Assembly: GCA_016793095.1 (NCBI GenBank)
Contig: JAEUJQ010000092.1
Span: forward strand, 62,001-126,000
Origin: Myxococcaceae bacterium
GTDB taxonomy: Bacteria > Myxococcota > Myxococcia > Myxococcales > Myxococcaceae
DNA length: 64,000 nucleotides
Direction of reading: 5' to 3'
Shown here: positions 1 through 64,000 of the stretch, one piece after another
Position numbering within the stretch: position 1 is the stretch's first letter
How the letters are laid out: each line of letters begins with the position of its first letter
The notes under the pieces: model-generated
Seen by the model: only the letters and a program-made list of their open reading frames with translations
Told to the model about the DNA's origin: nothing
The model's database searches: none
Made by a program: the position numbers and the translations under genes

Positions 1-1363
1 ACCAGGCCTCGAGCAGCGCGAGCGCTGGCGCGCGCGGGGGAATGGAGCGCCCCAGGAAGAGCACCCGCTTCACGCCGCCGACGAGCGCCTCGAGGGCGTG
101 CACGTCGGCCGTCAGCGATCGCCGCTCCGCCGCCTCGCGGGTGCGCCGGTCGAGCAGCGCCCCGAGCCGGACCATCCACGCGCCGCGACCGTCCTTCGCG
201 CCGATGGCGTCGTTGCGCACGCCCGCCTCGGCGAACAGGCCCCGGCATGGCGGCATCCCCTTCGAGAGCGCCGGCGCGTAGCGGCTCTCGAGCAGCGCGG
301 CCACGGCAGCCACGGGGAAGTCGTCGTCAGCGAGCGTCAGCAGCGAGAGCGCCAGGCGGCCGACCGGGCTGGCCGAGAGAGGGACGCCGAGGCGCGCCCG
401 CACCGGAATGCCCAGCGCGTCGAACTGCTCGACCAGCAGCTCGGTGTCGTCGGCGAGGTCGCGGAAGGCCACCGCGATCCGCTCGATCGGCGTTCCCTGC
501 TCGAGCGCGTGCTTCACGCCGACGGCGATGGTGCGCGCCTCGTCGCGGGGCGTGGCGCAGGAGGCGAGCTCGAGGCCCGGCACGGGCGCTGCGGTGAGCT
601 GCGCCGCGAAGAGCTGCCGCAGGTGCAGGGAGCGCTCGCCGGGGGGGACTTCGGGCGCCAGCTCGACGCCCTCGAGGGACTCCCACCGCTTCTCGAAGAA
701 GCGGGCGACGCCACCGACGAAGGCGTCGGTGTGGGCGCTGCCGGTCCAGGGCAGCACGAGCCTGAACCGCCGCCCCGCCGCCACACAGGCCCGCGCGAGG
801 GCGTCGAGGAACGCGAGCCGTGAAGGAGGCAGATCGTGCAGGTCGCGCACCTCGATGGCCTCGAAGCGCTGCAGCGACTCGGGCAGGCCCCGGGCCTTGA
901 GCCGTCTCGTCGCGAGGTGCACGACGGCGCGGCGATCGACGAAGCCCAGCGCCTCGAGCCGCTCGTCGACGGTCGTGAAGAGCGTGGCGAGCGCCCTCGC
1001 CTTCTCACCCGTGCGGCCCGGGAGCGCGACGTCACCAAGGGCCGACGGGGACACGTCCTGCGCGACGAGCTCGCCCCGGAGCAGCTCGGCGCTGCGGGCG
1101 AAGTCGGCGGTCATGGCCACCTCACCGAAGACGGCGCGGGCCCTGGTCGGCGCCTCCACCGCGAGCAGCGCCCTCACCAGCAGCGGATCGGCCGGCGCGA
1201 GCGCGGCGAACGCGGGCCCACCGCAGGCCTCGACGAGCTGCGAGAAGGTGAGCTGCCCGCCGGCGTCGACGAAGCCCTCACGCCGGCTCGCCTCGAGCAG
1301 CGCGAGCTCGACCCGGCCCGAGTCGGGGCGGACCTGCAAGAGCGCGGGCGTCGACGCCGTCAC
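1..1363 (-). CDS. AddB/RecB-like PD-(D/E)XK nuclease family protein (C-terminus outside window)
   Basis: An uninterrupted minus-strand frame starts at a GTG (1361-1363) and runs off the left edge, giving 454 codons without a stop. The start reads VTASTPALLQVRPDSGRVEL. The segment around residues 265-320 (SCATPRDEARTIAVGVKHAL, then IPVRARLGVPLSASPVGRLA) resembles the helicase-like core of AddB/RexB and related double-strand-break repair exonucleases. The iron-sulfur/PD-(D/E)XK nuclease end would lie beyond position 1 and cannot be seen. The overlapping frames on both strands are Arg/Ser/Pro-rich shadows. Role inferred: DNA end processing in recombinational repair. An in-frame ATG for the start is not present, and an ATG-initiated frame just upstream terminates at once, which supports the GTG. 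Confidence 0.72.
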   Translation of the reverse strand, partial: MTASTPALLQVRPDSGRVELALLEASRREGFVDAGGQLTFSQLVEACGGPAFAALAPADPLLVRALLAVEAPTRARAVFGEVAMTADFARSAELLRGELVAQDVSPSALGDVALPGRTGEKARALATLFTTVDERLEALGFVDRRAVVHLATRRLKARGLPESLQRFEAIEVRDLHDLPPSRLAFLDALARACVAAGRRFRLVLPWTGSAHTDAFVGGVARFFEKRWESLEGVELAPEVPPGERSLHLRQLFAAQLTAAPVPGLELASCATPRDEARTIAVGVKHALEQGTPIERIAVAFRDLADDTELLVEQFDALGIPVRARLGVPLSASPVGRLALSLLTLADDDFPVAAVAALLESRYAPALSKGMPPCRGLFAEAGVRNDAIGAKDGRGAWMVRLGALLDRRTREAAERRSLTADVHALEALVGGVKRVLFLGRSIPPRAPALALLEAW

Positions 1364-1426
1364 CAGCGCACCATAGCGGCTGAGGCTGACAGGAGGCCGA
1401 CTGGCGTTCGCGCGAGGGGTGCGCCA

Positions 1427-1795
1427 TCAGGGAGCGCTGGCGGCGCCGAGGGCCGCGAGACCGCTCCCACCCACCGTCGTCGCGGCGGACCAGGTCGCGC
1501 CTGTCAGGCGGTAGTGGACGACGGCTCCGGTGCTGGTGAGCGCGAGCAGCCCGGCGTCCACGCCGCCGACGCCAGGGACGAGCGCGGGCGGCGCGGGCGT
1601 CACGAGTTCGGCGAGGAGACCCCAGCCGGCGCGGACCAGCCGGCGCCAGGCGTGTAACGCGACCAGTACGCCTGACCGTTCTGACCACGCGAGCGCCGCC
1701 CCGCCGTTCGGGAGCGCGGCGAGGGAGTCGGGTTCGCTGGTGAGGGCGTTGACGTCGAGCGCACCATGCCGGCAATCGTCCCACGCGCGCATCGT
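1427..1795 (-). pseudogene. Frameshifted remnant of a W-rich repeat (propeller-like) protein
   Basis: On the minus strand one frame reads AALPNGGAALAW and later LLALTSTGAVVHYRL followed by TGATWSAATTVGG. A second frame carries the missing middle: GQAYWSRYTPGAGWSAPAGV. Spliced together they form two consecutive repeat units of the type alternating YWSRY/VHYRL and GWSAP/TWSAA, as in sialidase-like or propeller lectin proteins. At least two frame changes separate the pieces. There is no plausible start, and the 3' end stops at a TGA at 1427. The fragment sits head-to-head with the lipoprotein gene at 1830. The parent protein cannot be named. Confidence 0.5.
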
Positions 1796-1829
1796 CTGGC
1801 GGGCACCACGCGGTCGGAATGGAGAGCCC

Positions 1830-2543
1830 ATGACGAAGCTGCTGTTCCTCGGAAGCCTCGCCTGCCTCGGAGCCTCAGGGTGCGTCGCCCATCGCTCGAT
1901 GCTGCTGCCTGACGAGCGCACGCACCTCACCCCAGAGCCGTTCCGCCTCGGCGACGTCTCGACCTCCATTCAGGTCCGAGGCAGCTCCGGCAACCTGTCG
2001 CAGCTCGACACCTCTCCCCTGCGCGCTCAGGTCGAGGAGCGCTTGCGGTCGACGTTGGGGCGGGGCGCCGCTCCGAACGCCCCGTACACGATCGACGTCG
2101 AGATCGATCTCGCAGAGGAGCACGGCGTTGGCCCGGGCATGGCCGCAGGCGTCGCGACCGAGACCGGCGTGCTGGCGGTCGGAGCCACCGCAGGCGCAGT
2201 CCTGGGAGCGATCGCGCTGCCGGGGGTGGGCGCTCCGCTCGGCGCGGTCGTTGGCGTTCTCGCGGCGTCGCCTCCCGCGCTCGCCTCGGCCTTCGCCTTC
2301 GACGTCAACGGCGTGAACGCCGAGTACCGGGCGGCGGTGGCGGTGCGCAGGCGGTCCGATCGCGCGTTGGTCGCCTCGCGCCGCGTCGTGGCTCCGTGGC
2401 GGGCGAGCTTCTCGAGCTACGCGCTGGACGATCGCCTTGCACGGGCCACCGGCGACGCGGTCATCGCCCTCGAAGGGAAGCTGGTGACAGCCCTGCACGA
2501 GATCCTGGCTGAGCTCGGGCCCACGCCCGCACCGCAGCCGTGA
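1830..2543 (+). CDS. Lipoprotein with a glycine-zipper hydrophobic centre, function unknown
   Basis: 237 residues. The N-terminus MTKLLFLGSLACLGASGC is a lipoprotein signal peptide with lipobox ASG-C, so the mature protein should start at Cys18. GGAGAG four bases before the ATG fixes this start; the longer frame upstream overlaps the pseudogene and has no protein-like composition. Residues about 105-160 are a Gly/Ala/Val-rich stretch with small-residue spacing (glycine-zipper-like), suggesting membrane insertion or oligomerisation. The rest is mixed alpha/beta with no motif I recognise. Envelope location is well supported; function is not known. Confidence 0.78.
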   Translation: MTKLLFLGSLACLGASGCVAHRSMLLPDERTHLTPEPFRLGDVSTSIQVRGSSGNLSQLDTSPLRAQVEERLRSTLGRGAAPNAPYTIDVEIDLAEEHGVGPGMAAGVATETGVLAVGATAGAVLGAIALPGVGAPLGAVVGVLAASPPALASAFAFDVNGVNAEYRAAVAVRRRSDRALVASRRVVAPWRASFSSYALDDRLARATGDAVIALEGKLVTALHEILAELGPTPAPQP

Positions 2544-2661
2544 AACGCGAAGCCCGCGCGGCGGCCTGTCTGTGCCCAGCCCGGGCCGAAGGCAGTGGCC
2601 GGCGCCCGGACCTCGACTGACGGGTTGCGCCCCAGACGGACCAGTGGCAAGGCCCGGTTCC

Positions 2662-3258
2662 GTGTCAATCCCTCGCCGCTTCTTCATCTTCGGGCTCGTC
2701 ACCTTCCTGTCGATCGCCCTCGACCAGGTGACGAAGGTGCTCGCGATCGACGCGTTCAAGGGCAAGCCGACGCTCTCGTACCTGGGCGACACGTTCCGCT
2801 TTCAGTACGCGACCAATGAAGGGGCCTTCCTCTCGCTGGGCGGCAACCTGCCCGCTGGAGCGCGGTTCTGGCTGCTGACGGTGGGCGTCGGAGCGCTGCT
2901 GCTGGCGATCACCGTGCACTCGCTGCGTCACCCCGTCGATACGGCCAACCTCACCGGCTATGCGTTGATCGTCTCTGGTGGCTTCTCGAACTGGATCGAT
3001 CGCGCGCGCTTCGACGGGGTGGTGGTCGACTTCATGAACATGGGGCTGGGCTCGCTGCGCACCGGCGTCTTCAACGTGGCCGACCTCGCGATCCTCGCGG
3101 GCATCGGCCTGCTCCTCATCGCCGGATGGAAGCAGGACCGCGCCGCGAAGCTCGCCGCCCGCGCGACCGCGACCCGGGCCCCGGCGACGGACGCACCGAG
3201 CGCCGCTCCTGCGAGCCCCCCCGCGCCTTCCGACGTGCAGCCGCCCCAGAACGGCTGA
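2662..3258 (+). CDS. lspA: Lipoprotein signal peptidase (signal peptidase II)
   Basis: Inner-membrane aspartic protease that cleaves prolipoprotein signal peptides at the lipobox. Family signatures are visible: DQVTK in the first membrane segment, NEGAFLSLGG, GGFSNWIDR, and VVDF followed by TGVFNVADLAI, which holds the catalytic Asp pair. Four hydrophobic segments are present. A C-terminal Ala/Pro/Thr-rich tail of about 35 residues extends beyond the usual length of roughly 160. The start is placed at GTG 2662 (VSIPRRFFIFG), directly before the first helix; GTGs at 2572 and 2644 would add up to 30 non-conserved residues. It is convergent with icd. The window has many lipobox proteins, its substrates. 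Confidence 0.93.
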   Translation: MSIPRRFFIFGLVTFLSIALDQVTKVLAIDAFKGKPTLSYLGDTFRFQYATNEGAFLSLGGNLPAGARFWLLTVGVGALLLAITVHSLRHPVDTANLTGYALIVSGGFSNWIDRARFDGVVVDFMNMGLGSLRTGVFNVADLAILAGIGLLLIAGWKQDRAAKLAARATATRAPATDAPSAAPASPPAPSDVQPPQNG

Positions 3259-3278
3259 CCTGGCGTCGTGGGCGTGCG

Positions 3279-4736
3279 TTACTGGCCCTGACCGAGCGAG
3301 AAGCCCGGCTTGCCGTCGAAGAGGAAGAGGTGCTCGGTCTTCACCGGGTCGAAGCCCGCGTTCCCGACGCGGAGGATGAGGCTGAGCACCTGCATCACGG
3401 TCACCGGCTTGCCGGGCGTGAGCGTCTCGAACCGGCAGCGCCAGTGATCGGTGCAGCGCGTCTCGGGGATGCCGTCTGGCCACACCTTGACGCCGCGGTT
3501 GCTGATCATCGTGAGCTTGAGCCCGTCGCCGCTGAGGGCCGCGAGCTCGTTGCCGAGCTTCTCGGGCTGGCCTCGCCAGTCGAGGAACACGTCCACCCCC
3601 ACCCGCTCCTTCTTCGAGGGCGTGGTCTCGGTCACCGCGCTCTCGAGCGTGAGCTTCGCGCCGCCCTCGTAGTTGACCGGCGTGAGCTTCACCGGGCTCT
3701 GGCCGAGCCGCTGGATGACCGCCTTCGTGAACTCGTCGGTGCCCACCCGGCGCGCTGACACCTTCTCGCTGTAGATGTCGCCGGTGTGGATGCCGTCCTC
3801 GATGGTCTTGAGCCACGCGTTGTGCAGCCTCGTGGCGACGTCCGCCTGCCCGACGTGCACCAGCAGCGCGACGGCGCCGAGCAACATGCCGCTCGGGTTC
3901 GCCACCCCCTTGCCAGCGATGTCCGGCGCGGAGCCGTGCACGGCCTCGAACATGGCGCACTGATCGCCGACGTTGGCGCTGCCGCCGAGGCCCACGCTTC
4001 CAGTCACCTCGGCCGCGATGTCGGACAGGATGTCGCCGTACAGGTTCAGGGTCACCACCACGTCGAAGTCGGCGGGCCGGGTGGCGATGCGCGCGGCGCC
4101 GATGTCGATGATCATGTGGTTCGCCGCGATGCCCGGGTACTCCTTCGCGACCTGATCGAAGACCTGGTGGAAGAGCCCATCGGTGATCTTCATGATGTTG
4201 TCCTTCGTCATGCAGGTCACCTTCTTGCGCCCGTTCACCCGCGCGTACTCGAAGGCGTAGCGGATGATGCGCTCGCAGCCGGGCCGCGAGATGAGCTTGA
4301 GGCACTGGTAGACCTCGTCGCTCTGGCGGTGCTCGATGCCGGCGTACAGGTCCTCCTCGTTCTCACGCACGATGACGAGGTCGACCTTCTTCTGCAGCGA
4401 GTCGACGTAGGGCGCGTAGCTGACGCAGGGGCGCACGTTCGCGTAGAGCCCGAGCATCTTCCGCACGGTGACGTTGAGGGACTTGTAGCCACCGCCCTGC
4501 GGGGTGGTGATGGGCCCCTTGAGGAACACCTTCGTGCGGCGGAGCTTCTCCCACGACGCGGCCTCGATGCCCGACGAGTGTCCGCGCAGGTAGACCTGCT
4601 CGCCGATGTCGATGAACTCGGGCGCGAGCCGGGCGCCGGCGGCCTCGAGCATGCTCAGCGTCGCGCGGGTGATCTCGGGGCCGATGCCGTCGCCCTCGGC
4701 GACGACGATGGGAACGGGGGTGAGGTGGCTGGTCAT
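3279..4736 (-). CDS. icd: NADP-dependent isocitrate dehydrogenase, long (about 485 aa) type
   Basis: Oxidative decarboxylation of isocitrate to 2-oxoglutarate in the TCA cycle. 485 residues. The N-terminal nucleotide-fold start IVVAEGDGIGPEI, the substrate loop GPITTPQGGGYKSLNVTVR, NVRPC, and the metal-binding stretch NLYGDILSDIAAEVTGSVG are all present. The length and the roughly 140-residue C-terminal extension after GTDEFTKAVIQRL match the longer bacterial isocitrate dehydrogenase group rather than the 416-aa enterobacterial enzyme. The ATG lies at 4734-4736. Functionally it competes for isocitrate with isocitrate lyase at 41265, which lies in the same window but is not co-transcribed. Confidence 0.95.
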   Translation of the reverse strand: MTSHLTPVPIVVAEGDGIGPEITRATLSMLEAAGARLAPEFIDIGEQVYLRGHSSGIEAASWEKLRRTKVFLKGPITTPQGGGYKSLNVTVRKMLGLYANVRPCVSYAPYVDSLQKKVDLVIVRENEEDLYAGIEHRQSDEVYQCLKLISRPGCERIIRYAFEYARVNGRKKVTCMTKDNIMKITDGLFHQVFDQVAKEYPGIAANHMIIDIGAARIATRPADFDVVVTLNLYGDILSDIAAEVTGSVGLGGSANVGDQCAMFEAVHGSAPDIAGKGVANPSGMLLGAVALLVHVGQADVATRLHNAWLKTIEDGIHTGDIYSEKVSARRVGTDEFTKAVIQRLGQSPVKLTPVNYEGGAKLTLESAVTETTPSKKERVGVDVFLDWRGQPEKLGNELAALSGDGLKLTMISNRGVKVWPDGIPETRCTDHWRCRFETLTPGKPVTVMQVLSLILRVGNAGFDPVKTEHLFLFDGKPGFSLGQGQ

Positions 4737-4781
4737 GCGGCGCCGAGTAACGACGCCAGCGCGCCAGGCAAGCCGGGGGCC

Positions 4782-5408
4782 CTACTTCGAGGCGGCGGGG
4801 CCGGTCTGCTGGCTGCGCATCCACACCACGCGCTTGCGGATCTGGGAAACCACCTCGGGCAGCGAGCCGGCCTGGCCCATGCGGATGAGCGGATCAGGCA
4901 CGGCCATCTTCGGGTCCGAGTCGATGGAGTAGACGACCATCGACTTCCTGCCGTCGCCCCAGGGCAGCACCATCCAGTAGCCGTCGTTGCGGTGGTAGGT
5001 GCCGCGCACCAGCTTCCAGCCGCGGTAGTAGTGCCCCTTCGGCTCCTCGCGGATGATCGAGGTGCTGTCGCTCCACAGATCGGGCAGCGGGAACGGCAGC
5101 GAGAGCTCGACGTGGCAGATGGTGCCGATGCCCGGCTCTTCCTTCACCCAGCTCTTCTTCGTGCGCGGCATGAACTGCCAGAAGCGCTGGCAGTCGCAGA
5201 CGACGGCGAAGGTCTCGTCGCTGGTCGCGTCCACCACGCCGATGGCCATGGCGCCGACGCCCTTGTTGTCGGTGGGCTTCGTCTCGCGGGTGACGATGCC
5301 GCCCTCGGCGAGCTTCTTCTGCTCGGCCTCGGTGAGCTGGGGGCCGACGACGGGCTCGGCGAACGACGTCGTCGCGACGAGGGCGAGGAGGACTGCGGCG
5401 GGGCGCAT
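4782..5408 (-). CDS. Secreted SRPBCC/START-like domain protein
   Basis: 208 residues with a cleavable signal peptide (MRPAAVLLALVATTSFA). The mature part has the character of a START/polyketide-cyclase-like fold: a DETFAVVCDCQRFWQFMPR segment, then alternating strands ending in a basic helix (VVSQIRKRVVWM). Such domains form hydrophobic ligand pockets; the ligand here is unknown. The start is the ATG at 5406-5408, which gives the signal peptide; the longer frame upstream is non-conserved Pro/Arg-rich sequence. Periplasmic location inferred. It is followed on the same strand by icd after 45 bp. Confidence 0.78.
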   Translation of the reverse strand: MRPAAVLLALVATTSFAEPVVGPQLTEAEQKKLAEGGIVTRETKPTDNKGVGAMAIGVVDATSDETFAVVCDCQRFWQFMPRTKKSWVKEEPGIGTICHVELSLPFPLPDLWSDSTSIIREEPKGHYYRGWKLVRGTYHRNDGYWMVLPWGDGRKSMVVYSIDSDPKMAVPDPLIRMGQAGSLPEVVSQIRKRVVWMRSQQTGPAASK

Positions 5409-5496
5409 GAACGAGGGTGTACCGCACCTGGCGCCCCCTTCTCCAGCCCGTGGCAGGGGTGGACTTGCGGGCGCGAGTGGGCGAGGTGCCCATCGC

Positions 5497-6144
5497 GTGG
5501 CTCCCCAGCGCACCATTCACTGCACCGACGGCGTCGCGTGGCTCGAGGCCCGGCGCTTCGACGAGTCGCACGCCGTCATCACCTCGCTGCCCGACGTGTC
5601 GGAGCTGACGCTCTCGTACGAGGCCTGGCGCGGCTGGTTCAGCGACGTGTCCCGGCTCATCTGCGAGCGCCTTGCGCCGCGGGGAGTGGCCGTCTTCTTC
5701 CAGACCGACGTGAAGCGCGACGGGCGGTGGGTCGACAAGGGCTACCTCGTGCAGCGCGGCGCCGAGCAGGCGGGGGCGTTCCAGCTCTTCCACAAGGTGG
5801 TGTGCCGTGCGCCGGCGGGCATGGCCACCTTCGGGCGGCCCGCGTGGGCGCACCTGCTGGCGTTCAGCCGGGAGCGCCGGGTGGAGCCGGGCGCGTCGAC
5901 GGCCGACGTGCTGCCCCGCCTCGGCGAGATGCCGTGGGCGCGCGCGATGGGCGTGGAGGCGTGCGAGGCCGCGGTGCGCTTCGTGAAGGAGCAGGCGAAG
6001 GCGACGACGGTGGTCGACCCGTTCTGCGGCCTGGGCACGGTGCTGGCGGTGGCGAACCGGCACGGCCTCGACGCCGTGGGCGTGGAGCTGTCGCGCAAGC
6101 GCGCCGAGAAGGCGAAGACGCTCGAGGTGCGTCCGCCGACGTGA
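5497..6144 (+). CDS. SAM-dependent methyltransferase, DNA-methylase-like
   Basis: 215 residues from a GTG at 5497. The SAM-binding motif DPFCGLGTVLAVANRHGLDA followed by VGVELSRKRAEKA lies near the C-terminus (about 170-205). The segment VITSLPDVSEL near residue 27 sits where amino-DNA methylases carry S/D-P-P-Y/W. The order (catalytic motif first, SAM motif last) is that of beta-class N4/N6 DNA methyltransferases, but SLPD replaces the canonical SPPY and the protein is short with no obvious target-recognition region. Substrate therefore unresolved: DNA, RNA or protein. No restriction enzyme gene is adjacent. Confidence 0.75.
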   Translation: MAPQRTIHCTDGVAWLEARRFDESHAVITSLPDVSELTLSYEAWRGWFSDVSRLICERLAPRGVAVFFQTDVKRDGRWVDKGYLVQRGAEQAGAFQLFHKVVCRAPAGMATFGRPAWAHLLAFSRERRVEPGASTADVLPRLGEMPWARAMGVEACEAAVRFVKEQAKATTVVDPFCGLGTVLAVANRHGLDAVGVELSRKRAEKAKTLEVRPPT

Positions 6145-6183
6145 GGGGTGCCGCGCTCGCGGTCATCTGCAACACTCGTGGGC

Positions 6184-6819
6184 GTGACGAGCCCGTTCGA
6201 CGTGCCCTTCCGCCGCTGCGCCCGCTGCCAGCACGAGTGCCATGCTGCGTTCACCGCGTGTCCGTCATGCCAGGCCTCGTTCGACACCGAGGAGCAGCGG
6301 AAGCTGGACTCGCAGGTGCAGCGCGAGGTCACGAACCAGCTCGCGCAGTCGGCGCGCCAGAGCGCGCAGCTCGAGGCGCAGCGCGACGCGGCCGACGCCG
6401 AGGCGCGCCTCGCGCTGAAGGACCTGCAGCTCCACGAGCGCCAGCAGGAGCTCGAGCGCCGACGCCTGGTGAACGACGTGCTCGACGGCGAGCCGCTGCG
6501 GCATGTCTTCGAGAACAAGACGGACTGGGATCGCGAGGAGCGCAGGAAGTCTGGCGACTGGCAAGAGCAGGACGAGCACCGCTACGACGACGAGATCGCG
6601 AAGGTGCGGCGCGAGCGGGCGAAGCTGCGCGCGAAGGCCGAGGGACCTCGGCGCCCGGACCCGCGCCCGTCGAACTGGGTCAGCAACGCGACGCTGCTCG
6701 CGGTGACCGGGGCCTTCACGGTCTTCATCGCTTACCTGATGCACTCGCGCACCGTCGCGGCGCTGGGGTTCGCGCTGGTGGTCGCGGGTCTCGGCTGGGC
6801 CGTGTTCCGTCGGCGCTGA
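6184..6819 (+). CDS. Zinc-ribbon, coiled-coil, C-terminal membrane protein
   Basis: 211 residues. The N-terminus has a two-knuckle zinc ribbon (CARCQHEC and CPSC). Residues about 40-165 are a strongly charged helical coiled coil rich in Glu, Arg and Gln, and the C-terminus has two membrane segments (NATLLAVTGAFTVFIAYL and AALGFALVVAGLGWAVF) ending in RRR. Start chosen at GTG 6184, close to the zinc ribbon; in-frame GTGs at 6148 and 6178 are alternatives. Likely topology is cytoplasmic ribbon and coil anchored by a terminal hairpin. I do not recognise a named family. Confidence 0.68.
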   Translation: MTSPFDVPFRRCARCQHECHAAFTACPSCQASFDTEEQRKLDSQVQREVTNQLAQSARQSAQLEAQRDAADAEARLALKDLQLHERQQELERRRLVNDVLDGEPLRHVFENKTDWDREERRKSGDWQEQDEHRYDDEIAKVRRERAKLRAKAEGPRRPDPRPSNWVSNATLLAVTGAFTVFIAYLMHSRTVAALGFALVVAGLGWAVFRRR

Positions 6820-6843
6820 AGGGCGCCCGGTCGCCGGGCCGGC

Positions 6844-6849
6844 TACAGT
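6844..6849 (+). promoter_or_regulatory. -10 element (TACAGT) for the gene at 6856
   Basis: TACAGT lies with 6 nt between it and the ATG at 6856, so a transcript would start at or within a base or two of the start codon. No convincing -35 hexamer is visible 16-18 bp upstream. Confidence 0.4.
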
Positions 6850-6855
6850 GCACTC

Positions 6856-9600
6856 ATGCGACTTGCCCTGCCGTGGTGCCTGGCCGCCGTGGTCGCTGGT
6901 TGCAGCAGCCAGCACACGACGGTCGAGGTCGAGGAGGCTCCGCCGGTGGCCCGCCTGCAGCAGGCGGCGACCTGGAGCCAGACGATGTTCTTCTCGGGCG
7001 GCATCGCGGCCACGCCCGGGACTCCCTGCCCGCTGTGTGGAGGTGACTGGGCCTGCACGGGGGTCGGGACGTGGGGCAACGGGACGAAGACGTTCGTGGA
7101 TCCGGTGCCGGCGCCGGCGCTGGTGACGCAGGTGGACGTCTCGGTCACCTACGGCTGCGTGCGCAACGGCACGGCGTCGATCTTCCTCAACAACGTGCTC
7201 GTCGGCACGTTCGGGCCCGGCACCTCTGCGTGCTTCTGCTCGGGCACGGTCTGCAACACCGTCACCCGCACCATCACCAACGCGGCGGGCGTGCCCGGCT
7301 ACGTCTACGGCGGCACCAACAGCGTGCGCCTCTCGTTCTCCGGTCCCCAGCTCAACGACTTCTGCGTGCGGTCGATCGGAGTGACAGTGTCCTCGAGCGA
7401 TCCGGTGCTGGTCGCCACTCCGTCGTCGCTCACCTTCGGCGTCCAGCCGGCGGGCACCACCTCACCGACGCAGAGCGTGAGCCTGCGTAACATGGGGCCG
7501 TTCGGCGCGGTCGTGCGCTCGTCCACCGTCACGGGTCCCTTCACCGCGGTGCGGCCGCCGCCCAACACCGTGCTCGCACCTGACGCGTCGGTCGCGTGGT
7601 CGGTCGCCTACCGCGCCGACGGCTTCGGCTCGCAGACCGGCTCGCTCGAGCTCGACACCTCGGCCGGCGTGCTGACCGTGCCGTTGACGGGCACCGGACA
7701 GAGCGGGCAGCTGACCGTCACACCCTCGCCGATCACGTTCACGGACACGCTGGTGGGCTCGATGTCGACGGTGCCGCTCACCCTGGAGAACACGGGCGAC
7801 CTGCCCCTCCAGGTGTTGTCGACGAGCGCGCTGACGCCGTTCAGCGTGGCGCTGCCGCCGGCGCCGTTCGTGCTGCAGCCGGCGCAGGTCATCTCGGGCA
7901 CCGCGACCTTCACGCCGGTGTCCCGCGGGCCGGCGAGCGGGCTCGTGTTCGTGAACTTCGACGGCGGCGTGCGGCAACTCCAGGTGCCGCTGCAGGGCAA
8001 CGCGTTGGGCGCCGAGGCGAGCCTCACCACGGTCAACCACCCGACGACGCCGGTGGGCTCCTCGTCGTCCATCACCGCCACGTTGACGAACACGGGCGAC
8101 GTGCCGCTCGTGGTGACGTCGGTGACCGCGCCGGCGCCGTTCTCGATCGGCAACGTCACCACGCCGTTCACGGTGGACGCGGGGGTGTCCCAGTCGATCA
8201 CCGTGCTCTTCACGCCGACGGCGCGGGGTACCTTCACCGGCATGCTGGCCACGGTGAGCAACGCGCCGGCGTCGAGGAACCTGCGGGGCGTGGCCACCGG
8301 CCCGGCGATCTCCATCCCCGCGCCGTTCAACGTGGGCGTCGGCGCGGTCGGCGTGCCGCTGAGCGTCGCGCTCACGGTGAGCAATCCGGGGGAAGCGACG
8401 CTGCAGGTGACCGGGGCCTGGTTCGACGGGGGCGTCGAGTTCGCCGTGGACGGCGGCGTGACGAGCGTTCCGGCCGGGAGCAGCCGCCCGCTGCAGATCG
8501 TCATGACGGCCGCCGGCACTGGCACCCGGCGCGACACCCTGCTGGTGACGAGCAACGCAGGGCCGCTCCAGGTCCCCGTGACGGGCTTCGGCAGCGGCCC
8601 GGCCATCACCATCGCCCCGCCAGCGCTGGACGGCGGCACGGTTCGCGCCGGAGCGTCGGCCACCGCGACGCTGACGATCTCGAACCCGGGCGACCAGGCG
8701 CTGACCATCTCGAGCGCGCTCGTGAGCGGCCCCGACGCGGCGCAGTTCTCGGTCGTCACGACGCTCCCCCTGTCGGTGCCCGCGGCCGCCTCGAGGCCGC
8801 TGGTGCTGCGGTTCTCCCCGGCGTCGCCCAGCGCGCACGTCGCGACGCTCGAGCTGACGACGAACGCGCCATGGGTGAACCCGGTGCTGGTGCCGCTCGG
8901 GGGCCGGGGCGCGACGGGCGTGCTCGACGCTCCCGCGGTGGTGGAGCTCGGCGTCGTGCAGCCGGGGGTGACCGCGCAGCGCACCGTGTCGATCGGCAAC
9001 GTCGGCCAGACGAGCCTCACCATCTCGTCGGTCTCGCTGCGCAGCGACGCAGGGATCTTCAGCGTGTCAGCCATCATCCTGCCGAGGACGCTGGCCGTCA
9101 CCGAGACGACCTCGATGCTCGTCTCCGCGACGCCGCCGACGAGCGCGCCGTTCTCCGACGTGATCGACCTCGTCACCGACGCCTTCGACGCGGGGACGCA
9201 GAGCATCGTCGTCGGGGTCGGCACGCCGATCGCGGGTGGCAGCGCCGCGGGTGGCAGCGCCGCGGGTGGCAGCGCCGCGGGTGGCAGCGCGGGGGGTGGC
9301 AGCGCCGCGGGTGGGAGCGCGGGGGGTGGCAACGCCGGCGGCGGGAGCGCAGGTGGCGGGTCGGCTGGAGGGGGCGCGGCGGCTGGCCTTGCTGGAGGCT
9401 CCGCCGGTGGCTCGGGAGGTGTGGCTGGAGGTGCTGCCACGACGGGAGGAGGCGAGCCGGGCGGTGGCTCCGCGGGCGGCGGGAGCGCGACGGGCGGGGG
9501 CGGCGCGGGCGCCACGCCAGCTGGCTGCGGGTGCTCGAGCGACGGCAGCCTCTGGGGCGCGTGGGCCGTGCTGCTGCTCGCGCTGATGAGGAGGCGGTGA
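6856..9600 (+). CDS. Cell-surface choice-of-anchor-D repeat lipoprotein with MYXO-CTERM signal
   Basis: 914 residues. MRLALPWCLAAVVAGC is a lipoprotein signal with lipobox at Cys16. After a Cys-rich N-terminal domain (about 30-175), about six 100-residue immunoglobulin-like repeats follow (choice-of-anchor D/ASH type; recurring SLTFG or PITF, PLTLENTGDLPL, FTPxxxG). Residues about 793-885 are a low-complexity Gly/Ser/Ala linker encoded by a 15-bp DNA repeat. The last 27 residues, CGCSSDGSLWGAWAVLLLALMRRR in outline, have the CGC knuckle, hydrophobic helix and Arg tail of MYXO-CTERM sorting signals. Surface display is inferred. Having both a lipobox and a MYXO-CTERM is odd. Confidence 0.85.
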   Translation: MRLALPWCLAAVVAGCSSQHTTVEVEEAPPVARLQQAATWSQTMFFSGGIAATPGTPCPLCGGDWACTGVGTWGNGTKTFVDPVPAPALVTQVDVSVTYGCVRNGTASIFLNNVLVGTFGPGTSACFCSGTVCNTVTRTITNAAGVPGYVYGGTNSVRLSFSGPQLNDFCVRSIGVTVSSSDPVLVATPSSLTFGVQPAGTTSPTQSVSLRNMGPFGAVVRSSTVTGPFTAVRPPPNTVLAPDASVAWSVAYRADGFGSQTGSLELDTSAGVLTVPLTGTGQSGQLTVTPSPITFTDTLVGSMSTVPLTLENTGDLPLQVLSTSALTPFSVALPPAPFVLQPAQVISGTATFTPVSRGPASGLVFVNFDGGVRQLQVPLQGNALGAEASLTTVNHPTTPVGSSSSITATLTNTGDVPLVVTSVTAPAPFSIGNVTTPFTVDAGVSQSITVLFTPTARGTFTGMLATVSNAPASRNLRGVATGPAISIPAPFNVGVGAVGVPLSVALTVSNPGEATLQVTGAWFDGGVEFAVDGGVTSVPAGSSRPLQIVMTAAGTGTRRDTLLVTSNAGPLQVPVTGFGSGPAITIAPPALDGGTVRAGASATATLTISNPGDQALTISSALVSGPDAAQFSVVTTLPLSVPAAASRPLVLRFSPASPSAHVATLELTTNAPWVNPVLVPLGGRGATGVLDAPAVVELGVVQPGVTAQRTVSIGNVGQTSLTISSVSLRSDAGIFSVSAIILPRTLAVTETTSMLVSATPPTSAPFSDVIDLVTDAFDAGTQSIVVGVGTPIAGGSAAGGSAAGGSAAGGSAGGGSAAGGSAGGGNAGGGSAGGGSAGGGAAAGLAGGSAGGSGGVAGGAATTGGGEPGGGSAGGGSATGGGGAGATPAGCGCSSDGSLWGAWAVLLLALMRRR
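9232..9370 (+). repeat. 15-bp direct repeats encoding GGSAA linker
   Basis: Near-perfect tandem copies of GGTGGCAGCGCCGCG and variants (GGGGGTGGCAGCGC) inside the gene at 6856. They encode the Gly-Ser-Ala linker before the sorting signal; copy number is expected to vary by slippage between strains. Confidence 0.85.
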
Positions 9601-9602
9601 GC

Positions 9603-10088
9603 GTGCGCGCCCCGGCTCTGCTGCTGGTGGTGGGCGTGGCGTGCGGGGTTGCGCCCTCCGCGAAGGTCTCGTCCCTCTCGGGCGCCCAGACGCGCCAGTG
9701 GTGTCGCGCCCGCCTGGCCCGCTTCGAGGCCCGCTACTCCGCGAACGAGCGCGCCACCCTGCGCTGCAACGTCGAGGGCCTGGTGCTGCCCGGGCTGTTG
9801 GCGTTCTCGATGGGTCAGCCGCTCTCTCCTGCCGAGCGCGTGCGCATGTGCGAAGAGCACGTCGCGCAGTGCATCGGCGCCGCCTCGTCCTGTGACACCG
9901 CGACGACGGATCCGACCTGCGACGCAACCGTGAGGGACGTGGACGCGTGCTTCGACGCCCAGCTCGAGGCCCTCGCGCCACTCACCTCGGCGCCGCGCTG
10001 CGAGCTCGCCGCGGGGGACGGGGGCGTGCTCGTCCCTCCATGCCCGGCGGTGGACAGCCTGTGTCCCGGACGCGGCCTCCTGCCGTGA
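9603..10088 (+). CDS. Small Cys-rich exported protein, function unknown
   Basis: 161 residues from a GTG two bases after the upstream stop, so it is co-transcribed with the surface lipoprotein. The N-terminus VRAPALLLVVGVACGVAPSA is an export signal; GVAC could be an atypical lipobox (Gly at -3). The mature part is rich in Cys (for example WCRARL, LRCNVEG, MCEEHVAQC, SCDTATTDPTCDATVRD), suggesting a disulfide-bonded periplasmic or surface domain. No family recognised. The tight spacing suggests function linked to the upstream surface protein. Confidence 0.65.
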   Translation: MRAPALLLVVGVACGVAPSAKVSSLSGAQTRQWCRARLARFEARYSANERATLRCNVEGLVLPGLLAFSMGQPLSPAERVRMCEEHVAQCIGAASSCDTATTDPTCDATVRDVDACFDAQLEALAPLTSAPRCELAAGDGGVLVPPCPAVDSLCPGRGLLP

Positions 10089-10298
10089 GGTCGCCGTCGC
10101 GCGCCAGCCCGACCGGCTGGTGCACCTCAGGCGCTCGCGCAGGAAGCCGACCGTGCCCGGGGAGGCACGTGGGCGAGGCTCCGGGCAGTTCACCCGCTCC
10201 ATCGCGAGCGCCGAACTCGAACACCTGGGCGATGTTGCCTGTGAGAGCGTGGCGAGGTGACCGGCTGCGGACCTCGGACCTCGCGCGCGCGCAGGGCA

Positions 10299-10460
10299 CC
10301 GACGTCGACGGTGGAGCCGACCAACCCCTCGACCCTCTGGGCCGACGTGGACGATGGAGCTGACCGGGGTCCTCGACCCTTCGCGCCGGCGTCGACGACG
10401 GAGCTGACCGGCCTTCGCCCCTCCACCCCGACGTCGACGGCGGAGCCGACCGACGCCTCA
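10299..10460. repeat. Four imperfect tandem repeats of about 43 bp between convergent genes
   Basis: Units begin at 10299, 10342, 10386 and 10428 with the core CCGACGTCGACGGNGGAGCY followed by GACC and a CTCGACCCT-like half. Spacing is 43, 44 and 42 bp; the last copy is partial. The array fills most of the roughly 370-bp space between the gene ending at 10088 and the MFS gene ending at 10458. The rest of that gap (10089-10298) shows no gene or terminator I can support. Confidence 0.75.
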
Positions 10461-11600
10461 GCCGCGGACGCGCAGGCTGCGCTCTCTGGCGAGCACCGAG
10501 ACGACGGTGACGAGCAGCGCGACGGCCGCGCCCACGCCGAAGAGCAGCCGGACCTCACCCGCGTCGAAGACCGGCCGCGCGAGCCGGGTGCCGAGCGACG
10601 CGCCGACGAACAGGCTGCCCGAGAAGAACGCGATGGCCGGGCCGCGGGCGTGCGGCGCGGTGGTGGTGGCCCAGACCTGCAGGTTCGCGTGAAAGAGCAC
10701 GATCGTCGCGCCCATCGCCCCGGCGGCGATCCCCACACCCACCGGCCCCGGGCTGAGCGCCACCGCGACCCAGCTCACGACGAGCAGCCCACCGCCGACC
10801 GACATGCTGCGCAGCACCGACACGCGGCCGGCGAGGCGGCGGGCGACCTGCGACCAGATCGCGACCGAGACGCCGTACCCCGCGATGAGCAGCCCCGTGC
10901 GCGCGGCCGACACCCCAGCGCGCAGGAGCGTCGGCGCGAGGAACGCGAAGAGGCCGAACAGGACGGAGCCCTCGACGAGCGCGATCGCCGCGAGCCGCCG
11001 CACGGCCGGCACCGCGTACGCCTCACGCACGCTCCCCGAGCGGCCCGACCGGGGCGGACTGCGTACGAGAGCCGTCGCAGCCAGCGCCAGCATGGCGAGG
11101 AGCCCCGCCGCGACGAAGCCGGGCCGCCAGCCGTGCAGATCGACGAGCACCCCGGCGCCGAGCACGCCCGTCGCGCTCCCGAGCGCGTAGACGGCGTTCA
11201 TCTCCATCGCTGCGCCCTGGCGCTCCTGCTCCGGCAGCCCATCGCCGATCCAGGCGATCACCGCGGGCACCACGCTCGCCATGCCGACGCCGGCCACGAA
11301 GCGCGCGACCAGCAACTGCTCGAGCGTCTGCGCGGCCACCGAGGCGAGCGCGCCCACCAGCGCGAGCGCGAGGCCGAGCCGCATCGCCGTCACCCGGCCG
11401 AGCCGCTCCGAGGCGAGGCCCCACGGCAGCTGCATGAGCCCATAGGCCAGGTAGTACGCGGTCGCGATGCCGGTCGCCTCGCCCAGCTCGACGCGCAGCT
11501 CGGTGGCGATCGCCCGCACGAGCGGCGTCATCGCGAAGTTGTCGAACGCCGCGGCGAAGACGCCGACGAAGGCCGGCCACCGCCGGACGGGCTGCATCAC
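10458..11600 (-). CDS. MFS transporter (12-TM efflux-type)
   Basis: 380 residues with about twelve hydrophobic segments. The N-terminal half has AYYLAYGLMQLPWGLASERLGR, which contains the MFS loop 2-3 motif (G-x-x-x-D/E-R-x-G-R type), and VARFVAGVGMASVVPA matches the helix-4/5 region of drug/proton antiporters. The second half begins near AVRRLAAIALVEG. Substrate unknown; small-molecule export by proton exchange is inferred from the family. Start is ATG-ATG (MMQPVRRW). It is divergent from uvrA with 115 bp between starts. Its stop abuts the tandem repeat array. Confidence 0.82.
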   Translation of the reverse strand: MMQPVRRWPAFVGVFAAAFDNFAMTPLVRAIATELRVELGEATGIATAYYLAYGLMQLPWGLASERLGRVTAMRLGLALALVGALASVAAQTLEQLLVARFVAGVGMASVVPAVIAWIGDGLPEQERQGAAMEMNAVYALGSATGVLGAGVLVDLHGWRPGFVAAGLLAMLALAATALVRSPPRSGRSGSVREAYAVPAVRRLAAIALVEGSVLFGLFAFLAPTLLRAGVSAARTGLLIAGYGVSVAIWSQVARRLAGRVSVLRSMSVGGGLLVVSWVAVALSPGPVGVGIAAGAMGATIVLFHANLQVWATTTAPHARGPAIAFFSGSLFVGASLGTRLARPVFDAGEVRLLFGVGAAVALLVTVVSVLARERSLRVRG

Positions 11601-11645
11601 CCCGCTCGACTAGCAGGCCGATCGGCCGGACGCTCGCCTGCGCGC

Positions 11646-11668
11646 TTGACGCTGAACATCCGTTCCGC
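11646..11668 (+). promoter_or_regulatory. LexA (SOS) box overlapping a putative -35 upstream of uvrA
   Basis: CTGAACATCCGTTCCGC (11652-11668) matches 16 of 17 positions of the Myxococcus xanthus LexA consensus as I recall it (CTRHAMRYBYGTTCAGS); the mismatch is C for A at position 15. It contains a perfect GAAC-N4-GTTC dyad. TTGACG (11646-11651) directly precedes it and could be a -35, with CACAAC 17 bp on as a weak -10. The box lies 48-64 bp before the uvrA ATG. Confidence 0.75.
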
Positions 11669-11715
11669 CACAACGGCGAGCGAAGCGCCCTCCTCCGCCG
11701 CCAGGACCCGTCCCC

Positions 11716-14580
<2,865 letters not shown>

Positions 14581-14614
14581 GGGGACCCGTCGGGCGCTGC
14601 GAACGCGCCGGAGC

Positions 14615-15310
14615 TCACCAGCGGTGCTCGATGAGTCCCAGCGCCTCGAGCGCAGCCTCGCGTTGCGACAGCCTCGGCAGTGGCGCGATCACGCCGTGCC
14701 GCTCGAGCTGGGCCCGGAGCACCGCGTCGACGTCGAGCTGGAGCGCCTGGTGGCGGACGAAGAAGCGCGTCTCGCGGAGCACGGGGTCGAAGTCGTCGTC
14801 AGGGACGAGCACGTGCACCCTCAGCGTCGCGAGGAGGGGCAGCTGGAGCCGGAGCGCAGCGTCGAAGGCCTCGCCCAGGTGCAGGGCACAGAAGCCCGAC
14901 GCCGGCATCGAGAGCGTCAGCGCTTCGAGGCGGCTCATGACGGGCAGGTGCGCGAGCTCACGAACGAGCCGGGGGAGCCGGGAGCGGGGCGGAGGGAGCG
15001 GCCGCTCACGACGCCACTGAGGCACGTCCTCGGCCTGGCTGTGCAGCGCGAGCGCCCTCACGAAGCCGCGCCGCCACTCGAGCGTCGTCATCGAGCTCGC
15101 CGTCGCGAGCGCGCCCAGCAGCACCTTCCCGTGAAGGGCGAGGTGGCGCGCCTCGGCGTGGGCGAGCCGGGCGTCCTGCGGCCGGGCTTCGCGGGCGAGC
15201 TGCAGGTGCGTGAGGACCCCGCGAGGATCTCCCGCGGCCTCCAGCGCATCGGCGAACACGGCCACGGCGTCGGGGTCGTCGACCGAGGTGAGCACGGGCG
15301 GCGTCGTCAT
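14615..15310 (-). CDS. TIGR02996-like repeat-companion domain protein, function unknown
   Basis: 231 residues. The N-terminus DDPDAVAVFADALEAAGDPRG resembles the short domain (consensus about D-P-D-D-x-x-R-x-x-Y-A-D-W-L-E-E-x-G-D-P-R-G) common in myxobacterial and planctomycete proteins, usually followed by leucine-rich or TPR-like repeats. The remainder is Leu/Arg-rich helical sequence (RLPRLVRELAHLPVMSRLEA, then LQLPLLATLRVHVLV) consistent with degenerate leucine-rich repeats. Start ATG 15308-15310. Convergent with uvrA with 34 bp between stops. No enzymatic motif. Confidence 0.65.
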   Translation of the reverse strand: MTTPPVLTSVDDPDAVAVFADALEAAGDPRGVLTHLQLAREARPQDARLAHAEARHLALHGKVLLGALATASSMTTLEWRRGFVRALALHSQAEDVPQWRRERPLPPPRSRLPRLVRELAHLPVMSRLEALTLSMPASGFCALHLGEAFDAALRLQLPLLATLRVHVLVPDDDFDPVLRETRFFVRHQALQLDVDAVLRAQLERHGVIAPLPRLSQREAALEALGLIEHRW

Positions 15311-15419
15311 GCCCGGCGGACGCGCGCACCGTGCCTCTGACGGCCGGCGACTGGAGCGAGGCTGACCACCGCCCGGTGGTTGAAGTCGCGCGAGTGGACT
15401 GCGGTAGGCTCCCCGCTCC

Positions 15420-15842
15420 ATGCGCGCCCTCCCCCTCGCCGTGTTCGCCGTCGCCGCCGTCTCCCTCGCCGATCTGCCGCCGCCCGAGATCACGCTGCCC
15501 TCCGGGAGCGCCGACTACACCCGCACCATCAAGCTCGTGCGCAGCTACGCGTCGAAGAAGCTGACGCTGGACCAGCTCACGAAGGCCGTCGTCGAGCTCA
15601 AGCTCAAGGCCCACCCCATCGGCTGCGAGTACTACTGGCTGAGGCCTCCCCCGCCGCCGCCGGGCATCACCTTCGAGCCGAAGCTGATGCCGTCGGACTG
15701 GGTGGGCACCTTCGGCGAGGTCGCGATGACGCACCTCGGCGGCTGGGGGCTCGAGCGGAAGGACTACGACGTGCTGCACAAGGCCGCGCACGGCAAGGAG
15801 CCCGGCTTCCCCAACTGCGGCAAGGCGCCGGCGAAGCAGTGA
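15420..15842 (+). CDS. Small secreted protein, function unknown
   Basis: 140 residues with a signal peptide (MRALPLAVFAVAAVSLADLP). A proline run LRPPPPPPG at about 75-83 separates two short halves; two Cys (IGCEYYW and FPNCGK) could pair. The stop codon overlaps the start of the downstream kinase gene (GTGA), implying translational coupling. A TTGAAG and a TAGGCT lie upstream with non-ideal 19-bp spacing. No family recognised; context suggests a periplasmic partner of the kinase-LamG protein. Confidence 0.62.
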   Translation: MRALPLAVFAVAAVSLADLPPPEITLPSGSADYTRTIKLVRSYASKKLTLDQLTKAVVELKLKAHPIGCEYYWLRPPPPPPGITFEPKLMPSDWVGTFGEVAMTHLGGWGLERKDYDVLHKAAHGKEPGFPNCGKAPAKQ

Positions 15843-17575
15843 CGGTGGAGCGCTCGCGACCGGCGTCGCGCCCGCCTCGCCTCGCCTGTGTCGCGTGCTC
15901 GAGCCCGGTACACGACGAGCGGTGCGGCTACTGCGGAGCGGCCCAGGAGGCTGGCGGCTACCGGGTGCTGCAGGTGCTCTCGCGCTCGGCGCACGGCGCC
16001 GTCTACCTCGCCGAGGATCATGCGGGCGGTCGGGTCGCGCTCAAGGAGCTGGTCTTCTCCCTGGTCCCCTCGACGCAGGAGCTGGACGCCTTCGAACGCG
16101 AGGCGAGCCTGCTCCGAACGCTGTCGCACCCGGCCCTCCCCCGCTTCCGCGAGGCCTTCAAGCACGGCGAGGGCGTGCACACGCGCCTGTACCTCGCGCA
16201 GGAGTACGTGCCGGGCCTCAACCTCGCCGGGCACCTCGCGATCACCCACTTCGACGAAGCGCAGGTGCTCGGCTACGCCCGCCAGGTGCTCGAGGTGCTC
16301 GCCTACCTGCACTCGCGCTCGCCGCCCGTCGTGCACCGCGACGTGAAGCCGGCGAACCTCGTGGTGACGACGGACGGGTTCCTCAAGCTCGTCGATCTCG
16401 GCGCCGCGCGTGAGATCGCCCCGCAGGGCACCCACCGCTCCACGCTGGTCGGCACCTTCGGCTACATGGCGCCTGAGCAGCTCGGCGGCACCGTCGACGC
16501 GCGGAGCGATCTGTACGGGCTTGGCGCGACGCTGGTGCACCTGCTGACCCGCAGGCCTCCGGAGCAGCTGCTCACGCCCGCGCACGAGCTGGACTTCTCC
16601 CGCCACGCCAACGTGGGCCCGCGCACGCGCCAGTTCCTCGAGCGCCTCACCGCCGCGCGACCGGAGCGCCGCTTCGACTCGGCCCACCAGGCGCTCGCGT
16701 ACCTCGACGGAGAGGAGATCGAGGCGCCCCTCACGCCGCGGCGCTTCCGCCTGCTGGGGATCGCGGCCGGTGGCGTGCTGGCCGTCGCCGCAGGCCTCGC
16801 CTCGGCGTTCGCGCTGAGCGCGCGGCAGCAACACGAACGCGTCGTCGTGCCGACCGCCCCAGAGGCGCGCCGGGCCCCGGCCACGGCGACGCCCACGCTG
16901 AGCCGCTCACGTGAGCCAGCCGCGCACGTGCCCTTCTCCTGGCGTCGCGCCGAGTGGGACCTGGGCCGCAGCAACGGGCCGTTCCTGCACGACGCCTCGC
17001 GCCGCGGCCACGATCTCGAGATCCCCCGCACCGGCCACACGCAGGACTTCTTCGGCCTGAAGTGGGACGGCACCACGTCGATGGCCATCGCCGATCACCC
17101 CGACTTCGTGGTCACCAACGGCCCGCTGCTCCTGTCGTTCCACGCCGTCCTCTGGGAGGGCGGCGAGTCGGTGCTGATGGAGCGGTCCGCCCCCGACGGT
17201 GCGCTGGCCTGGCGGCTGGCGATGGTGGGCGAGCGACGGGTGCGCTTCACCATTGGCGGAGGCGACGGCGCTTCGACGTTCATCGAGGGGCGGCTCCCGG
17301 TGTCCGACAAGGGTGGCACGCTCGACGGCTTCGACCTCTACGCCTCGTACGACGTGCGCACCGGCGCCCTCGAGCTGCGTGACGGCTGCCACCTCCTCGC
17401 CAGCGGCACCTCGTCGATCGTCATCGCGAAGAGGCTCGGCGCCGACGCGCGGGTGACGATGCTGGCGGGCTTCAAGGGTGTCGCCTCGCGGTTCTCGGTC
17501 GAGAACTCGCGCATGGTCCCGGGCGGCACCGGCTGCACGCTGTCGGGGGTCGATCTCGGCGTCTCGGACGACTGA
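15839..17575 (+). CDS. Membrane Ser/Thr kinase with zinc ribbon and periplasmic LamG-like domain
   Basis: 578 residues from a GTG overlapping the previous stop by 4 nt. An N-terminal zinc ribbon (CVACSSPV...CGYCG, 16-35) precedes a Hanks-type kinase domain (about 40-290): VALKEL supplies Lys, VVHRDVKPANLVV the catalytic loop, VDLGAAREI the metal site (DLG for DFG), and GTFGYMAPEQ the P+1 region. The glycine loop is degenerate (LSRSAHGAVYLA), so activity is uncertain. One membrane span (about 302-327) leads to a periplasmic concanavalin/LamG-like jelly-roll (about 390-578: LKWDGTTSMAIADHPDFV, LLSFHAVLW, FDLYASYDVRTG). Zinc ribbon-kinase-TM-lectin order is unusual. Possible carbohydrate or peptidoglycan sensing. 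Confidence 0.82.
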   Translation: MTVERSRPASRPPRLACVACSSPVHDERCGYCGAAQEAGGYRVLQVLSRSAHGAVYLAEDHAGGRVALKELVFSLVPSTQELDAFEREASLLRTLSHPALPRFREAFKHGEGVHTRLYLAQEYVPGLNLAGHLAITHFDEAQVLGYARQVLEVLAYLHSRSPPVVHRDVKPANLVVTTDGFLKLVDLGAAREIAPQGTHRSTLVGTFGYMAPEQLGGTVDARSDLYGLGATLVHLLTRRPPEQLLTPAHELDFSRHANVGPRTRQFLERLTAARPERRFDSAHQALAYLDGEEIEAPLTPRRFRLLGIAAGGVLAVAAGLASAFALSARQQHERVVVPTAPEARRAPATATPTLSRSREPAAHVPFSWRRAEWDLGRSNGPFLHDASRRGHDLEIPRTGHTQDFFGLKWDGTTSMAIADHPDFVVTNGPLLLSFHAVLWEGGESVLMERSAPDGALAWRLAMVGERRVRFTIGGGDGASTFIEGRLPVSDKGGTLDGFDLYASYDVRTGALELRDGCHLLASGTSSIVIAKRLGADARVTMLAGFKGVASRFSVENSRMVPGGTGCTLSGVDLGVSDD

Positions 17576-17599
17576 CACGCGGCCCGGCGCAGGTATGGT
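17572..17599 (+). promoter_or_regulatory. Promoter of the POT symporter gene
   Basis: CTGACA (17572-17577), 16-bp spacer, TATGGT (17594-17599). The -35 overlaps the stop codon of the preceding kinase gene. Seven bases separate the -10 from the ATG at 17607, which predicts a leaderless mRNA. Confidence 0.55.
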
Positions 17600-17606
17600 G
17601 CGCGCC

Positions 17607-19208
17607 ATGTCGACGGCCCCCCCGAAGGCGAAGCTCCCCGCGCAGATCCCCTTCATCATCGGCAACGAGGCCGCCGAGCGCTTCAGCTTCTACGGCATGC
17701 GCAACGTGCTCACGAACTTCCTCGTGGGCTACCTGCTCATCGGCCTCGCAGAGCCCGAGCGCGCCGCGGCCGCGAAGGAGGTCTTCCACGTCTTCGTGAT
17801 GGGCGTGTACTTCTTCCCGCTGCTGGGCGGCTGGCTGTCGGACCGCTACCTCGGGAAGTACCGCACCATCTTCTGGCTCTCGCTCGTCTACTGCGTGGGC
17901 CAGGTGCTGCTCGCCGCGTCGGTCGAGAGCAAGCCGGGCTTCTACGCGGGCCTCTTCCTGATCGCGCTCGGCTCGGGCGGCATCAAGCCGTGCGTCTCGG
18001 CCTTCGTCGGCGATCAGTTCGATCAGTCGAACAAGCACCTCGCGAAGCTCGTCTTCGACGCCTTCTACTGGATCATCAACTTCGGCTCGTTCTTCGCCTC
18101 GCTCCTCATCCCGCCGCTGCTGGCGCCGAAGCCGACGACGATCACCTGGAACGACGCGGCGCTCTTCACGATGGACACGCCGCTCCCGCGCGCGGCCTTT
18201 GGCATCCCCGCGCTGCTGATGGTGGTCGCGACGATCATCTTCTGGGCCGGTCGGAAGAAGTACGTGAACGTGCCGCCGACGTCGTCCGACCCGCACTCCT
18301 TCGGCCGCGTGTGCCTGACGGCGCTGCAGTCACGCGGGAAGGACCAGGCCGGACTCGTGCTGGTGGTGCTGGGCGTGGTGGGCGCGCTGGGCGGCCTCGT
18401 GACGATCCCGTGGCTGGGGGTGGTCGCCGGCGTCTGTCTGGCGATCACGATCTTCCTCGCCTTCGCGGGCGGCGGCGTGTGGCGGCTCATCGACCACGCG
18501 AAGGGCAAGCACCCGGACGACGACGTCGAGGGCGTGCGGGCCGTGCTGCGGGTGCTGGTGATCTTCGCGCTGGTGACGCCGTTCTGGTCGCTCTTCGATC
18601 AGAAGGCGTCGACGTGGATCCTCCAGGGCAACACGATGGCGCTGCCCGGCTGGAGCTGGTTCAAGAGCGCCGCGCAGATGCAGGCGCTCAACCCGCTGCT
18701 GGTGATGCTGCTCATCCCCTTCAACAACGTGGTGCTGTACCCGGCGCTGCGGAAGCTGGGGCTCGAGCCGACGCCGCTGCGGCGCATGGGCACCGGCATC
18801 GCCTTCTCGGGCCTCGCGTGGATCGCCGCGGCGGTGCTGCAGCTCGTGCTCGACGGCGGCGAGCAACTGCCCGTGCTGTGGCAGGCCCTGCCCTACCTGC
18901 TGCTCACCTTCGGCGAGGTGCTCGTCTCGGCCACCGGCCTCGAGTTCGCCTACAGCCAGGCGCCGGCGAAGCTCAAGGGCGTGCTGATGAGCTTCTGGAG
19001 CCTGTCGGTCACCATCGGCAACCTCTGGGTGCTCGTCGTCAACGCGACGGTGAAGAACGACGCGGTGACGCAGGCGATCAAGGACGCGGGCGTCGGGGTG
19101 ATGGCCTTCCAGATGTTCTTCTTCGCGGGCTTCGCCTTCGCGGCCGCGGCGGCGTTCGCCTGGTACGCGAGGCGGTACACCCTGGTGGACTACTACCGGA
19201 AGGCGTGA
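17607..19208 (+). CDS. POT/PTR-family peptide:H+ symporter
   Basis: 533 residues, about 12-14 membrane segments. POT family signatures: NEAAERFSFYGMRNVLTNFL in helix 1 (the E-x-x-E-R-F-x-x-Y-G motif for proton coupling), GGWLSDRYLGKYRTI, and SGGIKPCVSAFVGDQFDQ (PTR2 signature). DAFYWIINFGSF matches helix 5. Function inferred: uptake of di/tripeptides with protons, which fits the proteolytic, amino-acid-using lifestyle of myxobacteria. Start ATG 17607 after a recognisable promoter. The next gene starts 33 bp after the stop. Confidence 0.92.
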   Translation: MSTAPPKAKLPAQIPFIIGNEAAERFSFYGMRNVLTNFLVGYLLIGLAEPERAAAAKEVFHVFVMGVYFFPLLGGWLSDRYLGKYRTIFWLSLVYCVGQVLLAASVESKPGFYAGLFLIALGSGGIKPCVSAFVGDQFDQSNKHLAKLVFDAFYWIINFGSFFASLLIPPLLAPKPTTITWNDAALFTMDTPLPRAAFGIPALLMVVATIIFWAGRKKYVNVPPTSSDPHSFGRVCLTALQSRGKDQAGLVLVVLGVVGALGGLVTIPWLGVVAGVCLAITIFLAFAGGGVWRLIDHAKGKHPDDDVEGVRAVLRVLVIFALVTPFWSLFDQKASTWILQGNTMALPGWSWFKSAAQMQALNPLLVMLLIPFNNVVLYPALRKLGLEPTPLRRMGTGIAFSGLAWIAAAVLQLVLDGGEQLPVLWQALPYLLLTFGEVLVSATGLEFAYSQAPAKLKGVLMSFWSLSVTIGNLWVLVVNATVKNDAVTQAIKDAGVGVMAFQMFFFAGFAFAAAAAFAWYARRYTLVDYYRKA

Positions 19209-19241
19209 CGCGGGCCGTCGCCGCGGTGCTTAGATGGCGTC

Positions 19242-22200
19242 GTGGCCGAAGCCCCGAGCCCATCGCTGGCCTCCACGCTGCCCTCGGGCGGTGAGACTGC
19301 CGCCGCTCCGCCGGTGACGAAGCGGTACGAGGTGCGGCGCGAGCTCGCCCGCGGGGGCCAGTCGATCGTCTGGGTCGCGTACGATCGCGAGCTGGGCCGC
19401 GAGGTCGCCTTCAAGATGCCGCACAGGGGCGCGGACGGCTCGGTCGGCGCCAACGCCGAGGCCCGCTTCCTGCGAGAGGCCCGCATCACCGCGCGGCTCG
19501 ATCACCCGAACATCATCGCGGTGCACGAGATCGGCCGCACCGACGGGGGCGAGCTGTTCTGCGCCCAGCGGCTGGTGCGAGGTGACGACGGGGGACAGGT
19601 GGGCACGCTGGGGCAGGCCATGGCCGCGGCGTCGACGCTGGCCGAGCGGCTGGCGCTGCTCCCGCGCATGCTCGAGGTCTGCAACGCGATCGCCTTCGCC
19701 CACGGCCGTGGCGTCGTGCACCGCGATCTGAAGCCCGACAACGTGGTGCTCGGTCGCCAGGGCGAGACGGTCGTCCTCGACTGGGGCCTCGCGCGGGTGC
19801 TGGCGGAGACCGATGACGTCTCGGCGCCGGGTGGCTCGGCGCTTCAGACGCAGGACGGGCAGATCTTCGGAACCCCGCTGTACATGAGCCCCGAGCAGGC
19901 TCGTGGCGAGCGCGATCGCGTCGGCCCCAGATCCGACGTGTGGAGCCTCGGCGTGATGCTGTACGAGCTGCTCTCTGGGCGCACGCCCTTCGCCGGCGGC
20001 GGCCTGCACGAGGTGCTGCTGAAGGTGCAGCAGGCGCCGGTGCCGCGCCTGGGCGGCGAGGTGCCTCCAGCCCTGGCCGCGGTGGTCGCCCGAGCCCTCG
20101 CGCGCAGCGAGCGCGAACGGTACGGCGACGCACGCGAGCTGGCGGCCGAGCTGCGCGCCTTCCTCGACGGGCGCACGGTCGGCGCGTACGACTACTCGGC
20201 GCTCGAGCTGGTGAAGCTCTTCGTGAGCCGGAACCGCACGGCGACGCTCGTCGGCGCGATCTCGCTGGTGGTGCTGGTGGTGGCCGTCGTCGCGCTCGCG
20301 CGGGCCGTGCGGCAGAACCGGGAGTCGCTCGCCGAGGCGTTCGTGGAGAAGGGCCGGGGCGCCGAGGCGTTGCTGCGCTGGGAAGAGGCGGCGGTCTGGT
20401 ACGCCGCCGCGCGCGAGTCAGCCGACCGCGAAGACGCGACCGCTGGGCTGCGCATCGTCTGGCCGAGAGCGAAGGAGCCCGGGCGCCTGCTGCCTGGCCA
20501 CTCCGGTGCGGTGCGCGCGCTGCTCAGCAGCCCCGACGGCCGCACCCTCTTCTCGGGCAGCGCAGACGGGACGGTGCGCGTATGGAACCTGGAGACCGGC
20601 CGCGAGCAGCGCGTGCTCTCGGGGCACTCCCAGTCCGTCAACGCGCTCGCCATCAGCCCCGATGGGCGCCTGCTCTTCTCCGGCGGAGAAGACGACACCG
20701 TGCGCGTGTGGGATCTGACGACCAGCGAGGGTCGCGTGATCGATCGGCGCCCCGACGCGGTGAACGCCCTCTCGGTGTCACCGACCGCCGACACGCTCGT
20801 CATCGGCTGCGAAGACGGCACCGTCTTGCTGCTCGAGCTGTCGAGCAACCTCGTGACGCCGTTCGGCCGGCACCAGCGGCCGGTGTACGCGGTGGCCTTC
20901 TCGCCCGACGGGCGCCTCGTCGCCTCGGGGGCGTGGGACGGCAGCCTCGAGGTGCGCGCGCGGTCCGACGCGAGCCTGGTGGCTGCCCTCAAGGGGCACT
21001 CCGGCTCGGTGTTGAGCCTCGCCTTCTCGCCGTCGGGCGCGCTGCTCGCCTCGGCCGGCCGCGACACCACCATCCGGCTCTGGTCCACCACCACCTGGGT
21101 AGAGAAGCAGGCGCTGCTCGGCAACACCCAGAAGACCTACGCGATCGCGTGGGCCGCGGATGAGTCGATGCTCGCCAGCGCCGGCGCCGACGGGACGTCG
21201 CGGGTCTGGGCCGGGCCCTCGCTGCTGCCCTTCGTGTCGGGCTCGCTTGGGCGCGACGACGAGCTGCTGGCGACGACGTTCGTCTCAGGGACCCGCGTGC
21301 TCGCCACAGCGGGTCGTCGCGGGCTCATCAGCCTGCGGAACATCGGCAGCGTGCGCACGGTGCTCGACAACCGCCACGAGGTGCTCGCCCTCACCGAGCT
21401 CGACGACGGACGCATCGCGCTGCAGCACAACGCGGGGTTCGCGCTGGTCGCGCCGACCCTCGCGCAAGCCACGGTGATCGTGCCGGGACCAGGAGACGAC
21501 CCGGGGGCCCTGGGGACGCCGGCCCGCGGCGCCGTGCTGAGCCCCGACGGACGCCTCGCGCTCGGCTCCGGGAGCGATCGCGCGGTGCGGTTCTTCTCGG
21601 TACCCGACCGGCGCTCCCTGGCCCACCTCGAGGCCCACACTGACCAGGTCGAGGCGGTCGCGCTCAGCCCCGACGGCCGGAACGCCGTCTCGGTCGGCCG
21701 TGACGGCCGCTTGTTCGTCTGGAAGACCGACCCGCCCGCGCTCGAGCGCGAGCTGCCGAGGTCGTCCGACGGGCTCTTCTCGGTCGTCTTCTCACCCGAC
21801 GGCAAGCTGCTCGCGACCGCCGGGTACGATCGGCGCGTACGCCTCTACGACACCACGCAGTGGAAGGAGGTGCGGACGCTCGAGGGGCACGAGCACGGCG
21901 TACGCGCGGTGGCGTTCTCTCCCGACGGCGCCCTGCTCGCGAGCGGTGGGTGGGATCGCTCGGTGCGCCTCTGGCGGGTCGCTGACGGGTCGCCGATCGC
22001 GACGCTCTTCGGCCACCAGGATCAGGTGACGGCGCTCGGGTTCTCGTTCGACGGGCGTCGGCTCGCGAGCGGCAGCCACGACGGCTCGATTCGGCTGTGG
22101 GACGTCGCGCGCCGGGTCGAGGTGGTGCGCGTGATGGTGGACGAGGGTCGGGTCAATCAGCTGCTGCTGAGCCGTGACGGGCGCCGGCTGTTCTACGTCC

Positions 22201-22337
22201 GCCAGGAGCTGCACCGCATCGACCTCGTGGACGAGAACCTGCCCGCGACGCTGCCCGAGGTCCTGGCGGCCACGCACCTCACGATGGACGGGCTGCGCCT
22301 GCGCTGGGACCCCGTCGCGCGTCGCACCGGTGACTGA
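19242..22337 (+). CDS. Ser/Thr protein kinase with a tandem WD40 double propeller
   Basis: 1031 residues from GTG 19242. Kinase domain about 27-300: ELARGGQSIVWVAYD loop, VAFKMP Lys, VHRDLKPDNVVL catalytic loop, LDWGLARV (DWG for DFG), GTPLYMSPEQARGERDR. One membrane span about 333-355 (TATLVGAISLVVLVVAVVAL). From about 410 to 1010 I count 14 WD40-like blades (repeating GHSxxVxALAxSPDGRLLxSG, then DxTVRVWDL), with poorly conserved ones around blades 7-9. Fourteen would make two seven-bladed propellers. By topology the propellers are periplasmic; the kinase cytoplasmic. Ligand or partner unknown. Confidence 0.9.
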   Translation: MAEAPSPSLASTLPSGGETAAAPPVTKRYEVRRELARGGQSIVWVAYDRELGREVAFKMPHRGADGSVGANAEARFLREARITARLDHPNIIAVHEIGRTDGGELFCAQRLVRGDDGGQVGTLGQAMAAASTLAERLALLPRMLEVCNAIAFAHGRGVVHRDLKPDNVVLGRQGETVVLDWGLARVLAETDDVSAPGGSALQTQDGQIFGTPLYMSPEQARGERDRVGPRSDVWSLGVMLYELLSGRTPFAGGGLHEVLLKVQQAPVPRLGGEVPPALAAVVARALARSERERYGDARELAAELRAFLDGRTVGAYDYSALELVKLFVSRNRTATLVGAISLVVLVVAVVALARAVRQNRESLAEAFVEKGRGAEALLRWEEAAVWYAAARESADREDATAGLRIVWPRAKEPGRLLPGHSGAVRALLSSPDGRTLFSGSADGTVRVWNLETGREQRVLSGHSQSVNALAISPDGRLLFSGGEDDTVRVWDLTTSEGRVIDRRPDAVNALSVSPTADTLVIGCEDGTVLLLELSSNLVTPFGRHQRPVYAVAFSPDGRLVASGAWDGSLEVRARSDASLVAALKGHSGSVLSLAFSPSGALLASAGRDTTIRLWSTTTWVEKQALLGNTQKTYAIAWAADESMLASAGADGTSRVWAGPSLLPFVSGSLGRDDELLATTFVSGTRVLATAGRRGLISLRNIGSVRTVLDNRHEVLALTELDDGRIALQHNAGFALVAPTLAQATVIVPGPGDDPGALGTPARGAVLSPDGRLALGSGSDRAVRFFSVPDRRSLAHLEAHTDQVEAVALSPDGRNAVSVGRDGRLFVWKTDPPALERELPRSSDGLFSVVFSPDGKLLATAGYDRRVRLYDTTQWKEVRTLEGHEHGVRAVAFSPDGALLASGGWDRSVRLWRVADGSPIATLFGHQDQVTALGFSFDGRRLASGSHDGSIRLWDVARRVEVVRVMVDEGRVNQLLLSRDGRRLFYVRQELHRIDLVDENLPATLPEVLAATHLTMDGLRLRWDPVARRTGD

Positions 22338-22346
22338 CGCGGCAGG

Positions 22347-23756
22347 TCAGTTCCGCTGCTGGTTCCGCAGCTGCTCGAGCAACTGGCGGCGGATCTCGGG
22401 CGGCAACTGCTCGAGCCCCTGCATCTGCCCGAAGTCGGGCGGTGGCGGCGGCTTGTTGAAGAGCTTCGGGCCGTCGCTCCACGCCTGCTTCTCGGCGCCC
22501 GCGATGGCGTAGACGAGCTCGTCGGCGTTGCCCTTCACGAAGACCTCCGAGTTGCTCCCCGTGTCGGCGCCGAAGACGAGCTTCACCGGCTTGCCGTCGT
22601 GCACCAGCTCGATGGTGGTGGACGGAGCGCCGAGCGCCCCCTTCTCGACCAGCTTCGCCGCGCGCAGCGTCTTGAGGCGGCCGAGCTGCACCGGCACCTG
22701 CGCGCCGTCGAACTCCACGCCCGCCGGCGCAGCCTTCGGCTCCACCAGCTTCCACGCCTCGCCCTCCTTCGTGACGATCGTCTTCTTGCCCGCGGCCGTC
22801 AGCGTCACCTTCGTCACCTTCGAGGGATCGAACGCGAGCAGGGTGAGATCGCGCAGGCCCTCGAGCGGCTTGTCGAGCTGCTCGGCGAGCCACGAGTCCA
22901 CCAGGTACTGCTGCGGGTCGCCGTCCACCTTCAGGGCGAAGCTGCCGTCGTCGCGCTTCGTGGCCGAGAGCGTCACCTTGACGGGGCTGCCGTCCTTCTT
23001 CGTGAGGGTGAAGACGTGGGCCTTCGAGAAGTCCCCCTCGGCCGACAGGAAGTCCTTCGCGGTGAGGGCGGTGAGGGAGCCGACGAGGCGCTGCGCGGCG
23101 GCGGGATCGAAGCGGAAGCCGGCGGGCGCCGGGGACGCCAGCGACCAGACGCCCTCGGCCGACTTCACCGACCAGCCCGAGCCGTCGGCGCGCAGCACGT
23201 CTACCTGAGAGACGTCGGCCACCGGCACCGTGGCGATCGCCTTCTTCCGCCACGCCGTGACGTTCTTCTTCACGAGGGAGCCCAGGGACGACGGGCTCGA
23301 GAACACGGCGTTGGCGTCGGGCCTTCGCACATAGACGCCGCCGCTCTTCGAGGCCTTGCCGAGGATGACGGAGAACGTCTTGCCGCCGCCCGTGGCCACC
23401 ACCGAGGTGCCCTTCTCGGTCGTCACCTCGTACTCGGCGTGCCTGTCGGCCTGGTCGTTCACGAAGTCAGGCGCCTTGAGCTCGGCGAGCGCGGTGAGCG
23501 TCTGCGTCACCTGCCCTTCGTCGGCGGCGAACTTCGCGTCGGGCTTCGAGGGGTCCGCCACCGTCCACCCGTTGGCGCCACGCTCGAGCTTCGCGGCGTT
23601 CGCCCCGGTGATGGTGACGGCGTCGATCGCAGACGAGGACAGCGGCGTCGGGTCGAACTTCTGCACCCCGACGGAGACCTCCTTCTCCCGCGTCGCGAAG
23701 AAGGCGAGGAGCAGCACAGCGAACGCGGCCAGCGCGGCGATGGTCGGCTTGTTCAT
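22347..23756 (-). CDS. DUF4340 domain protein, ABC-cluster periplasmic subunit
   Basis: 469 residues, last gene of the four-gene Gld-like ABC operon. A single N-terminal membrane anchor (IAALAAFAVLLLAFFAT) is followed by a long extracytoplasmic beta-rich region with repeated DUF4340-type units (for example AWRKKAIATVPVADVSQVDV, VDSWLAEQLDKPLEGLRDL). The C-terminus is Pro/Gln-rich (PPPPPDFGQMQGLEQLPPEI). Start ATG 23756 chosen; GTG 23765 would add three residues. It is 12 nt after the stop of the GldG-like gene. These proteins regularly accompany GldG-like subunits; role in export or motility is inferred only. Confidence 0.85.
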   Translation of the reverse strand: MNKPTIAALAAFAVLLLAFFATREKEVSVGVQKFDPTPLSSSAIDAVTITGANAAKLERGANGWTVADPSKPDAKFAADEGQVTQTLTALAELKAPDFVNDQADRHAEYEVTTEKGTSVVATGGGKTFSVILGKASKSGGVYVRRPDANAVFSSPSSLGSLVKKNVTAWRKKAIATVPVADVSQVDVLRADGSGWSVKSAEGVWSLASPAPAGFRFDPAAAQRLVGSLTALTAKDFLSAEGDFSKAHVFTLTKKDGSPVKVTLSATKRDDGSFALKVDGDPQQYLVDSWLAEQLDKPLEGLRDLTLLAFDPSKVTKVTLTAAGKKTIVTKEGEAWKLVEPKAAPAGVEFDGAQVPVQLGRLKTLRAAKLVEKGALGAPSTTIELVHDGKPVKLVFGADTGSNSEVFVKGNADELVYAIAGAEKQAWSDGPKLFNKPPPPPDFGQMQGLEQLPPEIRRQLLEQLRNQQRN

Positions 23757-23768
23757 GATCGTCACCCG

Positions 23769-25406
23769 TCAGACGGTGATGGAGGAGCGGCTCGCCTCGC
23801 GCATGCGCCACCGCACCAGGCCGAACAGCGCGAGCAGCAGCGGCAGGCCCAGGGCGTTGCCGAACTTCACGAGGTTCCGCGTCGAGTCCGACAGCTCACC
23901 CTTGAGCGTCGGCAGCGCGAGGCCGCGGTTGCGCATGGCGAGCAGCGCGGGGTCGAGCAGCATCCAGTCGGCGATGTTCATCGCCAGCACCTGGTTGCCG
24001 CGGTTCTGCATGAACTCGTCCTGGAAGAGGTGTGAGGTGCCGACGACGATGACGCGGGCCTCGCCCTTGCTCTGCCCGAGGAGCGGCGTGCCGGGGGAGC
24101 CCGACTGGTTCGCCTCGCTGGCGAAGTGGCTCTTCAGCGTGCCGGCGACCTGCGCCATCAGCGGGTACGGCCCGGTCGGCGTGACCGTCTCGGCGCGCCA
24201 GTCGCGCTGCGGGCTGATGTTGGGCGGCGTGTTCTCGAGCCAGCTCTTCTGCGAGGTGCGCGCGAGCACGGTGGCCGTGGTGCCCTCGACCTGCTTCACC
24301 TCGAGCGAGGTGACGAAGGGGAAGAGCACGTCGCCGAGGCCCTGGGTGATGACCGAGTCGCCCTCGAGGCGCTGGACCGCCGGCATGAACGGGTACGGCA
24401 CGGGCTGGTTGATGACCATGAAGCCGCGGCGCTCGCTCACGCTGACGTTGCCCGACTTCACGTCGGCGACCAGCTTGTCTCCGAGCGTCACGCCGTACGT
24501 CGTGAGCATGGCGGCGAGGCCGTGCTGGGCCTCCGACGGCTCGAAGGTGCGCAGATCGACGTGCACGGCGTCGAGGAAGAAGGCCACCGAGCGGCCCTCC
24601 ATCAGGAGCTGATCGATCGCCTTGAGCTCGTTCGGCGCGAGCGCCTTCTTCGGGCCGAGCACGAAGAGCGCGTCGAGGCCGGCGTCGAAGCGGTCCTTCT
24701 GGCCGAGCTCGACCGGCCGCAGCTCGTACATCTGCGAGAGCATCGTCTGCAGGTAGCGGAACTTCTCGTTCAGCTTCGGCTCGTCGTGGCCCTGCAGCAC
24801 GCCGATGACGGGCGTCTTCGGGCGCGTCAGCTTGCGCACCAGCGTCGTCAGGTCGTACTCGAGCGACGACACGTTCTGCACGAGGGGAATGACCTCCTTC
24901 TTCTCCTGGTGCTTCACGACGATGGCCATGTACGCGCGCTTCGTCTGCTGCTGGTCCTCCTCGATGACGCGGATCTCGACCGGCTGAATGCCCTGGCCGG
25001 TGAGATCCTTCTCGATCGACGTGGGCTCGCGGAAGCGGCGGCCGAAGATGTCCTGCTTGACCTCCTTCTTCGCCTCCTTGTCCGCGTCGGTCTCCTGCGA
25101 CTGCGGGTCGATGAACTCGAAGGCGAGCTTGCCCTTCGACGCGGCGCGGAACTCCTCGAGCAGATCGCGCACGTAGCGGGCGTTCGACGAGTACGGCGCG
25201 GGCAGCTTCTCGGTGAAGTAGGCCGTCACCACCACGGGCCCCTCGAGCGCGCCCATGGTGTCCTTCGTGGCCTTCGACAGCGTGTAGGCCTTGTCGCGGG
25301 TGACGTCGGCGCGGGCGAAGGCGCGCACGCCGAGCACGTTGAGCAGCACGAGGCAGCCCGCGACGATCGCGATGAAGAGGGTGGTCTGCGTTCCTTTGCG
25401 GTTCAT
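23769..25406 (-). CDS. GldG-like ABC-cluster protein
   Basis: 545 residues. N-terminal membrane segment (TLFIAIVAGCLVLLNVLGV), a large extracytoplasmic domain, and a C-terminal membrane segment (LVKFGNALGLPLLLALFGLV). The internal segment VRKLTRPKTPVIGVLQGHDEP and SVAFFLDAVHVDLRTFEPSE match the GldG/Gldg family (ABC-type uncharacterised transport), whose Flavobacterium member is needed for gliding with GldA and GldF. 14 nt separate it from the permease gene. In myxobacteria the role of this complex is not firmly known; motility or envelope maintenance is inferred. Confidence 0.88.
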   Translation of the reverse strand: MNRKGTQTTLFIAIVAGCLVLLNVLGVRAFARADVTRDKAYTLSKATKDTMGALEGPVVVTAYFTEKLPAPYSSNARYVRDLLEEFRAASKGKLAFEFIDPQSQETDADKEAKKEVKQDIFGRRFREPTSIEKDLTGQGIQPVEIRVIEEDQQQTKRAYMAIVVKHQEKKEVIPLVQNVSSLEYDLTTLVRKLTRPKTPVIGVLQGHDEPKLNEKFRYLQTMLSQMYELRPVELGQKDRFDAGLDALFVLGPKKALAPNELKAIDQLLMEGRSVAFFLDAVHVDLRTFEPSEAQHGLAAMLTTYGVTLGDKLVADVKSGNVSVSERRGFMVINQPVPYPFMPAVQRLEGDSVITQGLGDVLFPFVTSLEVKQVEGTTATVLARTSQKSWLENTPPNISPQRDWRAETVTPTGPYPLMAQVAGTLKSHFASEANQSGSPGTPLLGQSKGEARVIVVGTSHLFQDEFMQNRGNQVLAMNIADWMLLDPALLAMRNRGLALPTLKGELSDSTRNLVKFGNALGLPLLLALFGLVRWRMREASRSSITV

Positions 25407-25419
25407 GGGAGCGCTCCGA

Positions 25420-26139
25420 TCACTGACGGGTCGCCTGGATGGTGCGGGCCGTCATCAGGAGGCCCAGCACCGTCAGGGACAGGTAGAAGACAAGATCGCG
25501 CGTGTCGAGCACCCCACGGGCGATGTTCTCGAAGTGGTAGTCGACGGACAGGAACTCGGCGAGCTGCGCCAGCGTGTCGGGCAACAGCGGCGCGAACTTG
25601 TCGACGAAGTAGAACGCGAAGCAGAGCACCAGGCCGAAGATGAAGCCGACGATCTGGTTCTTCGAGAGCGCGCTGCCCCACAGCCCCAGCCCGATGAAGG
25701 CCGCCGCCAACAGCAGCAGGCCGAAGTAGCCGGCGAAGACCGGGCCCCAGTCGAACGCGGGCCCCGGGCCGGTGAGCGCTGCGACGGTGAAGGCGTAGGG
25801 CAGCGTGCAGGCGAGCGCGACGGACACCATGCCGAGCGACGCGAGGAACTTGCCCAGCGTGATCTGCCAGTCGTCCATCGGGAAGGTGAGGAGCAGCTCG
25901 AGGGTGCCGCTCTTCCGCTCCTCGGCGACCGCGCGCATGGTGATGGCGGGCACCAGCACCACGAAGAGCACGGGGGCGACGCCGAAGAAGCCGCGCAGCG
26001 ACGCCTGACCGGCGAGGAACAGCGTCGAGAAGTACAACCAGCCGCTCAGCAGCAGGAAGCCGCCGAGCACGATGTAGGCGATGGGCGAGATGAAGAAGCT
26101 CTTGAACTCCCGCCGGGCGACTGCGAGCGCGCCGTTCAT
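25420..26139 (-). CDS. GldF-like ABC transporter permease
   Basis: 239 residues, six predicted membrane segments. VARREFKSFFISPIAYIVL at the start and AVAEERKSGTLELLLTFPMD (the E-E-R-x-x-G-T-L-E-x-L-L-T motif coupling to the ATPase) are typical of ABC-2 type permeases of the GldF group. The start overlaps the stop of the ATPase gene by 4 nt (26136-26139). Forms the membrane channel with the ATPase upstream. Confidence 0.92.
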   Translation of the reverse strand: MNGALAVARREFKSFFISPIAYIVLGGFLLLSGWLYFSTLFLAGQASLRGFFGVAPVLFVVLVPAITMRAVAEERKSGTLELLLTFPMDDWQITLGKFLASLGMVSVALACTLPYAFTVAALTGPGPAFDWGPVFAGYFGLLLLAAAFIGLGLWGSALSKNQIVGFIFGLVLCFAFYFVDKFAPLLPDTLAQLAEFLSVDYHFENIARGVLDTRDLVFYLSLTVLGLLMTARTIQATRQ

Positions 26140-27107
26140 GCGGCCCTCCGGGTGTCGGTCAGCTTGCGGAACGTCTCTTCGAGGCTGACCTGCGTGCGGT
26201 GCACCTCGAGCAGCGTGAGATCGTGCTTCACCGCCGTCTCGAACAGCGTGCGGCGAATGTCCTCGGCGCCGTGTCTGACGCGGAAGCCCAGGGTGCCCGA
26301 GCCTTCTCCTTCGGCGTCATCCACGCCGCTGACTCCGGCCATCGCCGAGAGCGCGGCCTTGATGGTGGCGGCGTCGAGCGCGCCTCCGTGCCGATGGGCG
26401 ACGACGACGTTGACTGCGCCTCCGCCTTCGCTGCGCGCGGTCAGCCGCTCGGGCGTGTCGTCGGCGACCAGCCGGCCTTCGTTGATGATGAGGACCCGCG
26501 AGCAGGTCGACTGCACCTCGGACAGGATGTGCGTGGAGAGGATGACCGTCTTCTCCTTGCCCAGCTCCTTGATGAGGTGGCGGATCTCGACGATCTGGTT
26601 CGGGTCGAGGCCCGCGGTGGGCTCGTCGAGGATGAGCAGGTCGGGCTCGTGGAGGATGGCCGCCGCGAGCCCCACGCGCTGCCGGTAGCCCCGCGAGAGC
26701 TGGTTGATGTCCTTCGACACGACGCCGGTGAGGCCGCAGCGCTCGGCGGCGCTCTTGATGCGGGCGGCCCGCAGGTCCTTCGGCACGTCGCGCACGTCGG
26801 CGACGAACCTCAGGTAATCGAGCACCATCATCTCGTCGTAGAGCGGGTTGCTCTCGGGCAGGTACCCGATGAGCTTCCGCGCGGCGACGGGGTTCTCGAC
26901 CACGTCGAGGTCACCCACGAACGCCCTGCCGCCGGTCGGGTTCAGCGACCCCGCCAGGATGCGCATGGTGGTGGACTTCCCCGCACCGTTGGGCCCGAGA
27001 AACCCCACGACCTGGCCCTTCGGGACCTCGAACGTGAGGCCTTTGACCGCCTGGGTCGGCCCGTAGTGTTTCGTCAGTCCTTCGATTCGGATCATCGATG
27101 AAGGCAT
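26136..27107 (-). CDS. GldA-like ABC transporter ATP-binding protein
   Basis: 323 residues, first gene of the ABC operon. Walker A GPNGAGKSTTMRILAG, Q-loop region LPESNPLY, signature LSRGYRQRVGLAAAIL, Walker B LLILDEPTAGLDPNQ, and switch His in VILSTHILSEV. The C-terminal 90 residues form the regulatory extension seen in GldA/NatA-type proteins. Start at ATG 27105-27107 (MPSSMIRIEGLTKHYG), preceded by GAGGT at 6-nt spacing; an internal ATG four codons on is the alternative. Energises the GldF/GldG-like membrane subunits. Confidence 0.94.
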   Translation of the reverse strand: MPSSMIRIEGLTKHYGPTQAVKGLTFEVPKGQVVGFLGPNGAGKSTTMRILAGSLNPTGGRAFVGDLDVVENPVAARKLIGYLPESNPLYDEMMVLDYLRFVADVRDVPKDLRAARIKSAAERCGLTGVVSKDINQLSRGYRQRVGLAAAILHEPDLLILDEPTAGLDPNQIVEIRHLIKELGKEKTVILSTHILSEVQSTCSRVLIINEGRLVADDTPERLTARSEGGGAVNVVVAHRHGGALDAATIKAALSAMAGVSGVDDAEGEGSGTLGFRVRHGAEDIRRTLFETAVKHDLTLLEVHRTQVSLEETFRKLTDTRRAA

Positions 27108-27130
27108 GCAGGCACCTCGAAAATGGGGGC

Positions 27131-27158
27131 GAATTAAGTCGCCTGTCGGCGCTGTCAA
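27131..27158 (-). promoter_or_regulatory. Promoter of the Gld-like ABC operon
   Basis: Minus strand: perfect TTGACA (complement of 27153-27158) and an AT-rich TTAATTC about 15-16 bp downstream (complement of 27131-27137) as the -10. Unlike the leaderless genes here, this one has room for a short leader with a GAGGT ribosome site before ATG 27107. Confidence 0.5.
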
Positions 27159-27193
27159 GAGAGACTGGGGTCTGAAAACTTTGCAGAGCCCGC

Positions 27194-27304
27194 TCAGCGG
27201 CGGTTGGTGAGGAGCAGCGACGGGCCGGCGCGCCTGCGGAAGGTGGCCGCGATGGTGGACAGCACGATGGCTTGGAACGCCGCGATCACGTCGTCAGCGC
27301 TCAT
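27194..27304 (-). CDS. Possible 36-residue small protein
   Basis: Minus-strand ORF beginning MSADDVIAAFQAIVLST and ending LLLTNRR. GGAGG stands six bases before its ATG (27302-27304), a better ribosome site than most genes here have. The middle is hydrophobic enough for a short amphipathic or membrane helix followed by Arg residues. It lies between RNase J and the ABC operon on the ABC strand. No homolog known to me; coding status uncertain. Confidence 0.3.
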   Translation of the reverse strand: MSADDVIAAFQAIVLSTIAATFRRRAGPSLLLTNRR

Positions 27305-27343
27305 GAGCAGCCTCCGGCCGCAGCCGGCGCTCGTGCGCCGTTC

Positions 27344-27372
27344 GTGTCAAGGCGGGAGGCCCGGGCTACCGT
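27344..27372 (+). promoter_or_regulatory. Promoter of the RNase J gene
   Basis: GTGTCA (27344-27349; 4/6 to TTGACA), 17-bp spacer, TACCGT (27367-27372). Seven bases separate it from ATG 27380, again predicting a leaderless transcript. Confidence 0.42.
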
Positions 27373-27379
27373 CGCCACG

Positions 27380-29023
27380 ATGCTGAAGGTGATCCCCCTC
27401 GGGGGCCTCGGTGAGGTCGGCCTCAACAGCATGGTGCTGGAGCACGGCCGCGACCGGGTGCTGGTGGACTGCGGCATTCTCTTCCCGCGCGCCGATCAGC
27501 TCGGCGTGGACATCGTGGTGCCCGACTTCCGCCTGCTGCGCGACGACCCGAACGCGTTCAAGGCGGTGGTGCTCACGCACGCCCACGAGGATCACCTGGG
27601 CGCGCTCTCGTGGCTCATTCGCGAGTTCCCCGTGCCGGTCTACGGCACGCCGTTCACCCTGGCGCTCGCCCGGCACCGCCTCGAGGAGGCCGGGCTCACC
27701 ACCGAGCTGCGGGAGATCGGCCCGGGCACCGCGTTCCACGTCGGCGAGCAGTTCGTCTTCGAGCCCGTCAACGTCACGCACTCGGTGCCTGACGCGGTCG
27801 GGCTCGTGGTGACGACGTCGTCGGCGACGCTGGTGCACTCGGGCGACTTCAAGCTCGATCTCTCGCCCATCGACGGGAAGCTGACCGACCTGGGGCGGCT
27901 CGGCGAGGTGGCGGGCCACGGCGTCGATCTGCTGCTCTCGGACTCGACCAACGCCGAGGTCGAGGGGTGGACCCCGAGCGAGGCGCTGGTGAAGGAGACC
28001 TTCGAGCGGCTCTTCGCCACCGCCCCTCACCGCATCGTGGTGGCGCAGTTCGGCTCGCACCTGCACCGCGTGCAGCACCTGCTCTGGCTCGCGCAGAAGC
28101 TGTCGCGGCGGGTCGCGCTCTCGGGGCGCAGCCTGCAGCGCAACGTCGAGCTGGCGCGCGCGGTGGGCAAGCTGCAGGTGCCTGACGGGCTGCTCGTCTC
28201 GCTCGACGAGGCGGCGAAGCTGCCGCGCGAGCGGCTGCTGCTGATCTCGACGGGCGCGCAGGCCGAGGTGAAGTCGGGGCTCACCTGGCTCGTGTCGGAC
28301 GAGCCCGGCCCGCTGCGCGTCGAAGCGGGCGATCTCGTGGTGCTCTCGTCGCGCGCGATCCCCGGCAACGAGCCCAACATCAGCGCGCTGATGAACAAGC
28401 TGTACGCGCGCGGCGTGCGGGTTGCGTACCCGGGGAACGAGCCGGGCGTGCACGTGTCGGGGCACGCGTCGCGGCAGGAGCAGCGCCGCCTCATCGAGAC
28501 GGTGCGCCCGAAGTCCTTCGTGCCCGTGCACGGCGAGCTCAAGCACCTGCACCGGCACCGGCGGGTGGCGACGGACGCCGGCATCGACGACGCCAGGGCC
28601 CTGGTGGCCACGAACGGTGACGTGCTGGGCGTCGACGCGCATGGCCTGCACACCCTGGGGCGCGCGCCGGTGGGCCAGCTGCCGATGCGGCGGGAGGCGC
28701 TGGCCCCGGTGAGCGAGTCGGCCCTGCAGGAGCGGCGCTGGCTCGCCGAGACGGGCGTCGTCATCGCGGTGGTGGTGCTGCAGCAGGGCGGCGGCAAGAT
28801 CCTCCACGGGCCGTCCACCTCGGGGCAGGGGCTGTCGGGTGAGGAGCAGGCAGCGCTGGGGTTGTCGGCCGAGGGCGCCCAGCTCGAGCTGAAGGAGCTG
28901 TCAGACGCCGTGCGCGGCGATGACGAGCGCGTGCGCGAGGCGATGACCCGCGGCGTGCGGCGCGTCTTCAAGCAGCTGTTCGGCTCGAAGCCGTTCGTCC
29001 ACGCCGTCGTCGTCCGGGTCTGA
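27380..29023 (+). CDS. rnj: Ribonuclease J-type metallo-beta-lactamase/beta-CASP nuclease
   Basis: 547 residues, full RNase J length. 5'-3' exo/endoribonuclease in mRNA turnover. Opening IPLGGLGEVGLNSMVLEHG is diagnostic. Zinc ligands: THAHEDHLGAL (His-x-His-x-Asp-His; most homologs have HGHEDH), NVTHSVPDA, LVHSGDFKLD. The beta-CASP part has SDSTNAE, SGRSLQRN, LISTGAQAE (usual TGSQGE variant), SSRAIPGNEPNI, and HVSGHASRQEQRRLIETVRP with VPVHGELKHL. The C-terminal oligomerisation domain is present. Two catalytic-region substitutions (HAHEDH, TGAQAE) deserve note. Start ATG with an upstream -10. Confidence 0.94.
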   Translation: MLKVIPLGGLGEVGLNSMVLEHGRDRVLVDCGILFPRADQLGVDIVVPDFRLLRDDPNAFKAVVLTHAHEDHLGALSWLIREFPVPVYGTPFTLALARHRLEEAGLTTELREIGPGTAFHVGEQFVFEPVNVTHSVPDAVGLVVTTSSATLVHSGDFKLDLSPIDGKLTDLGRLGEVAGHGVDLLLSDSTNAEVEGWTPSEALVKETFERLFATAPHRIVVAQFGSHLHRVQHLLWLAQKLSRRVALSGRSLQRNVELARAVGKLQVPDGLLVSLDEAAKLPRERLLLISTGAQAEVKSGLTWLVSDEPGPLRVEAGDLVVLSSRAIPGNEPNISALMNKLYARGVRVAYPGNEPGVHVSGHASRQEQRRLIETVRPKSFVPVHGELKHLHRHRRVATDAGIDDARALVATNGDVLGVDAHGLHTLGRAPVGQLPMRREALAPVSESALQERRWLAETGVVIAVVVLQQGGGKILHGPSTSGQGLSGEEQAALGLSAEGAQLELKELSDAVRGDDERVREAMTRGVRRVFKQLFGSKPFVHAVVVRV

Positions 29024-29086
29024 ACGAACACCTCGAACTCGAGGCGTTGACTTGCCTTTCGGCCGGTTTCACCTCATTTTCGATGC

Positions 29087-29371
29087 ATTCTCGACCCGAT
29101 CGACATCGCGCGGCGCGCGCGGCTGCTGCGCCTCCACCAGAACCTGACGCAGGCCGAGCTGGCACGGCGGGCCGGCCTCGGCCTGGCGACGGTGCAGCGC
29201 TTCGAGACGTCGGGGCAGGCCGGCTTCGACGCGGTGATCGCGATCGCCTGGGCCCTGCGGGCGGAGGCGGGCTTCGAGCGCCTCTTCGAGCTGCCGCCGT
29301 TCAAGACGATCGATCAGGCGCTCGCGCAGGAGCAGCTCGTCACCCGGAAGCGTGCGCGGGGCAGGCGATGA
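29087..29371 (+). pseudogene. HipB-like XRE antitoxin, start codon lost
   Basis: The frame DPIDIARRARLLRLHQNLTQ, then AELARRAGLGLATVQRFETSG, is a clear HipB-type helix-turn-helix. It ends at a TGA overlapping the downstream ATG (ATGA). No ATG, GTG or TTG exists in frame between the upstream stop (TGA at 29048-29050) and the domain; the only candidates are ATT 29087 and non-canonical codons. An ATG at 29083 is one base out of frame, so a one-base indel near the start is the simplest explanation. Alternatively ATT initiation. Confidence 0.7.
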
Positions 29372-30001
29372 CCTTCGTGCCGAGAAAGGAGCTCTCCGTC
29401 TGGCTCGTCTTCGGAGCGCCGAAGCCCCGCCGCATCGGTCGGCTCGCCTCGGTACGGCACGGCGTGTTGTTCGAGTACGACGCCGACTTCATCGCCGAAG
29501 GGCTCGAGCTGTCGCCGCTGCGCCTGCCACTCGGCCCGGCTTCACCTGCACAGCCTGGCAGGGCTCCTCCATGTCCCGTTCGGAGTGCCCGCCCTCGACT
29601 ACCGTGACCTGCTGCGCGTCACTCGCCTGCTGACCCGCGACGAGCGCCAGGTGACCGAGGCCTACCGCCGCGCGTGCTTCAACGTGCTCGCGCACAACCG
29701 CGACGATCACCCGCGCAACATCGCCTTCCTCATGAGCGCGTCGGGCCGATGGGCGCTGGCGCCGGCCTTCGACCTCACGCCCTCGCACGGCCCTGGCGGA
29801 GAACACGCGATGTCCGTACTGGGCGAGGGCCTGCCGACGAAGAAGACCCTCGCGCGGCTGGGCGAAGAAGCGCGGGTGGCCGACGCCGGGCATGCTCTGA
29901 AGCAGGTGGAGCACGGCCTCTCGCGGCTCGCGGCGGTGGCGCGGCGGCTCGGTGTTCCCCCGCCGCTCGCCGCGCGCCTGACACGGCTGCTCACTGCTTG
30001 A
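29368..30001 (+). pseudogene. HipA kinase toxin with large internal deletion and frame change
   Basis: Begins with a normal HipA N-subdomain (MTFVPRKELSVWLVFGAPKP, RIGRLASVRHGVLFEYDADF, LELSPLRLPL). At about 29530-29537 the sequence jumps to another frame reading RLHLHSLAGLLHVPFGVPAL, DYRDLLRVTRLLT, then FNVLAHNRDDHPRNIAFLM and LAPAFDLTPSHGPGGEH, the C-terminal HipA catalytic segment. Roughly 200 residues normally between these parts, including the ATP-binding core, are missing. The N-part stops at 29607 in its own frame. Toxin activity is very unlikely although the HNRDDH catalytic motif survives. Convergent with the next gene, overlapping 11 nt. Confidence 0.85.
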
Positions 30002-31394
30002 GCGCCGCCTCGAGGAACGCGCTCGCTCGCCGCCACGCCGCGCGGCTGCCTTCACCGTTGGCCTGGGGTGAGCCGCCCAGCGCGTCGAACACGCCGCCAT
30101 CGGGCCGCTCGACGAACAGGGTGCTGCCCATCGGCAGGCCGACGAAGCCCGGGTTCAGCGCGTGGCCCGCCCCCGGGTAGCACTCGCGCCCATCGAGGGA
30201 GAAGCGGCCGACGTGCCCCGCGTCCACCAACCGCGCCCACGCGACGTCCGACAGGCTGCACGACGGCCACACCTGATCGTCCCCGGCCGAGAGCAGCAAC
30301 ACCGGCCCGCCGATGCGCTCGACCGCGATCGTCGCCGCCTCGAGGGCCTGCGGGCTCGCCTGCCGGAGCGTCTCGCTCCACTGCTCGCGCTGCGTCACCT
30401 CCACGCCCCCGTCCGGGCGGGTCCGCGTCACCGGCTGCGCGTTCACCCACGGCACGTGCGGCACGCCCGCGTCCTGGAACGTCCACGTCGGCTCGGTCCA
30501 CGGGTCCGCTGCCGGCCAGCTCACGCCGCTCCCGACGACGGACACCACCGCCTTCACCTGCGTCGAGAGCGAGCCCACCAGCAGCGCCGCCTCGCCGCCG
30601 CGCCCCACGCCGATGAGGCCGACGCGGTCCATCCGCGCGCCCGGGTATTCCTTCGCGACCTCGATGGCCGAGAGGAAGTACTCGAGTGGCAGCCGATCCA
30701 TGCGGGCCGGCAACGTCTCGATGCCCCAGTACGAGAGCGCGAGCACGAGGTAGCCCTGCTCGACGAAGGTGCGCGCGAGCTCGTTCGTCACCGCGCTGCC
30801 GCCTTCGCGGCCCCCGATCGCGATGAGGATGGGCCAGGGCGCAGCGGACGCCGGGAGATAGAGGTCGCCGTACACCCCGCGCGCGCCCCGCACCGGCAAC
30901 ACGTCGACGCCTCGCGACAGCGCGCGGCGCGGCCAGGTCACCTCGAGGTAGGCAGAGGCGCCCCAGTCGGCCAGCACGTTCACGTTCTGCACGAAGAGCC
31001 CGCCTTCGGACGAGTAGATCGGCCCGTCGGCATCGACGCCCCGCCACGAGCCGCTCACCGGGGCCTGCCGCGCCGTGCTCACCACGCCGTCGAAGTCCGC
31101 GCGGAACACGGCGTACGCGAAGCCGCCCACGGCCTGCCCGAAGATCATGTCGAGTGGCCGGCAGGGCGGCAGGCCCTCGACCAGGATCTCCGCCGACTCC
31201 CACGCGAGGAACCCCGCGTCGGGCGCCCCGCCGTCGGCCGCGACCCGGATCGTCGGCGCGTAGTCCCGCAGCGTGGGGATGCACCGCGGATCGTCGACGT
31301 CGTACTCGAAGGGCCCCGAGCCTCCCCCCTCGAAGCCTCTCGCCGGCCCGCAGCCGAGCGCCAGCACCACGAAGGCCGTCACCACGCTCCGCAC
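29991..31394 (-). CDS. BAAT-family alpha/beta-hydrolase-like lipoprotein lacking the catalytic nucleophile
   Basis: 467 residues from GTG 31394. N-terminus VRSVVTAFVVLALGC looks like a lipoprotein signal (atypical lipobox). Residues about 50-150 match the Ig-like N-domain of acyl-CoA thioesterase/bile-acid-CoA:amino-acid acyltransferases; the rest is the alpha/beta-hydrolase domain (LIAIGGREGGSAVTNELART; GPVLLLSAGDDQVWPSC; YPGAGHALNPG). The nucleophile elbow, normally G-I-S-K-G-A, reads GVGRGGEAALLVG, so Ser/Cys is Gly. Asp (GDDQVW) and His (GAGH) of the triad remain. A pseudoenzyme or binding protein is inferred. Confidence 0.82.
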   Translation of the reverse strand: MRSVVTAFVVLALGCGPARGFEGGGSGPFEYDVDDPRCIPTLRDYAPTIRVAADGGAPDAGFLAWESAEILVEGLPPCRPLDMIFGQAVGGFAYAVFRADFDGVVSTARQAPVSGSWRGVDADGPIYSSEGGLFVQNVNVLADWGASAYLEVTWPRRALSRGVDVLPVRGARGVYGDLYLPASAAPWPILIAIGGREGGSAVTNELARTFVEQGYLVLALSYWGIETLPARMDRLPLEYFLSAIEVAKEYPGARMDRVGLIGVGRGGEAALLVGSLSTQVKAVVSVVGSGVSWPAADPWTEPTWTFQDAGVPHVPWVNAQPVTRTRPDGGVEVTQREQWSETLRQASPQALEAATIAVERIGGPVLLLSAGDDQVWPSCSLSDVAWARLVDAGHVGRFSLDGRECYPGAGHALNPGFVGLPMGSTLFVERPDGGVFDALGGSPQANGEGSRAAWRRASAFLEAALKQ

Positions 31395-31401
31395 TGCCGG
31401 G

Positions 31402-31407
31402 ACGATA
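31402..31407 (-). promoter_or_regulatory. -10 element (TATCGT) for the gene starting at 31394
   Basis: On the minus strand TATCGT is followed by 7 nt and the GTG start at 31394, the same geometry as at 17607 and 27380. No -35 hexamer recognised. Confidence 0.35.
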
Positions 31408-31524
31408 GCGCACGGCGACCGCCCCGCCCGGCCCGTTTCAGTGCGACGGCTCGAGGCTGCGGCCCACCTCCCCGTCGGGTTGCCCCGTCGGAGCCAAGTT
31501 GGTAGTGCCCTCGGGCGCTCCGTC

Positions 31525-32610
31525 ATGGTCACCAGCCTGCTCGTCCTCGTCTCGTTGTCCGCTCCGCCGCCCGCGGAGAAGCCCATCAGGGCGCTGCCGA
31601 TCCTCGCGAAGGAGCCGAAGATCGATGGCGTGGTGAAGGACCTCGCCGGCGCGGCTGAGCTCAAGGTGCCGAAGGCGACGCCTGACGGCACGGCGCTCAC
31701 GCCCAGGGCCGCCTTCTTCAAGGACACGCTGTACCTGTCCGTCTTCGCGAAGGACGACGCGTTCAACGAGCACGATCAGCTCGAGGTGACCCTCTTCTTC
31801 CCCGACTCCGGCACCACCTCGCGGGGCTTCGTCTACCGCTTCGGCAAGAACGGCGTTCGCCCTCCGAGCGTCGAGGCCGGCCCGCCCCCGTTCGTGCAGC
31901 CCCTCCTCAAGGCGGCCGTGAAGGACGACGACAAGGGCGCCACGTTCGAGCTCGCCTTCCCGGCGCGCTCCCTGCCCCGCTTCCAGGCCTTCAAGCAGCT
32001 GGCCGTGTCGATCTGCTTCGAGTACCAGGACGTGGACGTCTCGGGGAACGAGCCGATCAAGACCATCACCTGCCCCACCGGCGAGATGGTGGGCGGGCCC
32101 ACGCGCCTGCCTGACGAGCTGCGGAAGAACCTGAAGCCCGCCGCGGACGTCGAGGGCATCGAGGCGCGCCCGACCGGCTGGGTCGGTTACTCCAAGCTGC
32201 ACTACCCCACGTGGGCGGTGGGCGACGCCGAGCTCACGCCTGAGTCCCTCGGCGAGCTGATCGCCCTCGACAACGCCATCGATCCCGCGTCGGTCGCCCT
32301 GCCGATTCCCCGCAAGCTCGTGCTCGCCGACAACCGGCCGCTCTTCACCATGTTGACGGGGAAGAACCCCTACTCGAAAGACGCCTGCAACCCGGACAAC
32401 GAGCTGCGCATGGCGATGTACGTGGTGAAGGGCAACGTCGCGTCGCGCGCGCTCGAGTGGCCGGCGGCGACCTGCGCCCTGGGCCGGGCGATGCGCTTCG
32501 AGCTCGAGGCCGAGTCCGGGCAGCTCCTCATCGGCTACACCAACGGCCAGACCGCGCGCTTCGTGTGGACGGCTGATCACTTCGAGCGCAGCGAGCTCGG
32601 CTCGCGCTGA
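31525..32610 (+). CDS. Exported CBM9-like beta-sandwich protein
   Basis: 361 residues. Short signal peptide ([13 protein letters not shown]). The N-terminal half has the hallmarks of a carbohydrate-binding module family 9-like domain: [16 protein letters not shown] near the start, [20 protein letters not shown], then EVTLFFPD and [11 protein letters not shown]. The second half (from about residue 210) is unassigned and includes [20 protein letters not shown]. Ligand unknown; CBM9-like domains also occur in non-sugar-binding surface proteins. rimO follows 19 bp downstream, probably in the same transcript. Confidence 0.72.
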
Positions 32611-32629
32611 CGATCCCCCTGGAGCCCCC

Positions 32630-34069
32630 GTGACGAAGAAGAAGCAGGCGCCGAAGTCGCTCTACATGATGACGCTGGGGTGCCCGAAGAACCGGGTGGA
32701 CTCCGAGGTGATGCTCGGCACCCTCAACCAGCGCGGTTACCAGCTCGTCGACGACGCGAAGGACGCCGAGGTCATCGTCGTCAACACCTGCGCCTTCCTG
32801 AAGGCCGCCGAGCAGGAGTCGGTGGACAACATCCTCGAGCTGGCCGAGTACAAGCAGACCGGCAAGTGCAACACGCTGGTGGTCACCGGCTGCCTCGTGC
32901 AGCGCCACGGCGAGGGCCTGTCGAAAGATCTGCCCGAGGTCGATCACTTCCTCGGCACCAGCGCCTACGTGCAGATCGGCGATCTGCTGGCGGCCGAGGC
33001 GAGCCCGCGCGAGCTGATCCCCGACCCCGAGTACATCCACACCGCGGCGGTGCCGAAGGTGAACTCGATGCCCGGGTACACCGCGTACCTGAAGATCTCC
33101 GAGGGCTGCGACAACAAGTGCGCGTTCTGCATCATCCCGAAGCTGCGCGGGCTGCAGCGCTCTCGCCCCATCGCCGACATCGTCAAGGAGGCGAAGCAGC
33201 TCGCCGACGCCGGCGTGCAGGAGCTCAACCTCGTCGCGCAGGATCTCACCGCCTACGGCCACGACCTGCCCGAGAAGCCGAAGCTGCACGACCTGCTGAA
33301 GGAGCTGGTGAAGGTGGACGTGCGGTGGATCCGCCTGCACTACGCCTACCCGCGCGTCTTCACCGACGAGCTGATCGAGCTGATGGCGACTGAGAAGAAG
33401 ATCGCGAAGTACCTCGACATGCCGCTGCAGCACGCCTCGGACAAGCTGCTCAGGTCGATGAAGCGCGGCCGTGACTCCGCGTTCCTCGAGCAGCTCATCG
33501 CGAAGCTGCGCGCGCGCGTGCCGGGCCTCACCTTCCGCACCTCGCTCATCGTCGGCCTGCCAGGCGAGACCGAGCAGGACTTCGAGCTCTTGAAGGACTT
33601 CGTGAAGAAGATGCGCTTCGAGCGGCTCGGCGTGTTCCAGTACTCGGACGAAGAGGGCACGGCGGCCTTCGAGATGGCCGGCAAGGTGCCGCAGAAGACC
33701 ATCGAGCGGCGCTGGCGCGAGGTGATGGCCGTGCAGAAGCGCATCAGCCGCGAGCAGAACAAGAAGCTCATCGGCCAGCGGCTCGAGGTGCTGGTCGAGG
33801 GCGTGAGCCCCGAGTCCGAGCACCTGCTGGTGGGCCGCCATGAAGGCCAGGCCCCCGACATCGACGGGCAGGTCTTCATCAACGACGGCCTCGCCTACCC
33901 CGGCGAGCTGGTGACGGTCGAGGTCACCGAGGCGCACGACTACGATCTCGTGGCGCGGGTCGTCGAACGACCCAGGCAGAGGAAACACGCAGCGCGGGCG
34001 ACCGTGCCGGCGGCCGTTCGCGGTGGCGAGAAGATCATCACCCCGCCCACCTGGCTCGCCCCCCGGTGA
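32630..34069 (+). CDS. rimO: Ribosomal protein S12 methylthiotransferase
   Basis: 479 residues from GTG 32630 with GGAG five bases before. Radical-SAM enzyme that methylthiolates the conserved Asp of ribosomal protein uS12. N-terminal MTTase domain: [42 protein letters not shown] supply the three Cys for the auxiliary cluster. Radical-SAM motif [17 protein letters not shown] (CxxxCxxC). C-terminal TRAM domain ([10 protein letters not shown] to [13 protein letters not shown]). The CP-K-N-R-V-D-S-E signature and TRAM length favour RimO over MiaB. A Pro/Arg tail of about 30 residues extends past the usual end. Confidence 0.95.
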
Positions 34070-34113
34070 GCCGGGCGCCCCCTTTTCCCCACAGCCCGGG
34101 GTCAGAACTCGAA

Positions 34114-34141
34114 TTGTCCAGTGACGACGCGGTCGTATACT
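34114..34141 (+). promoter_or_regulatory. Promoter of the OMP-FecR-kinase operon
   Basis: TTGTCC (34114-34119), 16-bp spacer, TATACT (34136-34141), the best sigma70-like promoter in the window. Only six bases separate the -10 from GTG 34148, so the transcript should start at the start codon and lack a ribosome site. Confidence 0.68.
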
Positions 34142-34147
34142 CCACCC

Positions 34148-35686
34148 GTGCGTCTGTCGGCCGGGGTGGGGTTGATCAGCGTCGTGCTTCAACTCGCGAG
34201 CGCAACCGCGTTCGCTGAGGAGCCGTCCGTTTCAGCCAGCGCAGCTCCGATCACGCGCAAACGCCCGGAGGAGCTGTTCGAGGTGCGCCTGCGCTACGGC
34301 GTGGCGTACCGCACGGGCAGCCAGCAGGACACCACCGGCCCCGGCCTCGGCTACACGGGCCTCACCCCGAATGATCCCAGCGTCCAGGCCTGGGTCTGGC
34401 CCTTGTTCGACGTGCTGGGCGTCACCGCCTCGTTCGGGCGCGAGGGCTTCGCCCTGTTCGATCGCGCCACCAACGAGCGGGTCACCGGCGGCGGGCTTCT
34501 GCGCGCGCAGGCCGGGGTGACCGCGCGGCTCCGGCTCGGGCCCGTGCGGCTCGAGCCCGTCGTCGGCTACGCCTTCAACCAGGTCGCCGAGTTCGGTGAC
34601 TCCGCCACGCCCCGGTTCCGTGCCGGCACCCGACACGGCGTGCTGCTGGCCGCGCGGGGGCTCGTCGATCTCGGGCCCGTCACCCTCGAAGGCCGCTTCG
34701 AGTACCCGCTGGGCGTCGCGGCGAGGAATGGCGACGGAGCCCGCGCGACCTCGACGGGCTGGCTCGCGGGCGGCGGCGTTCGGGTCGCGCTCGTGCGAAC
34801 GGGAACCGCGCTGTGGGGGCTGATGCTCGAGGGCTCCTACTCCACCGATCGGTTGAACAGCGCGATCCAGACGTCGCAGAACCTCATCCGCGGCTCGCTG
34901 GCGCTCGACCTGCAGTGGAAGGAAGCAGAGAAGCTCGCGACGCTCGGCGCCCTGAAGGTGAGCGTCGTGCTCGACGAAGACGGGAGCCCGGCGTCGAAGG
35001 CCGAGGTGCTGGTCGGTGAACGCGCGGTGGTGATCGATGGCGCGGGCGTTGGCCGACTCGACGAGCTCGCGGCCGGCAGCGTCAGCGTGCGCGCGTCGCT
35101 CGATGGGTACGAGCGCGCCGAGGGGACCGCCGACGTCACCGCGGGTGTCGAGACGCCCGTGGTGCTGCGCCTCAAGAAGCAGCTGCCGAAGGTGGGGACG
35201 CTCGTCGTCACCGTCATCGACAAGGCCACGAAGGCGGCCCTCGCGGGCGCCACCGTCACGGTCGGCGGCAGGGCGCTGACCACCGACGCGAAGGGCCTCG
35301 TCACCTTCACCGACCTGCAGCCAGGCGCCGTCAACGTCGAGCTGCAGGCGCCGGGCTTCACGCCGAAGAGCGAGGCGGCCACGATCCTGCCCGGCCTCAC
35401 GGCGAGCGTCTCGTCCGAGCTGGTGAACGCGAAGCAGCGGGACCCGGCGACGGTGAGCGGCTTCGTCCGCAGCGCGCGGGGCGGGGCGCCGGTGACCGCC
35501 AACCTGTCGATCCCCGAAGCGAACATCAAGGCGAAGGCCGACGCGAAGGGAGCCTTCGTCTTCCGCCTCAACGGCGGCTCCTACACCGTCACGATCTCCG
35601 CGAAGGGCTTCGCCACCCAGACGAAGCAGGTCACCGTGAAGGACGGCGACCAGGCCATCTTCAACGTCGATCTGCAGCCGAAGTGA
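34148..35686 (+). CDS. Outer-membrane-like protein with three carboxypeptidase-regulatory-like domains
   Basis: 512 residues. Signal peptide VRLSAGVGLISVVLQLASATAFA. Residues about 40-260 are alternating amphipathic strands with Gly/aromatic patterning (LRYGVAYRTGSQQDTTG, RLRLGPVRLEPVVGYAF, LEGRFEYPLG), like a small outer-membrane barrel. From about 275 three PEGA/carboxypeptidase-regulatory-like beta-sandwich units follow (starting GALKVSVVLDEDGSP, GTLVVTVIDKATKAAL, ATVSGFVRSARGG). Start GTG 34148 sits where transcription should begin. First gene of a three-gene operon with a FecR lipoprotein and a membrane kinase; assembly into one envelope complex is inferred. Confidence 0.72.
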   Translation: MRLSAGVGLISVVLQLASATAFAEEPSVSASAAPITRKRPEELFEVRLRYGVAYRTGSQQDTTGPGLGYTGLTPNDPSVQAWVWPLFDVLGVTASFGREGFALFDRATNERVTGGGLLRAQAGVTARLRLGPVRLEPVVGYAFNQVAEFGDSATPRFRAGTRHGVLLAARGLVDLGPVTLEGRFEYPLGVAARNGDGARATSTGWLAGGGVRVALVRTGTALWGLMLEGSYSTDRLNSAIQTSQNLIRGSLALDLQWKEAEKLATLGALKVSVVLDEDGSPASKAEVLVGERAVVIDGAGVGRLDELAAGSVSVRASLDGYERAEGTADVTAGVETPVVLRLKKQLPKVGTLVVTVIDKATKAALAGATVTVGGRALTTDAKGLVTFTDLQPGAVNVELQAPGFTPKSEAATILPGLTASVSSELVNAKQRDPATVSGFVRSARGGAPVTANLSIPEANIKAKADAKGAFVFRLNGGSYTVTISAKGFATQTKQVTVKDGDQAIFNVDLQPK

Positions 35687-35702
35687 GCGGCCAACCACGA
35701 CG

Positions 35703-37649
35703 ATGACGCGTTCGTTCACCCTGCTGTTCGCCTTCGCCGGGCTGTGGGCCTGCTCCGGCGGCGATGCCGACAAGCCGGCAGCCCGGCCGGCGGGAGCGGT
35801 TGACGCGGGCGCTCCCCTCACCGCGAAGCCCGCCGCCACGCTCGACGCGATGACCGGCTCGGTGACGGTGACGCGCAAGGGCGCCACCGGTCCGGCCGTG
35901 AAGGGGCCGCTCTTCGACGGCGACGTGGTGGAGACGGGCGACGCGAGCAGCGCGGTGCTGAAGTTCAGCGACGGGCGCTCGCTCGAGCTCGGCGCGAACG
36001 GACGCATCGAGCTTGGCGCCGAGGGCGACGGTCTGGTGCTCGAGATCGGCCAGGGCACGGTCGTCTCCCGCGTCGTCGAGGGCGGGGGCCCCGGCGTGCA
36101 GCTCACGCTCGACACCCCGTACGGGCTGGTGCGTGTCGGCGCGGGTGGAGTCTCGCTGAGCGTGCGCGGCGACGAGGCCTCGGTGGACGTGCTGGCCGGC
36201 GACGTGACGCTGGTGAGCCGGGAGGGCAGCTCGCTGACCCTCGAAGCCGGGGCTGGCGGCACGCTCTCGAAGCAGGGCGCCACGCGCCGGGTGACGCTCG
36301 AGCCGCTCACGGTGGTGCTCTCGGGCAAGGGCGGGCGGGCCGAGGTGAAGAAGAAGGGCGAGAAGACCTTCACCGTCGTGAATGCGAAGAAGCCCCCGGT
36401 CCCGCTCGCTGCGGGCGACACGGTGCGCGTGTCGGGCGGCGCGGTGACGCTGAGCCCCGCGCAGAGCGACGCGAGGGTGACCCTGGGCGCGGGCACCGAG
36501 GTGGGCGTGGGCGAGAGCGTGCGCAACAGCGGCGCCGAGGAGCTCGCCCTCGAGGTCAAGAAGGGCTCGCTGCAGCTCGGGTTGCCGTTCGGGAAGAAGC
36601 GCACCGTGCGGCCCGGTGACGGCGTGGCGCTGGTGGCCGAACAGGGCGGCGTCCTCTCGGTCGCGCGGGTGAAGAACGGGCTGGAGCTCTCCTCCACCGT
36701 CGGCGACGTGGTGGTGATGACCGAGACGGGCGAACCGGTCACGGTGAAGGGCGGGCGATCGGCGGTGATCACGAAGGCCGGCGTCGAGCAGAAGGGCCCC
36801 GAGCGGGAGGCGCTCGTGCTGCCGACGCGGCAGGGGCTCAGGCTGCTGCACCCGGGCGCCGAGCGGGTCGCGTTGACCTGGCCGGGAGCCGAGGACGCGG
36901 CCTGGCGCGTTCAGCTCGGCACCGACGCCGCGCTCAGCAAGCCGCTCATCGACGGCGTCGTCCACCAGCCCTTCTTCAACACCCTCGCGCCGGCGCGCGG
37001 CGCGCTCTTCTGGAGGGTGAGCCAGGGAGACACCGAGGTCGCGAAGGGCTCGGTCGTGTGCGGGCCCGAGAAGCAGAGCGATGAGCTCGGCGGCATCATG
37101 AACGAGGTCCCCGCGGGCCCCGAGAAGACCGTCATCTACTTCCAGGACAAGCCGCCAGCGCTCACGTTCACCTGGAAGAAGCCGGACAAGCCCGTGTCCG
37201 AGTACCTGCTGAAGGTGTACCGGGCCGGCAACCTCGCCGCGCCGATCGCCGAGCGCCGCACGCCGGCCACCCAGGCGGAGCTGCCGCTCGGCTCGATCTC
37301 CGAGGGCCAGTACCAGTGGGACGTCACCTGGCTCGACGCGGCGGGCACCCCGATCGGCACCGCTGGCAAGATGAACCAGCTCGAGCTGCAGTACGACAAC
37401 GCCGTGCGCGCGCTGTTGATCAAGGCCCCGAGGAACGGCGACCCGCCGGCCGCGAAGGTGGCGGTCTCGGGCATCGCGCCGATGGGGGTGAAGGTGAGCG
37501 CGAACGGCCAGCTGCTGACGCTCGACGCGAAGGCGCGCTTCTCGGGCCAGGTGACTCCGCTCTCGAGGGGTCGGGTGGCCTTCCGCTCCGTCTTCGAGGG
37601 CTCCGAGACGTACGTCGTGCGGTGGCTCGGCAAGGGTGGGAGCCGATGA
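35703..37649 (+). CDS. FecR-domain lipoprotein
   Basis: 648 residues. Lipoprotein signal MTRSFTLLFAFAGLWAC with Cys17. Two FecR-like beta-roll modules are visible: about 50-175 (GSVTVTRKGA, FDGDVVETGDASSAVLKFSD, GRSLELGANGRIEL) and a second around 185-350 (GDTVRVSGGAVTLSP, VGDVVVMTETGEPV). The C-terminal third has Ig/fibronectin-like strands (ALTFTWKKPDKPVSEYLLKV, YQWDVTWLDAAG, VAVSGIAPMGVKVSANG). FecR domains usually transmit periplasmic signals. It lies 16 bp after the upstream gene and its stop overlaps the kinase start (ATGA). Confidence 0.83.
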   Translation: MTRSFTLLFAFAGLWACSGGDADKPAARPAGAVDAGAPLTAKPAATLDAMTGSVTVTRKGATGPAVKGPLFDGDVVETGDASSAVLKFSDGRSLELGANGRIELGAEGDGLVLEIGQGTVVSRVVEGGGPGVQLTLDTPYGLVRVGAGGVSLSVRGDEASVDVLAGDVTLVSREGSSLTLEAGAGGTLSKQGATRRVTLEPLTVVLSGKGGRAEVKKKGEKTFTVVNAKKPPVPLAAGDTVRVSGGAVTLSPAQSDARVTLGAGTEVGVGESVRNSGAEELALEVKKGSLQLGLPFGKKRTVRPGDGVALVAEQGGVLSVARVKNGLELSSTVGDVVVMTETGEPVTVKGGRSAVITKAGVEQKGPEREALVLPTRQGLRLLHPGAERVALTWPGAEDAAWRVQLGTDAALSKPLIDGVVHQPFFNTLAPARGALFWRVSQGDTEVAKGSVVCGPEKQSDELGGIMNEVPAGPEKTVIYFQDKPPALTFTWKKPDKPVSEYLLKVYRAGNLAAPIAERRTPATQAELPLGSISEGQYQWDVTWLDAAGTPIGTAGKMNQLELQYDNAVRALLIKAPRNGDPPAAKVAVSGIAPMGVKVSANGQLLTLDAKARFSGQVTPLSRGRVAFRSVFEGSETYVVRWLGKGGSR

Positions 37650-39385
37650 GCTCGCAGAGCCGGCCGCCCCCGGGGCCGGTGCCCATTCAGCGCTACGGGA
37701 AGTACTACCTCGTCAGCAAGCTCGCCGAGGGCGGCATGGCCGAGATCTTCCTCGCCAAGCAGGTCGGCGTGGAGGGCTTCGAGAAGAACGTCGTCGTCAA
37801 GCGCATGCTGGCGCACCTCTCGACGGTCGGTGACTTCGTCTCCATGTTCCTCGACGAAGCCAGGCTCGCCTCGCGGTTGGCGCACCCGAACGTCGTGCAG
37901 GTCCTCGACCTCGGCTTCGAGGAGGGCTGCTACTTCATCGCGATGGAGTACCTGGCCGGCGAGGACTTCTCGACCGTCATCCGTTCGGCCGCGAAGCAGC
38001 GCGCCTGGGTGCCGCTCAACATCGCCCTCAAGGTGCTCGCCGACGCGGCGACCGGTCTGCACTACGCCCACGAGTTCACTGACGCGAAGGGCCAGCCGCT
38101 CAACGTCGTGCACCGTGACGTGTCGCCGTCGAACATCCTCGTCACCTACTCCGGCCAGGTGAAGGTGCTCGACTTCGGCATCGCCAAGGCCGAGTCGCGG
38201 GTCACCAACACCACCGCGGGCGTGGTGAAGGGCAAGTACCAGTACATGGCGCCCGAGCAGGCGCAGTCGCTGCCGATCGATCGCCGCGCCGACGTCTACT
38301 CGCTGGGCGTCTGCATGTACGAGGCGCTCTGCAACGCGCGGCCCTTCGCGAGAGACACCGACCTCGCGATCCTGAACGCGGTGCTGAAGAACGAATACCG
38401 CCCGGCGCGGCAGCTCCGCCCGGATCTGCCGGTCGAGCTCGAGCAGATCCTCGTGAAGGCGCTCGCGCGGGAGCCCGCCGATCGGTTCCAGTCGGCGGGC
38501 GAGTTCGCCGCGGCCCTCGAGAACTACCTCCGCGCGTCCACGTCGGTGACGAGCGGCACGGCCATCTCGCAGTACATGGCGAGCTTCTTCGGCCCCGAGC
38601 GGGTGGCGAGCCGCACGCGCATCGACTCGCTCGAGGACCTGAAGGCCCGGGGCGTGCTGGTGCCAGAGCTCGAGAAGTCTCCCTCCAACCCATCGGGCCC
38701 CTCGCTCGTGGTGCCCGGGCCGACGAGCGTCTCGCAGAACATCACCGTGACGGTGGAGGAGTCGACGCGGTCCATCGGCGCGCCGCGGTCCGTCACGGGC
38801 GAGACGGCCTTGCCGGGTCGGCCGCTCGGGACGATCGCCGCCGTCGTCGGAGCGCTGCTGATCGGCGCCGTGATCACGTTCATCGCGCTGAAGAGCCAGC
38901 AGCCACCGGTCAGCGACGTTCCCGTGTCGAACGTGCCGGTGCCCAACGCGCCCGTGCCCAACGTGCCGGTGCCGCCGCCGGAGCCGGTGGTGCCCGCTGT
39001 CGTGGTGGACGCGGGCGGGGTGGCTGAGCCGCTCGACGCCGGCGCGCCCGAGCCGGTGGACGCCGGGGCGCCCGACAAGGTGAAGCCCGCCGGGGCGAAG
39101 CCGGTGGTGTTGAGCACGCCCATCATCTCGCAGGTGATCCGCAAGAACGCGGGACCGGTGGTGAAGTGCTTCCAGGAGCACAAGAGCGAGCTGCCTGCCG
39201 CGAGCGGCAAGGTCGACGTCACCATCACCATCGAGCGGTCCGGGCGCGTGCGTGACGCGTCGAGCGCGATGTCGGCGACGCCCGTGGGCCAGTGCCTCGA
39301 GGGCCGCCTCAAGCAGATCAGGTTCCCGGCGCATGTGGACGAGTCGGTCACCGTCACCCTGCCCCTCAACTACAAGGTGCAGTAG
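37646..39385 (+). CDS. Membrane Ser/Thr kinase with C-terminal AgmX/PglI (myxo_SS_tail) domain
   Basis: 579 residues; ATG overlaps the previous stop by 4 nt. Kinase about 12-290: KLAEGGMAEIFLA loop, VVVKRML Lys, VVHRDVSPSNILV, VLDFGIAKAE, GKYQYMAPEQ, all intact, so active kinase expected. A Ser/Thr-rich linker, one membrane span (about 393-416), then a Pro/Val/Asn repeat (VPVSNVPVPNAPVPNVPVP) and a DAG-rich stretch. The last 90 residues (VIRKNAGPVVKCFQEHKSEL, GKVDVTITIERSGRVRDAS, VGQCLEGRLKQIRFP) match the TonB-C-like AgmX/PglI tail with its Cys pair. The tail should be periplasmic, possibly contacting the two co-encoded envelope proteins. Confidence 0.88.
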   Translation: MSSQSRPPPGPVPIQRYGKYYLVSKLAEGGMAEIFLAKQVGVEGFEKNVVVKRMLAHLSTVGDFVSMFLDEARLASRLAHPNVVQVLDLGFEEGCYFIAMEYLAGEDFSTVIRSAAKQRAWVPLNIALKVLADAATGLHYAHEFTDAKGQPLNVVHRDVSPSNILVTYSGQVKVLDFGIAKAESRVTNTTAGVVKGKYQYMAPEQAQSLPIDRRADVYSLGVCMYEALCNARPFARDTDLAILNAVLKNEYRPARQLRPDLPVELEQILVKALAREPADRFQSAGEFAAALENYLRASTSVTSGTAISQYMASFFGPERVASRTRIDSLEDLKARGVLVPELEKSPSNPSGPSLVVPGPTSVSQNITVTVEESTRSIGAPRSVTGETALPGRPLGTIAAVVGALLIGAVITFIALKSQQPPVSDVPVSNVPVPNAPVPNVPVPPPEPVVPAVVVDAGGVAEPLDAGAPEPVDAGAPDKVKPAGAKPVVLSTPIISQVIRKNAGPVVKCFQEHKSELPAASGKVDVTITIERSGRVRDASSAMSATPVGQCLEGRLKQIRFPAHVDESVTVTLPLNYKVQ

Positions 39386-39429
39386 CGGCGCCGCCTTCGC
39401 CGTGAGCTTTCAGCCGCGCCGGAGCGCTC

Positions 39430-40500
39430 CTACTCGGACGCTTCGTAGAGCTCGCCGTGAAACCCGATGGCGCCCGGCGACAGCGAGAAGTGCCCCTCGG
39501 GCATCAGGAAGAGCACACGCTTGCCGCCCGGCCCGACCCCCGCCCCGACGATGAAGTACTTCCGATCGAACTTCGCGCCGTCGATGGTGAGCAGGTCGTG
39601 CTCGAGCGCCCAGGTGCCCTCGTCGGTCTGGCCGGCGAAGGTGGTGCTCCCCAGGTTGGTGTTCGCGCTCGAGGTCTCGTACGCGGCCGCGTGGTTGCCG
39701 TCGAAGCGCCAGCGCACGCTGTACGCGACGGCGCTGAACGTGGTGGAGCCGGTGATCACATTCACGTACTGCGCGTGAGAGCCTGAGCCGGAGGTCCACG
39801 AGCCGACCAGCTCTGCCTCGTCCACGAGCGGCCGGCCGACCGGGCTGCCCTCGATCCCCTTCATCAACTCCTCCACCGCCGCCTGGGTGACGTCGAAGGA
39901 GCCCTTCGCCACCATCATCGCGCCCACAGAGTCGTCGAAGTACTCCTGCAGGAGGACGAAGGGCTCGAGCCGATCGTCCGCCTCGACGAGGTAGAGGCTC
40001 ACGAGCGACGGGTGCTGGGCGTTGGGCGCCTTGAGGGTCGCCGAGGTGAAGTGTGCGCGCGCGCCGTTCTGAACGAAGCGGCGCAGCGGCAGCACCTTCG
40101 CCGGCGCGTCGGGCCAGTCCCTGACGATGGCCTCGTTCCAGAGGTCGGTCAGCTTGCGGTGGGGGTCGTCCAGGCCGGGGACGGCGCCAAGGCGGATGAC
40201 GTCCAGGGTGTGCCTCGCCGAGCCGTCCACCTTCTCGAAGCGCCAACGCCCTTCGGAGACCGGCGTGAACGCGGCTGGAATCGAGAGGGCGAACCCGCCG
40301 GCCACGCCCGGTGACCCGGTGGAGGACGGGGACGCGCCGCCGAGGCCCATCGTGTCCGTCGTGCCGGCGATCACTCCGAGGCCGACGAGCGCGACGGCCC
40401 CGGCGCCACACACCGCGCAGAGCCCTCCGACGCCGAGGAGCACCCACAGCAGGGTGCGCCGGGGCGGCACCGCTGGACCACCGGGCGGAGCGGGCGTCAC
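39430..40500 (-). CDS. Single-span membrane protein, function unknown
   Basis: 356 residues from GTG 40500, overlapping the stop of the XRE-cupin gene by 4 nt (GTGA), so translationally coupled to it. N-terminal Pro-rich stretch, one membrane helix (LLWVLLGVGGLCAVCGAGAV, extended to about residue 45), then an extracytoplasmic region with a lipocalin-like final part: GTWALEHDLLTIDGAKFDR and VLFLMPEGHFSLSPGA alternate strands as in proteins with a substrate pocket. No catalytic motif recognised. Convergent with the kinase gene. Confidence 0.66.
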   Translation of the reverse strand: MTPAPPGGPAVPPRRTLLWVLLGVGGLCAVCGAGAVALVGLGVIAGTTDTMGLGGASPSSTGSPGVAGGFALSIPAAFTPVSEGRWRFEKVDGSARHTLDVIRLGAVPGLDDPHRKLTDLWNEAIVRDWPDAPAKVLPLRRFVQNGARAHFTSATLKAPNAQHPSLVSLYLVEADDRLEPFVLLQEYFDDSVGAMMVAKGSFDVTQAAVEELMKGIEGSPVGRPLVDEAELVGSWTSGSGSHAQYVNVITGSTTFSAVAYSVRWRFDGNHAAAYETSSANTNLGSTTFAGQTDEGTWALEHDLLTIDGAKFDRKYFIVGAGVGPGGKRVLFLMPEGHFSLSPGAIGFHGELYEASE

Positions 40501-41114
40501 CCCACCTGCTCCGCGTAGGTCATCACGAGGTACAGCCGCGTCTCGCTGGTGCCGGTGTTGCGGTACGTGTGCGCCTTGTCGGCCTCGAAGAGGATCGCGT
40601 CACCGGCCCCGAGCGAGTACGTGTCGCCGCCCACCACCAGCTCGAGCTGGCCCTTCGACACCACGAGGTTCTCGACGGTGCCCGGCGCGTGCGCCTCGGC
40701 CGACTCCAGGCCCTTCGGCGCGAGCACCAGCTCGTAGAACTCGACCCGCCGCGGCTCGTCGTAGGGGAACAGCGCGCGCGACGAGAAGCTGCCGTCGTGC
40801 GAGAGCAGGCGCTTGGCGTCCTTCTCGCGCAGCACCTTCACCGGCGACTGCTGGGTGGTGCTGATGAGCGCCGAGAACGGCACGTCGACGGCGCGCGCGA
40901 TCTTCCAGAGCACGTTGATGGTGGGCGCCGACTGGCCCAGCTCGACCTGACCGAGCATGGCGCGTGAGACGCCCGACGCCTGGGCGAGCTTCTCGAGCGA
41001 CAGGCCGCGCTCGGTGCGCAGACGGCGGAGGTTCCGGCCCACGACCGGGGCGAGATCGGCGCTCGCTTCCTTCGGGGCGACTTCAGCGGGCTTCTTCGAC
41101 CTCTTCGCAGCCAT
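40497..41114 (-). CDS. XRE-family transcriptional regulator with C-terminal cupin sensor
   Basis: 205 residues from ATG 41112-41114, with AGGAG eight bases upstream. A basic Lys/Ala N-tail leads to an XRE helix-turn-helix (about 25-80: VGRNLRRLRTERGLSLEKLA, GVSRAMLGQVELGQSAPTI) and a cupin_2 barrel (about 120-200: VEFYELVLAPKG, APGTVENLVVSKGQLELVVG, GAGDAILFEADKAHTYRN). Such regulators bind a small effector in the cupin. It is just downstream of aceB-aceA on the same strand but beyond a strong terminator, so it may have its own promoter. Control of the glyoxylate genes is inferred from position only. Confidence 0.88.
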   Translation of the reverse strand: MAAKRSKKPAEVAPKEASADLAPVVGRNLRRLRTERGLSLEKLAQASGVSRAMLGQVELGQSAPTINVLWKIARAVDVPFSALISTTQQSPVKVLREKDAKRLLSHDGSFSSRALFPYDEPRRVEFYELVLAPKGLESAEAHAPGTVENLVVSKGQLELVVGGDTYSLGAGDAILFEADKAHTYRNTGTSETRLYLVMTYAEQVG

Positions 41115-41183
41115 GCAGCAGCTCCTCGCGCGGCGTCCGTTGCAGCGGAGGGATGACGCGATCGCCGCGAGGATGCAACCACC

Positions 41184-41224
41184 AAAAAGAACGCGCCGTG
41201 GCCCACGAAGGAGCCACGACGCGT
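41184..41224 (-). terminator. Rho-independent terminator after aceA
   Basis: Minus strand: stem of 12 bp (arms at 41213-41224 and 41191-41202, ACGCGTCGTGGC / GCCACGGCGCGT, one G-U pair), 10-nt loop, followed by TCTTTTTGG (complement of 41184-41190). It is the only textbook intrinsic terminator I found in the window. Confidence 0.88.
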
Positions 41225-41264
41225 GCGCGCGCACGAGGGGGGAGGGATCAGGCGCGCGGCAAGC

Positions 41265-42542
<1,278 letters not shown>

Positions 42543-42589
42543 GGTGGGCTCCGTGGGTGAGGGTGGCGGTGTGAGAGACGAGAGCGGCG

Positions 42590-44101
<1,512 letters not shown>

Positions 44102-44212
44102 GCATCCTCCGGTGAATCAGTGAATGAGCGCTGCGAGAACCACGCGGGCCGACAACTCGATGAAAGTAGCCAGCAATCAGCACCATGACAAGGCGCGTCA
44201 CGAGAAAATCTG

Positions 44213-44230
44213 TGGTTTTATTGTAAACCA
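44213..44230 (-). promoter_or_regulatory. Inverted repeat upstream of aceB, candidate operator
   Basis: TGGTTT-TATTGT-AAACCA: perfect 6-bp arms with a 6-bp centre, inside the most AT-rich stretch of the window, about 112 bp before the aceB ATG. Position and symmetry fit a dimeric regulator site. The XRE-cupin regulator at 40497 is a candidate binder, untested. Confidence 0.4.
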
Positions 44231-44797
44231 GTGAAGTCAACGACGCGATGCAAGGTAAATCAGAGCGTTGACAGATTCACAGAGGCCCTGCCAGATTGTT
44301 GACGCGTCTGTTAACAGCTGGGGACGTCCAGTAGCTGGGCTGATCAGCGGCAGAACCTGCTCGTCGTCAGCCATCAGAAGCAAGAAAGCGTCGTCGCCGG
44401 AAGCCATGACGCCGCGAGGAGAAGCTTCTCGACATCGCCGAGCCCGGAGACCGGTGAGCGTGTGGGCGCTCAGCGGCGCGGGGGGCGCTGTCGGGCGCTC
44501 CGCGACTGCGAGTCCTGCAATCTGTTGGTGGGAGCAACGACGCGCAGGGCTCGCGCGGGAACCTCGTCGTGGCGGTTCGCGCGGCAGCAGCCGTCCTGGA
44601 AACCGCGAATGACGGTTGTCCTGCGAGTGGCCGAACAACCTGCTCGGCGCAGTGGTTCGACGATCCCGCAGCGACGGACTCGAGCTGTGAAGTGGGCGGC
44701 GACGGCTGCGCACGTTCCCAGCTTCGGCTGGCCCGCTCGATGAAGGGCCGCTCGCGCGGTCGACGTCGGTGCTGCGCTCGAACAGCAGCAGTGACGT
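44231..44797. other. Long gap without a convincing gene
   Basis: About 570 bp of lower GC. A minus-strand ORF 44237-44407 begins MASGDDAFLLLMADDEQVLP and ends LIYLASRR but has no ribosome site and extends upstream into arbitrary Arg/Pro sequence. A plus-strand stretch near 44600 reads ETANDGCPASGRTTCSAQWF without a start codon. A TTGACA (44268-44273) lacks a matching -10, and CTGTTAACAG (44308-44317) is a perfect 10-bp palindrome. It may be a decayed gene plus regulatory DNA. Confidence 0.35.
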
Positions 44798-45181
44798 TCA
44801 GCCGGCGCTGCCGACCTCGCCCTTCCACGCCACCACGTTCACGGTCCACGACGCTTCAACCTCGCGCCCGTCGACCAGGAAGATCTTGAGGGTGATGGTG
44901 TGCCGACCAGCGCGCGGCAGCTGCCAGCGGGCCGAGTTGCCATTGCCCATGAGCGTGCCGCCGGTCACCGACCACTCGGGGGCGCGGACCGTCTCGGCGT
45001 CGTAGAGGGCCTCGAAGCTCTCGGTCGCGAACTCGACGAAGTCCCCGTTGCGCTCGCGCAGCAGGCCATGCACCGCAGCGACGTCGGTCACCGACGACGG
45101 CTGCATCAGGGCGTCACTGCCGCCACAGGCGACGGTGAAGAGCGAGGTGAGGAGGGCGACGAGGAGGATTCGGGCGTTCAT
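44798..45181 (-). CDS. Small lipoprotein with Ig-like domain
   Basis: 127 residues. Signal MNARILLVALLTSLFTVACG with Cys19 as probable lipidation site (lipobox TVAC, slightly atypical). The mature part is a single beta-sandwich-like domain: PEWSVTGGTLMGNGNSARWQ, then GRHTITLKIFLVDGREVEAS, resembling PKD/Ig-like domains where a W-x-L-P...G-x-H-T-I-T-L pattern is typical. Start ATG 45179-45181. No enzymatic motif; envelope location inferred. The downstream region is the non-coding gap. Confidence 0.68.
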   Translation of the reverse strand: MNARILLVALLTSLFTVACGGSDALMQPSSVTDVAAVHGLLRERNGDFVEFATESFEALYDAETVRAPEWSVTGGTLMGNGNSARWQLPRAGRHTITLKIFLVDGREVEASWTVNVVAWKGEVGSAG

Positions 45182-45238
45182 GGCTGCGGGAAGGACCCAG
45201 CACCCCCGCGCCATGTGCAGGAAATCGTGTCCACCTCG

Positions 45239-45667
45239 TCAGCCAGCAGAACCCCATGGATTCACGATGCGAATGCCCAGTCCCGTAAAGTCGCTTTCGT
45301 TTCGGGTGACCAGCGCCAGGTGGTGCACCGACGCGACGGAGGCGAGGAGCGCATCGACGACAGGCAGCGGCCGGCCTTCGGCCTCGCGAGAGCCGTTCAG
45401 CTCGCCCCAGCGCCTCCACACCGCCAGATCGACGGACAGGATGCGCTCGCGAAAACGATCGACGATCTCCGCGTCGATGAAGGCGCGGAGCTTCGCGCGA
45501 CGCGCGCCAACAGGGAGCTTGTGGAGGCCCTTCTCGAGCTCGCCGAGGACGATCTCGGACAGGAACATGGAAGCCTCGTCCTCTGACGCGAGCCACTCCA
45601 CCACGCGTGGGTTCGCGCGCTTCTTCATGAACTCGGAGACGACACAGGTGTCGAGCAGGAAGGTCAC
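45239..45667 (-). CDS. VapC-like PIN-domain ribonuclease toxin
   Basis: 142 residues. The PIN acidic residues are in place: Asp in FLLDTCVVSEF (with the following Glu), Glu in SEIVLGELEKG, Asp in LPVVDALLASVA, and Asp in LVTRNESDFTG. This is the FitB/VapC subgroup of type II toxins, RNases that cut specific RNAs. The GTG start overlaps the antitoxin stop by 4 nt (GTGA). All catalytic positions are present, so it should be functional, unlike the hipBA locus at 29.1-30.0 kb. Confidence 0.92.
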   Translation of the reverse strand: MTFLLDTCVVSEFMKKRANPRVVEWLASEDEASMFLSEIVLGELEKGLHKLPVGARRAKLRAFIDAEIVDRFRERILSVDLAVWRRWGELNGSREAEGRPLPVVDALLASVASVHHLALVTRNESDFTGLGIRIVNPWGSAG

Positions 45668-45915
45668 AGGTCGACGGTCCGCCCGGTGTCACGGGAGCGC
45701 GTGAGCTCCAGCTCGAGGCCGGCGACCGGGCTCTTCTTGAGGAGCTCGGCGAGCGGCTTTCGCTTCTTGCGCTGCGTGAGCGCGTCGAAGTCGGCGGCGG
45801 ACATCACCACGAGGGCAGGCTTCCCCCGCACGGTGACCCGTTGGGGTCCGTCACGTTCGGCCCTCCTCGCGAGCTCGCTGAAGCGTGCCTTCGCGTCCTG
45901 CAGTGCCCAGGTCAT
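45664..45915 (-). CDS. Phd/YefM-type antitoxin for the PIN toxin
   Basis: 83 residues from ATG 45913-45915 with GGAGA four bases before. N-terminal Phd fold: MTWALQDAKARFSELARRAE, VTVRGKPALVVMSAADFDAL, followed by a charged toxin-neutralising tail (KPLAELLKKSPVAGLELELT). Precedes and overlaps vapC, the usual antitoxin-first order. A dyad 24 bp upstream is a likely autoregulatory operator. Confidence 0.9.
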   Translation of the reverse strand: MTWALQDAKARFSELARRAERDGPQRVTVRGKPALVVMSAADFDALTQRKKRKPLAELLKKSPVAGLELELTRSRDTGRTVDL

Positions 45916-45938
45916 CTGGTCTCCTTCCCAGCGGCTGT

Positions 45939-45957
45939 ACTGGTCAGACAGACTAGT
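45939..45957 (-). promoter_or_regulatory. Dyad upstream of the antitoxin gene, candidate autoregulatory operator
   Basis: ACTGGTC-AGACA-GACTAGT: 7-bp arms with one mismatch and a 5-bp centre. Type II antitoxins of the Phd family commonly bind such palindromes over their own promoter. Confidence 0.45.
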
Positions 45958-46033
45958 TGAAGCCACCGCCCGCCAGAAGCCCGTGCCGAACGTGCTCGCG
46001 CCGCCCTGCCCCGGCAGGTAGACCCACCCGCCG

Positions 46034-48559
46034 ATGACGACCCTCGCGGCGCTGCTCCCGAAGAACGGCGAGCCGAAGCTCACGACCGACCAGGTGCTCG
46101 ATCGGTTCGTCACCTGGGTGAGCAGCACCGGCCTGTCGCTCTACGGCCACCAGGAAGAGGCCATTCTCGAGCTGCTGGGGAGCAAGCACGTCGTGCTCGC
46201 GACGCCGACGGGCTCGGGCAAGTCGCTGGTCGCCCTCGCCTTCCACTTCCTCGCGATGGCCGAGGGCAAGACGAGCATCTACACCTGCCCCATCAAGGCG
46301 CTGGTGAACGAGAAGTTCTTCGCGCTGTGCGACGCGTTCGGCGCCGAGAACGTGGGCATGATGACGGGCGACGCGGCCATCAACCGTGACGCGCCGATCC
46401 TCTGCTGCACGGCGGAGATCCTCTCGAACCTGGCGCTCAGGCAGCAGCGCATCGTGGCCGAGGCCGTGGTGATGGACGAGTTCCACTACTACGGCGACAA
46501 GGAGCGCGGCGTCGCCTGGCAGGTGCCGCTCATCTCGATGCCCGAGACGCAGTTCCTGCTGATGAGCGCGACGCTGGGCGACATGACGGCGATCTCCCAG
46601 TCGCTCACGGAGCTCACGAAGCGCGAGGTGGCGGAGGTGCGCAGCGCCCAGCGCCCGGTGCCGCTGGAGTTCTCGTACTCGGAGAAGCCGCTCCACGAGA
46701 TGATCCAGGAGCTGCTGCGGGCGACGCGCTCGCCGATCTACCTCGTCAACTTCACCCAGCGCTCCGCCGCGGAGCAGGCGCAGAACCTGATGTCGATCGA
46801 CGTCTGCACGAAGGACGAGAAGGAGAAGCTGAAGGCCTCGCTCGTCGGCGCGCGCTTCGACACGCCGTTCGGCAAGGAGCTGAGGCGCCTGCTCCTGCAC
46901 GGCATCGGGCTGCACCACGCCGGCCTGTTGCCCCGCTACCGCCGCCTCGTGGAGCGCCTCGCCCAGCAGGGCCAGCTCAAGGTGATCAGCGGCACCGACA
47001 CGCTCGGCGTGGGCGTGAACGTGCCCATCCGCACGGTGCTCTTCACCCAGCTCTGCAAGTTCGACGGCGAGAAGACGGGCGTGCTGTCGGTGCGCGACTT
47101 CCAGCAGATCGCCGGGCGCGCCGGGCGAAAAGGCTTCGACGACGTCGGCTACGTGGTGGTTCAAGCGCCGGCGCACACCATCGAGAACCTCAAGCTCCAG
47201 CAGAAGAAGGCCGAGGGGAAGAAGAACGTCACCCTGCAGAAGCCGCCGACGAAGGGCTACGCGCACTGGGACGCGACGACGTTCGAGCGCCTGCGCACCT
47301 CGCTGCCCGAGAAGCTCGAGTCGCGCTTCACCATCACCCACGGGCTCATCGTCAACCTGCTGCAGGCGTACGAGGGCGCGTCGGTCTCGGGCTACCGCCG
47401 GCTGGTCGAGCTCGTCGGCCTCTCGCACACGGGCGCGGGCACGCGGGCACGGCTGCTCAAGCACGCCCGCACGCTCCTGCGCGCGCTGATCGGCGCCGGC
47501 CTCGTCCTTCACGAGAGGCGCACCGCGACCGCGCCTCCCCTGCTCCGCGTCGCCCAGGGCCTGCAGCACAACTTCTCGCTCAACCACACGCTGTCGCTCT
47601 ACCTGGTGGAGACGCTCGCCGCGCTCGATCAGACGAAGGAGTCGTGGCCGCTCGACGTGCTGTCGCTGGTGGAGTCGATTCTCGAGAACCCCGACGTGGT
47701 GCTGTGGGCGCAGGTCGACGCCGCGAAGACGGCGAAGATCCAGGAGCTCAAGGCGCAGGGCATGGAATACGACCAGCGCATGGAGGAGCTCGAGAAGGTC
47801 ACGCACCCGAAGCCGAACGCCGAGTTCATCTACGGCACCTTCGACGAGTTCGCGAAGAAGCACCCGTGGGTGCAGCACGACAACGTGCGGCCGAAGTCGG
47901 TGGCGCGCGATCTGTTCGAGCGGTGCATGACGTTCCCCGAGTACGTGAAGGAGTACGGCCTGCAGCGCAGCGAGGGCGTGCTGCTCCGCTACCTGTCCGA
48001 CGCGTACAAGACGCTGCTGCAGAACGTGCCCGAGACGGTGCGCACCGAGCCGCTCGACGACATCGCCGCGTACCTGCTCACCACCATCAAGCACACCGAC
48101 TCGTCGCTGCTCGAGGAGTGGGAGGCGTTGAAGGAGGGCCGCGAGCTGGGCCTCGTCGTGCGCCCGGGCGAGGAGCTGCCGAAGCCGAAGAAGGACCTCG
48201 CGAAGGATCTGAAGGCGCTCACCGCGCGGGTGCGGGCCGAGGTGCACCAGCTCGTGAAGCTGCTCGCGAAGAAGGACTACGACGAGCTCGTCGAGCTGCA
48301 GCCGGAGTGGACCGGCGACCGGCTCGAGGCAGCGCTGGCGCCCTACTGGGCCGAGCGGCAGAGCATCGACACCACCCCGCGCGCGCGCCAGCCGCGGTGG
48401 ACGGTGCTGACGGAGGACGGGCCGCGCCGGTGGACGGTGAGGCACTCGCTGCTCGACGCCGAGGGCGAGCCCGACTGGTTCCTCGAGGGGCTGGTCGATT
48501 TGACGGACAAGGACGACGTCGATGGGGCGCTCGTGCAGTTGAGGCACCTGGGGCGATGA
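46034..48559 (+). CDS. Ski2-like DEAD/DEAH superfamily 2 RNA helicase with DUF3516
   Basis: 841 residues. Motifs: ATPTGSGKSLVALAF (Walker A), CPIKALVNEKF (Ia), CTAEILSN (Ib), MDEFHYY (DEVH-type box II), LMSATLGD (III), IYLVNFTQRSAAEQ (IV), SGTDTLGVGVNVPI (V), QIAGRAGRKGFD (VI). The C-terminal 330 residues match the DUF3516 region of bacterial Ski2-type helicases. RNA unwinding or decay role inferred. Start ATG 46034; the next gene overlaps its stop (ATGA). Confidence 0.9.
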   Translation: MTTLAALLPKNGEPKLTTDQVLDRFVTWVSSTGLSLYGHQEEAILELLGSKHVVLATPTGSGKSLVALAFHFLAMAEGKTSIYTCPIKALVNEKFFALCDAFGAENVGMMTGDAAINRDAPILCCTAEILSNLALRQQRIVAEAVVMDEFHYYGDKERGVAWQVPLISMPETQFLLMSATLGDMTAISQSLTELTKREVAEVRSAQRPVPLEFSYSEKPLHEMIQELLRATRSPIYLVNFTQRSAAEQAQNLMSIDVCTKDEKEKLKASLVGARFDTPFGKELRRLLLHGIGLHHAGLLPRYRRLVERLAQQGQLKVISGTDTLGVGVNVPIRTVLFTQLCKFDGEKTGVLSVRDFQQIAGRAGRKGFDDVGYVVVQAPAHTIENLKLQQKKAEGKKNVTLQKPPTKGYAHWDATTFERLRTSLPEKLESRFTITHGLIVNLLQAYEGASVSGYRRLVELVGLSHTGAGTRARLLKHARTLLRALIGAGLVLHERRTATAPPLLRVAQGLQHNFSLNHTLSLYLVETLAALDQTKESWPLDVLSLVESILENPDVVLWAQVDAAKTAKIQELKAQGMEYDQRMEELEKVTHPKPNAEFIYGTFDEFAKKHPWVQHDNVRPKSVARDLFERCMTFPEYVKEYGLQRSEGVLLRYLSDAYKTLLQNVPETVRTEPLDDIAAYLLTTIKHTDSSLLEEWEALKEGRELGLVVRPGEELPKPKKDLAKDLKALTARVRAEVHQLVKLLAKKDYDELVELQPEWTGDRLEAALAPYWAERQSIDTTPRARQPRWTVLTEDGPRRWTVRHSLLDAEGEPDWFLEGLVDLTDKDDVDGALVQLRHLGR

Positions 48560-49686
48560 TCCGCGGGTTCGTGCTCCATTCGCCGGGGCGCAGGCTGGCC
48601 TGGCTGTTGTTCCTGGCGATGGGCGCGGTGGCCGCGGCGTCGCTGGGGCACCTGGCGAAGCCCTCCTTCCTCGAGGGTGCTCAGGACCTGCCGGGCCTCC
48701 CGTTCGTCGCGCTCTCTCGCTGGGACTCGGGCTGGTATGGCGGGATCGCCGACAACGGCTATTGGCTGACGCCCGGGCAGCAGTCACCGGTCGCGTATTT
48801 CCCGCTCTACCCGCTCATCATTCGCGCGGTCGCGTGGCTGGGCGTGAACCGGTGGATCGCGGGGAGCCTCGTGTCGCTGGTCGCGGGGGTGAGCGCGCTG
48901 CTGGTGTTTCATCGGTGGCTGACGCGAGTGGCGCCGGCACAGGCGGCGACGGCCTGGCTCGTGCTCGTGAGCTACCCGTACGCCTGCTACCTGTACGGCG
49001 TCGTCTACTCCGACGCGCTGTTCCTGCTGCTGGTGGTGAGCGCGTTCGTCTCGCTGGAGGAGGATCGGCCATTGCTGGCCGCCGTCTTCGGAGCGCTGGC
49101 CACGGCGTGCCGGCCGGTCGCGCCCGCGCTGGTGTTGGGGCTCGTGGTGCGCAGCCTCGAGCGGCGGCGGAGCGCGGGGCTTCCGATTCGCGCGGTCGAT
49201 CTCGCGCCGGTGTTCGCGGGCCTGGGCCTCGGGGCGTACATGCTCTTCCTGCACCAGCGGTTCGGCGACGCGCTGGCGTTCGCGCACGTGCAGGACGCGC
49301 CGGGCTGGGGGAACACGCCGGGGTGGAGCGCGTGGCTCAAGGAGGAGTGGTTCCACCAGGTGGCCGTAGGCCACTGGACGGTGAAGCTACGGCTCGGGGC
49401 GCACGCGGTCGTGACGGTGGGGGCGCTCGCGCTGGTGCCGGCGGTGTTCCGGAGGCTGGGCTTTGGCTACGGCGTGTATTGCCTGATCGTGCTGGGCATG
49501 CCGGCGCTGGCGTCGAAGGACTTCCAGGGCATGGGGCGGTACGCGATCGCGGCGTTCCCGGTGCTGGTGCCGCTGGCCCAGTGGCTCGACGAGTGGAGCG
49601 GCGTGCGGGAGCTGCTGCTCGTCGCGCTGGCCGGTCTGCTCGCGCTCACCGCCGCCCTGTGGGGCACCGGCGCCTACGTGTCGTGA
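48556..49686 (+). CDS. Multi-pass PIG-V-like mannosyltransferase/GT39-type protein
   Basis: 376 residues with about nine membrane segments. SRWDSGWYGGIADNGYW followed by VAYFPLYPLIIRAV is the luminal acidic-loop signature of PIG-V-like mannosyltransferases, which use a polyprenyl-phosphate sugar. YPYACYLYGVVYSDALFLL fits the next helices. The ATG overlaps the helicase stop by 4 nt, although the two functions are unrelated; adjacency to the polysaccharide locus makes a role in surface glycan or glycoprotein assembly likelier. Confidence 0.83.
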   Translation: MIRGFVLHSPGRRLAWLLFLAMGAVAAASLGHLAKPSFLEGAQDLPGLPFVALSRWDSGWYGGIADNGYWLTPGQQSPVAYFPLYPLIIRAVAWLGVNRWIAGSLVSLVAGVSALLVFHRWLTRVAPAQAATAWLVLVSYPYACYLYGVVYSDALFLLLVVSAFVSLEEDRPLLAAVFGALATACRPVAPALVLGLVVRSLERRRSAGLPIRAVDLAPVFAGLGLGAYMLFLHQRFGDALAFAHVQDAPGWGNTPGWSAWLKEEWFHQVAVGHWTVKLRLGAHAVVTVGALALVPAVFRRLGFGYGVYCLIVLGMPALASKDFQGMGRYAIAAFPVLVPLAQWLDEWSGVRELLLVALAGLLALTAALWGTGAYVS

Positions 49687-49692
49687 GGCGCG

Positions 49693-51015
49693 TCAGCGGC
49701 GAAGCCGGTCCAGCGCCCTGGCCACGACAGGCGCCTTGGCGTTGAGCTCATCGCGGAGCCTCTTCCTGATGAACTTGCCCGTAGACCTGGGCAACTGCGC
49801 GAGCTCGGCCTCGAGCGCGGTGATGCGCAGGTTCTTCTTCCGCACCGTCTCCTCAAGAGCAAACAGCGTCCGCTCGCGCGACTCGAAGGCGGCCACCACT
49901 TCGGTCCACACGGGGGAGTCAGGCCCGGCGTTGCGCGCCTGGTCGAGCAGGGGCGCGACAAGCTCTTTCTTGTTGAGGGCGGAATGCGTCGCTTCCAGCC
50001 ACTGGCGCCCGTAGCGCAGGTCGGGCTCGAGATGGCAGCCCTCACCCCACTCGTTCCAGGCATTGATGAAGACGAACTGCCGCTCCTCGGGCAGCAGGAG
50101 CCGCGTCTGGTGCACGACCTGGTGCAGCCAGAATTGGTAGTCGAATTGGGTCGAGTTGATGAAGATGTGAGGGTTGTCCTGCCGCCGCGCCGTGTTGTCC
50201 CACGACGGCATCACGCCCCGGTACCGCTCGTAGTCGACGCGGGGCTTCGCGAGCGCCTGGGCCATCACCTTCAGGTAGTCCACGACGGCGCCGCGGAACT
50301 TCGGGTTGGTGAAAGCAGGAATCGGGTCGGGTTTGTTCTCGGGGCCGATCAGCTGATGCGGCGGGAACTCGACCGCCGCATCGAAGCCCCACGGGCGCGG
50401 GTCGTTGATCCCGTAGAACTGGACCGCGCAGAGGTGGAGCCCCGGGAAGCCAGCATCGGTCGCCAGCTTCCGCCACCGCGCTGCGGTTGCCTTCATGTCG
50501 GGGAAGAGGTCGACACGGTAGACGAGCAGCATCGGCTTGCCGCCCACCTTGATGTAGCGGCTGTCAGCGAACAGCGGCAGCAGGCTCTTGAGGAAGGCCG
50601 CGTCGTCTTCGGGCGAGTGCTTCTGCCCGAGCAGCACGTCCTTCTCCTTGCCGTCCCACGTTCTCGTCCAGTTCTCGTTGGCCCAACAGACGCAGTAGTT
50701 GAAGTCGATGTCCTTCGTCGCCGCGTACTGGTTCAGCGGTCGCTCGAGGATCCGCCGGCCCCCGAACCAGTAGTAGTAGAAGCAGAACCCGTAGAGCCCA
50801 TACTCCTTCGCCAGCACAGCCTGCTTGCGCATGACGTCCACGTTCCGCAGGTCGTAGTAGCCGAGCTCGCCCGGCACGTGGGGCTGGTAGTGCCCCTCGA
50901 AGTTCGGCTTGCCCTTCACCACGTTGGTCCACTCGGTGAAGCCCTTGCCCCACCACTCGTCGTTCTCGGGCACCGGGTGGTACTGCGGCAGGTAGAAGGC
51001 TATCGACTTGACCAT
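49693..51015 (-). CDS. WbsX-like (GH99-like domain) polysaccharide biosynthesis protein
   Basis: 440 residues. Opening VKSIAFYLPQYHPVPENDEW, WWGKGFTEWTNV, and later WANENWTRTWDG, WDNTARR, FINAWNEWGEGCHLEPD are the classic WbsX/GH99-like pattern found in O-antigen and capsule loci. The C-terminus adds a helical region with ERTLFALEETVRKKNLRITA coiled coil. Start ATG 51015 is four bases after AGGAGG and overlaps the stop of the upstream glycosyltransferase (TGATG); GTG 51018 is an alternative. Exact activity unknown; endo-glycosidase or transferase suggested by the fold. Confidence 0.9.
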   Translation of the reverse strand: MVKSIAFYLPQYHPVPENDEWWGKGFTEWTNVVKGKPNFEGHYQPHVPGELGYYDLRNVDVMRKQAVLAKEYGLYGFCFYYYWFGGRRILERPLNQYAATKDIDFNYCVCWANENWTRTWDGKEKDVLLGQKHSPEDDAAFLKSLLPLFADSRYIKVGGKPMLLVYRVDLFPDMKATAARWRKLATDAGFPGLHLCAVQFYGINDPRPWGFDAAVEFPPHQLIGPENKPDPIPAFTNPKFRGAVVDYLKVMAQALAKPRVDYERYRGVMPSWDNTARRQDNPHIFINSTQFDYQFWLHQVVHQTRLLLPEERQFVFINAWNEWGEGCHLEPDLRYGRQWLEATHSALNKKELVAPLLDQARNAGPDSPVWTEVVAAFESRERTLFALEETVRKKNLRITALEAELAQLPRSTGKFIRKRLRDELNAKAPVVARALDRLRR

Positions 51016-53417
51016 CACGCCTCCTCGTCTTCGTCGAAGACCCGGGGCATGCCGTTGGAGTGCCGCAACGAGAGGTTCGGGTTGAAGAACGGGTCGGTCT
51101 GACCGGTCCGCACCTTCAGCCGCTGCACCTGCTCTTCGGGGCGCGGGGCCTTCGAGAAGTGCAGCACGCGCGCGTGGGGCGTGTAGAGCACACGCAAGCC
51201 GTGGGAACGAACACGAGCACAGAGATCGAAGACGGCCGCAGAGTTGTCGATCTCAGTCGAGAAGCCGCCCACCTTCTCGAGCACCCGGCGAGACACCGCG
51301 AAACACGCCGGCGAGACCGCGAGGTAGTTGCGCGTCCAGTCGGGGCTGCCCATGGTCGTCCATTCGCCCGCATCGGCCATGTTCTCGAAGGGACGCACCA
51401 CGTCGCCACGAGCGCCAACCACCCAGCCCGCGTCCTGGATCGTGGAGTTCGGGTTCACGAGCTTCGGGCCAACCACGCCGATGCCCGGCCTCAACGCCTG
51501 GCCGACCAGCTCGCCGAGCCAGCCGATGTCGATGACGGCCGTGTCTTCGTGCATGAACACGTAGACGTCGGCCTCGTTCCCACGCCACGCAGCCTCGTAC
51601 ATCGCCCCGATGTTCACGGGCCCGTTCCACTGAAGGTGGCGTGCGTTCGCCGTCGGGAACTTCGAGACGATGCACAGCTCGTGATCCTCCCAGGCGGTGT
51701 TCTCGAGGCCTTCCTTGAGGTGCGCGACCTTCGAGCTTCCGGCGACGACCACCATCGCGTGCGCGCGCTGCACCTCGTAGGAGATCTTGTAGTGCGTAGG
51801 GAAAGGCGACTGGATCGTGCCGCGCTCACCGCACCGCTCGAGGTGATCCGCGAGTGCACGGATGCCCGCCATCGCCGCCTTGGGCTTGTTCGCGACGTTC
51901 GAGGCGGTGGAGTCGGGGGTCGCGCGCCAGTGGTACAGCACCTCAGGGATGTGGCCCACCGACTTCGAAACCTCGCTCATGCGCAGCGCGAGATCGTAGT
52001 CCTGCGAGCCATCGAACCCTGTGCGCACCCGGCCGACTTCCTCGACGAGCGAACGCTTCGCGACGAGGAAGTGACAGATGTAGTTGCAGGCGCGCAGGAG
52101 GTCGGGCGACCAGTCGGGCTTGAAGAAGGGCACGACCCGCCGCTCTGCGCTGTCGAGGCGATCTTCGTCGGTGTAGAGGAAGTCGGTCTCAGGGTGCTTC
52201 GCGAGGTACAGGACCACCTCGGCGAGCGCGTGCTCGGACAGGGTGTCGTCGTGGTCGAGGAACGCGACGTACTCGCCGGTTGCCATCGCCAGCGCCTCGT
52301 TGGTCGCCACGGCGATCCCGCCGTTCCGGGGCATCAGCCGCACGCGGATTCGCGGGTCAAGTTCGGCGAGCGACTCGACGAAGTACTGGGTCTCGGCGTC
52401 GGGGCTCCCGTCGTCGACGAGGCACAGCTCCCAGCGCTCGTAGGACTGCGCAAGGACGGAGTCGACGCACTTCCTCAGCACCGTGCGATCGGCGCGGAAG
52501 GTCGGCGTGATGACGCTGATCATGGGGCGCCACTCGAGGTCCGCGACCTGCTGGGCGGCCTGCCGGGCGCGGCGCGCTTCGCGGCTGAGGATCGTCGCTG
52601 GGTACCAGGCGCGACCGTCGTCCGGCTGCAGCGGCAGACCGAAGAGCGAGGTGAAGGTCCTGGTCACCGACTCGTTGAAGACCTGTTGCTTGCGCAGCAG
52701 CTCGACCCACATCGGGAAGGTGACTCTCGACAACCCTTTCATCTCTTCGGGCAGCGGGAAGCGCGACAGGCGCATCATCTCGCCGAGCGCAAAGTGCACG
52801 TCCGGACCAGGGCTGCCAACGCTCTCCTCGAGCAGCGTGAAGAGCAGCTCCATCGCGTGGGCGTTCCACTCACGCTGCTGCCTGAGTGCCGGGCCCATGA
52901 AGTGGGCGAGCACCGACGAGACCCCCCTGGGCTTGACCGCCTTGATGCGGTTCTGCAGCGCGCTGAGCGTGGACCGAACGTGGGTGGACAGGCCGACGCC
53001 GCTCGGAAACCGACCGTCGATGCTCCACACGACGAAGTCGAGGAGGTTCTGGTTGAAGTCTCTCTGAGGCTCGAGCAGCCGCGAGTGGGCTGGGCGCAGC
53101 CCCTCGGCCACCACCCGCTTGGTCGACGTCACCAGCGTGCCGACCGCCGCGCGATGCGAAGGCTTCACCTCGAGTCGCAGCAGGTCCCAGCTCGCGATCG
53201 CTGGCCAGATCGCCTCGTGCGGCGGCACGCGCGGCGCCATCACCCGCCGCTCGATCTCCTTGTTGATGAAGGCCAACAACCGCCGGCCGGCCGACAGCTC
53301 CTCGGTGCTCGCCAAACCCCGTGCGGTGAGCGTCTCGATGACGCGGCTGTGCACCTCAGCGAGGTGTCTGAGCTCACCGAGCCCGACACTCGGAGCGCGC
53401 GAGTCTTCAATTCCCAT
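51015..53417 (-). CDS. Large glycosyltransferase: helical module, canonical GT2, degenerate second GT2
   Basis: 800 residues. An N-terminal helical region of about 295 residues includes LEPQRDFNQNLLDFVVW, LRQQREWNAHAMELL and WVELLRKQQVFNESVTRTF. The first GT2 domain (about 297-530) is complete: ISVITPTFRADRTVLRKCVD, CLVDDGSPDAET, FLDHDDTLSEHAL, YTDEDRL. The second (about 560-780) keeps the fold (VGPKLVNPNSTIQDAGWVVG, LRVLYTPHARVLHF) but its donor-site segment reads YVFMHEDTAVID instead of L-N-N-D-I. Starts 11 nt inside the end of the small GT2 gene. Role: surface polysaccharide chain synthesis. Confidence 0.9.
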   Translation of the reverse strand: MGIEDSRAPSVGLGELRHLAEVHSRVIETLTARGLASTEELSAGRRLLAFINKEIERRVMAPRVPPHEAIWPAIASWDLLRLEVKPSHRAAVGTLVTSTKRVVAEGLRPAHSRLLEPQRDFNQNLLDFVVWSIDGRFPSGVGLSTHVRSTLSALQNRIKAVKPRGVSSVLAHFMGPALRQQREWNAHAMELLFTLLEESVGSPGPDVHFALGEMMRLSRFPLPEEMKGLSRVTFPMWVELLRKQQVFNESVTRTFTSLFGLPLQPDDGRAWYPATILSREARRARQAAQQVADLEWRPMISVITPTFRADRTVLRKCVDSVLAQSYERWELCLVDDGSPDAETQYFVESLAELDPRIRVRLMPRNGGIAVATNEALAMATGEYVAFLDHDDTLSEHALAEVVLYLAKHPETDFLYTDEDRLDSAERRVVPFFKPDWSPDLLRACNYICHFLVAKRSLVEEVGRVRTGFDGSQDYDLALRMSEVSKSVGHIPEVLYHWRATPDSTASNVANKPKAAMAGIRALADHLERCGERGTIQSPFPTHYKISYEVQRAHAMVVVAGSSKVAHLKEGLENTAWEDHELCIVSKFPTANARHLQWNGPVNIGAMYEAAWRGNEADVYVFMHEDTAVIDIGWLGELVGQALRPGIGVVGPKLVNPNSTIQDAGWVVGARGDVVRPFENMADAGEWTTMGSPDWTRNYLAVSPACFAVSRRVLEKVGGFSTEIDNSAAVFDLCARVRSHGLRVLYTPHARVLHFSKAPRPEEQVQRLKVRTGQTDPFFNPNLSLRHSNGMPRVFDEDEEA

Positions 53418-54327
53418 GGCGATCTCCGCTGAGGCTGCCGCCGATCATGGCGCCTTCGGGACGGTAGAAGGGCTCATCAACACCCTCCCACCCTGCGAGA
53501 TACGGCTGGTACGAATGCTCCTTCACGAAGACCTCATAGAAGACCGGCCAATGGTACGGCGATGGGGCGAGACGGTTGACGGGCCGACGGCGGGTGGCGG
53601 CCTTGAGGTACCGGCGCATCAGCTCGGGGCACTCCCTGGCAGCGACCTCACCCATCAGGGCGGTGAACGAGTTGGTCCCGTGCAACCGGTAGGCATACAG
53701 CCGGTCAGGCACGTAGACCGGCTCGGTCACCAGAAGAGACCGCAGGATGAAGTCCCAGTCGTGGACGAGCCGGTACGGGCGGAAGAGGCCGATCTCGTCG
53801 AGCAGGGCGCGCTTGAAGAAGAAGTTCCCGGTCGAGATGGCGACGTTGGACAGCACGAGCGCCCACCCGACGGTAGGGAACTGCTCGATGGCCGCTTGCT
53901 TGGCCGCGAGCTCGGCGGCGTAGTCGGACACGGCGCTGACGTCGACGCCGTGCTCATCCACGTACCAGACCCCGCTGAATCCGAAGCGGCCGCCAGCATC
54001 GCTCACCGCAGCCGCCATTCTCTCGAGGCGCTCGACGTGGAAGAGGTCGTCGGAGTTGCAGAGCGCGACCCACTCACCACGCGCGCGGCGCAGGCCCTGA
54101 TTGAGGGCTTCATGCGCGCCCTGGTTCGGCTGGCGGATGCGCACCACCTCGTGCTTCGCCGTGAACCGGAAGTCCTGAATGCGGGTCCACGTCTCGTCGG
54201 TCGAGCCGTCGTCGATGACGATCACCTCGAGCGGTCCCATCGTCTGAGAGTCGATGCTGCGCAGGCACGCCTCGACGTAGGCCTCATGGCGGTAGCAGGG
54301 CACGATGACTGAGACAGCGGGGCGCAC
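53407..54327 (-). CDS. GT2-family glycosyltransferase
   Basis: 306 residues from GTG 54325-54327, where the GT-A fold starts (AVSVIVPCYRHEAYVEACL). IDDGSTDETW (nucleotide site), LCNSDDLFHVERLER (metal-binding Asp pair), and VHDWDFILRSLL (catalytic base region) are typical of cytoplasmic GT2 enzymes that add one sugar to a lipid-linked glycan. The frame extends 34 codons upstream without conserved sequence. Acceptor and sugar unknown. Located between the frameshifted membrane gene and the large GT. Confidence 0.9.
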   Translation of the reverse strand: MRPAVSVIVPCYRHEAYVEACLRSIDSQTMGPLEVIVIDDGSTDETWTRIQDFRFTAKHEVVRIRQPNQGAHEALNQGLRRARGEWVALCNSDDLFHVERLERMAAAVSDAGGRFGFSGVWYVDEHGVDVSAVSDYAAELAAKQAAIEQFPTVGWALVLSNVAISTGNFFFKRALLDEIGLFRPYRLVHDWDFILRSLLVTEPVYVPDRLYAYRLHGTNSFTALMGEVAARECPELMRRYLKAATRRRPVNRLAPSPYHWPVFYEVFVKEHSYQPYLAGWEGVDEPFYRPEGAMIGGSLSGDRHGN

Positions 54328-54337
54328 CGCCGGCCCC

Positions 54338-55595
54338 TTATTCTTCCCCGCCTGGTGACGCAACGCCCTCGGCTCGATCGGGCAGAGGCATGAACCAGCC
54401 CTCGGGCCAGATCTCGACGCGCGAAGCACCGCTCGAGCGCGCCTTCGAGAGCGCGGCGGGCCACGGCGGGCCGGGGATCGTCACGAAGAGCCCCGTGCCA
54501 GCCTGCAGGGCGCAGATCCACGCGAGCGACACCGAGAGCAACCGCTCGGCCCAGCGGGGACCGTGCGTCATGGCGACCGCTGTCAACACGAGCGTCGCGG
54601 GAACAGCGAAGTACCGGGCTCCTCCCAGCACAGACTCGAAGTCAGCAGCGGCCCCGTGCGGCGCAGCGACCGCGACGACTGCGACCACGAGGCCAGAGTA
54701 GAGGGTCAGCTGCGCTGGCCGCGAGCGGGCCGTGACCACTCGGAGCACTGCGAGCCCCAGCAGGACCAAGGAAACCAGCTGCAGAGCGACGCCGTTGAGC
54801 TGATCCGCCGCGGTGGACGACAAGGGCACCGCCACGAGGTGAAACCCGAGGACGCGCAGCCCCTCGACCACCTCTCCAGTGGCCGTTCTGCCTGGGCCCG
54901 TCATCACGAGCAGACCGAGTTGGCCAGCGGAGGCCAGAGCCAGGAGCGCAAACCGGCGCAGGTGTTCGGGCTCACGGGAGTGCCAGGCGACCAGCGCGAA
55001 CGCCGGCAGGAGAAGAGTGGCGGGGACTCCGCTGAGCCCGCACACGAAGGCGAGAGCCGCGGGCCACCACGAGACCCGAGCTGGGAGCAGCAAGACGAAC
55101 CGTGAAGTAGACCGCGTAGAAGTGTAGGTTGGCGGCGTTGGCGAGCGGCTCGGCAACCTGAGGCAGAGCGGAGCTGAGGGTGAGGAAGACAACGAGCGCG
55201 CGAACCTCGAGCACTCCCGACCGCCACAGCGTCGCTGCGGCGACGGGCACCAGCATCGCGACGAGCAGTGGGAGCCAGGTGAGCACTCGCGCCGCTGCTT
55301 CGAGCTCGACGAACGACGCCAACCAAGCCACGAGGTTCGTCCAGCCCTCGAGGTGACCGTGGTACACGAACCACAGGGTTTGATTCTCGATCATGGCGGG
55401 CAGGAAGACCGTCCCGTCCTCAGCCCAGATGCGACCGGAGCCGAGGAAGAACCGGCACCGGTAGGCCAGCGCACAGCTCGACAGCAGCGCCGCGAGCGAG
55501 ACCAGGGCGGTAGCACGGGGCCGCTGGTTCTGGTAGGGCGCGGGAATCATGAGCCAGCGAGCGAGACTTTTCCTCTTCTTACTCACGGGCGACAT
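54338..55595 (-). pseudogene. Frameshifted multi-pass membrane protein of the polysaccharide locus
   Basis: Two overlapping minus-strand frames are halves of one gene. The first begins MSPVSKKRKSLARWLMIPAP, has IWAEDGTVFLPAM and YHGHLEGWTNLVAWLASF (an extracytoplasmic acidic loop as in GT-C transferases), and runs to NLHFYAVYFTV. The second continues naturally with FVLLLPARVSWWPAALAFVC and more membrane helices to a soluble end at 54338. Switching frames near 55095-55112 (one extra or two missing bases) would give about 415 residues with about ten helices. Either a real inactivating mutation or a sequence error. No homopolymer run explains it. Confidence 0.8.
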
Positions 55596-55667
55596 CGCTG
55601 GCGCGGACCTCGAGTGGCGTGGCGGTGCTTCGCCCTGTCAACGCAGGCCGTAATAGCAGGCACGATC

Positions 55668-58600
55668 ATGTCACGACATTCCGTAGGGGCTGAGCACGCG
55701 AGCCTCGTCTCCTTCGACATCGCACCCTCTCCACGGATGGCGACCGAGCAGCTGCTCCTCGCCCTGTCGGACTGGCAGCAGGAGTGCGAACGCTCGGGTG
55801 ACCGCAGCGACGCTGCGGTGCTGAGGCAGTCGCTGGTCGCCAACCTCCTGACGCAAGGTGGCGCGCTTCAGGGGCTCTCAGGCGCCCTCGAGCTGGCGGA
55901 ACGTTATGCGGACGTCGTCGCTCCGCCGTCGGAGGCGCGGGGCCCGGGCGCGGCGCTCAGGGAGCTGTTCTTTCCCCTCGAGGTGGAGTTCCTCCGGCCA
56001 CAAGCCGAGTTCAACCGCGCCTTCGTCGAGGTCGCGCGCCGCGTGCTCTCCAGTCCCTCGGCCACCATCCGATCGTGGACGAGGGCGCGCCTCAAGCCAC
56101 TCGCCGACCCGCACGGCTTCCGCGTCAAGAGCCACCGGAACAACGTCGTCGGTCGGCTGGTCGAGCTCTTGAAGAAGAGCTCGCTCGTCGCGCTGGAGCC
56201 TTTCGCGAAGGGCTTCCTCGATCGTCAGGCTGAGTGGAACGACTGGGCGATGGCGCTGCTCGAGCGGTTCGGGGTGGGCGGCGTCGAGCCCATCGAGCTC
56301 CAGGCGATCCTCGATCGCATGGCCGAAGGGCCTCACCCCTCCGACCAGCCGCCGGCCAGCGTCACCGAGAACGTGCTCGCCTTCTGGAAGGAACTCGAGC
56401 GCAAGCAGCTGCTCTTCAACCGGCAGGTGGTGACGCTGTTCCGCGGGAAGGTAGGGCTGCCCTCGAGCCAGGTCCGCTACGACGACTGGATCCGCACCAT
56501 CGAGAAGCAGCGCCTCGCCGAGCCTGCGCCGGCAGTGGCGCTCACCGTTGGCGCCCTCATCGACGGGCGCGGCGCGAGCGCAGCGGCGTTGCGACAGACG
56601 GTCGAGTCGCTCGAGAAGCAGGTGGTTCCCCCGACGGAGATCATCGTGGTGGAGAACGGCGAGGCGAGGCTCCCCGCGGCAGAGCTCGTGCTCCTGCTCC
56701 GCGCTGGTGACGTCGTGGCCTCCGACGCGACCCGGTGCTTCGCGCGCGCGGCGATCGAAAACCCCGAGGCTTCCTGGTTCTACGCAGACGAAGACCGCGA
56801 CGTGTCGCACAAACGAGTCGAGCCGTTGCTCAAGGCCCGCTTCAACCCCGCGCTGCTCTTCTCCTGCGATCTCTTCGCCCGCAGCTGTGCCGCTCGTCGC
56901 ACCCTGCTCGAGCGCCTGCCTCTTCCATCACCCGAGGTGCCCTTCCGCTACGACCTGGCGCTCCGCGCACACGAGGCCCACGCGTCGTTCGCGCATGTCC
57001 CCTCTGTGCTCGTCACTTCGCCTGGCCCCTCCCGCCCCGGGGACCTGGTGCCGGAGCACGGCGAGCGCTCGCTGGCCCGGTTCTTCGAGCGTCAGGGGGT
57101 CGCGGTCGAGATCGACCGGCGGCACACCGCGTTCCAGGTGCGCTTCGTGCCACCCCGCCGACCGCTCGTCTCGATCATCGTCCCCTTCAAGGACAAGCCA
57201 GAGCTGCTCCGGCAGTTGCTCAAGAGCCTCTCCGCCACCTCCTACGAGAACTACGAGCTTCTGCTCGTCTCGAACCAGAGCTCTGAGCCCGAGACCGAGG
57301 CGCTCCTCAGCTCGATCACCGACCGCAGGGTTCGCGTCTCGAAGTGGGATCACCCCTTCAGTTACACGGCCATCAACAACGACGCAGCCCGGCAGGCGAA
57401 GGGAGAGCTGCTGCTCTTCCTCAACAACGACATCGAGATCAGCGAGACGCGGTGGCTCACCGATCTCGTCGGGCGCGCCCTGCAACCTGGCACTGGCGTG
57501 GTCGGCGCCCGCCTGTTGTTCCCGGATCGAACGCTGCAACACGTCGGGGTCGTCGTCGGCATGTCGGGCTACGCAGATCACGTGATGTCGGGTCAGCCCG
57601 ACGACGGAGGGCTGACGGTCGCGGGGTCCTCGGACTGGTCTCGCGAGTGGTCGGCGGTCACCAGCGCGTGCATGCTGATCAGCCGGGAAGACTACGACGC
57701 AGTCGGCGGCTTCGACGAGCGCTTCAAGCTCTGCGGTGGGGACGTCGATCTGTGCCTGCGCGTGCGGGCGCGCGGCAAGCGAATCGTCTACGCCGCCGAG
57801 GTCACCCTGATTCACCACGAGTCGGCGACGCGTGGCCGCTCGGTCATTCCCCAGAGCGACTTCGTGGAGTCTCTTCGCGCCTATCGTGGAGTGCTCGGCG
57901 CTGATCCCTTCTACCCGTCAGCCTTGAGCCTCGCGACCACCACGCCGCAGCTGCGGACGCCCGACGAGCCGACGGCCATCGAGCTGTCAGTACGGGCGCT
58001 GGGGTTCGTCGCGGGTGACAGAGCGAGCCCGTTGTCCTCGGCGCGGGTCGCGTCGATCAACAGTGTGCGGCGGTTCATCAACGAGCTGGACGACGCGCCT
58101 CCGGTCAGTCGCTCCACGTTGTCACGACCTCCCAGGGACATCACGTGGCTCATCCCAGGCTTCGCGCACCCGTTCGGGGGCATTCACACCATCTTCCGCT
58201 TCGCTCACCTGTGGAAGAAGCACTTCGACGTCACCAACCGCTTCGTGGTCTACGATCAACCCAACGTGTCGGCGCGCGAGATCGAGGCGCGTGCAGCCAT
58301 GTTGTGGCCCGAGTTGCCTGGCTCGTTCGAGGTGCTCGGGTCGCTGTCCGCCGTCGGCTCGCTCCCCCAGACCGACCTCGCCATCGCGACGCTCTGGTCC
58401 AGCGCCTTTCTGGTCGCTCGGCACCCGCGAGCCGGGGCGCGGGCCTATTTCGTTCAGGACGACGAGCCGGCGTTCCACGCTGCCGGCAGCCTGAGCGCGC
58501 TCGCCGACCGCACCTATGAACTCGGCCTCTACGGCATCTTCAACAGCCGCGGGCTTCACGACACGCTGACGACCAGGCACTCGATCCGGGGCACCTTCTT

Positions 58601-59195
58601 CGAGCCGTCAGTCGATCACGACCTGTTCCACGCCAACGGCCGGGTGAGCCAACACGACCCGCTGCGAGTGTTCTTCTATGCTCGTCCCTCCGTCGATCGG
58701 AACGCCTTCGAGCTCGGCCTCGAGTCGCTGCGCGAGTTCAAGGCGCGCCTCGACGGCCCGGTCGAGATCGTCTGCGCCGGAGAGTTCTTTGACCCTGCGC
58801 TCTTCGGGGCCTCGGGGCTGATCGAGAACCTGGGGGTACTCCCCTACGCCGAGACGGCGGCCCTCTACCGCTCGAGCCACCTCGGGCTGTGCTTCATGAT
58901 GACGAAGCACCCGTCCTACCTGCCGCTCGAGCTGATGGCGTGCGGGGCGACCGTGGTGACCAACGTGAACCCGGCGAATGACTGGCTCTTCGAAGACGGT
59001 GCGAACTGTCTGCTGAGCCGCCCGACGCGGGCCGGGGTGGTCGAGTCCCTGCTGCGCGCCGCGAGGGACCCCGAGCTGCGCCAACGCATCGGCAGCGGCG
59101 CGGCGGAGCGGCTGCGGCGTACCACGTGGGAGCGGCAGGCCACGCGAACCTTCGACCACCTGACCCGGGCGCTGACGGCCTCGAACCCGACGTGA
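55668..59195 (+). CDS. Giant glycosyltransferase: helical module, degenerate GT2, GT2, WsaF-like C-domain
   Basis: 1175 residues from ATG 55668. N-terminal helical module (about 90-280) has FLRPQAEFNRAFVEVARRVL, LDRQAEWNDWAMALLERF, FWKELERKQLLFNRQVV. A shortened GT2-like domain (about 288-480) lacks D-D-G-S and D-x-D but keeps WFYADEDRDVSHKRVEPLLK. A canonical GT2 (about 497-745) follows: VSIIVPFKDKPELLRQLL, SYTAINNDAARQAKGELLLF, LNNDIEI. The last 350 residues (ITWLIPGFAHPFGGIHTIF, YFVQDDEP, FMMTKHPSYLPLELMACG) resemble WsaF-type GT4-fold rhamnosyltransferases. Rhamnose use fits rmlBD downstream. Confidence 0.88.
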   Translation: MSRHSVGAEHASLVSFDIAPSPRMATEQLLLALSDWQQECERSGDRSDAAVLRQSLVANLLTQGGALQGLSGALELAERYADVVAPPSEARGPGAALRELFFPLEVEFLRPQAEFNRAFVEVARRVLSSPSATIRSWTRARLKPLADPHGFRVKSHRNNVVGRLVELLKKSSLVALEPFAKGFLDRQAEWNDWAMALLERFGVGGVEPIELQAILDRMAEGPHPSDQPPASVTENVLAFWKELERKQLLFNRQVVTLFRGKVGLPSSQVRYDDWIRTIEKQRLAEPAPAVALTVGALIDGRGASAAALRQTVESLEKQVVPPTEIIVVENGEARLPAAELVLLLRAGDVVASDATRCFARAAIENPEASWFYADEDRDVSHKRVEPLLKARFNPALLFSCDLFARSCAARRTLLERLPLPSPEVPFRYDLALRAHEAHASFAHVPSVLVTSPGPSRPGDLVPEHGERSLARFFERQGVAVEIDRRHTAFQVRFVPPRRPLVSIIVPFKDKPELLRQLLKSLSATSYENYELLLVSNQSSEPETEALLSSITDRRVRVSKWDHPFSYTAINNDAARQAKGELLLFLNNDIEISETRWLTDLVGRALQPGTGVVGARLLFPDRTLQHVGVVVGMSGYADHVMSGQPDDGGLTVAGSSDWSREWSAVTSACMLISREDYDAVGGFDERFKLCGGDVDLCLRVRARGKRIVYAAEVTLIHHESATRGRSVIPQSDFVESLRAYRGVLGADPFYPSALSLATTTPQLRTPDEPTAIELSVRALGFVAGDRASPLSSARVASINSVRRFINELDDAPPVSRSTLSRPPRDITWLIPGFAHPFGGIHTIFRFAHLWKKHFDVTNRFVVYDQPNVSAREIEARAAMLWPELPGSFEVLGSLSAVGSLPQTDLAIATLWSSAFLVARHPRAGARAYFVQDDEPAFHAAGSLSALADRTYELGLYGIFNSRGLHDTLTTRHSIRGTFFEPSVDHDLFHANGRVSQHDPLRVFFYARPSVDRNAFELGLESLREFKARLDGPVEIVCAGEFFDPALFGASGLIENLGVLPYAETAALYRSSHLGLCFMMTKHPSYLPLELMACGATVVTNVNPANDWLFEDGANCLLSRPTRAGVVESLLRAARDPELRQRIGSGAAERLRRTTWERQATRTFDHLTRALTASNPT

Positions 59196-61168
59196 ACACG
59201 CCTGTCCGCGAGGCCCTCGAGCGTTTCGGGCGCCAAGGCACGGTCGACCCCGAGCTGCGCGCGCTGGTCGCCGACGCTCTCGCGCGGGCGCCGCGGCTCT
59301 ACCAGGCCCGCGCGTCTGCTGACGTGCTGTCCGTCGGACTCGAGCGTCGACCCGCCGCAGAGCAGCCGCTCTGGGGCGAAGCCCTGCGGAATCAAGTCGA
59401 GTTCAACCACGCGCTCGTCGATCTCGTCGAGGCGTGGCCCTGGCTCACACTCGAAAACCGCCGCGTCGTGCTCGGCGGGCTCGACCGGCAGGCCCGTCAC
59501 GAGTGGAACCCTCCCCGGAAGCCAGGGGCCCGTGGCTTCGCGGTTTCGTCGCTCAAGGTGCTCGCCGGGCCGGTGGTCGGCGTGTTGCTCCGCGCCACCT
59601 TCGAGGAGCTCACGCGCGCCAACGCCGAGGTCCTCCGGTCGCTCCGGGACGACTACCCGGGCGGACCGGCGATCGAGGGGGCGGGGCGTGCGCTCCGCGT
59701 ACGAGGAGGAGCGAGCGGTCCATTCTGCCAGGCGCAGGCGAGCTTCCTCGTCGCGCTCGCGCGCAGCCTCGAGCTGACCCTGCGGGCAGGCCAGGCGCCG
59801 CCAGCCGACGCTCCGACAGGCGCCGTCTCGCTGCGGCCAGCGGTGAGCGGCACGGGCCCGATCGTCATCCGCCTCGGCGCCGCTGAGGGCTTCACGAAGG
59901 AGGGCGCCCGTCACCTCATCGATGCCTTCTCCACCCCGTCGGTGATGGCCGCGTTCGGCGACGCCTGGCTCGACGGGCGTCGGGTCTTCCGACCGTCGTA
60001 CGGCAGGGAGTCGCTGTGGCAGACCAACGTGATCGGCGAGACGTTCGCGGTGCGGGCATCGCTCGTCGAGGCGCGAAAGCTGACCGCCGCGTCGGAGCCG
60101 CTCGAGTGGCTGCTCGCCGAGGGCCTCGACGAACGAACGGTCGCCCGAATCCCCGAGGTGGTGACCGTCGGCAAGCGGGTCGCAGAGACGGCGGCTGCGG
60201 GCGCCATCGTGCAGCAAGCCATCTCGCCGACCGTCCACGCAACGGTGACGCAGAATGACGGCAGTCGGACCGTTCGTCTGCGTTCGACCAGGCGGCCGCT
60301 GGTGTCGGTCATCGTGCCGTTCCGCGATGCGCCCGAGCTGCTCGAGGGCCTCTGGCGTTCGCTCGATCAGCACCGCGCAGGCGCTGAGTTCGAGCTCGTG
60401 CTCGCGTCGAATCAGTCGCGGGAAGGTCGCACGTTCCGGCTCCTCGACTCCTTGAGCGGGAACCGCAACGTTCGCTGGTTCGAATGGAACCAACCTTTCA
60501 ACTACTCGGCCATCAACAACGCCGCGGTGCACCGCGCCCAGGGCGACCTGCTGTTGTTCCTCAATAACGACATCGAGGTTCGCCATGACGACTGGCTCGC
60601 GGATCTGGTCGGCTACGCAGAGCTCGCCGAGGTGGGGGCCGTCGGCGCACGGCTGCTGTACCAGGACGGGTCGCTGCAACACGCTGGAGTCGCGCTGGGC
60701 TTTCGCGGGCTGGCGGGCCATTTCTTCGCGAGGTGGAGGCCGGAGTTCGGCTCGACGCCGTTCGGCTGGCCAGGGACACGTAACTGGACGGCGGTGACGG
60801 GCGCCTGCCTGCTGATGCGGCGCGAGGTGTTCCACGACGTCGGCGGCTTCGACGAGCGCATGGTGGTGTCTGGGAGCGACATCGAGCTGTGCTGTCGCGT
60901 GCGAGCGCGTGGCCTGAGGGTCGTCTGCGTCGGGCACGTCGAGCTGACCCACTTCGAGTCCCAGAGCCGAGGGAGGACCCCTCCATCGCTTGATGACCTG
61001 CGGCGCGAGCTGCTCGCCTTCCTGCCGATGATCGAAGCGGGGGACCCCTACGCTCACCCAGGCCTGTGCCGGCACGGCCTGACCGGCTACGGCGCGCTCG
61101 AGCCAGAAGACGGCTTGTCGTTCGCGCTCAGATCGATTGCCGGGCGCCTGGTCGCCGCGTCGCGGTGA
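59192..61168 (+). CDS. Glycosyltransferase with degenerate first and canonical second GT2 domain
   Basis: 658 residues from GTG 59192, overlapping the previous stop by 4 nt. Helical N-terminus with LRNQVEFNHALVDLVEAW. Residues about 225-350 look like an eroded GT2 (IVIRLGAAEGF, GDAWLDGRRVFRPSYGRES, GETFAVRASLVEARKL) aligned by eye with the eroded domain of the preceding protein. The C-terminal GT2 (about 367-640) is canonical: VSVIVPFRDAPELLEGLWRS, FNYSAINNAAVHRAQGDLLL, FLNNDIEVRHDDWLADLVG, FDERMVVSGSDIELCCRVRA. Polysaccharide assembly role inferred. Confidence 0.88.
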   Translation: MNTPVREALERFGRQGTVDPELRALVADALARAPRLYQARASADVLSVGLERRPAAEQPLWGEALRNQVEFNHALVDLVEAWPWLTLENRRVVLGGLDRQARHEWNPPRKPGARGFAVSSLKVLAGPVVGVLLRATFEELTRANAEVLRSLRDDYPGGPAIEGAGRALRVRGGASGPFCQAQASFLVALARSLELTLRAGQAPPADAPTGAVSLRPAVSGTGPIVIRLGAAEGFTKEGARHLIDAFSTPSVMAAFGDAWLDGRRVFRPSYGRESLWQTNVIGETFAVRASLVEARKLTAASEPLEWLLAEGLDERTVARIPEVVTVGKRVAETAAAGAIVQQAISPTVHATVTQNDGSRTVRLRSTRRPLVSVIVPFRDAPELLEGLWRSLDQHRAGAEFELVLASNQSREGRTFRLLDSLSGNRNVRWFEWNQPFNYSAINNAAVHRAQGDLLLFLNNDIEVRHDDWLADLVGYAELAEVGAVGARLLYQDGSLQHAGVALGFRGLAGHFFARWRPEFGSTPFGWPGTRNWTAVTGACLLMRREVFHDVGGFDERMVVSGSDIELCCRVRARGLRVVCVGHVELTHFESQSRGRTPPSLDDLRRELLAFLPMIEAGDPYAHPGLCRHGLTGYGALEPEDGLSFALRSIAGRLVAASR

Positions 61169-61227
61169 GGGCTTGTCTTCACCAAGAGCCTCGCGTACTC
61201 GCGGAGCGCAGGTTCAAGGGAGATTCC

Positions 61228-62082
61228 ATGTACGAGAGATTCTCGCGACTGAGCGACGCCGACTGGCACGCGGTGCTGAAACGTTCCCTGAAGGAGCCGG
61301 TCATCGACGGGGTTCGCTTTCCCGGGTTCCCGGATGACTCGACCCAGGCGCTCTTCACGAGCCACAAGGGCGACGCGGCGCTGAACGAGGCCTTCACGTT
61401 CTTCCAGATCGCTCAGGCAGCGTGCTCGCGCTTCGGCAAGCCGCTCGGCCGCGCAACGCGGCTCCTCGACTTCGGCGTCGGTTGGGGCCGCATCGTGCGC
61501 TACTTCCTCCGAGACGTTGCGCCTCAGAACATTCACGGCGTCGACGTCACGCCACAGGTGCTGGGCATCTGCCAGTCGCTCCTGCCCGTCGGTGATTACC
61601 GTCTGGTGAAACCACGCGGCGCGTTCGACTACGCCGACGCGTCGTTCGATCTCGTCACGGCGTTCTCGGTCTTCTCGCACCTGTCCGCGGACAACGGGCT
61701 TCACTGGATCCGGGAAATGCACCGCGTCGTCGCGCCCGGCGGGCTCGTGGTGTTGACCACCCTGAGCCGATCATTCGTCGCGCTGTGCCGCGACGTCGCG
61801 ACGAATCCCGGGGCGAGCGACTGGGCGAAGGGCATGGCGGAGTCCGTGACCCGCTCGTACCCCGACTGGAAGACGAAGCTGGCGAAGTTCCCCGAGGACG
61901 AGCTGCTCTACCTCTCGTCGGGCGGGGGCTTCGATAGCCTGGCCCCGGACGACTACGGCTGGGCGATGGTCCCGGCGGCGTGGGCGCGGAAGAACTGGGG
62001 CCCGTACTTCGAAGTGGTTGAGTACGCCGATGATCCCGCGAAGCTCGCCCAGGCGTACATGACGCTGCGCCGTCGCCCGTAG
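61228..62082 (+). CDS. SAM-dependent methyltransferase (class I)
   Basis: 284 residues from ATG 61228, preceded by AAGGGAGA. LLDFGVGWGRIVRYFL is the SAM motif I, HGVDVTPQVLGIC the acidic loop, FDLVTAFSVFSHLS motif II, and EMHRVVAPGGLVVLTTLSRS the post-motif. A C-terminal part ending VEYADDPAKLAQAYMTLRR is typical of glycan-locus methyltransferases that cap or modify sugars. Target sugar unknown. Gap of 59 bp from the glycosyltransferase gene. Confidence 0.88.
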   Translation: MYERFSRLSDADWHAVLKRSLKEPVIDGVRFPGFPDDSTQALFTSHKGDAALNEAFTFFQIAQAACSRFGKPLGRATRLLDFGVGWGRIVRYFLRDVAPQNIHGVDVTPQVLGICQSLLPVGDYRLVKPRGAFDYADASFDLVTAFSVFSHLSADNGLHWIREMHRVVAPGGLVVLTTLSRSFVALCRDVATNPGASDWAKGMAESVTRSYPDWKTKLAKFPEDELLYLSSGGGFDSLAPDDYGWAMVPAAWARKNWGPYFEVVEYADDPAKLAQAYMTLRRRP

Positions 62083-62135
62083 CCGGCAACATGCCGCTTG
62101 ACCCTCTGAGCGTGGCTACATAAGCGGCCGCCATC

Positions 62136-63158
62136 ATGAACGTCCTCGTCACCGGTGGTTGTGGCTTCATCGGCTCCAACCTCGTCCATTGGCTGCGGAA
62201 GAACCGGCCCGCGTGGACCGTCGTCAACCTCGACAAGCTCACCTACGCCGGCAACCTCGAGAACCTCGCCGCGCTCGAGGGCGACCCGAAGCACGTCTTC
62301 GTCCAGGGCGACATCTGCAACCGTGAGCTCATCGATCACGTCATTCGCACGCACCGCATCGACGCGATCATGCACCTGGCGGCCGAGAGCCACGTCGACC
62401 GCTCGATCCTCGGGCCCGAGGCCTTCATCAAGACGAACATCCTGGGCACCCAGGTGCTCCTCGAGGCCGCGCGCCACGCGAAGCTCTCCCGCTTCCTCAT
62501 GGTGTCCACCGACGAGGTGTACGGCTCGCTCGGCCCCACCGGCTTCTTCACCGAGACGACGCCGCTCGCCGCCTCGAGCCCCTACTCCGCCTCCAAAGCC
62601 TCGGCCGATCTCATCACCCTCGCCTACGAGCACACGTTCGGCCTCGACGTCGTCGTCACCCGCTGCTCGAACAACTACGGCCCGTTCCAGTTCCCCGAGA
62701 AGCTGATCCCCCTCATGGTGATCAACGCGCTCCATGACAAGCCGCTGCCGGTGTACGGCGACGGGCTCAACGTGCGCGACTGGCTGCACGTGGACGATCA
62801 CTGCTCGGCCCTCGTGACGGTGCTCGAGAAGGGCAAGAAGGGCGGCGTCTACAACATCGGCGGCAACTCGGAGCGCACCAACATCGTCATCGTGAAGACG
62901 ATCCTCCAGGCGGTGGGCAAGCCGGAGTCGCTCATCAAGTACGTGCAGGACCGCCCCGGCCACGACCGGCGCTACGCCATCGACGCCACGAAGATCCGCA
63001 CCGAGCTGGGCTGGGAGCCGAGCCGCGTCTTCGAGAAGGCGCTCGCCGAGACGGTGAAGTGGTACCTCGATCACCGGCCCTGGTGGGAGCACATCACCTC
63101 GGGCGCGTACCGACAGTACTTCGACACCCAGTACAAGGCCCGCCTCGAGAAGCACTGA
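62136..63158 (+). CDS. rfbB: dTDP-glucose 4,6-dehydratase
   Basis: 340 residues, standard RmlB length. Converts dTDP-glucose to dTDP-4-keto-6-deoxyglucose, second step to dTDP-L-rhamnose. NAD motif VTGGCGFIGSNLVHWL, substrate segment HLAAESHVDRSI, catalytic STDEVYGSLG (Thr-Asp-Glu) and SPYSASKASADLI (Tyr-x-x-x-Lys), CSNNYGPFQFPEKLIPLM, and YGDGLNVRDWLHVDDHC are intact. Followed after 1 nt by rfbD. An AT-rich TACATAAG and TTGACC lie upstream but with wrong spacing for a clear promoter. Confidence 0.97.
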   Translation: MNVLVTGGCGFIGSNLVHWLRKNRPAWTVVNLDKLTYAGNLENLAALEGDPKHVFVQGDICNRELIDHVIRTHRIDAIMHLAAESHVDRSILGPEAFIKTNILGTQVLLEAARHAKLSRFLMVSTDEVYGSLGPTGFFTETTPLAASSPYSASKASADLITLAYEHTFGLDVVVTRCSNNYGPFQFPEKLIPLMVINALHDKPLPVYGDGLNVRDWLHVDDHCSALVTVLEKGKKGGVYNIGGNSERTNIVIVKTILQAVGKPESLIKYVQDRPGHDRRYAIDATKIRTELGWEPSRVFEKALAETVKWYLDHRPWWEHITSGAYRQYFDTQYKARLEKH

Positions 63159-63159
63159 C

Positions 63160-64000
63160 ATGCGCGTCGCCGTCACAGGCAGCAACGGGCTCGTCGGCCG
63201 TCGCCTCGTTCAGCAGCTCGTCAGCGCAGGGCATGACGTGTTGGGCCTCTCGCGCGGCGAGCGCCGGGTGCAGGGCGCCTTCGCGTATGCCGCGGTGGAC
63301 CTCGCCGACGGCGCGCTGCTCGCGAAGACGCTGGGCGACTTCAAGCCAGACGCCATCGTCAACCCCGGGGGCATGACCGACGTCGACGGCTGCGAGCGCG
63401 ACCCGATCGCGGCGTACGACGCGAACGTCACCGGCGTCGCGACGCTCGCGAAGGCCGCCCGCTCGACAGGCGCGCACCTGGTGCACGTGTCGACGGACTA
63501 CGTCTTCGACGGCGACGCGGGGCCCTACCAGGTCGACGCGCTCCCCAACCCGCGCGGCACCTACGCGATCACCAAGCACGCCGGGGAGCAGACGGTGAAG
63601 GCGCTGCTCCCGGCCGCGCAGTGGACCATCGCGCGCACGGCCGTCGTCTACGGCTGGCCCTCGACGGGGAAGAACAACTTCGGCTTCTGGCTCGTGTCGA
63701 CGCTCGCGCAGGGCAAGCAGGTGCCGCTGTTCCAGGATCAGTGGGTCTCGACCAGCCACGCGACGAACGTCGCCGCGATGCTCAAGGAGCTCGCCGAGCG
63801 GAAGCTGGCTGGCCTCTGGCACACCTGCGGCGCCGAGGTGATGGACCGGGTGAGCTTCGGGCACCGCGTCTGTGAACGCTTCGGCTTCGATGGGGCACTC
63901 ATCAAGCCGAGCCGCATGGCCGACGTGAAGCTGGCGAGCCCACGGCCCGCGAAGAGCGGGCTCGACGTGACGAAGACGACGCAGGCCCTCGACGCGAAGC
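63160..64000 (+). CDS. rfbD: dTDP-4-dehydrorhamnose reductase (3' end outside window)
   Basis: 280 codons visible without a stop. Reduces dTDP-4-keto-L-rhamnose to dTDP-L-rhamnose. NAD(P)-fold VAVTGSNGLVGRRLVQQL, PDAIVNPGGMTDVDGCERDP, VHVSTDYVFDGDAGPY, and catalytic GTYAITKHAGEQ (Tyr-x-x-x-Lys). C-terminal VKLASPRPAKSGLDVTKT matches the family end, so only a few residues are probably missing. A variant in the usual N-x-x-A-Y-T-x-V-D segment is NPGGMTDVD. Co-transcribed with rfbB. Confidence 0.92.
   Translation, partial: MRVAVTGSNGLVGRRLVQQLVSAGHDVLGLSRGERRVQGAFAYAAVDLADGALLAKTLGDFKPDAIVNPGGMTDVDGCERDPIAAYDANVTGVATLAKAARSTGAHLVHVSTDYVFDGDAGPYQVDALPNPRGTYAITKHAGEQTVKALLPAAQWTIARTAVVYGWPSTGKNNFGFWLVSTLAQGKQVPLFQDQWVSTSHATNVAAMLKELAERKLAGLWHTCGAEVMDRVSFGHRVCERFGFDGALIKPSRMADVKLASPRPAKSGLDVTKTTQALDAK

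Follow-up and report, generated by a model that had tools for sequence, protein, structure and literature searches.

How information about the cell surface might reach a protein kinase in the cytoplasm of myxobacteria is the question raised by three genes within a 64,000-nucleotide stretch of DNA from a Myxococcaceae bacterium (hereafter the window). Their products are a candidate outer-membrane protein, a lipoprotein with FecR domains and a kinase that ends in a TonB-like tail. The sequence-only reading of this locus held that no system of such form had been described. The trio is almost certainly the ortholog of Myxococcus xanthus masA-masB-masK (MXAN_1927-1929), which has already been published (PMC3546991). 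The operon itself is thus known; the predicted MasA barrel, the tandem FecR domains of MasB and the TonB-like tail of MasK are new.

Organization of the operon

Table 1. Features of the mas operon in the window and of its predicted products
Feature	Position	Strand	Description	Basis
masA ortholog (gene A)	34148-35686	+	512 aa, GTG start	ORF call
masB ortholog (gene B)	35703-37649	+	648 aa, lipoprotein	ORF call
masK ortholog (gene C)	37646-39385	+	579 aa	ORF call
Promoter	34114-34141	+	-35 TTGTCC, 16 nt, -10 TATACT; 6 nt 5' of GTG 34148	
rimO	32630-34069	+	upstream neighbour of the mas trio in the window's genus only	
MasA parts			signal peptide; predicted 10-stranded barrel, residues about 41-258; three transthyretin-like/carboxypeptidase-regulatory sandwiches, residues 265-512	AlphaFold, Pfam
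MasB parts			lipidated Cys17; FecR domains, residues about 42-200 and 202-372; then three Ig/Fn3-like domains	Pfam, AlphaFold, HHalign
MasK parts			kinase, residues 23-282; TM, 397-415; Pro-rich linker of about 70 aa; TonB-like tail with Cys pair, 492-575	Pfam, NCBIfam, TM prediction

The three genes are carried by the same strand, masA and masB being separated by 16 bp while the ends of masB and masK overlap by ATGA. The promoter of masA is sigma-70-like and is a single match where 0.1 are expected in shuffled sequences. Three tight genes under one shared promoter had been proposed earlier, and both the coordinates and the single promoter match agree with this. A longer masA reading frame opens at 34121. 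Four congeneric loci (L035, L036, L037 and L039) and a locus of another genus (L040) share the TATACT box and its spacing of 6-7 nt from the start codon, which supports 34148 as the masA start. The masA mRNA is probably leaderless. Elsewhere in the window, on the - strand (40497-44101), a gene for an XRE-cupin regulator adjoins those for isocitrate lyase and malate synthase of the glyoxylate bypass.

Orthology with masABK and relocation of the operon

In a maximum-likelihood tree of MasB, the window protein falls inside the mgl-linked clade of 35 rows with support 100/100, and the paralogous trios and other orders fall outside it. An mgl-linked Myxococcus copy (L138) encodes a MasB of 656 aa with 15-VAGCDDD, in agreement with M. 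xanthus MasB both in length (656 residues) and in lipobox (15-VAGCD / 18-CDDD; PMC3546991). In locus L054, recR starts 37 bases past the masK stop, the same spacing as that published for M. xanthus, where the recR end lies 37 bp past the masK stop (PMC3546991). Like M. xanthus masABK, the window trio consists of three adjacent, co-directional genes in the order A-B-K with abutting or overlapping ends, a lipobox and a kinase; its orthology is indicated by the tree and by the vacated site described below. It differs in its position behind rimO instead of between mglBA and recR, and in the residue at +2 of the MasB lipid anchor, which is Ser, not Asp.

Outside the window's genus, in most family members, the trio is divergent beside mglB (Roadblock) and mglA (Arf-like GTPase), with recR convergent downstream. 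In the window's genus it is found behind rimO and not beside mglBA. The genome to which the window belongs still has recR and mglBA together (L136), without mas genes between them, which shows that the operon was relocated rather than newly acquired. The mas operon has therefore moved, in this genus, from its ancestral mglBA-recR place to the one behind rimO. The vacated site contains a 132-aa secreted-looking ORF between recR and mglB (L136:6992-7390), for which no Pfam family was found. In G011 and G026 an S9 peptidase occupies the homologous mglBA-recR site, and the whole operon is absent from this site in a few genomes (L209, L210, L211).

MasABK of M. xanthus has been described as a complex in the membrane with effects on type IV pili and on development, and masK was identified as an mglA suppressor. 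Two-hybrid assays revealed pairwise contacts among MasA, MasB and MasK, a contact between MasK and MglA, and a PilA contact. Deletion of masABK impairs S-motility, pilA expression and development, and is rescued only by masABK together with pilA (PMC3546991). Since rescue requires both, the link to the pilus may be indirect. The signals that reach MglA were called unclear in the same work (PMC3546991).

MasA, a predicted outer-membrane barrel

The AlphaFold model of MasA, built with 36 aligned sequences, has a mean pLDDT of 90.7 and contains ten strands of 16-20 residues each. The barrel aligns with OpcA (Z 22.4, 2.0 Å over 195 residues) and with OmpT/Pla (Z about 18). MasA shares its fold with these 10-stranded barrels at an identity of about 12% or less, but adds C-terminal sandwiches, and the likeness does not imply protease activity. 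Pfam recognizes CarboxypepD_reg/PEGA in three stretches of residues 272-511 (E 3e-30), and the last sandwich resembles the transthyretin-like domain of carboxypeptidase D (Z 14.1). The strand number being even, both ends of the barrel would be periplasmic. These models agree with the earlier description of a barrel-like protein with three regulatory beta-sandwiches, and MasA is predicted to lie in the outer membrane.

As modelled, the barrel contradicts the published two-helix inner-membrane topology of MasA. In the published model, MasA joins an inner-membrane lipoprotein, MasB, and a membrane kinase, MasK, in an inner-membrane complex that senses pilin. The arguments were TMPred, one active PhoA fusion (another MasA fusion was inactive), the PilA two-hybrid contact and the CDDD lipobox, taken to anchor MasB in the inner membrane (PMC3546991). 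However, the claimed helices fall, in the window's MasA, on residues 78-97 and 198-216, where the high-confidence barrel has strands, and the only hydrophobic stretch found in MasA is its signal peptide. The active PhoA fusion is also explained by an exported barrel. As for MasB, the lipid-anchor Cys is conserved among orthologs while the +2 residue varies, being Ser in the window, Asp in Myxococcus, and Gly, Pro, Glu or others elsewhere. CDDD is thus not conserved and the argument for inner-membrane anchoring does not carry over to the orthologs. Taken together, the published arrangement appears improbable.

MasB, a tandem-FecR lipoprotein

MasB is all beta in its AlphaFold model (mean pLDDT 89.3). 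A Pfam match to FecR (PF04773, residues 74-168, E 2e-6) and a structural alignment of residues 71-197 with PupR, in the FecR half of its signalling domain (Z 16.6, 2.1 Å over 126 residues), are in line with the FecR-domain lipoprotein recognized at the outset. HHalign identifies residues 202-372 as a second FecR copy (P 97.6, E 1.8e-11). The alignment with PupR spans residues 111-238 of the latter, which is the FecR half only; the other half has no Pfam match. Neither an anti-sigma Pfam match nor a TM helix was found in MasB, and an STN-binding domain was not detected by Pfam or by the alignment with the PupR structure.

The sequence-only reading had likened the trio to cell-surface signalling of the FecR/PupR type, where FecR relays the signal of a TonB-dependent receptor; the kinase would take the place of the sigma factor as output. 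The true FecR fold of MasB, shared with PupR, and the TonB-like tail of MasK speak in its favour, but only the FecR domain of MasB fits the analogy and the other required parts are missing. MasA has ten strands, and no STN or plug domain was found in it (Pfam, E<=1). An anti-sigma domain is absent from MasB, and the neighbours tested include no sigma factor gene. Inspection of the MasA alignment by eye for a TonB box revealed an N-terminal segment, about VSAxAPT, that recurs outside Myxococcus but not inside. FecR domains are also found in envelope proteins without sigma links. The relay was rejected and seems highly unlikely.

MasK, a kinase with a TonB-like tail

From its sequence, MasK would be a membrane-bound protein kinase, with a kinase domain (Pkinase, E 1e-33) and a single TM helix between this domain and the tail. 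All of 31 MasK sequences keep the catalytic K, E, HRD, DFG and APE without change, and the view of an intact kinase that spans the membrane once is upheld by these complete motifs. Likewise, the domain content assigned at first to the three proteins (sandwiches in A, FecR in B, kinase and myxo_SS_tail in C) agrees with Pfam and NCBIfam. Less can be said for the proposal that the output is a Ser/Thr kinase: by its motifs the kinase looks active, but the Ser/Thr class is uncertain, because the catalytic-loop Lys is replaced by Ser (HRDxSPSN) in 30 of the 31 sequences and MasK was reported to react with an anti-phosphotyrosine antibody (PMC3546991).

The tail matches the NCBIfam model NF033768 (myxo_SS_tail, AgmX/PglI) with 59 bits against a cut-off of 40, and is predicted, as had been claimed, to be periplasmic. 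The kinase side of the TM helix carries more positive charge in most sequences, and a Cys pair in the tail is invariant, which fits an oxidising compartment. Searched against the PDB, the tail profile retrieves TonB C-terminal domains in ten of ten matches, all weak (best E 0.012). The linker ranges from 33 to 133 residues across sequences.

In NCBIfam the tail resembles those of GltJ and GltG, components of the M. xanthus gliding machine (PMC3169522, PMC5349195). MasK shares with these a cytoplasmic domain, a single TM, a linker and a myxo_SS_tail/TonBC domain; however, where they carry FHA or zinc-ribbon/GYF domains, MasK carries a kinase, and it scores far below the equivalog cut-offs for GltJ (49.5 of 450 bits) and GltG (30.4 of 650 bits). 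A probable GltJ encoded in the same genome (L092:73-1782; zinc-ribbon, GYF, TM, tail) is the closest architectural cousin of MasK.

This homology could mean that MasK is an energised TonB, its tail driven by a motor of the ExbBD/AglRQS type, the more so as GltG binds AglR in two-hybrid assays. Nevertheless, the core of the MasK helix shows neither a conserved His nor any other conserved polar residue, and the operon contains no motor genes. An energised MasK was rejected for want of the polar residue, and we hold it to be very improbable.

The tail also occurs on other proteins. Outside the window, the product of L089:571-1812 (G000 contig C29) combines an ECF sigma factor (Sigma70_r2 and r4), a TM stretch and a myxo_SS_tail (60 bits); its domains make it a sigma factor that is tethered to the membrane and bears a TonB-like tail.

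Conservation of the trio and the role of the tail

Whether the trio is conserved across Myxococcota had been left to be checked by the earlier reading. It is kept phylum-wide. Homologs of masB were detected in 30 of 60 relatives. At loci with enough flanking sequence, MasB is adjoined by MasA in 54 of 55 cases and has a tail-bearing kinase within 5 kb in 52 of 55. This linkage is far beyond chance. Several of the loci studied belong to fragmentary metagenome assemblies, and frame breaks occur in some of them. In f11, a distant family, the kinase gene has the opposite orientation yet is still adjacent. A MasB profile finds matches in 120 of 195 genomes of the phylum (49 of 90 genera), the weak ones among which may be other FecR proteins, and a scan of genome contigs with MasB alone returned three loci only, all in near relatives.

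Several loci contain variants of the trio. L068:6017-11680 (G000 contig C90) carries a paralogous mas-like trio, as do L065, L067, L069, L070 and L071; the kinase of the paralogous trio is extended at its N-terminus by about 150 aa that resemble a degenerate kinase C-lobe. At L074:6120-9839, A and B are present and the kinase is replaced by a repeat-like protein of 580 aa without a Pfam match.

The window's own genome encodes 28 tail-bearing proteins (22 above the cut-off) and more than 150 kinase matches. It has two kinase-tail fusions, both in mas trios. Genome G083, with 12 tails above the cut-off and about 108 kinase matches, has a single fusion, MasK. A rule restricting such fusions to loci with A and B holds in these two genomes and fails in two putatively Cystobacter-like ones (G033 and G016). 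In the latter, masK with its tail lies between mglBA and recR, masA and masB having been lost (L207:5657-7555, L208:7059-8594). This suggests that the tail can have another partner.

These genomes bear on the strongest rival to a receiving role for the tail, namely that it is a positioning anchor by which MasK is held at the pole or at the pilus site through its grip on the envelope, with MasA and MasB as a structural dock. Such an anchor would be compatible with the tailed MasK that persists without MasA and MasB, with the leading-pole maximum of MasK-mCherry in 11 of 15 moving cells (PMC3546991), and with the action of the GltG and GltJ tails in force-bearing complexes (PMC3169522, PMC5349195). 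However, in the window's genome and in G083 each kinase-tail fusion is accompanied by the large MasA/MasB pair, a co-conservation that suggests more than an anchor. We consider a mainly positioning role of the tail unlikely.

A model for MasABK

The best overall explanation, and a likely one, is that MasABK forms an envelope-spanning kinase complex that reaches from the outer to the inner membrane, encoded in the window by a relocated operon. The assignment of the parts, that is, the anatomy of MasA, MasB and MasK, is very likely correct. For the signalling model that follows, the chances appear evenly balanced.

MasA would be an outer-membrane barrel of ten strands with its three beta-sandwiches facing the periplasm, and MasB a periplasmic lipoprotein whose two FecR domains would have a bridging role. 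MasK would be anchored in the inner membrane, and its TonB-like tail would traverse the cell wall and dock on MasA, on MasB or on both. The state of the cell surface would then set the activity or the position of the cytoplasmic kinase. The polarity GTPase MglA being the best known contact of MasK, an action on MglA-controlled motility is likely. We infer the outer-membrane location of MasA, the docking of the tail, the direction of the signal and the substrate.

A bolder version, to which we attach somewhat less than even confidence, assumes that MasK is a receptor-like kinase spanning the whole envelope, which grips MasA via MasB and relays the state of the surface or of the pilus directly to MglA. 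The paralogous trios would then belong to a family of outer-membrane-to-cytoplasm kinases across Myxococcota.

With the reading given here, of MasA as an outer-membrane barrel, MasB as a tandem-FecR protein and MasK as a kinase with a TonB-like tail, a motility operon described in 2013 gains a concrete and testable architecture that differs from the published one. If the model is true, the outer surface of a myxobacterium could be in direct communication with the MglA switch in the cytoplasm, and a phylum-wide family of envelope-spanning kinases would be defined.

Follow-up and report, generated by a model that had tools for sequence, protein, structure and literature searches.

Three large glycosyltransferases encoded in the window, the 64,000-nucleotide stretch of DNA that was analyzed, from a soil bacterium of the Myxococcaceae, are probably one-site derivatives of RfbC-type surface-polysaccharide polymerases in which a dead GT2 domain has been kept as a pseudo-glycosyltransferase. 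Each protein has two GT2 units, named here D1 and D2 for the first and the second, and one of them is eroded. To our knowledge, pseudo-glycosyltransferase domains are known mainly from animal enzymes. In the bacterial family described here, one of the two sister sites has been lost separately about ten times or more, one genus contains a graded series, and intact relatives are available for comparison. The family offers a natural experiment on which GT2 residues serve chemistry (DDGS, NGGIA, DHD, QD) and which serve architecture (YxDED, FKP). We found no earlier report of half-dead tandem GT2 proteins from bacteria in the open-licence literature, which is not proof of absence.

Catalytic sites in the three proteins

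The genes and domains of the locus are as follows.

49693-51018, minus strand: WbsX-type protein (PF14307), downstream of P0003
51015-53417, minus strand: P0003 (800 aa), helical domain, live GT2, eroded GT2, without GT4
52542-53381, minus strand: P0003 N-terminal all-helical domain, residues 13-292, three Q-x-x-[FW]-N repeats
51783-52535, minus strand: P0003 D1, intact GT2, residues 295-545
51153-51761, minus strand: P0003 D2, eroded GT2, residues 553-755
53407-54429, minus strand: P0004 (340 aa), ordinary intact single-domain GT2, overlapping P0003
55668-59195, plus strand: P0001 (1175 aa), helical domain, dead GT2, live GT2, WsaF-type GT4
55731-56519, plus strand: P0001 N-terminal helical domain, residues 22-284, three Q-x-x-[FW]-N repeats
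56547-57152, plus strand: P0001 D1, dead GT2, residues 294-495
57162-57911, plus strand: P0001 D2, intact GT2, residues 499-748
58056-59162, plus strand: P0001 WsaF-type GT4 module with the rhamnose signature HPSYLPLE
59192-61168, plus strand: P0002 (658 aa), GTG start
59855-60226, plus strand: P0002 D1 remnant, about residues 222-345
60296-61012, plus strand: P0002 D2, intact GT2, residues 369-607
61225-62082, plus strand: methyltransferase-domain protein
62136-63158, plus strand: RmlB-like dTDP-glucose 4,6-dehydratase
63160 onward: RmlD, following the RmlB-like gene, and then an RmlA-like nucleotidyltransferase

Alignment with homologues showed that the D1 sites of P0003 are all intact: D335-D336 (VDDGSPD), D388-H-D390 (DHDD) and the base D473 (GSQDYDL). 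In D2 of the same protein, the Asn at the DDGS-equivalent position is replaced by K586 and the donor loop is shortened; NND has become HED, with the third Asp (D625) of the DxD-like site retained, and the catalytic base Asp is replaced by V729, with His753 retained. P0003 D2 is probably a pseudo-glycosyltransferase domain that has lost its catalytic and donor residues and kept its fold. Since D625 and H753 remain, weak or altered activity is possible, and the assignment as a dead unit is less firm than for D1 of P0001 and P0002.

The converse arrangement is found in P0001. Its D1 has VE plus a deletion in place of DDGS, RAGD in place of DHDD and R427 in place of the base, and retains YADED (372-376), K389 and R410; this unit is clearly a pseudo-glycosyltransferase domain, with catalytic and donor residues gone and the fold kept. 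The sites of D2 are all intact (N536, NND with D588, base D692 and H716). P0002 likewise has an intact D2 (N407, D460, D563 and H587), and in its D1 DHD is absent, the base is replaced by P303 and the donor half is mostly deleted. One Q-x-x-[FW]-N repeat is present in P0002, compared with three each in P0003 and P0001.

These site states agree with the preliminary description, made from the sequence alone, which had assigned one canonical and one eroded GT2 unit to each protein: D1 canonical in P0003, and D2 canonical in P0001 and P0002, where D1 lacks the DDGS and DxD sites. The open reading frames lie at the coordinates given there and contain every motif it quoted.

That description did not include the WsaF-type GT4, which is present in P0001 and absent from P0002 and P0003. 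Residues 798-1103 match WsaF (2x0d) with E values of about 2e-20 to 1e-19, and the module is apparently intact. In PMC2943079 the HPSYxPLE motif is put forward as a feature that may mark rhamnose use. The adjoining RmlB, RmlD and RmlA-like genes would provide a local dTDP-rhamnose supply and hint that the P0001 GT4 may transfer rhamnose from dTDP-rhamnose.

The start of P0002 and the stop of P0001 share GTGA according to the open reading frame coordinates, and this sole translationally coupled pair in the window is dead in D1 in both members. A recent tandem duplication is a possible origin of the pair: one tree joins the two as sisters on long branches (support 90), but the D2-only tree does not. 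Sequencing error or frameshift is an unlikely cause of the erosion, with frames open throughout and the same losses in relatives.

Recurrent loss of one GT2 site

Motif states were scored for 84 homologues. Among the 79 that belong to the order, D1 is dead in 41, D2 in 15 and neither in 23, and no protein is dead in both, with counts that differ by a few proteins between a strict three-site rule and a simpler rule. Because 56 of the 79 lack two intact GT2 sites, as the window proteins do, possession of both intact sites does not define the wider family. Some Myxococcus-type RfbC proteins also have a dead D1. The tree implies about 9-11 losses for D1 and about 3 for D2; the D2-only tree gave 10 state changes of D1. 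The largest D1-dead group in the Dollo analysis (18 rows) includes members of two genera, and more than one loss may lie within it. As judged from these alignments and trees, one-sided decay is recurrent and has occurred many separate times among about 80 homologues.

The absence of doubly dead proteins was rejected as a sign of strong constraint (about 0.09 by branch length alone, which is not significant, with ascertainment bias possible); such proteins may simply vanish. Outside the order, a contig scan returned proteins with an eroded D2 from one Verrucomicrobia bin, one WOR-3 bin and deltaproteobacterial bins; the scan ran on D1 patterns and thus gives no frequency of dead D1 there.

The common relative is, to judge from module order, an RfbC-type protein in which a helical domain at the N terminus precedes two tandem GT2 (GT-A) units, with a WsaF-type GT4 added in many members. 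Each module of such an ancestor would have made one linkage of the repeating unit, which would probably be rhamnose-rich. In many lineages one GT2 module has shed its donor and catalytic residues and probably stayed as a pseudo-glycosyltransferase, which would leave as transfer sites only D1 in P0003, D2 and GT4 in P0001, and only D2 in P0002. Each protein would act as a separate enzyme, and with the ordinary GT2 and the WbsX-type protein, five or six distinct transferase sites could serve one polysaccharide. If both RfbC-type GT2 units were annotated as active, the predicted polysaccharide repeat would be wrong, also for Myxococcus-type O-antigen loci.

Selection and fold of the eroded unit

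We compared dN, dS and omega (NG86) between D1 and D2 in eight groups. In seven of the eight, dN was raised in the motif-poor domain alone. For two D1-dead groups the dN(D1)/dN(D2) ratio was 7.8 and 2.1, and for a partial group 7.0; three D2-dead groups gave 0.42, 0.29 and 0.32, and the larger intact group gave 1.55, with dS similar between the domains. Relative to its neighbor, the motif-less unit usually had a 2-8-fold higher dN. Since one-sided loss recurs and the raised dN is confined to the motif-poor domain in seven of the eight groups, the pattern goes beyond chance. For the dead unit, omega was mostly 0.2-0.5; purifying selection on it is relaxed but still real.

Twelve deeply diverged dead D1 units kept the donor and catalytic columns at 0-0.25, compared with 0.83-1.0 for columns D463, D465, K479 and Y461. 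DDGS, NGGIA, DHD and QD were lost jointly, and YxDED and FKP were retained as the fixed core of the dead D1. In the AlphaFold2 models of P0003 and P0001 (pLDDT 86.5 and 84.1), the live and the dead unit alike have a GT-A core. The structure-search matches listed for the models fell on the live unit.

It was proposed that the dead unit serves as a scaffold or acceptor clamp. The GT-A core, the purifying selection and the fixed non-catalytic residues make this proposal reasonable, and the residual constraint and fixed D1 core argue that the dead unit has been kept as a pseudo-glycosyltransferase. It would hold the neighboring live module, and possibly the acceptor glycan as well, in position, a role suggested by the residual constraint.

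On the other hand, the dead unit may have decayed without function, its linkage dropped or assumed by a different enzyme as surface polysaccharides diversified, and may persist by fusion to a needed unit. The graded series within one genus (DHDD to DADA, DCGD to GAED), the up to about 8-fold higher dN of dead units and the largely deleted D1 of P0002 are consistent with such decay. However, omega is not 1, old dead units retain D463, D465 and K479 at 92-100%, and the GT-A core of the dead unit is confidently modelled, so that we regard functionless decay as somewhat unlikely.

The eroded units could also be active through unusual, metal-independent or different-donor chemistry, as the HED and H753 of P0003 D2 may hint, along with a second clade (L106, L111, L081) in which the donor loop is deleted yet D-A-D and the base are retained; this is very unlikely given that P0001 D1 lacks the donor-site acids, the DxD-like site, the base and the intervening segment, and that dN is raised in exactly these units.

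Proposed partnership and comparison with known systems

Complementary pairing of such proteins, each giving one active site, had been put forward in the preliminary description. As a rule it does not hold. Among the 64 genomes holding such tandem-GT2 proteins, D1-dead and D2-dead proteins occur together in only two (this genome and G102), and 35 have only D1-dead proteins. In G028, G099, G102 and G104, the two members of each side-by-side gene pair share one state, with D1 intact and D2 eroded.

For this genome in particular, P0003 and P0001, perhaps with P0002 beside P0001 or in its place, could form one hetero-oligomeric polymerase, each giving one live GT2 site, with the reciprocally dead units as docking or acceptor-holding surfaces. 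P0003 D1 together with D2 and GT4 of P0001 makes exactly one copy of each ancestral RfbC-type module, G102 has the identical combination, and EXT2 carries a pseudo-GlcA-T domain within an obligate heterodimer (PMC9675754). If true, the complex would correspond in bacteria to EXT1-EXT2, with subunits from a family in which single-site decay has recurred many times across myxobacteria. However, we consider it unlikely in view of the genome counts and same-domain pairs above, the divergent operons of P0003 and P0001/P0002, and the tree, which places P0003 and P0001 in separate old lineages that are not sisters and did not split recently.

One of the nearest known systems is RfbC of Myxococcus, which belongs to the rfbABC O-antigen locus (Guo et al. 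1996, as cited in PMC7484181). RfbC and its full-length relatives (about 1290 aa) have the module order of P0001, namely helical QxxFN domain, GT2, GT2 and WsaF-type GT4, and residues 330-1163 of P0001 align to many full-length relatives with 46-50% identity. Unlike RfbC, the window proteins have one dead GT2 each, and P0002 and P0003 are without GT4. The Myxococcus-type locus also has Wzm/Wzt, whereas the Wzt_C transporter domain had no match anywhere in this genome; the nearest ABC2_membrane match lies 25 kb off and is of a different type, and no Wzm/Wzt ABC transporter is linked to the locus.

In Geobacillus stearothermophilus, the trifunctional WsaE, which has two GT domains, and WsaF, a beta-1,2-rhamnosyltransferase, make a trisaccharide rhamnan (PMC3898925, PMC2943079). 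The likeness, drawn for WsaE from its description, lies in a pair of GT domains combined with a WsaF-type GT4, a three-linkage repeat, nearby rml genes and the HPSYxPLE motif (PMC3898925, PMC2943079). WsaE differs in carrying a methyltransferase domain and two active GT domains, and WsaF is there a separate protein.

The exostosins EXT1-EXT2 and EXTL3 are also bi-domain proteins with one inactive pseudo-domain long retained (PMC9675754, PMC9178029), but they are animal enzymes that combine GT47 with GT64 rather than GT2 with GT2, the arrangement is not homologous, and the heterodimer is demonstrated there. The best structural matches were the tandem GT-A enzymes E. coli K4 chondroitin polymerase K4CP (2z86/2z87) and Pasteurella heparosan synthase 2, PmHS2 (8vh7/8vh8); P0003 D1 superimposed on 2z86 with Z 28.1 and 2.1 A over 241 residues, at a domain identity of about 22%. 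Both sites are active in K4CP and PmHS2, whereas one is eroded in each window protein, and the sugars are presumed to differ.

Modules and catalytic sites in the window proteins

The genome comprises 8.8 Mb in 93 contigs. Within the window (C49:62001-126000), a surface-polysaccharide cluster extends from about 49.7 kb to the window end and past it, with the following genes.

minus strand: P0004, a single, intact GT2
minus strand: P0003, 800 aa
minus strand: WbsX protein
plus strand: P0001, 1175 aa
plus strand: P0002, 658 aa, whose start overlaps the stop codon of P0001 (GTGA)
plus strand: methyltransferase
plus strand: RmlB-, RmlD- and RmlA-like genes

From the Rml-like genes, dTDP-rhamnose is predicted to be supplied locally. 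Two overlapping membrane-protein frames (207 and 284 aa; window 54338-55595, minus strand) look like one hydrophobic protein split by a frame change, either a pseudogene or an assembly error.

In P0003 a helical domain is followed by an intact first GT2 unit (D1) and an eroded second unit (D2). P0001 also opens with a helical domain; its D1 is eroded, its D2 is intact, and a WsaF-type GT4 follows. In P0002 the helical domain is shortened, only a remnant of D1 is left and D2 is intact. The preliminary description had missed the GT4 of P0001, which matches WsaF (2x0d, E 2e-20) and contains HPSYLPLE, a motif of the kind suggested to mark rhamnose use (PMC2943079).

When the catalytic positions were mapped one by one, the earlier observation of one eroded GT2 unit per protein held with corrections. 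P0003 D1 is complete (D335, D336, D388, D390, D473), as is D2 in both P0001 and P0002. P0001 D1 has E329, R345, G347 and R427 at donor, DxD and base positions and is without the segment linking the DDGS strand to the DxD strand; in P0002 D1 the same classes of position are lost or substituted. In P0003 D2, K586 replaces N, V729 replaces the base and part of the donor loop is absent. MHEDT does stand there in place of NNDIE, as described, yet this is the weakest of the erosion calls, since D625 and H753 are kept.

Structure prediction had been proposed as a check. AlphaFold2 models of P0003 (48-row alignment, pLDDT 86.5) and P0001 residues 1-790 (37 rows, pLDDT 84.1) both show an N-terminal helical domain and two GT-A units, so that the fold is modelled in the eroded units too; this retention is partly imposed by homology, because the alignments include live relatives. 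The P0001 D1 model lacks the strand and helix from between the DDGS and DxD positions. Structural matches were obtained for the tandem, whose nearest solved structures are the GT-A polymerases K4CP and PmHS2, and for the live units P0003 D1 (2z86, Z 28.1) and P0001 D2 (ppGalNAc-T10, Z 22.9).

One-sided erosion among relatives

By searching 117 genomes of the order with each of the three proteins and reading about 70 loci, we collected 84 tandem-GT2 proteins, most frequently an RfbC-like form of about 1290 aa. With D1 called by a two-site rule and D2 by a three-of-four rule, both units were intact in 23/79 proteins, D1 was dead in 41/79, D2 in 15/79 and both in 0/79. On the tree, parsimony placed 9 changes in D1 state and a no-regain model 11 losses, and either method placed 3 in D2 state; a stricter motif rule gave 8 and 5, and a tree built from D2 columns alone gave 10 for D1. 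The supported P0003 clade (n=12) is uniformly D1 intact, D2 eroded and under 1000 aa. Among intact-D1 relatives from many phyla, a few also have an eroded D2. Recurrent one-sided inactivation with retention of the pseudo-glycosyltransferase is the wider and better-supported finding.

A decay series in D1 occurs within the single Myxococcus-like genus g7 (DHDD, then DADA and DCGD, then GAED). Its RfbC-type proteins at L087, L089, L091 and L094 have GAED for DHDD and QG for QD, and because of these substitutions some Myxococcus-type O-antigen polymerases probably work with D2 and GT4 alone. Wzm/Wzt genes adjoin the RfbC-type gene at L087, the locus checked among these.

Neighbouring tandem-GT2 gene pairs were also seen in several Corallococcus-like and g7 genomes (L106, L111, L081, L080, L145, L147, L149). 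The paired genes encode about 780 aa each (one frame 950 aa), with D1 intact and D2 eroded in both, and derive from two different old clades. Record BNCN01000007.1 (L142), titled Comamonas sp. KCTC 72670, encodes a Myxococcus-type RfbC protein; the title is probably wrong.

In RfbC-type proteins (L063-L118) and in P0001, P0002 and P0003 (window 51015-61168), the GT2 units follow an all-helical domain that contains as many as three Q-x-x-[FW]-N repeats; in the three window proteins this domain has no Pfam match. All 65 ORFs with at least two such motifs are tandem-GT2. A similar domain lies C-terminally in 400-422-aa ORFs near RfbC-type genes, with no Pfam match in the three scanned of these four:

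L066:12718-13920, minus strand
L115:2539-3774, plus strand
L110:3102-4367, plus strand
L107:16398-17666, minus strand

Constraint on the dead units

Columns with a conservation of 90% or more among live D1s were compared in 12 deeply diverged dead D1s (24 lineages were also examined). Donor and catalytic columns (DDxS, N411, DHD, QD, W543) were kept at 0-0.25, and core columns (Y461, D463, D465, K479, P480, Q370, G427), which map to the surviving strands and helices of the AlphaFold2 models, at 0.83-1.0. In alignment and model, this is the pattern predicted of a pseudo-enzyme kept for architecture.

Pairwise NG86 rates among close relatives showed that dN(D1)/dN(D2) was 7.8 (g7) and 2.1 (g5) where D1 lacks the motifs, 7.0 in partially decayed g7 proteins, and inverted (0.42, 0.29, 0.32) where D2 lacks them. 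The larger intact group gave 1.55; the sole exception, intact g3, gave 0.25 from a single pair of almost identical sequences, whose differences are too few to carry weight. The dS of D1 and D2 was similar, and dead-unit omega was mostly 0.2-0.5. Constraint on dead units is relaxed and still present.

Pairing and comparison with known systems

It had been proposed that two proteins act together, each giving one live site. This interpretation is partly supported. As a myxobacterial rule the pairing is not supported, since D1-dead and D2-dead proteins occur together in just 2/64 genomes, D1-dead proteins alone in 35/64, and D2-dead proteins without any D1-dead protein in 10 of the 64. Partners may be single-domain GT2 proteins. 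P0003 and P0001 of this genome make up one full module set, so that they could be partners here, although this is the less likely reading.

No Wzt_C transporter was found genome-wide, and export is therefore unlike that of the Myxococcus O-antigen locus. The Geobacillus rhamnan trisaccharide repeat is made by WsaE, with two GT domains, and WsaF (PMC3898925, PMC2943079). The RfbC-type protein carries the same three transferase modules, but in a single chain, and by this analogy the natural reading is that each module would form one linkage. In the window, unlike the RfbC-type protein, the modules are distributed over separate proteins, as P0003 D1 and P0001 D2 plus GT4, with a second intact D2 in P0002.

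Follow-up and report, generated by a model that had tools for sequence, protein, structure and literature searches.

What the three large glycosyltransferases of this locus hold in common ahead of their catalytic domains, and what that region does, is the question addressed here. The window, by which we mean the whole analysed stretch of 64,000 nucleotides, encodes P1 (51015-53417, minus strand), P2 (55668-59195, plus strand) and P3 (59192-61168, plus strand), whose coordinates and reading frames had been given correctly in the sequence-only reading. That reading had described a single 200-residue N-terminal module with three spaced motifs, and had suggested membrane or scaffold docking as its role.

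The single module does not stand. What the three N-termini share is a tandem repeat of a helical unit (helicity predicted) of about 57 residues, with the consensus P..[ST]HR..(x)G......K.................Q..[FW]N, and P3 retains only part of this repeat. A P..[ST]HR...G box, predicted to act as a helix cap, opens the unit; the start of the helix is hydrophobic and basic and contains an invariant Lys, and the QxxFN segment completes the unit. P1 and P2 have three copies each; P3 has one clear half-copy, the remainder being decayed. The helical N-terminal module of P1 spans residues 1-265 (52623..53417, minus strand). Its unit 1 runs from the SHR box to QRDFN (53010..53183, minus; profile A6, genome-wide E 2.7e-18; alignment A6), unit 2 is represented by the QREWN half (52824..52928, minus; profile A6, genome-wide E 0.0014; held-out profile, 11.2 bits), and unit 3 by the WVELLRKQQVFN half (52647..52715, minus; sequence and alignment A1). 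The module of P2 spans residues 1-270 (55668..56477, plus strand). Specifically, its unit 1 has lost the SHR part and keeps the QAEFN half (55953..56048, plus; profile A6, genome-wide E 9.7e-4), unit 2 is complete from SHR to QAEWN (56106..56282, plus; profile A6, genome-wide E 8.1e-17), and unit 3 is seen as the WKELERKQLLFN half (56379..56459, plus; sequence and alignment A1). In P3, unit 1 is present as the QVEFN half (59357..59434, plus; profile A6; held-out profiles, 12.0 and 17.0 bits), and the units after it are decayed. The three spaced motifs are mostly one motif, Q-x-x-[FW]-N, three times over. The first is shared by all three proteins (LEPQRDFN, LRPQAEFN and LRNQVEFN, the last with N in place of P), but the second (QQREWNAHAMELL in P1, RQAEWNDWAMALL in P2) and the third (the unit 3 halves given above) are confined to P1 and P2, their equivalents in P3 having decayed. 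The third motif is found in 18 of the 19 sequences of alignment A1.

Similarity among the three N-termini, as had been proposed, holds pairwise for P1 and P2 and by profile for P3, but not for P1 and P3 as a pair. The Smith-Waterman score of P1 and P2 is 96, with the shuffles averaging 36 (Z 10.2, 0/1000 shuffles), that of P2 and P3 is weak (Z 2.9, 13/1000 shuffles), and that of P1 and P3 is not significant (Z 1.6, 77/1000 shuffles). P3 is recovered by the unit profile with a genome-wide E of 2.2e-4. A held-out profile built from 16 stand-alone units only, with the window rows and the three-unit enzymes excluded, scored P2, P1 and P3 at 15.8, 14.4 and 12.0 bits, all above the best of 3000 shuffles (7.0 bits) and above the other open reading frames of the window (database of 3323 sequences).

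We compared the catalytic parts with those of related enzymes. P1, P2 and P3 are all paralogues of an RfbC/WbgA-type O-antigen glycosyltransferase whose gene comes after wzm-wzt in Myxococcus xanthus. The rfbABC genes of M. xanthus are, in order, wzm, wzt and the glycosyltransferase gene RfbC/WbgA (MXAN_4621). The enzyme of M. xanthus AM003 (locus L128) has three units followed by GT2, GT2 and a WsaF-like GT4 domain, and its gene lies directly after wzm-wzt. We take the M. xanthus enzyme to be RfbC on gene order and on the reported size of RfbC. In the window, these domains are instead distributed among three genes whose GT2 losses differ. The alignment with RfbC-type enzymes demonstrates that the first GT2 domain of P1 (52179..52517, minus strand; PF00535, residues 301-413, 3e-31) keeps DHDD, DED and QDYD. 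In P2, the first GT2 is decayed, the second (57171..57521, plus; PF00535, 1.9e-18) keeps LNNDIE, GGDVDL and HHES, and the protein ends in a WsaF-like GT4 domain (58665..59051, plus; PF22772, 4.9e-29), the only PF22772 match in the window's genome. In P3, the first GT2 is decayed, the second-type GT2 (60305..60838, plus; PF00535, 1.7e-11) keeps LNNDIE, and the WsaF part is absent. The decay is complementary: P1 on one side and P2 and P3 on the other lost different GT2 halves and retained the module. As no protein of the window has all three catalytic domains intact, the three are RfbC paralogues or parts and not a full RfbC. They also differ from the M. xanthus AM003 gene in not lying directly after wzm-wzt, and a search of the window together with 18 kb of flank on either side gave no Wzm homologue. 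A Wzt query over the same region matched another ABC protein at 26-27 kb. A dTDP-glucose 4,6-dehydratase gene (rmlB-like; 62136..63158, plus strand), recognised from sequence inspection and BLAST neighbours only, adjoins the P1-P3 genes; elsewhere such genes are also found beside stand-alone units. MXAN 4621 is entered as 'RfbC/SasA Glycosyl transferase' in PMC2129111.

The N-terminal region could not be named, as had been anticipated. Pfam and NCBIfam gave no match above cut-off over the module or the stand-alone protein, the matches being confined to catalytic parts, and these scans rule out a named domain. The likeness to WsaF, the Geobacillus S-layer glycan rhamnosyltransferase, is restricted to the catalytic GT4 part: Pfam WsaF_C ends both P2 and the M. 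xanthus enzyme, and its model does not reach the repeat. A PDB sequence search with profiles A1, A2 and A6 returned chance-level rows and no WbdD. AlphaFold2 modelled P1 residues 1-283 as all helix (pLDDT 83.9, pTM 0.76); the best Foldseek match of the module in the PDB has an E of 0.3, and the VIA-align matches are helical bundles with Z no higher than 11.0, a value within the stated noise range, so that neither gives a confident match. No description of the unit or its proteins was found in open-licence PMC papers. Against plasmids, tblastn with two stand-alones gave no match, nor did a consensus sequence against plasmids and phages. Viral contigs gave no match to A5 and one 22-residue match (L198) to L159.

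The unit is widespread among myxobacteria. The P1 module alone, as query, is present in 59 of 96 family genomes; profile A2 has matches in 92 of 195 genomes of the phylum, profile A6 in 27 of 32 one-per-genus genomes (large-frame places and the weak place G051:C131 being only partly taken further), and the stand-alone profile A3 in all 18 genomes searched with it. The expectation that a Q-x-x-F-N segment occurs in other glycan-locus proteins was borne out by small proteins that hold the unit once, well conserved and without GT2, beside GT4 and wzm-wzt genes. On sequence grounds the unit is demonstrably homologous between the three-unit RfbC-type GT2 enzymes and these stand-alones. Five stand-alones scanned have no catalytic Pfam domain, and the RfbC-type carriers scanned have glycosyltransferase domains only. 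Outside Myxococcota, methyltransferases and glycosyltransferases of Firmicutes and further phyla may have similar N-terminal SHR...QxxFN segments.

A same-strand GT4 gene lies within 600 bp upstream of 31 of 33 sampled stand-alones, many at 3-80 bp. The corresponding count is 17 of 150 for other genes from these loci and 0 of 42 for genes of the window. L178, a three-unit enzyme, is not part of the stand-alone sample, nor are the loci L153-L158 of the same genus and L129-L131 of the M. xanthus group. A wzm-wzt pair adjoins the stand-alone in six of seven same-genus genomes, the stand-alone being mostly just upstream; in the sample, 7 of 33 have the pair no more than 4 kb downstream, and 26 lack it within 4 kb, some of these at contig ends. 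The three-unit enzymes of the window's genome are on contig C49, at another locus than the stand-alone with wzm-wzt, which is on C55. The Wzt_C family has no match in this genome, so the Wzt beside the stand-alone is without a Wzt_C part recognisable by that model.

In the stand-alone, the unit begins a helix of about 72 residues (AlphaFold2, pLDDT 88-98 in blocks 71-140). The heptad register, computed from downstream residues only, places the invariant Gln at 'd' and the Asn at 'a' in 34/34 sequences (alignment A7, which has 34 of the 38 listed stand-alones, L181, L192, L193 and L155 being omitted), and the family mean was reached by 0/5000 shuffles. The helix is predicted to run into a coiled coil whose core includes both residues, and the buried Gln/Asn polar layer is best read as a signature of specific oligomerisation. 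The unit half before QxxFN in stand-alones has no heptad pattern (4923/5000 shuffles). Unit 1 of the three-unit enzymes has no settled register (d/a in 4 of 19, a/e in 12 of 19), and, out of 5000 shuffles, 1339, 3308 and 3170 did as well as the mean profiles of these enzymes, units 2 and 3 being taken from 18 of the 19 sequences as L006 lacks both.

WbdD of E. coli O9a forms a trimer via its C-terminal helix and recruits the polymerase (PMC3482155, PMC11231755). WbdD and the related coiled-coil proteins of K. pneumoniae O3, O5, O12, O4 and O7 share with our case a helical coiled coil in an ABC-transporter O-antigen pathway, which here is predicted from helix and heptads, and for the stand-alone only. 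Unlike WbdD, the stand-alones and RfbC-type carriers scanned have no attached kinase or methyltransferase, and the unit occurs both repeated in cis in a polymerase-type enzyme and in trans as a small protein. For the stand-alone, gene linkage points to a putative glycosyltransferase partner.

Scaffold docking is the best-supported role, with binding that we infer: the unit would be an oligomerisation or docking element joining glycosyltransferases of the ABC-transporter O-antigen machine, a reading we hold at an even balance. The stand-alone would bind its GT4 partner via its own N-terminal part, oligomerise via the QxxFN layer and join the RfbC-type enzymes, RfbC having the unit in cis and GT4 receiving it in trans. 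The glycosyltransferases of the Wzm-Wzt O-antigen pathway would thereby form a single working complex. RfbC has become three paralogues in the window, with different GT2 halves lost in P1 and in P2/P3, and the retained module would let P1, P2 and P3 act as one composite polymerase. Several observations speak against docking: little of the module is left in P3, the three-unit enzymes and the stand-alone with wzm-wzt are in different loci of the window's genome, many stand-alones lack wzm-wzt within 4 kb, and heptads are unsettled in the three-unit enzymes and absent before QxxFN in the stand-alones.

The membrane idea stays alive as a rival, though an unlikely one. The Lys/Arg-rich hydrophobic helix start would lie in-plane on the inner leaflet and bring soluble glycosyltransferases to the undecaprenyl-linked substrate, helped by the basic tails of the stand-alones. 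The invariant Lys, the hydrophobic helix start and these C-terminal tails (mean net charge +4.1, n=34) fit such an anchor, as does the membrane-associated amphipathic helix of the analogue WbdD described in PMC11231755. However, the helical-moment test lends it no support: by a HeliQuest-like formula, the best 18-residue helix exceeded shuffles (p<0.05) in just 3 of 34 sequences (mean 1.50 vs 1.37). Nor would a lipid anchor call for the Gln and Asn that are invariant in the predicted coiled-coil core, and three copies per enzyme plus a separate partner protein exceed what it requires. We consider it quite improbable that the coiled coil of the stand-alone serves as a molecular ruler or regulator of O-antigen chain length, as the long helix, the WbdD precedent (PMC3482155, PMC11231755) and the nearby wzm-wzt genes at some loci would suggest, for the carriers examined have no terminating enzyme fused to the unit, the helix is just about 72 residues and the tail length varies freely. 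Equally improbable is that the module is just an ancestral extension lending stability to the GT2 fold beside it, with no partner: it does come before the GT2 parts of those RfbC-type enzymes that were inspected, but the unit also stands alone, well conserved, without GT2, and P2 keeps it beside a decayed GT2.

The docking reading may be carried further, tentatively and with doubt as to the whole. The QxxFN helix would form a defined oligomer with a buried Gln/Asn layer, perhaps a trimer by analogy with WbdD; RfbC-type enzymes would carry a covalent set of three, and GT4 would use a one-unit adaptor. Helix exchange or co-assembly would sort the glycosyltransferases into one myxobacterial O-antigen machine, and in the window's genome three half-dead RfbC paralogues would thereby restore one working polymerase.

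Enteric WbdD-type proteins are the main source of what is known on how soluble glycosyltransferases gather on one chain in ABC-transporter O-antigen synthesis, and O-antigen affects motility and development in M. xanthus. Across myxobacteria, M. xanthus among them, one small conserved unit without a name in Pfam or NCBIfam is found both on a polymerase-type enzyme and on the dedicated partner of a different enzyme. Its profile is a means of finding partner proteins in other glycan loci. Because the unit is present in the tractable M. xanthus, the assembly rule would be open to a few point changes at the invariant Gln and Asn.

The genes of the three large glycosyltransferases P1 (51015-53417, minus strand, 800 aa), P2 (55668-59195, plus strand, 1175 aa), and P3 (59192-61168, plus strand, 658 aa) lie exactly where the sequence-only reading had placed them, the last two overlapping by four bases. 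Their N-terminal regions are uncovered by any Pfam or NCBIfam model, which agrees with that reading's inability to name the module. Beyond these regions, all three proteins consist of GT2 sequence, with a WsaF-like GT4 domain at the C-terminus of P2. Three N-terminal signatures had been claimed for all three proteins. They are all present in P1 and P2, as repeats of one motif, LxxQxx[FW]N (residues 115, 178, and 241 of P1; three places in P2), but in P3 only the first copy is clear, and the other two survive as remnants. The claimed similarity likewise holds for P1 and P2 (Z 10.2, 0/1000 shuffles), whereas in pairwise comparison P3 is weakly related to P2 (13/1000) and not significantly to P1 (77/1000). 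At lower coordinates, a protein that by eye resembles WbsX/GH99-like proteins of glycan loci and has a coiled-coil-like C-terminal end (49693-51018, minus) overlaps the end of P1 by four bases. The start of P1 is overlapped by a small GT2 gene (53407-54429, minus; PF00535, 3.2e-28), which is likely its operon partner and in which no repeat was seen. Directly after P3 and before rmlB, a methyltransferase-like protein by eye (61066-62082, plus) is without the QxxFN unit.

A search with the P1 N-terminus alone detected relatives in 59 of 96 same-family genomes. The aligned relatives have three units in fixed order, and units 1 and 2 can be aligned to each other over about 57 residues. A diverse alignment gives the consensus P..[ST]HR...G......K.................Q..[FW]N, in which Arg, Lys, Gln, and Asn are invariant and His and Gly nearly so. 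The unit profile matches in 27 of 32 genomes, mostly one per genus, and an earlier version in 92 of 195 genomes of the phylum. The unit also occurs singly in stand-alone proteins of about 140-250 aa, where it follows a short N-terminal part and is itself followed by a predicted coiled coil and, in most cases, a basic tail. All 18 genomes screened with the stand-alone profile have a match, among them the genome of the window itself (contig C55; L082 10253-10765, minus). Two classes exist, 'MKLLGRDI..THR..FINEALGRQRVFN' and 'MRAEDL..SHRP..QPFINEVLRRQVEFN', and M. xanthus AM003 has one match of each plus a three-unit enzyme. A held-out profile, built from 16 stand-alone units only and lacking window rows and three-unit enzymes, scores P2, P1, and P3 higher than any of 3000 shuffles or the remaining ORFs of the window. 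Hence, stand-alones and window enzymes share one homologous unit. A short GT2 enzyme with a single N-terminal unit from another family of the phylum (L132 6895-8226, plus; G105) is intermediate between the two forms. No description of the unit or its proteins was found in the open-licence PMC papers searched.

We then inspected the gene neighbourhoods. A same-strand GT4 gene, mostly two-domain, lies within 600 bp upstream of 31 of 33 sampled stand-alones, most within 3-80 bp, against 17/150 other genes of the same loci and 0/42 window genes. The two exceptions are L162, at a contig end, and L165 (13091-13660, plus), its genome's second stand-alone gene and the sole such case away from a contig end. 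Downstream, wzm/wzt is found within 4 kb in 7/33, and the stand-alone adjoins wzm/wzt in six of seven genomes of the window's genus. The three-unit enzyme directly follows wzm-wzt in M. xanthus AM003 (L128) and L081; GT4, stand-alone, and three-unit enzyme are consecutive in one MAG (L190), and several Myxococcus/Corallococcus loci hold rmlB, stand-alone, and three-unit enzyme in a single cluster. L089, titled Comamonas sp. KCTC 72670, is probably mislabelled, as it contains an O-antigen locus of myxobacterial type with a stand-alone unit, rmlB, and a WsaF-type enzyme.

In M. xanthus, the gene that follows wzm-wzt is 1275 codons long and encodes three units, GT2, GT2, and WsaF_C. Its product is taken as RfbC/WbgA, MXAN_4621; RfbC, also named WbgA, has a published size of 1276 aa. 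MXAN 4621 is listed as RfbC/SasA glycosyl transferase (PMC2129111). The O-antigen of M. xanthus depends on an ABC transporter and is blocked when Wzm/Wzt is lost (PMC7484181). In an alignment with the M. xanthus enzyme, the first GT2 of P1 is intact (DHDD, DED, QDYD), whereas its second has lost the motifs (LNND to MHED; CGSDVEL to NSAAVFD). In P2 the first GT2 is lost but the second and WsaF are kept, and P3 keeps the second GT2 alone. The three window proteins are therefore RfbC paralogues whose losses complement each other, and the module is whole in P1 and P2.

Fold prediction, proposed in the sequence-only reading, gave an all-helical P1 module (AlphaFold2, 19 sequences; pLDDT 83.9, pTM 0.76) with no confident match among solved folds. 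The own-genome stand-alone (34 sequences) is predicted to form a single helix at residues 72-143, starting just past the THR box, with pLDDT 88-98 over most of it; at a model pTM of 0.42, no overall shape is claimed. With the heptad register set from the 31 residues after QxxFN, excluding the motif itself, the motif Gln falls at d and Asn at a in 34/34 stand-alones of both classes, sequences which are related, so that two classes are the safer count. The family mean exceeds all 5000 shuffles (24 MKL-like alone, 1/5000; 10 others alone, 34/5000). No heptad pattern is seen in the first half of the unit, where the helical-moment score likewise does not rise above shuffles (3/34 at p < 0.05). In three-unit enzymes the same test gives no clear register, as expected if these helices use several faces to pack into a bundle, and equally if the coiled-coil idea is wrong there. 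The two stand-alone classes (L174, L177, and L189 compared with L159 and L168) differ by an 11-residue coiled-coil insertion, a hendecad length by which the register could be kept.

Buried Gln/Asn layers in coiled coils fix partner number and register. The unit might serve as a mere membrane anchor, but the predicted Gln/Asn layer, the link to GT4 genes, and the occurrence both in cis and in trans favour an oligomerisation and docking unit of an O-antigen assembly complex. In the window's genome, the docking reading meets a tension, as the three-unit enzymes (C49) and the stand-alone with wzm-wzt (C55) are on separate contigs. The precedent is WbdD, which recruits the polymerase and is a trimer with a coiled coil and a membrane-associated amphipathic helix (PMC3482155, PMC11231755); the unit would work alike in outline. 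It lacks a terminator domain and matches no PDB chain in sequence, and is therefore not filed as WbdD. The unit is a real, unnamed, and widespread repeat that myxobacterial glycosyltransferases of the O-antigen type share with their small partner proteins. It is likely an oligomerisation and docking element that would bring together the glycosyltransferases of the O-antigen assembly complex, in which P1, P2, and P3 may together act as a composite polymerase.
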